Shown here piece by piece: positions 1 through 8,587 of a DNA stretch of 8,587 nucleotides. The number at the start of each line of letters is the position of its first letter. The first letter of the stretch is position 1. The notes below the pieces were generated by a model. That model was not told where the DNA came from and did not search any database. It worked only from the letters and a program-made list of their open reading frames with translations. The position numbers and the translations under genes are program-made. This DNA comes from Planctomycetota bacterium (GTDB lineage Bacteria; Planctomycetota; PUPC01; DSUN01): positions 1-8,587 of the forward strand of contig VGYW01000351.1 in the NCBI GenBank assembly GCA_016872875.1. Direction: 5' to 3'.

Positions 1-235
<235 letters not shown>

Positions 236-251
236 CAGAAAAACCGGTTCG

Positions 252-421
252 GAGTCTGGCCCCTGATCTTGGGGTTCCCAATCGTCGTCGTTGTCGTCGT
301 CGTCCTCGTCGTCGAATCCCCTGATGGTCGAGAGAGCCATCGGACTCGGCGACGACAACGAGGACGACGACGAGCACGAGTCGGCAATTGCGAGCAAACC
401 CCAAAACCAGGGGCAAGACCC
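252..421. repeat. Large composite palindrome between dapB and lpdA
   Basis: This element fills most of the 271-base gap between dapB and lpdA. Outer arms 252-276 and 397-421 are inverted copies matching at 21 of 25 positions. Inner triplet-rich arms 294-314 (TCGTC units) and 353-373 (GACGA units) match at 20 of 21. A 5-bp stem (GATGG 323-327 with CCATC 337-341, loop of 9) sits at the centre. In the minus-strand transcript, the sense for dapB and lpdA, three of the four outer mismatches become G-U pairs, so 24 of 25 positions could pair. The element could be a 3' hairpin of the dapB message or an inserted palindromic repeat. There is no T-run of an intrinsic terminator. Confidence 0.75.
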
Positions 422-434
422 ACCACTTCGGCTC

Positions 435-1226
435 TCACAGCCCCAGCACATCCGCCATCGTGTAGCGGCCGGGCGGCCTGGAGGCGATGAACCTGGCGGC
501 ACGGAGAGCGCCGCGGGCGAAGGTGTCGCGGCTCGTCGCCACGTGCCGCACCTCCACCCGCTCGCCCTGGCCGCCGAAGAGCACGGTGTGCTCGCCCACG
601 ATGTCGCCGGCGCGGACGGCGTGGAAGCCGATCTCCCTGGCCGTGCGCTCGCCGACCATGCCGCGGCGGCCGTGGACCGCCACGTCGTCGAGCTTGCGGC
701 CCAGGCCGGCGGCGGCCGCCTCGCCCAGGGCGAGGGCCGTGCCGCTGGGGGCGTCCTTCTTCTTGTTGTGGTGGGCCTCCACGATCTCAACGTCGTAGGC
801 GTCGCCCAGCGCCGCGGCCACGTCGCGCACGACGCGGAGCAGCACGCTCACGCCGAGGCTCATGTTGGCCGCGAGGAGGCAGGGGACCTTCTTCGCCGCG
901 GCGTCGAGCCGGCGGGCGCCCTCGGCCCCCATGCCTGTGGTGCCGACCACGATGCCGATCCCCTGCTCCGCACACCACTCGATCATGGCCAGCGCCGAGT
1001 CCGCGTGCGAGAAGTCCACCGCAACGTCCGCCGCAACCTCCCTTCGCGGCGTCAGTGCCACCCCCAGCGGCCCCACCCCAGCCAGAGCCCCGGCGTCCCG
1101 TCCGATCTCCGGGTGGTCCGCCCGCTCGAAGGCCCCGACGACAGCGAGTTCCTTGTCCTCCGTGGAGAGGGCAATGATGCGCCTTCCCATGCGGCCCCCC
1201 GCTCCATTCACGATCAGCCGAATCAC
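435..1226 (-). CDS. dapB: 4-hydroxy-tetrahydrodipicolinate reductase (DapB)
   Basis: DapB catalyses the NAD(P)H-dependent reduction of 4-hydroxy-tetrahydrodipicolinate in the diaminopimelate/lysine pathway, in the cytoplasm. The 263-residue product is close to the usual DapB length of about 270. It begins MIRLIVNGAGGRMGRRI with the nucleotide-binding GxxGxMG motif at residues 8-14, has GTTG at 95-98, and carries the DapB signature EAHHNKKKDAPSGT at 150-163, with the catalytic His pair (152-153) and Lys156 matching E. coli H159, H160 and K163. The start is a GTG at 1226-1224, chosen because AAGGAGAA lies just upstream and residue 2 begins the first Rossmann strand. An ATG at 1310 would add 28 residues encoded by a palindromic repeat and is unlikely. 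The upstream gene on this strand ends 110 bases away. No convincing promoter of its own was seen, so read-through from the DUF1080 gene is possible. Confidence 0.96.
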   Translation of the reverse strand: MIRLIVNGAGGRMGRRIIALSTEDKELAVVGAFERADHPEIGRDAGALAGVGPLGVALTPRREVAADVAVDFSHADSALAMIEWCAEQGIGIVVGTTGMGAEGARRLDAAAKKVPCLLAANMSLGVSVLLRVVRDVAAALGDAYDVEIVEAHHNKKKDAPSGTALALGEAAAAGLGRKLDDVAVHGRRGMVGERTAREIGFHAVRAGDIVGEHTVLFGGQGERVEVRHVATSRDTFARGALRAARFIASRPPGRYTMADVLGL

Positions 1227-1230
1227 GGGT

Positions 1231-1238
1231 TTCTCCTT
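1231..1238 (-). promoter_or_regulatory. Ribosome binding site deciding the dapB start
   Basis: On the minus strand AAGGAGAA precedes the GTG at 1226, with 6 bases between AGGAG and the start codon. It is the best Shine-Dalgarno match near the gene and supports the GTG over the upstream ATG at 1310. Confidence 0.85.
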
Positions 1239-1255
1239 ATCTGTAGCGAGCTCCT

Positions 1256-1329
1256 GACGCGTGGCGCGTGACCCGTGAAAAGCGGAGCCGCGCCTCCTCT
1301 GTCTTCTCACGCGTCACGCATCACGCGTC
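1256..1329. repeat. GACGCGTG-type inverted repeat between DUF1080 gene and dapB
   Basis: Arms 1256-1278 and 1307-1329 are inverted copies matching at 20 of 23 positions, built from repeated GCGTGA/TCACGC words, with a 28-base spacer. The element fills most of the 110-base gap between the DUF1080 stop codon and the dapB start. As RNA it would form a stable stem-loop just after the DUF1080 stop, but no T-run follows, so an intrinsic terminator is not supported. It differs in sequence from the other palindromes here and could be a mobile palindromic repeat or an mRNA-stabilising hairpin. Confidence 0.7.
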
Positions 1330-1336
1330 TTTCGCC

Positions 1337-2062
1337 CTACTTGATCGCCTTGACGCGTATGTCCCGGAACTCGACTTTCGAGGCGCTTCCGATGAAGCCG
1401 ATCCTGCCGCTCTTGCGGTGGAGGCCGGGGTGCGCCTTCATCACCCCCAACCCGTCGGCGGTCTCGCCGCTCTCGATGGTCTTCGACAGATCGGCGGCCA
1501 GAATGGTCGTCCCGTTCAGCCGCACCACGATGCGCGTGCCGTGGGCAGCGACCTCCTGGCTGTTCCACTCGCCGACGGGCCGAAGGTGCCCGCCCTTGGC
1601 GGGCGCGACCCCGTAGATTGAGCCGTGCTTGTACCAGGCCGGCTTGTCGCGGTAGAGCGGCCATGTGTCGTCGAGGATCTGAATCTCCATCCCGCTGTAG
1701 GCGCCCTCGCCGCCCGGCGGCGTGCGGAGCGTCAGGCCGTTGTTCGCCCCGGGCGTCAGCCTGAACTCGAAGCGGAGGACGAAGTCGGCGTAGTCCTCCT
1801 CGGTGTAGATGCGGCCGCCCCGGTCCGGGAGGCAGACGAGTGCGCCGTCCTTCACGGCATAGCCCTTCAGGGCGCCGGCCCAGCCGGTCAGGTCGCGGCC
1901 GTTGAAGAGCGGCACGAAGCTCTCCTGGCCGTCGAGCTGCGGGCCGGTCACGCCATCCGGCTCATCCTCGTCCTCGGGCGGCGCGGGCGCCCCCCCGAAC
2001 ACGCTCGCCGCGACGAGCGCCATCGCCGCACACCCGCCGATGAGTCGCCCCGTCCGTAGCAT
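1337..2062 (-). CDS. Exported DUF1080 / 3-keto-disaccharide hydrolase family protein
   Basis: The 241-residue product has a signal peptide (basic start MLRTGR, hydrophobic run to about residue 24, likely cleavage after GGAPA) and an acidic linker PPEDEDEPDG (28-37). A single DUF1080 domain of the concanavalin-like beta-sandwich fold follows. Family hallmarks are FVPLFNGRDLTGW (49-61), NNGLTLRTP (107-115), YSGMEIQILDD (122-132), GSIYGV (147-152), RPVGEWN (161-167) and the C-terminal GRIGFIGSASKVEFRDIRVK (219-238). Members are abundant in Planctomycetota and Bacteroidota; some hydrolyse 3-keto-glycosides, others have no known substrate. The sequence does not give the substrate. C12 sits too early in the hydrophobic stretch for a convincing lipobox, so a soluble exported protein is more likely than a lipoprotein. 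The ATG at 2062 has a weak ribosome site (AGGGA two bases upstream, GGAG twelve). Confidence 0.9.
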   Translation of the reverse strand: MLRTGRLIGGCAAMALVAASVFGGAPAPPEDEDEPDGVTGPQLDGQESFVPLFNGRDLTGWAGALKGYAVKDGALVCLPDRGGRIYTEEDYADFVLRFEFRLTPGANNGLTLRTPPGGEGAYSGMEIQILDDTWPLYRDKPAWYKHGSIYGVAPAKGGHLRPVGEWNSQEVAAHGTRIVVRLNGTTILAADLSKTIESGETADGLGVMKAHPGLHRKSGRIGFIGSASKVEFRDIRVKAIK

Positions 2063-2104
2063 GGTCCCTATCGGCTCCGCAACTGGGAAGCCCCGTTCTC
2101 CCCC

Positions 2105-2133
2105 ACCCTAGCGCAAAGGGGGCGAGGGCGCAA
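2105..2133 (-). promoter_or_regulatory. Possible weak promoter for the DUF1080 gene
   Basis: On the minus strand TTGCGC (2133-2128) and TAGGGT (2110-2105) are separated by 17 bases and lie about 43 bases upstream of the DUF1080 ATG. Each hexamer matches the sigma70 consensus only partly, so this is a candidate based mainly on spacing and position. Confidence 0.3.
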
Positions 2134-2155
2134 GCGCATGGGCCTGGCGCGGCAG

Positions 2156-2274
2156 CCCTTCCTCCTCAATCGTCCTCGTCCTCGTCCCTCGTCCCTCGTC
2201 CTCGATTCTCTTGGCCTGGGTGAGGAGAAGAGTCGAGGACGAGGGACGAGGACGAGGACGATTGAGGAGAAGGG
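2156..2274. repeat. Long perfect inverted repeat, triplet-rich, upstream of tRNA-Ala
   Basis: Arms 2162-2194 and 2237-2269 are exact reverse complements over 33 bases (CTCCTCAATCGTCC at the outer end, then degenerate TCGTCC units). Pairing extends outward to 2156-2160 with 2270-2274 past a one-base bulge. The central 42 bases contain further TCGTCC/GAGGAC material. It lies in the divergent region between the DUF1080 gene and the tRNA promoter and has no coding content I would defend. The remaining bases of the gap, 2063-2155 and 2275-2319, hold only the weak promoter candidate. The arm begins AATCGTC and runs into TCGATT, similar to the AATCGTC...TCGAAT arm at 280-317, which suggests one repeat family. 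Confidence 0.85.
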
Positions 2275-2319
2275 AAGACGGTGGCAAGACCGCGGCCATA
2301 CCCTGATCATTCCCGCAGT

Positions 2320-2348
2320 TTGACTTCCCCGCGCGCGGCTGCTACAAT
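2320..2348 (+). promoter_or_regulatory. Sigma70-type promoter for tRNA-Ala
   Basis: TTGACT (2320-2325) and TACAAT (2343-2348) are separated by exactly 17 bases, each one base off consensus. Transcription would begin near 2355, a few bases before the tRNA at 2361. This is a strong stable-RNA type promoter. It could also feed the giant gene downstream by read-through, because no intrinsic terminator is visible in the 55 bases after the tRNA. Confidence 0.85.
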
Positions 2349-2360
2349 TGGGGATTGAGC

Positions 2361-2436
2361 GGGGATATAGCTCAATTGGGAGAGCGCCGGCTTTGCAAGC
2401 CGGAGGTTACGGGTTCGAGCCCCGTTATCTCCACCA
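2361..2436 (+). tRNA. tRNA-Ala (anticodon UGC)
   Basis: The 76 bases fold as a complete tRNA. The acceptor stem GGGGATA (2361-2367) pairs with TATCTCC (2426-2432). The D-arm is GCTC/GAGC, and the anticodon stem CCGGC/GCCGG closes loop TTTGCAA with anticodon TGC at 2394-2396. The T-arm carries the GGTTCGAGC motif, and CCA (2434-2436) is encoded. The third acceptor pair is G-U, the identity determinant recognised by alanyl-tRNA synthetase, which agrees with the anticodon. It reads GCA and, by wobble, other alanine codons. Confidence 0.98.
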
Positions 2437-2491
2437 CCTGCCCTGTCCCTGCACGCGACACATCAGGCGGAGTGATCGGAAGCTTCTTGGA

Positions 2492-5400
2492 ATGCCACGC
2501 ATCGTGCAGGGTCTCATCTTCATCCTGGGTCTGACAAGTGGCGCATTGTCAGCGGAACCGGGCCTTCGCGGCCCCCGGCCCTACGATGGCCGCGGGGAGG
2601 ACCCAGGGGCCGAGCGGATCGAGTGGAAGGAGAGCTGGGAGGCGACGTATAAGGCGAACGTGGAGCGCTGGACCGCCGAGGTCCGCAAGCTGGCCGGCGA
2701 CGAGCGGGAGCGGGGCCTCCTGCTCCGCACGCGCGTCGCAAGGCTGCTCGACGCGCTCATCGCCCGCTACCCGAACGAGTCGGCCAAACGCCTCGAAGCC
2801 CTCAAGGAGATCGCGGGGAACTACTACGCCTGCGAGCTGCCAGGCCGGGGCAACTACGCGCTCAAGCGCCTGGTCGAGGAGACGCCTGGGCAGGTGGACC
2901 TCGTGGCCGCAGCACTCCACCGCATCCTGGCCGAGCGCAACCTGGAGTCGCACTACTCAGCCGAGGAGTGGCCGGCCTGGGTGGACTACGCTGCCCCGCG
3001 TCTGGTGGCGCTCAACCGCGCGGGGAACCTGCCGGACGGCCATCCTGCCATCGTTGCGGCCTGGCGGGCGCTGCTCCTCGTGCGGCGCGAGCAGGGGCGC
3101 TTCCTCGAGGCTATGGAGGCGCTTGAGGCTCTCGAGGCGCACACCGGGCGCAACGACGCCTGGCTCCTCGAGGAGGCCGAGCTCCTCTTCGCCGCAGGGC
3201 GCGAGCGCGAGGCCCTGCCGCGCTTCCAGGACCTCCACTCCCGCTCCGACCAGAACTACCGGGCGCGGGACCGCGTGACCCACATCCTCACCCACGCCCC
3301 CGCCATCCCGCCCAGCTACGCCAGCCAGTTCGGCCTCGAGATCAAGTGGGACGCCATCCGCGCCAGCCCGCCGGGCGACGTGGCGGACAGGATTGCGGAC
3401 CTGCTGCGCGAGGACGCGGAGGGGAAGGCGGTGCTGCCGTGGAAGGACGTGCGCCACGCAAGCCTCTGGGCGCAGCTAGATCGGCACCTTCTCGCTCAGC
3501 CGCCGGCGGCCCTGGCCACGCTGCGCGCGGCCCAGGAATCCCGGATTTCTGATTTCCGATCTCTGATTTCTGATTTCAATCAGAAATCAGCAATCAGCAA
3601 TCAGCAATTCACGATGTGCTTGGCCGCCTACCGCCGCCACCCGTGGGCTGCGAGCGCCCACCGCCTCCTCCTGGCCTACGGCGAGGGGATGCTCCGAAAT
3701 GGGCACGGTGGCCTGGCCCTGAGGGCGTTCCAGGACGTGCTGGCGCATGCTGCCGACCCCGCGCTTCGCTCCCAGGCCCAGGCCGGCCTCTCGAGGATTT
3801 CGGATTTCGGATCTCGGATTTCGGATTTCAATCCGCAATCCGCGGCCCTGCGGTTGCCGCCCATCATCCCGTGGCAGTGGGAGCTGTTCAGCGACCAGAT
3901 GCCGCAGGAGCTAACGGAGCTGGTCTGGCCCGGCCTCGTGCGACCACAGGCGTGCCCGGCGGGGGTGCTCGTGGCCGGGCCTGAGCTGCTGGCGCTCTAC
4001 GGCCAGGACCCCCAGAAGCCGCTGTGGACCCGCACGCCGAGCGGCTCGCGGGGGAGGCACGGGCGGCTGGAGAGCCCGGACACCCGGGTGCTCGTGATCC
4101 CCGCGCCGGTGCGGCCGGCGGTCGCGGAGGGGCGCGTCTACACCCGTTGGGGCATGGACGCCACGCGACGGTTCTTCACCGACGTTGCGGCGTTCGACCT
4201 CCGCAGCGGCGAGCTCCTCTGGTCCACGGGCGGCAACGCCGCCTGGGGCGACCTCTGGCCAGTCGGCGACCCGGCGGTGGCCTACGGCCGGCTCTACGTC
4301 CTCGCCCTCCGAAAGGGCTACGCCGGCCTCCTGCCCGTCTCCACGCTCAGCCTCGCATGCCTCGATGCGGCCACGGGCGCCATCCTCTGGCGCAAGCCGC
4401 TCGCCTCACAGAACGTCACCCTCATCCCCACCGACAACTCGAACTACCGCGACTGGCAGTTCGACCTCGCGCACTACGGCAACGCAGTGACAGTCGCGGA
4501 CGGCGCGGTGTATTGCCAGACGAATCTGGGCTTCGCCGCGCGGTGCGACGCGCGCGACGGCCAGGTGGAGTGGGCCGCCAGCTACCCCCAGACCGTCCTG
4601 CGCTGGAACGTCCCACGGGCCATCCGCCGCCACGGGGCGGCCCCGGCCGTCTGCGGCGACCGCGTGGTCTTCGTCCCCCGCGACGCCTCGGGCGCCTTCG
4701 CCCTCGATGCGCCCACGGGCAAGCTGCTCTGGGACAACCCCTTCGCCCCCTCGGACCGGGTGGTCGGAGTGCATGAGGGCACGCCTTCAGTGGCCCGCCC
4801 CTCCGGGGCGGAGGATTCCGCCGCGGAGCGGCGGGCCACGCTGCTCGTGGCGGACGAGCGCGTGGTGGCTGGGCTGGACGTGGCGACCGGCCGCGCCCGC
4901 TGGCGCCGGCACTTCCCCAACGGCATTCAGGGCAGCCCATGCCTCCAGGGCACGCGCGTCTCTGTGGGCAGCGGCTCGAAGCTCCTCTGGCTCGAGGCCG
5001 CCACGGGGCGCTTGTTGGAGATTTCCGATTTCCGATCTCCGATTTCCGATTTCAACCCGCAATCCGAAATCCGGAATCCGAAATCAGTGGGGGGGCCGCT
5101 CCGGCTGCCGCTGGCGCGCGCGTGGAAGCTCGCAAGGCCGAACCCCACGCTCCTGACGCCTCCGCCGGAGGCGAAGCTCGATGGCAAGCTCCTCCTCATC
5201 TCGCGCGGCGTCCTGGAATGCGTGAGGGCAACACCCCAGGGCGGCGTCGAATGGCAGCGGGGCATCCAGCCAGGCTTCCAGGCCACGCTCTGGGCCGAGG
5301 GCACGCTGTTCCTCGTCTACCCCCGCTCCGTCGCGGCGATTGACACGGCGACCGGCCAACTCCGCTGGCACACGGAGGTGCCCTTCCGCATCCGCCAGTG

Positions 5401-8400
5401 GCAGGAGGCCCTCCCGTACCTCGTCCTCGGCGACTTCACCGAGCTGGAGCGCGGCAAGCGCGCCTGCGCGCTCGACGCCGCCTCCGGCAGGCTCCTCTGG
5501 TCCCGAGAGTTCCGCGAGATGGGCATGAGCTGGGACGACATCTTCCACGGCATCGGCTGGGACGGTAAGAGCGTCCATTTCATCGCCTCGTTCGGGCAGC
5601 ACGTGCAGGGGGGCGGGCACTTCGACGTGGTGTGCGACCCGGCGGATGGGCGCATCGCAGCCCTCCGCCGCTTCCTGCCCAGGGGGCGCCAGTGGCCGTT
5701 CCTCTTCGACGTCGGCGAGGGCTTCGGCTTCTTCGTGGACCAGGACAAGGTGGGGTGGGACTTCGCCCTCGACGGCTCGCCCCACACCCGCTACGCCGCA
5801 AACCTCCGCGACCTCGACCCCCAGCACGAACGCTTCCTACGCCGCACCCGCACCCGACGACGCCTCCAGACCTCCGAGCAGTGGGTCCAGGTCCACCAGC
5901 AGGAGGGCTACCCACGCTTCCACCACACCCACTGGGTCCTCAAGCGCGGCGACCCCGCCTACGAGCTTCGCCGTACCAGGCCCGGCGTCATTCGAGGCAA
6001 CACCCTCTATGAGATTGACGAACAGAGCCTCCGAATCGTGGACCTGCCGAGCCGGAAGGATGTCGCCCACCTCCGCATCGTCCTTCCTGCCCATCGGCAG
6101 GCCCGAATCCTCGACTGGCTCGACGAGGGCGACACGGTGCTGGTCGTCTCCGGCATCGAGCGCGGCCCCTATGCCTCCGCGATGACGCCCTATCGCATGC
6201 AGGTGGACGCCTTCGAGCGTGCCACGGGCCGCCACCTCGCCCGCCAGTTCCTCGACGACCTGCCCTACTGGCGCTTCGCCGTCTACCGCGACTGGCGCGA
6301 CCACCGCCAGCACGAGTCCCAGGTGGCATGGGCACCTGGGATGTTGTTCCTCACCGACGCCGAGGGCCTCGTCGCCCTCCAGGCCGCGGCCGCCCCCGAG
6401 GCTCCGCAGGAGCGGCCCATCCAGGTCGCCCACCGCGCCGCCACCCCCATCGCCATAGACGGCTGGCTCGACGATATTGGCCAATCTGAAATCCGAAATC
6501 CGAAATCCGAAATCCGAGATTCCGGAGGCTCGGTCCGCCTCGCTCACGACGCCACGAATCTGTATATCGCCCTCTCCCACCCCGCCCCCACAGCCTCCCA
6601 GCGGCGCGGGGCGGGCGCATATGGCGAGGGCGACTGGCTCGAGGTGGCCATTGCCGCCGGCGAAGCCACTCGCCGCTTCACCCTGGGCGCCGACGAGCGC
6701 GGCCACCCAGCCTGGGGCTCGGAAGGGAAGCCAGCCCACCCGCCCCTGTCGGACAGGCCGGTCCTCACGCTCCCGGAGCCAACCGACGCGCGCGGCGCCA
6801 TCCGCCACGACCTCGCGGGGCAACGCCTCATCTATGAGCTCGCCCTGCCGCTGAAACAGCTCATCCGCCCCAACGAAAGCCCCCGCTGGCGCCGCCTCCG
6901 CCTCTCCCTCGCCGCCTGGCACACCCCGCCCGGTGGGCAGCCAGAGCGCGTCCTCTCCTGGGGCAATCCCTGGTGGGCCGACTCCATCCTCGCCGAACGC
7001 CACGAGACCATCTACCTGCACCCCCTCACCACGGACGGCGAGGCGGCCGGCCTGGCCATCGCTCACGAGCTCCCGGAAGTATATGAGGCGTGGGACTTCT
7101 TCGAGGACTCCTGCGAGCTGCGGGCAAGGCAGCGTCCGTCGCGCATTCTCGCAGACTCGATGCGCGACTACCTCAAGCGCCACCCGACCGGCCTGCCCGC
7201 CGAGCGGGCGATCCTGGCTCTCGACCGCGCGCTCCGAAACGGCCTGGAGAACGACCCCACCGCTGAGGTGGTGAGGATCGCGCAGGAGGCCGGCGTGCCC
7301 GAGCCCATCCGCGCCCGCTACGCGCGCCTGGCCAAGGCCTACATCTCGCTCTGGCTCCACACCGACCCCGCAAGGCTCCCCGCCGGCCTCATGGTGCAAT
7401 TCAACGACGGCCGCGAGCGGAGCGGCTGGCACCACCGCGTGGTGTGGGGGATTGACCGCTGGTACGACTCGGGCGAGCCGGGCACCCCATCGCACCAGTA
7501 CGCAGGCCAACTGCCCCACGCCGACGGCTGGCAGGAGCTCCGCATCCCACTCGTCTGGATCGGCCTCCAGGACAAGCCGCTATGCGGCATCGCCTTCACC
7601 CAGTTCGGCGGCGGACGCCTCGTCTGGGACCGCTGCGCCGTCGTCTGGGACGGCGGCGAGCGGGTGTTCCTGGACGACGACCCGCCCAAGGCCAAGGAGC
7701 TCGCGGGCCAGTGGGCCTGGGTCACTGAGCCGCGCAAGAGCGGCGCAAGAGCCCACACCGTCGCCGACCCCGGCGGCCCCAGCGACACCGTCCACCACGG
7801 CATCTTCGGCTTCGAGGCGCCCGTCTACGAGCACCTCATTCCCCCCGCCACGGGCGCCGTCCTTTCCCAATGGGTCTACCTCGACCCCGCCAAGCCGCCC
7901 CGCACCATCGCCCTCAACATCCAGGCGCGCGGCGACCCCTCTCGCGTCCTCTGGGGGCGCCCCGAAATCGAAGGGCGCTACATGGGGCCGCTCCCTGCCC
8001 CAGGCCAGTGGCACGAGCTCCGCGTGCCCCTCTCCTGGACCCCCTATGCCGCGTGGCCAATCCGCGGCCTGCTCTTCGAGGACGTGGCCGGCCGCGCCTT
8101 CTGGGACCGCACGGCCATCGTCAGGGACGGCCAGGAGCACGTCTTGATCGAGGACGCGATGCCCGAAGGCTCCCCGAAGAACGACTGGCACTGGGTTGAG
8201 AAGCCGGCCAAGAGCGGCAAGCGAGCGCACATGCATCCGCCCGAGGACGGCTACGAGGAGCACGGCGTCTTCTACCTCACGCGGCCCTTCACCCAACACC
8301 TCGCCTTCGACCCCATCCGCGCCGGCCACGTGCTCCAGGAGCAAATCCCCAGGCTCGGCCCCACCGACGCCGCCTGGCGCTTCTCCGAGGTCCTGCGCGA

Positions 8401-8587
8401 CATGCCGCCCTTCGCCCAGAAGCCGCTCGTTGACCGCGTCCGCTGGTTCTTCAGCGTCATCCCCGACCACCCCCAGAACATCACCCTGCTGAAGTACCTG
8501 CTGAACTACTACGACGACGTGAAGGACCCCGCGCCGCTCGCCGCGGTGGAGAAGGAGATGGAAGCGAGCAAACTCCCCAAGGCCCTC
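2492..8587 (+). CDS. Giant exported PQQ-like beta-propeller protein with CBM9-like domain (3' end beyond window)
   Basis: One frame stays open for 2032 codons to the window edge; its function is not known. The ATG at 2492 is followed by a signal peptide (hydrophobic GLIFILGL, likely cleavage after ALSA, residue 21) and preceded by GGAAG nine bases away. In order: helical TPR-like region about 25-500; PQQ-like propeller about 505-1290 with repeated D-x-x-T/S-G-x-L-x-W strands (W577, W633, W694, W747, W804, W959, W1003); CBM9-like domain about 1312-1525 (PIAIDGWLDDI, then VRLAHDATNLYIAL, GDWLEVAI); two similar beta-sandwich-like modules about 1617-1785 and 1788-1955, each with ELR[IV]PL, GR..WDR and KSG.RAH; a helical C-terminus. 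No PQQ-binding or catalytic residue is evident, so a structural or carbohydrate-binding envelope role is inferred. Four GATTTCN repeats and one GC palindrome are translated within it. Helical-plus-propeller proteins of this kind are common in planctomycetes. Confidence 0.93.
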   Translation, partial: MPRIVQGLIFILGLTSGALSAEPGLRGPRPYDGRGEDPGAERIEWKESWEATYKANVERWTAEVRKLAGDERERGLLLRTRVARLLDALIARYPNESAKRLEALKEIAGNYYACELPGRGNYALKRLVEETPGQVDLVAAALHRILAERNLESHYSAEEWPAWVDYAAPRLVALNRAGNLPDGHPAIVAAWRALLLVRREQGRFLEAMEALEALEAHTGRNDAWLLEEAELLFAAGREREALPRFQDLHSRSDQNYRARDRVTHILTHAPAIPPSYASQFGLEIKWDAIRASPPGDVADRIADLLREDAEGKAVLPWKDVRHASLWAQLDRHLLAQPPAALATLRAAQESRISDFRSLISDFNQKSAISNQQFTMCLAAYRRHPWAASAHRLLLAYGEGMLRNGHGGLALRAFQDVLAHAADPALRSQAQAGLSRISDFGSRISDFNPQSAALRLPPIIPWQWELFSDQMPQELTELVWPGLVRPQACPAGVLVAGPELLALYGQDPQKPLWTRTPSGSRGRHGRLESPDTRVLVIPAPVRPAVAEGRVYTRWGMDATRRFFTDVAAFDLRSGELLWSTGGNAAWGDLWPVGDPAVAYGRLYVLALRKGYAGLLPVSTLSLACLDAATGAILWRKPLASQNVTLIPTDNSNYRDWQFDLAHYGNAVTVADGAVYCQTNLGFAARCDARDGQVEWAASYPQTVLRWNVPRAIRRHGAAPAVCGDRVVFVPRDASGAFALDAPTGKLLWDNPFAPSDRVVGVHEGTPSVARPSGAEDSAAERRATLLVADERVVAGLDVATGRARWRRHFPNGIQGSPCLQGTRVSVGSGSKLLWLEAATGRLLEISDFRSPISDFNPQSEIRNPKSVGGPLRLPLARAWKLARPNPTLLTPPPEAKLDGKLLLISRGVLECVRATPQGGVEWQRGIQPGFQATLWAEGTLFLVYPRSVAAIDTATGQLRWHTEVPFRIRQWQEALPYLVLGDFTELERGKRACALDAASGRLLWSREFREMGMSWDDIFHGIGWDGKSVHFIASFGQHVQGGGHFDVVCDPADGRIAALRRFLPRGRQWPFLFDVGEGFGFFVDQDKVGWDFALDGSPHTRYAANLRDLDPQHERFLRRTRTRRRLQTSEQWVQVHQQEGYPRFHHTHWVLKRGDPAYELRRTRPGVIRGNTLYEIDEQSLRIVDLPSRKDVAHLRIVLPAHRQARILDWLDEGDTVLVVSGIERGPYASAMTPYRMQVDAFERATGRHLARQFLDDLPYWRFAVYRDWRDHRQHESQVAWAPGMLFLTDAEGLVALQAAAAPEAPQERPIQVAHRAATPIAIDGWLDDIGQSEIRNPKSEIRDSGGSVRLAHDATNLYIALSHPAPTASQRRGAGAYGEGDWLEVAIAAGEATRRFTLGADERGHPAWGSEGKPAHPPLSDRPVLTLPEPTDARGAIRHDLAGQRLIYELALPLKQLIRPNESPRWRRLRLSLAAWHTPPGGQPERVLSWGNPWWADSILAERHETIYLHPLTTDGEAAGLAIAHELPEVYEAWDFFEDSCELRARQRPSRILADSMRDYLKRHPTGLPAERAILALDRALRNGLENDPTAEVVRIAQEAGVPEPIRARYARLAKAYISLWLHTDPARLPAGLMVQFNDGRERSGWHHRVVWGIDRWYDSGEPGTPSHQYAGQLPHADGWQELRIPLVWIGLQDKPLCGIAFTQFGGGRLVWDRCAVVWDGGERVFLDDDPPKAKELAGQWAWVTEPRKSGARAHTVADPGGPSDTVHHGIFGFEAPVYEHLIPPATGAVLSQWVYLDPAKPPRTIALNIQARGDPSRVLWGRPEIEGRYMGPLPAPGQWHELRVPLSWTPYAAWPIRGLLFEDVAGRAFWDRTAIVRDGQEHVLIEDAMPEGSPKNDWHWVEKPAKSGKRAHMHPPEDGYEEHGVFYLTRPFTQHLAFDPIRAGHVLQEQIPRLGPTDAAWRFSEVLRDMPPFAQKPLVDRVRWFFSVIPDHPQNITLLKYLLNYYDDVKDPAPLAAVEKEMEASKLPKAL
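3542..3610 (+). repeat. In-frame GATTTCN palindromic repeat, copy 1
   Basis: Five 7-base units of GATTTCN type form the left arm (third unit GATCTC). AATCA follows, then four inverted units (GAAATCA, then GCAATCA forms) as the right arm, so the whole can fold as a hairpin. The giant gene reads through it as residues 351-373 (RISDFRSLISDF, then an N/Q/S-rich stretch). It lies between two helical TPR-like segments (one ending LATLRAAQES, the next starting TMCLAAYRRHP), probably in a surface loop. Left-arm spacers are T, C, T, T; the C falls at the codon where T would give TGA. Confidence 0.85.
3794..3844 (+). repeat. In-frame GATTTCN palindromic repeat, copy 2
   Basis: The left arm has five GATTTCG units with the third again GATCTC, followed by a short right arm AATCC-GCAATCC. 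It is translated as residues 435-451 (RISDFGSRISDFNPQSA) at the end of the helical region, before the propeller. All four left-arm spacers are G, and the right-arm spacer C is complementary to them. It is shorter than copies 1 and 3 because its right arm is truncated. Confidence 0.85.
4790..4839. repeat. GC-rich 50-base near-perfect palindrome inside the giant gene
   Basis: Bases 4790-4799 (GTGGCCCGCC) pair exactly with 4830-4839 (GGCGGGCCAC). Pairing continues inward to a 2-base loop with only two symmetric mismatches and one G-T pair, so 22 of 24 pairs form. It is translated in frame as residues 767-783 (VARPSGAEDSAAERRAT) between two propeller strands. The sequence is unrelated to the GATTTCN family. 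The polar, charged peptide interrupts an otherwise propeller-like pattern (W747 upstream, LLVADERVVAGLD downstream), which suggests an insertion into a loop. Confidence 0.7.
5018..5086 (+). repeat. In-frame GATTTCN palindromic repeat, copy 3
   Basis: The left arm is five GATTTCC units (third unit GATCTCC). AACCC follows, then four inverted units (GCAATCC, GAAATCC, GGAATCC, GAAATC). It is translated as residues 843-865 (ISDFRSPISDFNPQSEIRNP and flanks), so one copy shows both the ISDF-type peptide of the left arm and the EIRNP-type peptide of the right arm. It begins exactly where the propeller motif A-T-G-R-L-L should end in Trp. Here the spacers of the two arms are not complementary (C facing C), unlike copies 1 and 2. 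Confidence 0.85.
6317..6341. repeat. Short perfect hairpin inside the giant gene
   Basis: TCCCAGGTG (6317-6325) and CACCTGGGA (6333-6341) are exact inverted 9-base arms around a 7-base loop. It is translated as SQVAWAPG near the end of the propeller. It may be chance in GC-rich DNA or a small palindromic insertion; no other copy was seen in the window. Confidence 0.4.
6482..6523 (-). repeat. In-frame GATTTCN repeat, copy 4, opposite orientation and single arm
   Basis: On the plus strand this is a run of GAAATCC units; on the minus strand it reads as GATTTCG units ending in a degenerate GAATCTC unit. There is no second inverted arm, so it is a one-armed or eroded copy. It is translated as residues 1331-1344 (QSEIRNPKSEIRDS) and lies inside the CBM9-like domain, between DGWLDDI and the strand SVRLAHD, where that family normally has a short loop. 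Confidence 0.8.

Follow-up and report, generated by a model that had tools for sequence, protein, structure and literature searches.

Arrays of seven-base repeats are known in cyanobacteria, as the STRR heptamers and as the heptanucleotide hairpins of tRNA-Leu introns, where the arms are paired. In Xanthomonas and Nostoc the heptamers GGGAATC and GGGGATT/C form dispersed arrays, often as inverted pairs (70 and 75 cases in two Xanthomonas), described as lying between open reading frames (ORFs) of the same direction and near stop codons, and rarely between divergent ORFs; 7-11% are given as intragenic in Xanthomonas, and GGGAATC-type repeats are discussed there as G-quadruplexes (PMC4692102). 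TAACTGA arrays of the Beggiatoaceae are reported as mostly intergenic, with some in ORFs in the stop-free orientation (PMC4679880). Translated palindromic insertions are best known from Rickettsia, whose palindromic elements (RPE) are described as dispersed repeats of several families, about 150 bp long and each with a conserved peptide, added in frame to unrelated genes; the same account considers it conceivable that other prokaryotes use a similar route (PMC10969869). Inverted repeats inside translated genes are also reported as PARCELs (PMC2996958) and as coding palindromes of Nematomorpha mitochondria (PMC6649704).

Here we analyze 8,587 nucleotides from a Planctomycetota bacterium (contig VGYW01000351.1; the window), in which a first-pass annotation had seen arrays of GATTTCN units at four places, all inside coding sequence. 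Both observations stand: the pattern GATTTCNGATTTC has 9 matches in the window and 0 in 200 dinucleotide-preserving shuffles, Tandem Repeats Finder returns period-7 arrays at all four sites, and all four lie in frame in one ORF on the + strand, a giant PQQ/BamB-type propeller gene taken from its first ATG at 2492 and open to the window end at 8587, beyond which it runs. Direct reading, together with Tandem Repeats Finder and, for the left arms and copy 4, the pattern search, resolves copies 1 to 3 (3544-3608, 3796-3843 and 5020-5086, all +) as two-armed imperfect inverted repeats, that is, hairpins. Their left arms (3544-3577, 3796-3829 and 5020-5053) each have five GATTTCN-type units with GATCTC as the third. 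In copy 1 the right arm (3578-3608) consists of inverted GAAATC/GCAATC units whose spacer A pairs with the left-arm T; copy 2 has spacer G on the left and two inverted units with spacer C on the right (3830-3843); and copy 3 has spacer C on the left and inverted units on the right (5054-5086) whose spacer, also C, is non-complementary. Copy 4 (6483-6514) is essentially a single arm of GATTTCG units on the - strand, reading GAAATCC on the + strand, so that three arrays are sense and one is antisense.

Translation bears out the claim that each strand of such an array gives one cyclic peptide in all three frames (D-F-x-F-x-I-S one way, S-E-I-x-N-x-K the other). The accompanying claim, that TGA at spacer T is the only possible stop, is true of the GATTTCN strand; the other strand gains a TGA when the spacer is A. 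By direct reading the left-arm spacers of copy 1 are T, C, T and T, and in this one case the lone C falls at the in-frame NGA codon. What we do not accept is that the coprimality of 7 and 3 is a distinctive frame-keeping trick: 50% of all heptads are stop-free on both strands, rising to 75% at 68% GC, and at that GC content six open frames are about as common for periods 6 and 8 (0.79 and 0.72) as for period 7 (0.75). We therefore reject the view that openness in every frame is a special adaptation.

The window has further inverted repeats with repeat arms outside the giant gene. Tandem Repeats Finder identifies a second heptad family at 1255-1329 (TGACGCG arm at 1255-1278, TCACGCG arm at 1307-1329), close to the start of a dapB-like gene on the - strand; with direct reading it also reveals inverted repeats at about 2170-2261, with TCGTCC/TCGTCCC arms at 2170-2204 and 2234-2261, and at about 282-380. 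The TGACGCG/TCACGCG family has 39 three-unit matches in G001, a related Planctomycetota genome.

Nor is the GATTTCN family confined to the window. G001 has many further copies, 68 + 74 = 142 dispersed matches against 0 for a reversed control, and three GATTTCN units in a row occur in 36 of 392 genomes of the phylum (a control pattern in 4) and in 60 stretches of viral contigs. The period is rarely short, as 46 of 51 tandem runs in G001 have a period of 7 or more. An inverted partner arm stands within 120 nt of 11/33 period-7, 8/14 period-8, 5/8 period-6 and 5/34 period-9 arrays, and of none in a reversed-unit control. Unselected sequence of a further genome, G354, has one period-7 array in 80 kb. 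The G001 sample steered clear of contigs with listed GATTTC matches, matches guided the choice of all pieces from G222 and of half of those from G354, and the control set comprised 26 pieces from 26 genomes, two of which (G095 and G375) have one three-unit match each. In the open PMC literature we recognized no description of such hairpins in Planctomycetota, and the exact repeat strings were unmatched.

With regard to the MITE type, marked by fixed terminal inverted repeats and a target-site duplication, these elements have inverted arms but fuzzy ends; the arms vary in unit number, the loops vary in length and sequence, and there is no fixed element length. Of the 134 arms that have at least three spacers, 102 are uniform in them. 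In 38 of 52 two-armed elements the majority spacers of the two arms are complementary, where 18.3 were expected and none of 20000 shuffles reached as high; complementarity is absent in the other 14, window copy 3 included. A further stem within the loop gave a weak signal (median z -1.0, 11/21 below -1), and we rejected it as a general feature.

The intragenic location of the window copies is not the rule for the family, most copies of which lie outside genes. A home-made codon-usage classifier, applied to 76 G001 elements at loci around listed matches rather than to all 142 (one locus, L082 and L107, being counted twice), placed 57 as not internal to a gene and 19 as internal and in frame, a count that falls short, since one MnmE insert, L111:2827 at site a, went into the one-sided class. 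None of the 76 is at a strand change, and 22 of 27 scorable elements begin 25 nt or less from a stop codon. By the same kind of classification, 6 of the 33 period-7 arrays of all families in 400 kb of G001 taken without selection are in frame in genes, compared with 59.5% of random positions, while 11 of the 33 occupy same-strand junctions compared with 2.9%. Entry in either orientation, as the first-pass annotation had it, holds insofar as both strands are open for spacers C and G, but the 21 G001 elements called in frame are skewed, with 17 antisense, 2 sense and 2 undetermined.

Alignment of giant-protein homologues revealed both filled and empty sites. Two of the nearest homologues, P0002 and P0003, are without array peptides at every site, so we did not find the same peptides at the same positions as conserved protein sequence; at sites 2-4 these two have a different linker where the array stands, and the array is not simply added. 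Site 1 is filled in four homologues beyond the window's (P0004, L001, L002/P0018 and P0019), sites 2 and 3 in two, and site 4 in none of these. The closest G001 gene to the window's is L001, with 68.5% identity across aligned residues; the alignment shows a GATTCC-type array at its site 1, which our period-7 run test did not detect. In all four, array peptides stand at the same sites as in the window's gene and the units differ, as would be expected more from turnover than from conserved protein sequence. We relied on alignments because a peptide scan was noisy and left the giant homologues not clearly above the reversed control, with 5/32 against 7 at threshold 6 (MnmE 36/120 against 14) and 4/32 against 2 at threshold 7 minus the GCATTCC pattern (MnmE 11/120 against 0).

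Conserved enzymes carry such inserts too. In-frame hosts in G001 include mnmE, carA, rsmA, alr and hypF; MnmE, CarA, RsmA and HypF were identified from PDB matches, and alanine racemase, radical-SAM proteins and others from Pfam. Three loops of MnmE, and one linker of CarA, have no insert in some relatives and are occupied by differing repeat families in others, a comparison drawn among homologues of relatives that include no closely related empty site, and in which no movement was observed. Site b of MnmE is 9 residues long in P0040, P0050 and P0051 and 31 in P0033 of G001; it holds GATTTC/GATTGC-type peptides in P0033, P0034, P0037, P0044 and P0048, and TCACGCG-type peptides in P0035, P0046 and P0053. 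Site a spans 25 residues in 6 of 7 filled proteins and 26 in P0049, and this near-constant span agrees with a single old insertion whose sequence then turned over, and less with repeated entry. The CarA linker has 17-19 residues in 21 of 34 proteins and 27-72 in the other 13, whose repeat peptides differ. In a structure model of MnmE, pLDDT is below 50 at residues 45-48, 50-54, 300-319 and 405-428, which cover the three inserts. No seed is visible at the protein level in relatives that lack the inserts.

What we observe is that the elements are dispersed, take the form of hairpins with spacer complementarity and sit in frame in conserved genes, and that different families occupy the same loops in a patchy way. 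We think it probable that the arrays are copies of a dispersed, non-autonomous hairpin element, tolerated in frame in genes and changing after entry. The full element is an imperfect hairpin comprising a GATTTCN left arm, a loop that ranges from a few nt to about 80, and an inverted right arm of GCAATC or GAAATC units. Many surviving copies lie at gene ends, between genes of the same direction, and a minority inside genes, where they leave the frame open and would be translated into a loop; the filter would be selection for an open frame, against stops and for loops that tolerate an insert. After entry, the units within an arm may become alike and changes may cross between arms through the hairpin, so that the variable spacer stays complementary. 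As the local engine, slippage with hairpin-templated copying is a plausible candidate, which we put forward tentatively. More speculative, and rather unlikely, is a structure-recognizing, family-independent process that places or rebuilds, in the same ports, hairpins whose arms repeat any of many unrelated 6-, 7-, 8- or 9-mers; if true, it would imply an undiscovered hairpin-copying activity, and conserved proteins would grow loops by this route, with an MnmE or CarA loop filled by one family in one species and by another in the next.

Seven-base loops evade mismatch repair, which removes shorter ones. Pure local slippage, in which ordinary heptameric simple-sequence repeats grow in place with no movement between sites, is in line with the near absence of shorter periods in G001, with the presence of mutS in 16/16 genomes searched, and with a bacterial heptad excess already reported (PMC4692102); yet many unlinked sites share the same families of unit, inverted partner arms are frequent where the control has none, and insert-free relatives lack a protein-level seed, and we judge slippage alone an improbable, if serious, contender. 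Still less probable is a functional RNA or DNA signal, with gene-end hairpins stabilizing or terminating mRNA or aiding translation start and intragenic copies as strays. The proximity to stop codons, the excess at same-strand junctions and the ATG supplied by the last unit in a few cases agree with such a role, but tolerance alone would also yield a gene-end position, and a signal does not apply to the arrays where unrelated families fill the loops of conserved enzymes.

An origin as REP-like elements, mobilized by Y1 (TnpA-REP/RAYT) transposases, would agree with the hairpin form and gene-end position, and PF01797 has 19 matches in G001 compared with 0-10 in the other 15 genomes searched. 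Against this, a period-7/8 array lies within 700 bp of 3/19 Y1 matches, some loci being cut by contig ends, compared with 14.9% of random positions, and carriers and non-carriers are otherwise similar in PF01797 number; the association is thus unsupported and we regard this origin as very improbable. Comparing 8 carriers with 8 non-carriers gave no clear difference that would make SbcD, MutS or reverse transcriptase a factor specific to carriers: SbcD passes the cut-off in 0/16 genomes, with not even a weak match in the carriers G222 and G168, and RVT_1 occurs in 15/16, being absent from one non-carrier. An assembly artefact or ordinary protein sequence is hardly credible, for although the window and its relatives derive from metagenomes, frames are open on either side of the inserts, proteins from several sources and contigs carry like inserts, and P0002 and P0003 do without the peptides.

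Probable copies of a dispersed hairpin element, these arrays bring in-frame repeat hairpins in MnmE, CarA, RsmA, alanine racemase and HypF to a free-living planctomycete lineage. The presence of different families in the same loops of relatives makes testable both the gain of loops by conserved proteins and the making and spread of bacterial heptad repeats. It is also a warning for annotation, as SEIGNRK, ISDFRF or HASRVTR in a protein can flag inserted repeat DNA and not a domain.

The likeness to Rickettsia that the first-pass annotation had drawn in principle is right in kind: a dispersed family has in-frame copies in conserved genes. As described for RPE, palindromic repeats lie in frame in unrelated genes here (the 19 internal G001 elements; MnmE, CarA, RsmA and HypF), but unlike RPE as described, the arms are tandem 7-mers of variable number with no fixed length, and 57/76 elements are not internal to a gene. 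In PARCELs and Nematomorpha, the accounts have the palindrome code for a 25-residue repeat domain or conserved protein regions (PMC2996958; PMC6649704), whereas here it adds loop residues. TAACTGA arrays of the Beggiatoaceae are reported as direct repeats, with one indirect case, and their intragenic copies as mostly at protein ends (PMC4679880), unlike those here. The Xanthomonas arrays, as reported, are like ours in being dispersed between same-direction ORFs near stops and in avoiding strand changes, and GGGAATC is one base from GGAAATC and GGCAATC found here. The difference is that the units here do not supply the G-tracts of a quadruplex, GATTTCN having no run of three G for most spacers (on sequence reading, GATTTCN, GGAAATC and GGCAATC have at most two adjacent G, and three only if the spacer of GCAATC/GAAATC permits), and that arrays here stand in frame in conserved enzymes.

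The four GATTTCN arrays that the first-pass annotation had placed inside one gene are real: the pattern GATTTCNGATTTC matched nine times in the window and never in 200 shuffles, Tandem Repeats Finder called period 7 at all four places, and a single ORF, running from 2492 to the window end and encoding a giant PQQ/BamB-type propeller protein, contains them all. Copies 1-3 (3544-3608, 3796-3843 and 5020-5086) are imperfect inverted repeats: five GATTTCN units form the left arm, with GATCTC in third place in 3/3, and the right arm, made of GCAATC/GAAATC units, directly adjoins it. Copy 4 (6483-6514) consists of a single arm in the opposite orientation. The spacers (N bases) of copy 1 are T, C, T and T, and in this one case the sole C occupies the NGA codon that is read in frame, at which a T would create a stop. 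Outside the giant gene lie inverted repeats with other short tandem arms, TGACGCG/TCACGCG at 1255-1329, TCGTCC/C at 2170-2261 and TCG at about 282-380, and just upstream of it is a tRNA-Ala(TGC) at 2361-2436.

A search listed 31 homologues of the giant protein besides the window's own, and we compared homologues with and without inserts, judging site occupancy from alignments. P0002 (68%) and P0003 (64%) lack all four arrays; P0004 (60%) carries array peptides at three sites (1, 2 and 3), P0019 (37%) at site 1, and P0015 and P0021 have doubtful remnants. In G001, the 8.9-Mb MAG of Planctomycetota bacterium isolate M_DeepCast_400m_m2_195, the nearest gene, L001 (68.5%), is filled at site 1 by a GATTCC-type array and at site 2 by another kind of repeat-like peptide, EKGTFSFSA..KLNVPFSAL, which recurs close to the beginning of the protein L108; a second gene, L002 (38-40%), is filled with array peptides at the first three sites and matches P0018 at the sites compared. 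Of the giant-gene sequences aligned, only the window's has an array at site 4. The homologues thus have the sites in common, with occupants that vary in unit type and come and go.

In-frame copies in G001 extend to conserved enzymes. By PDB match the hosts are MnmE/TrmE (insert after DTAGL), CarA (in the linker preceding VVAYDFG), RsmA/KsgA (immediately before VVSNLPY) and HypF, and by Pfam alanine racemase (before HAANSA), three B12-binding radical-SAM proteins, an amine oxidase, a sulfatase, an outer-membrane efflux protein and a histidine kinase. The radical-SAM paralogues (L066:4049-5566, L066:5635-7149 and L069:3012-4529) have their arrays at the same place between two domains. Alignment of 35 of the 120 listed MnmE homologues (2301 matched) revealed loops filled by different families. 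Site b spans 9 residues in P0040, P0050 and P0051 versus 31 in P0033 of G001, and holds GATTTC/GATTGC-type peptides in P0033, P0034, P0037, P0044 and P0048 and TCACGCG-type peptides (HASRVTRHA) in P0035, P0046 and P0053; site c holds TCACGCG-type peptides in several homologues and is empty in many. At site a the span is 11-12 residues in most proteins, 25 in six filled ones and 26 in P0049, whose filling is not array-like; given this near-constant filled span, site a is likely one old insertion whose sequence changed later. In a model of P0033 on the MnmE alignment (mean pLDDT 77.6), four stretches that take in all three inserts (45-48, 50-54, 300-319 and 405-428) have pLDDT below 50, as do a few further short segments. 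The CarA linker, aligned in 34 of the 120 listed homologues (7999 matched), is 17-19 residues long in 21 and 27-72 in 13. Clear GATTTC/GATTGC peptides occupy it in P0153, P0155 and P0165, and P0154 has one of GCACTCC type. The repeat-like peptides of P0159/P0161, P0164 and P0171 are of quite another sort, and from their amino-acid sequence we read them as repeat elements. Together with the repeat-like peptides in similar loops of HypF (L095), L001 site 2 and L108, they (LSLGER..GEGG..LTPALSPGERE; SEPVEE..FDKLSTT; GTVPL; EKGTFSFSA..NVPFSAL) are probably further coding palindromes.

That the arrays form a repeat family, as first proposed, was borne out in related genomes: a two-unit pattern matched 68+74 times in G001 (reversed control, 0), and three units in a row occurred in 36 of 392 genomes of the phylum (reversed control, 4), unevenly, with 68 in G001, 46 in G354, 24 in G222 and 19 in G021. 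Many full G001 elements consist of (GATTTCC)n, a loop and (GGCAATC)n, each pair of units containing one mismatch; the arms are nearer to true complements in several other genomes. Loops are no more than moderately structured. Spacers are uniform in 102 of 134 arms having three or more. Among 52 two-armed elements drawn from several genomes, 38 have majority spacers that are complementary across arms, a count reached in 0 of 20000 shuffles, against 18.3 expected by shuffling; the 14 non-complementary elements include window copy 3. As a local mechanism we prefer slippage within an arm combined with hairpin-templated copying between arms, because it explains why spacers are uniform and also complementary from arm to arm. 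Arrival of the elements at new sites we infer from their recurrence and patchiness. A link to Y1 transposases was not supported, these genes being no nearer to arrays than random positions are. Nor did SbcD, MutS or reverse transcriptases clearly separate carrier from non-carrier genomes.

We assigned the gene context of 76 G001 GATTTC-family elements with a codon-usage classifier: 21 were in frame, 22 at same-strand junctions, 27 had coding on one side, 3 had a stop in the shared frame, 3 were undecided and none lay at a strand change. On inspection two in-frame calls (L065, L068:213) adjoin a stop, leaving 19 internal, and 22 of 27 elements with a scorable stop begin within 25 nt of the upstream one. 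Among period-7 arrays in an unselected G001 sample (400 kb of contigs without listed GATTTC matches), 6/33 were in frame versus 59.5% of random positions, 11/33 at same-strand junctions versus 2.9%, and 0/33 at strand changes versus 0.8%. Genes are thus depleted of arrays, yet arrays are not excluded from them. The in-frame elements run antisense in 17 cases and sense in 2, with 2 uncalled; antisense may be favoured because the encoded SEIxNxK peptide is more hydrophilic. Window copies 1-3 have the opposite orientation. Some arrays run into a start codon, in that their final unit, GG[CA]AAT (or CACAAT), makes up the ATG together with the G after it (L068:4847, L071:3531, L076:5293, L081:3601), and others lie at the very start of genes (L072:3375, L102:3056, L106:4712, L119:3121 and 4388) with an FTLIE-type motif that, by eye, we take to resemble a prepilin N-terminus.

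The same 400-kb sample held exact tandem runs of period 7 (17), 8 (7), 9 (4) and 2-6 together (5, of which 4 period 3), with 2 over all periods in one shuffle per piece. Recurring families were ACGCGTC (8 arrays), AATCTGG (4), AATCGGC (3), the 8-mer AATGGATG (7) and the 6-mer ACGAGG (8). A partner arm (>=85%, <=120 nt) accompanied 5/8 arrays of period 6, 11/33 of period 7, 8/14 of period 8 and 5/34 of period 9, and none with reversed units. Period-7 density per 100 kb was 8.2, versus 0.5 in 26 pieces from 26 other genomes; (TCACGCG)3, of the family at window 1255-1329, matched 39 times in G001 versus 0 in 15 other genomes. The arithmetic by which a heptad array stays open in any frame, put forward as this repeat's own trick, holds but is common to many repeats: by computation 50% of all heptads, and 75% at 68% GC, contain no stop on either strand, and all six frames stay open about as often at periods 6 and 8.

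The first-pass comparison with Rickettsia palindromic elements stands for the way of working, but heptad hairpins lack the fixed length and peptide given for those elements in the excerpts of PMC10969869, and we do not class them as such for that reason. In the open PMC literature searched we did not find the combination seen here, in which hairpins with repeat arms belong to several families and lie in frame at shared loops of conserved enzymes. As DNA, the elements belong with bacterial heptad repeats. A GATT core is common to GATTTCN, GATTGCN and GATTCCN here and to the complement of Xanthomonas GGGAATC and the Nostoc unit GGGGATT (PMC4692102), which may be coincidence. According to excerpts of the same source, the Xanthomonas repeats, like our elements, pair up as inverted repeats, lie between aligned ORFs and are intragenic in 7-11% of cases; TAACTGA repeats, which excerpts of PMC4679880 describe as sometimes entering ORFs, share with them a presence inside ORFs.
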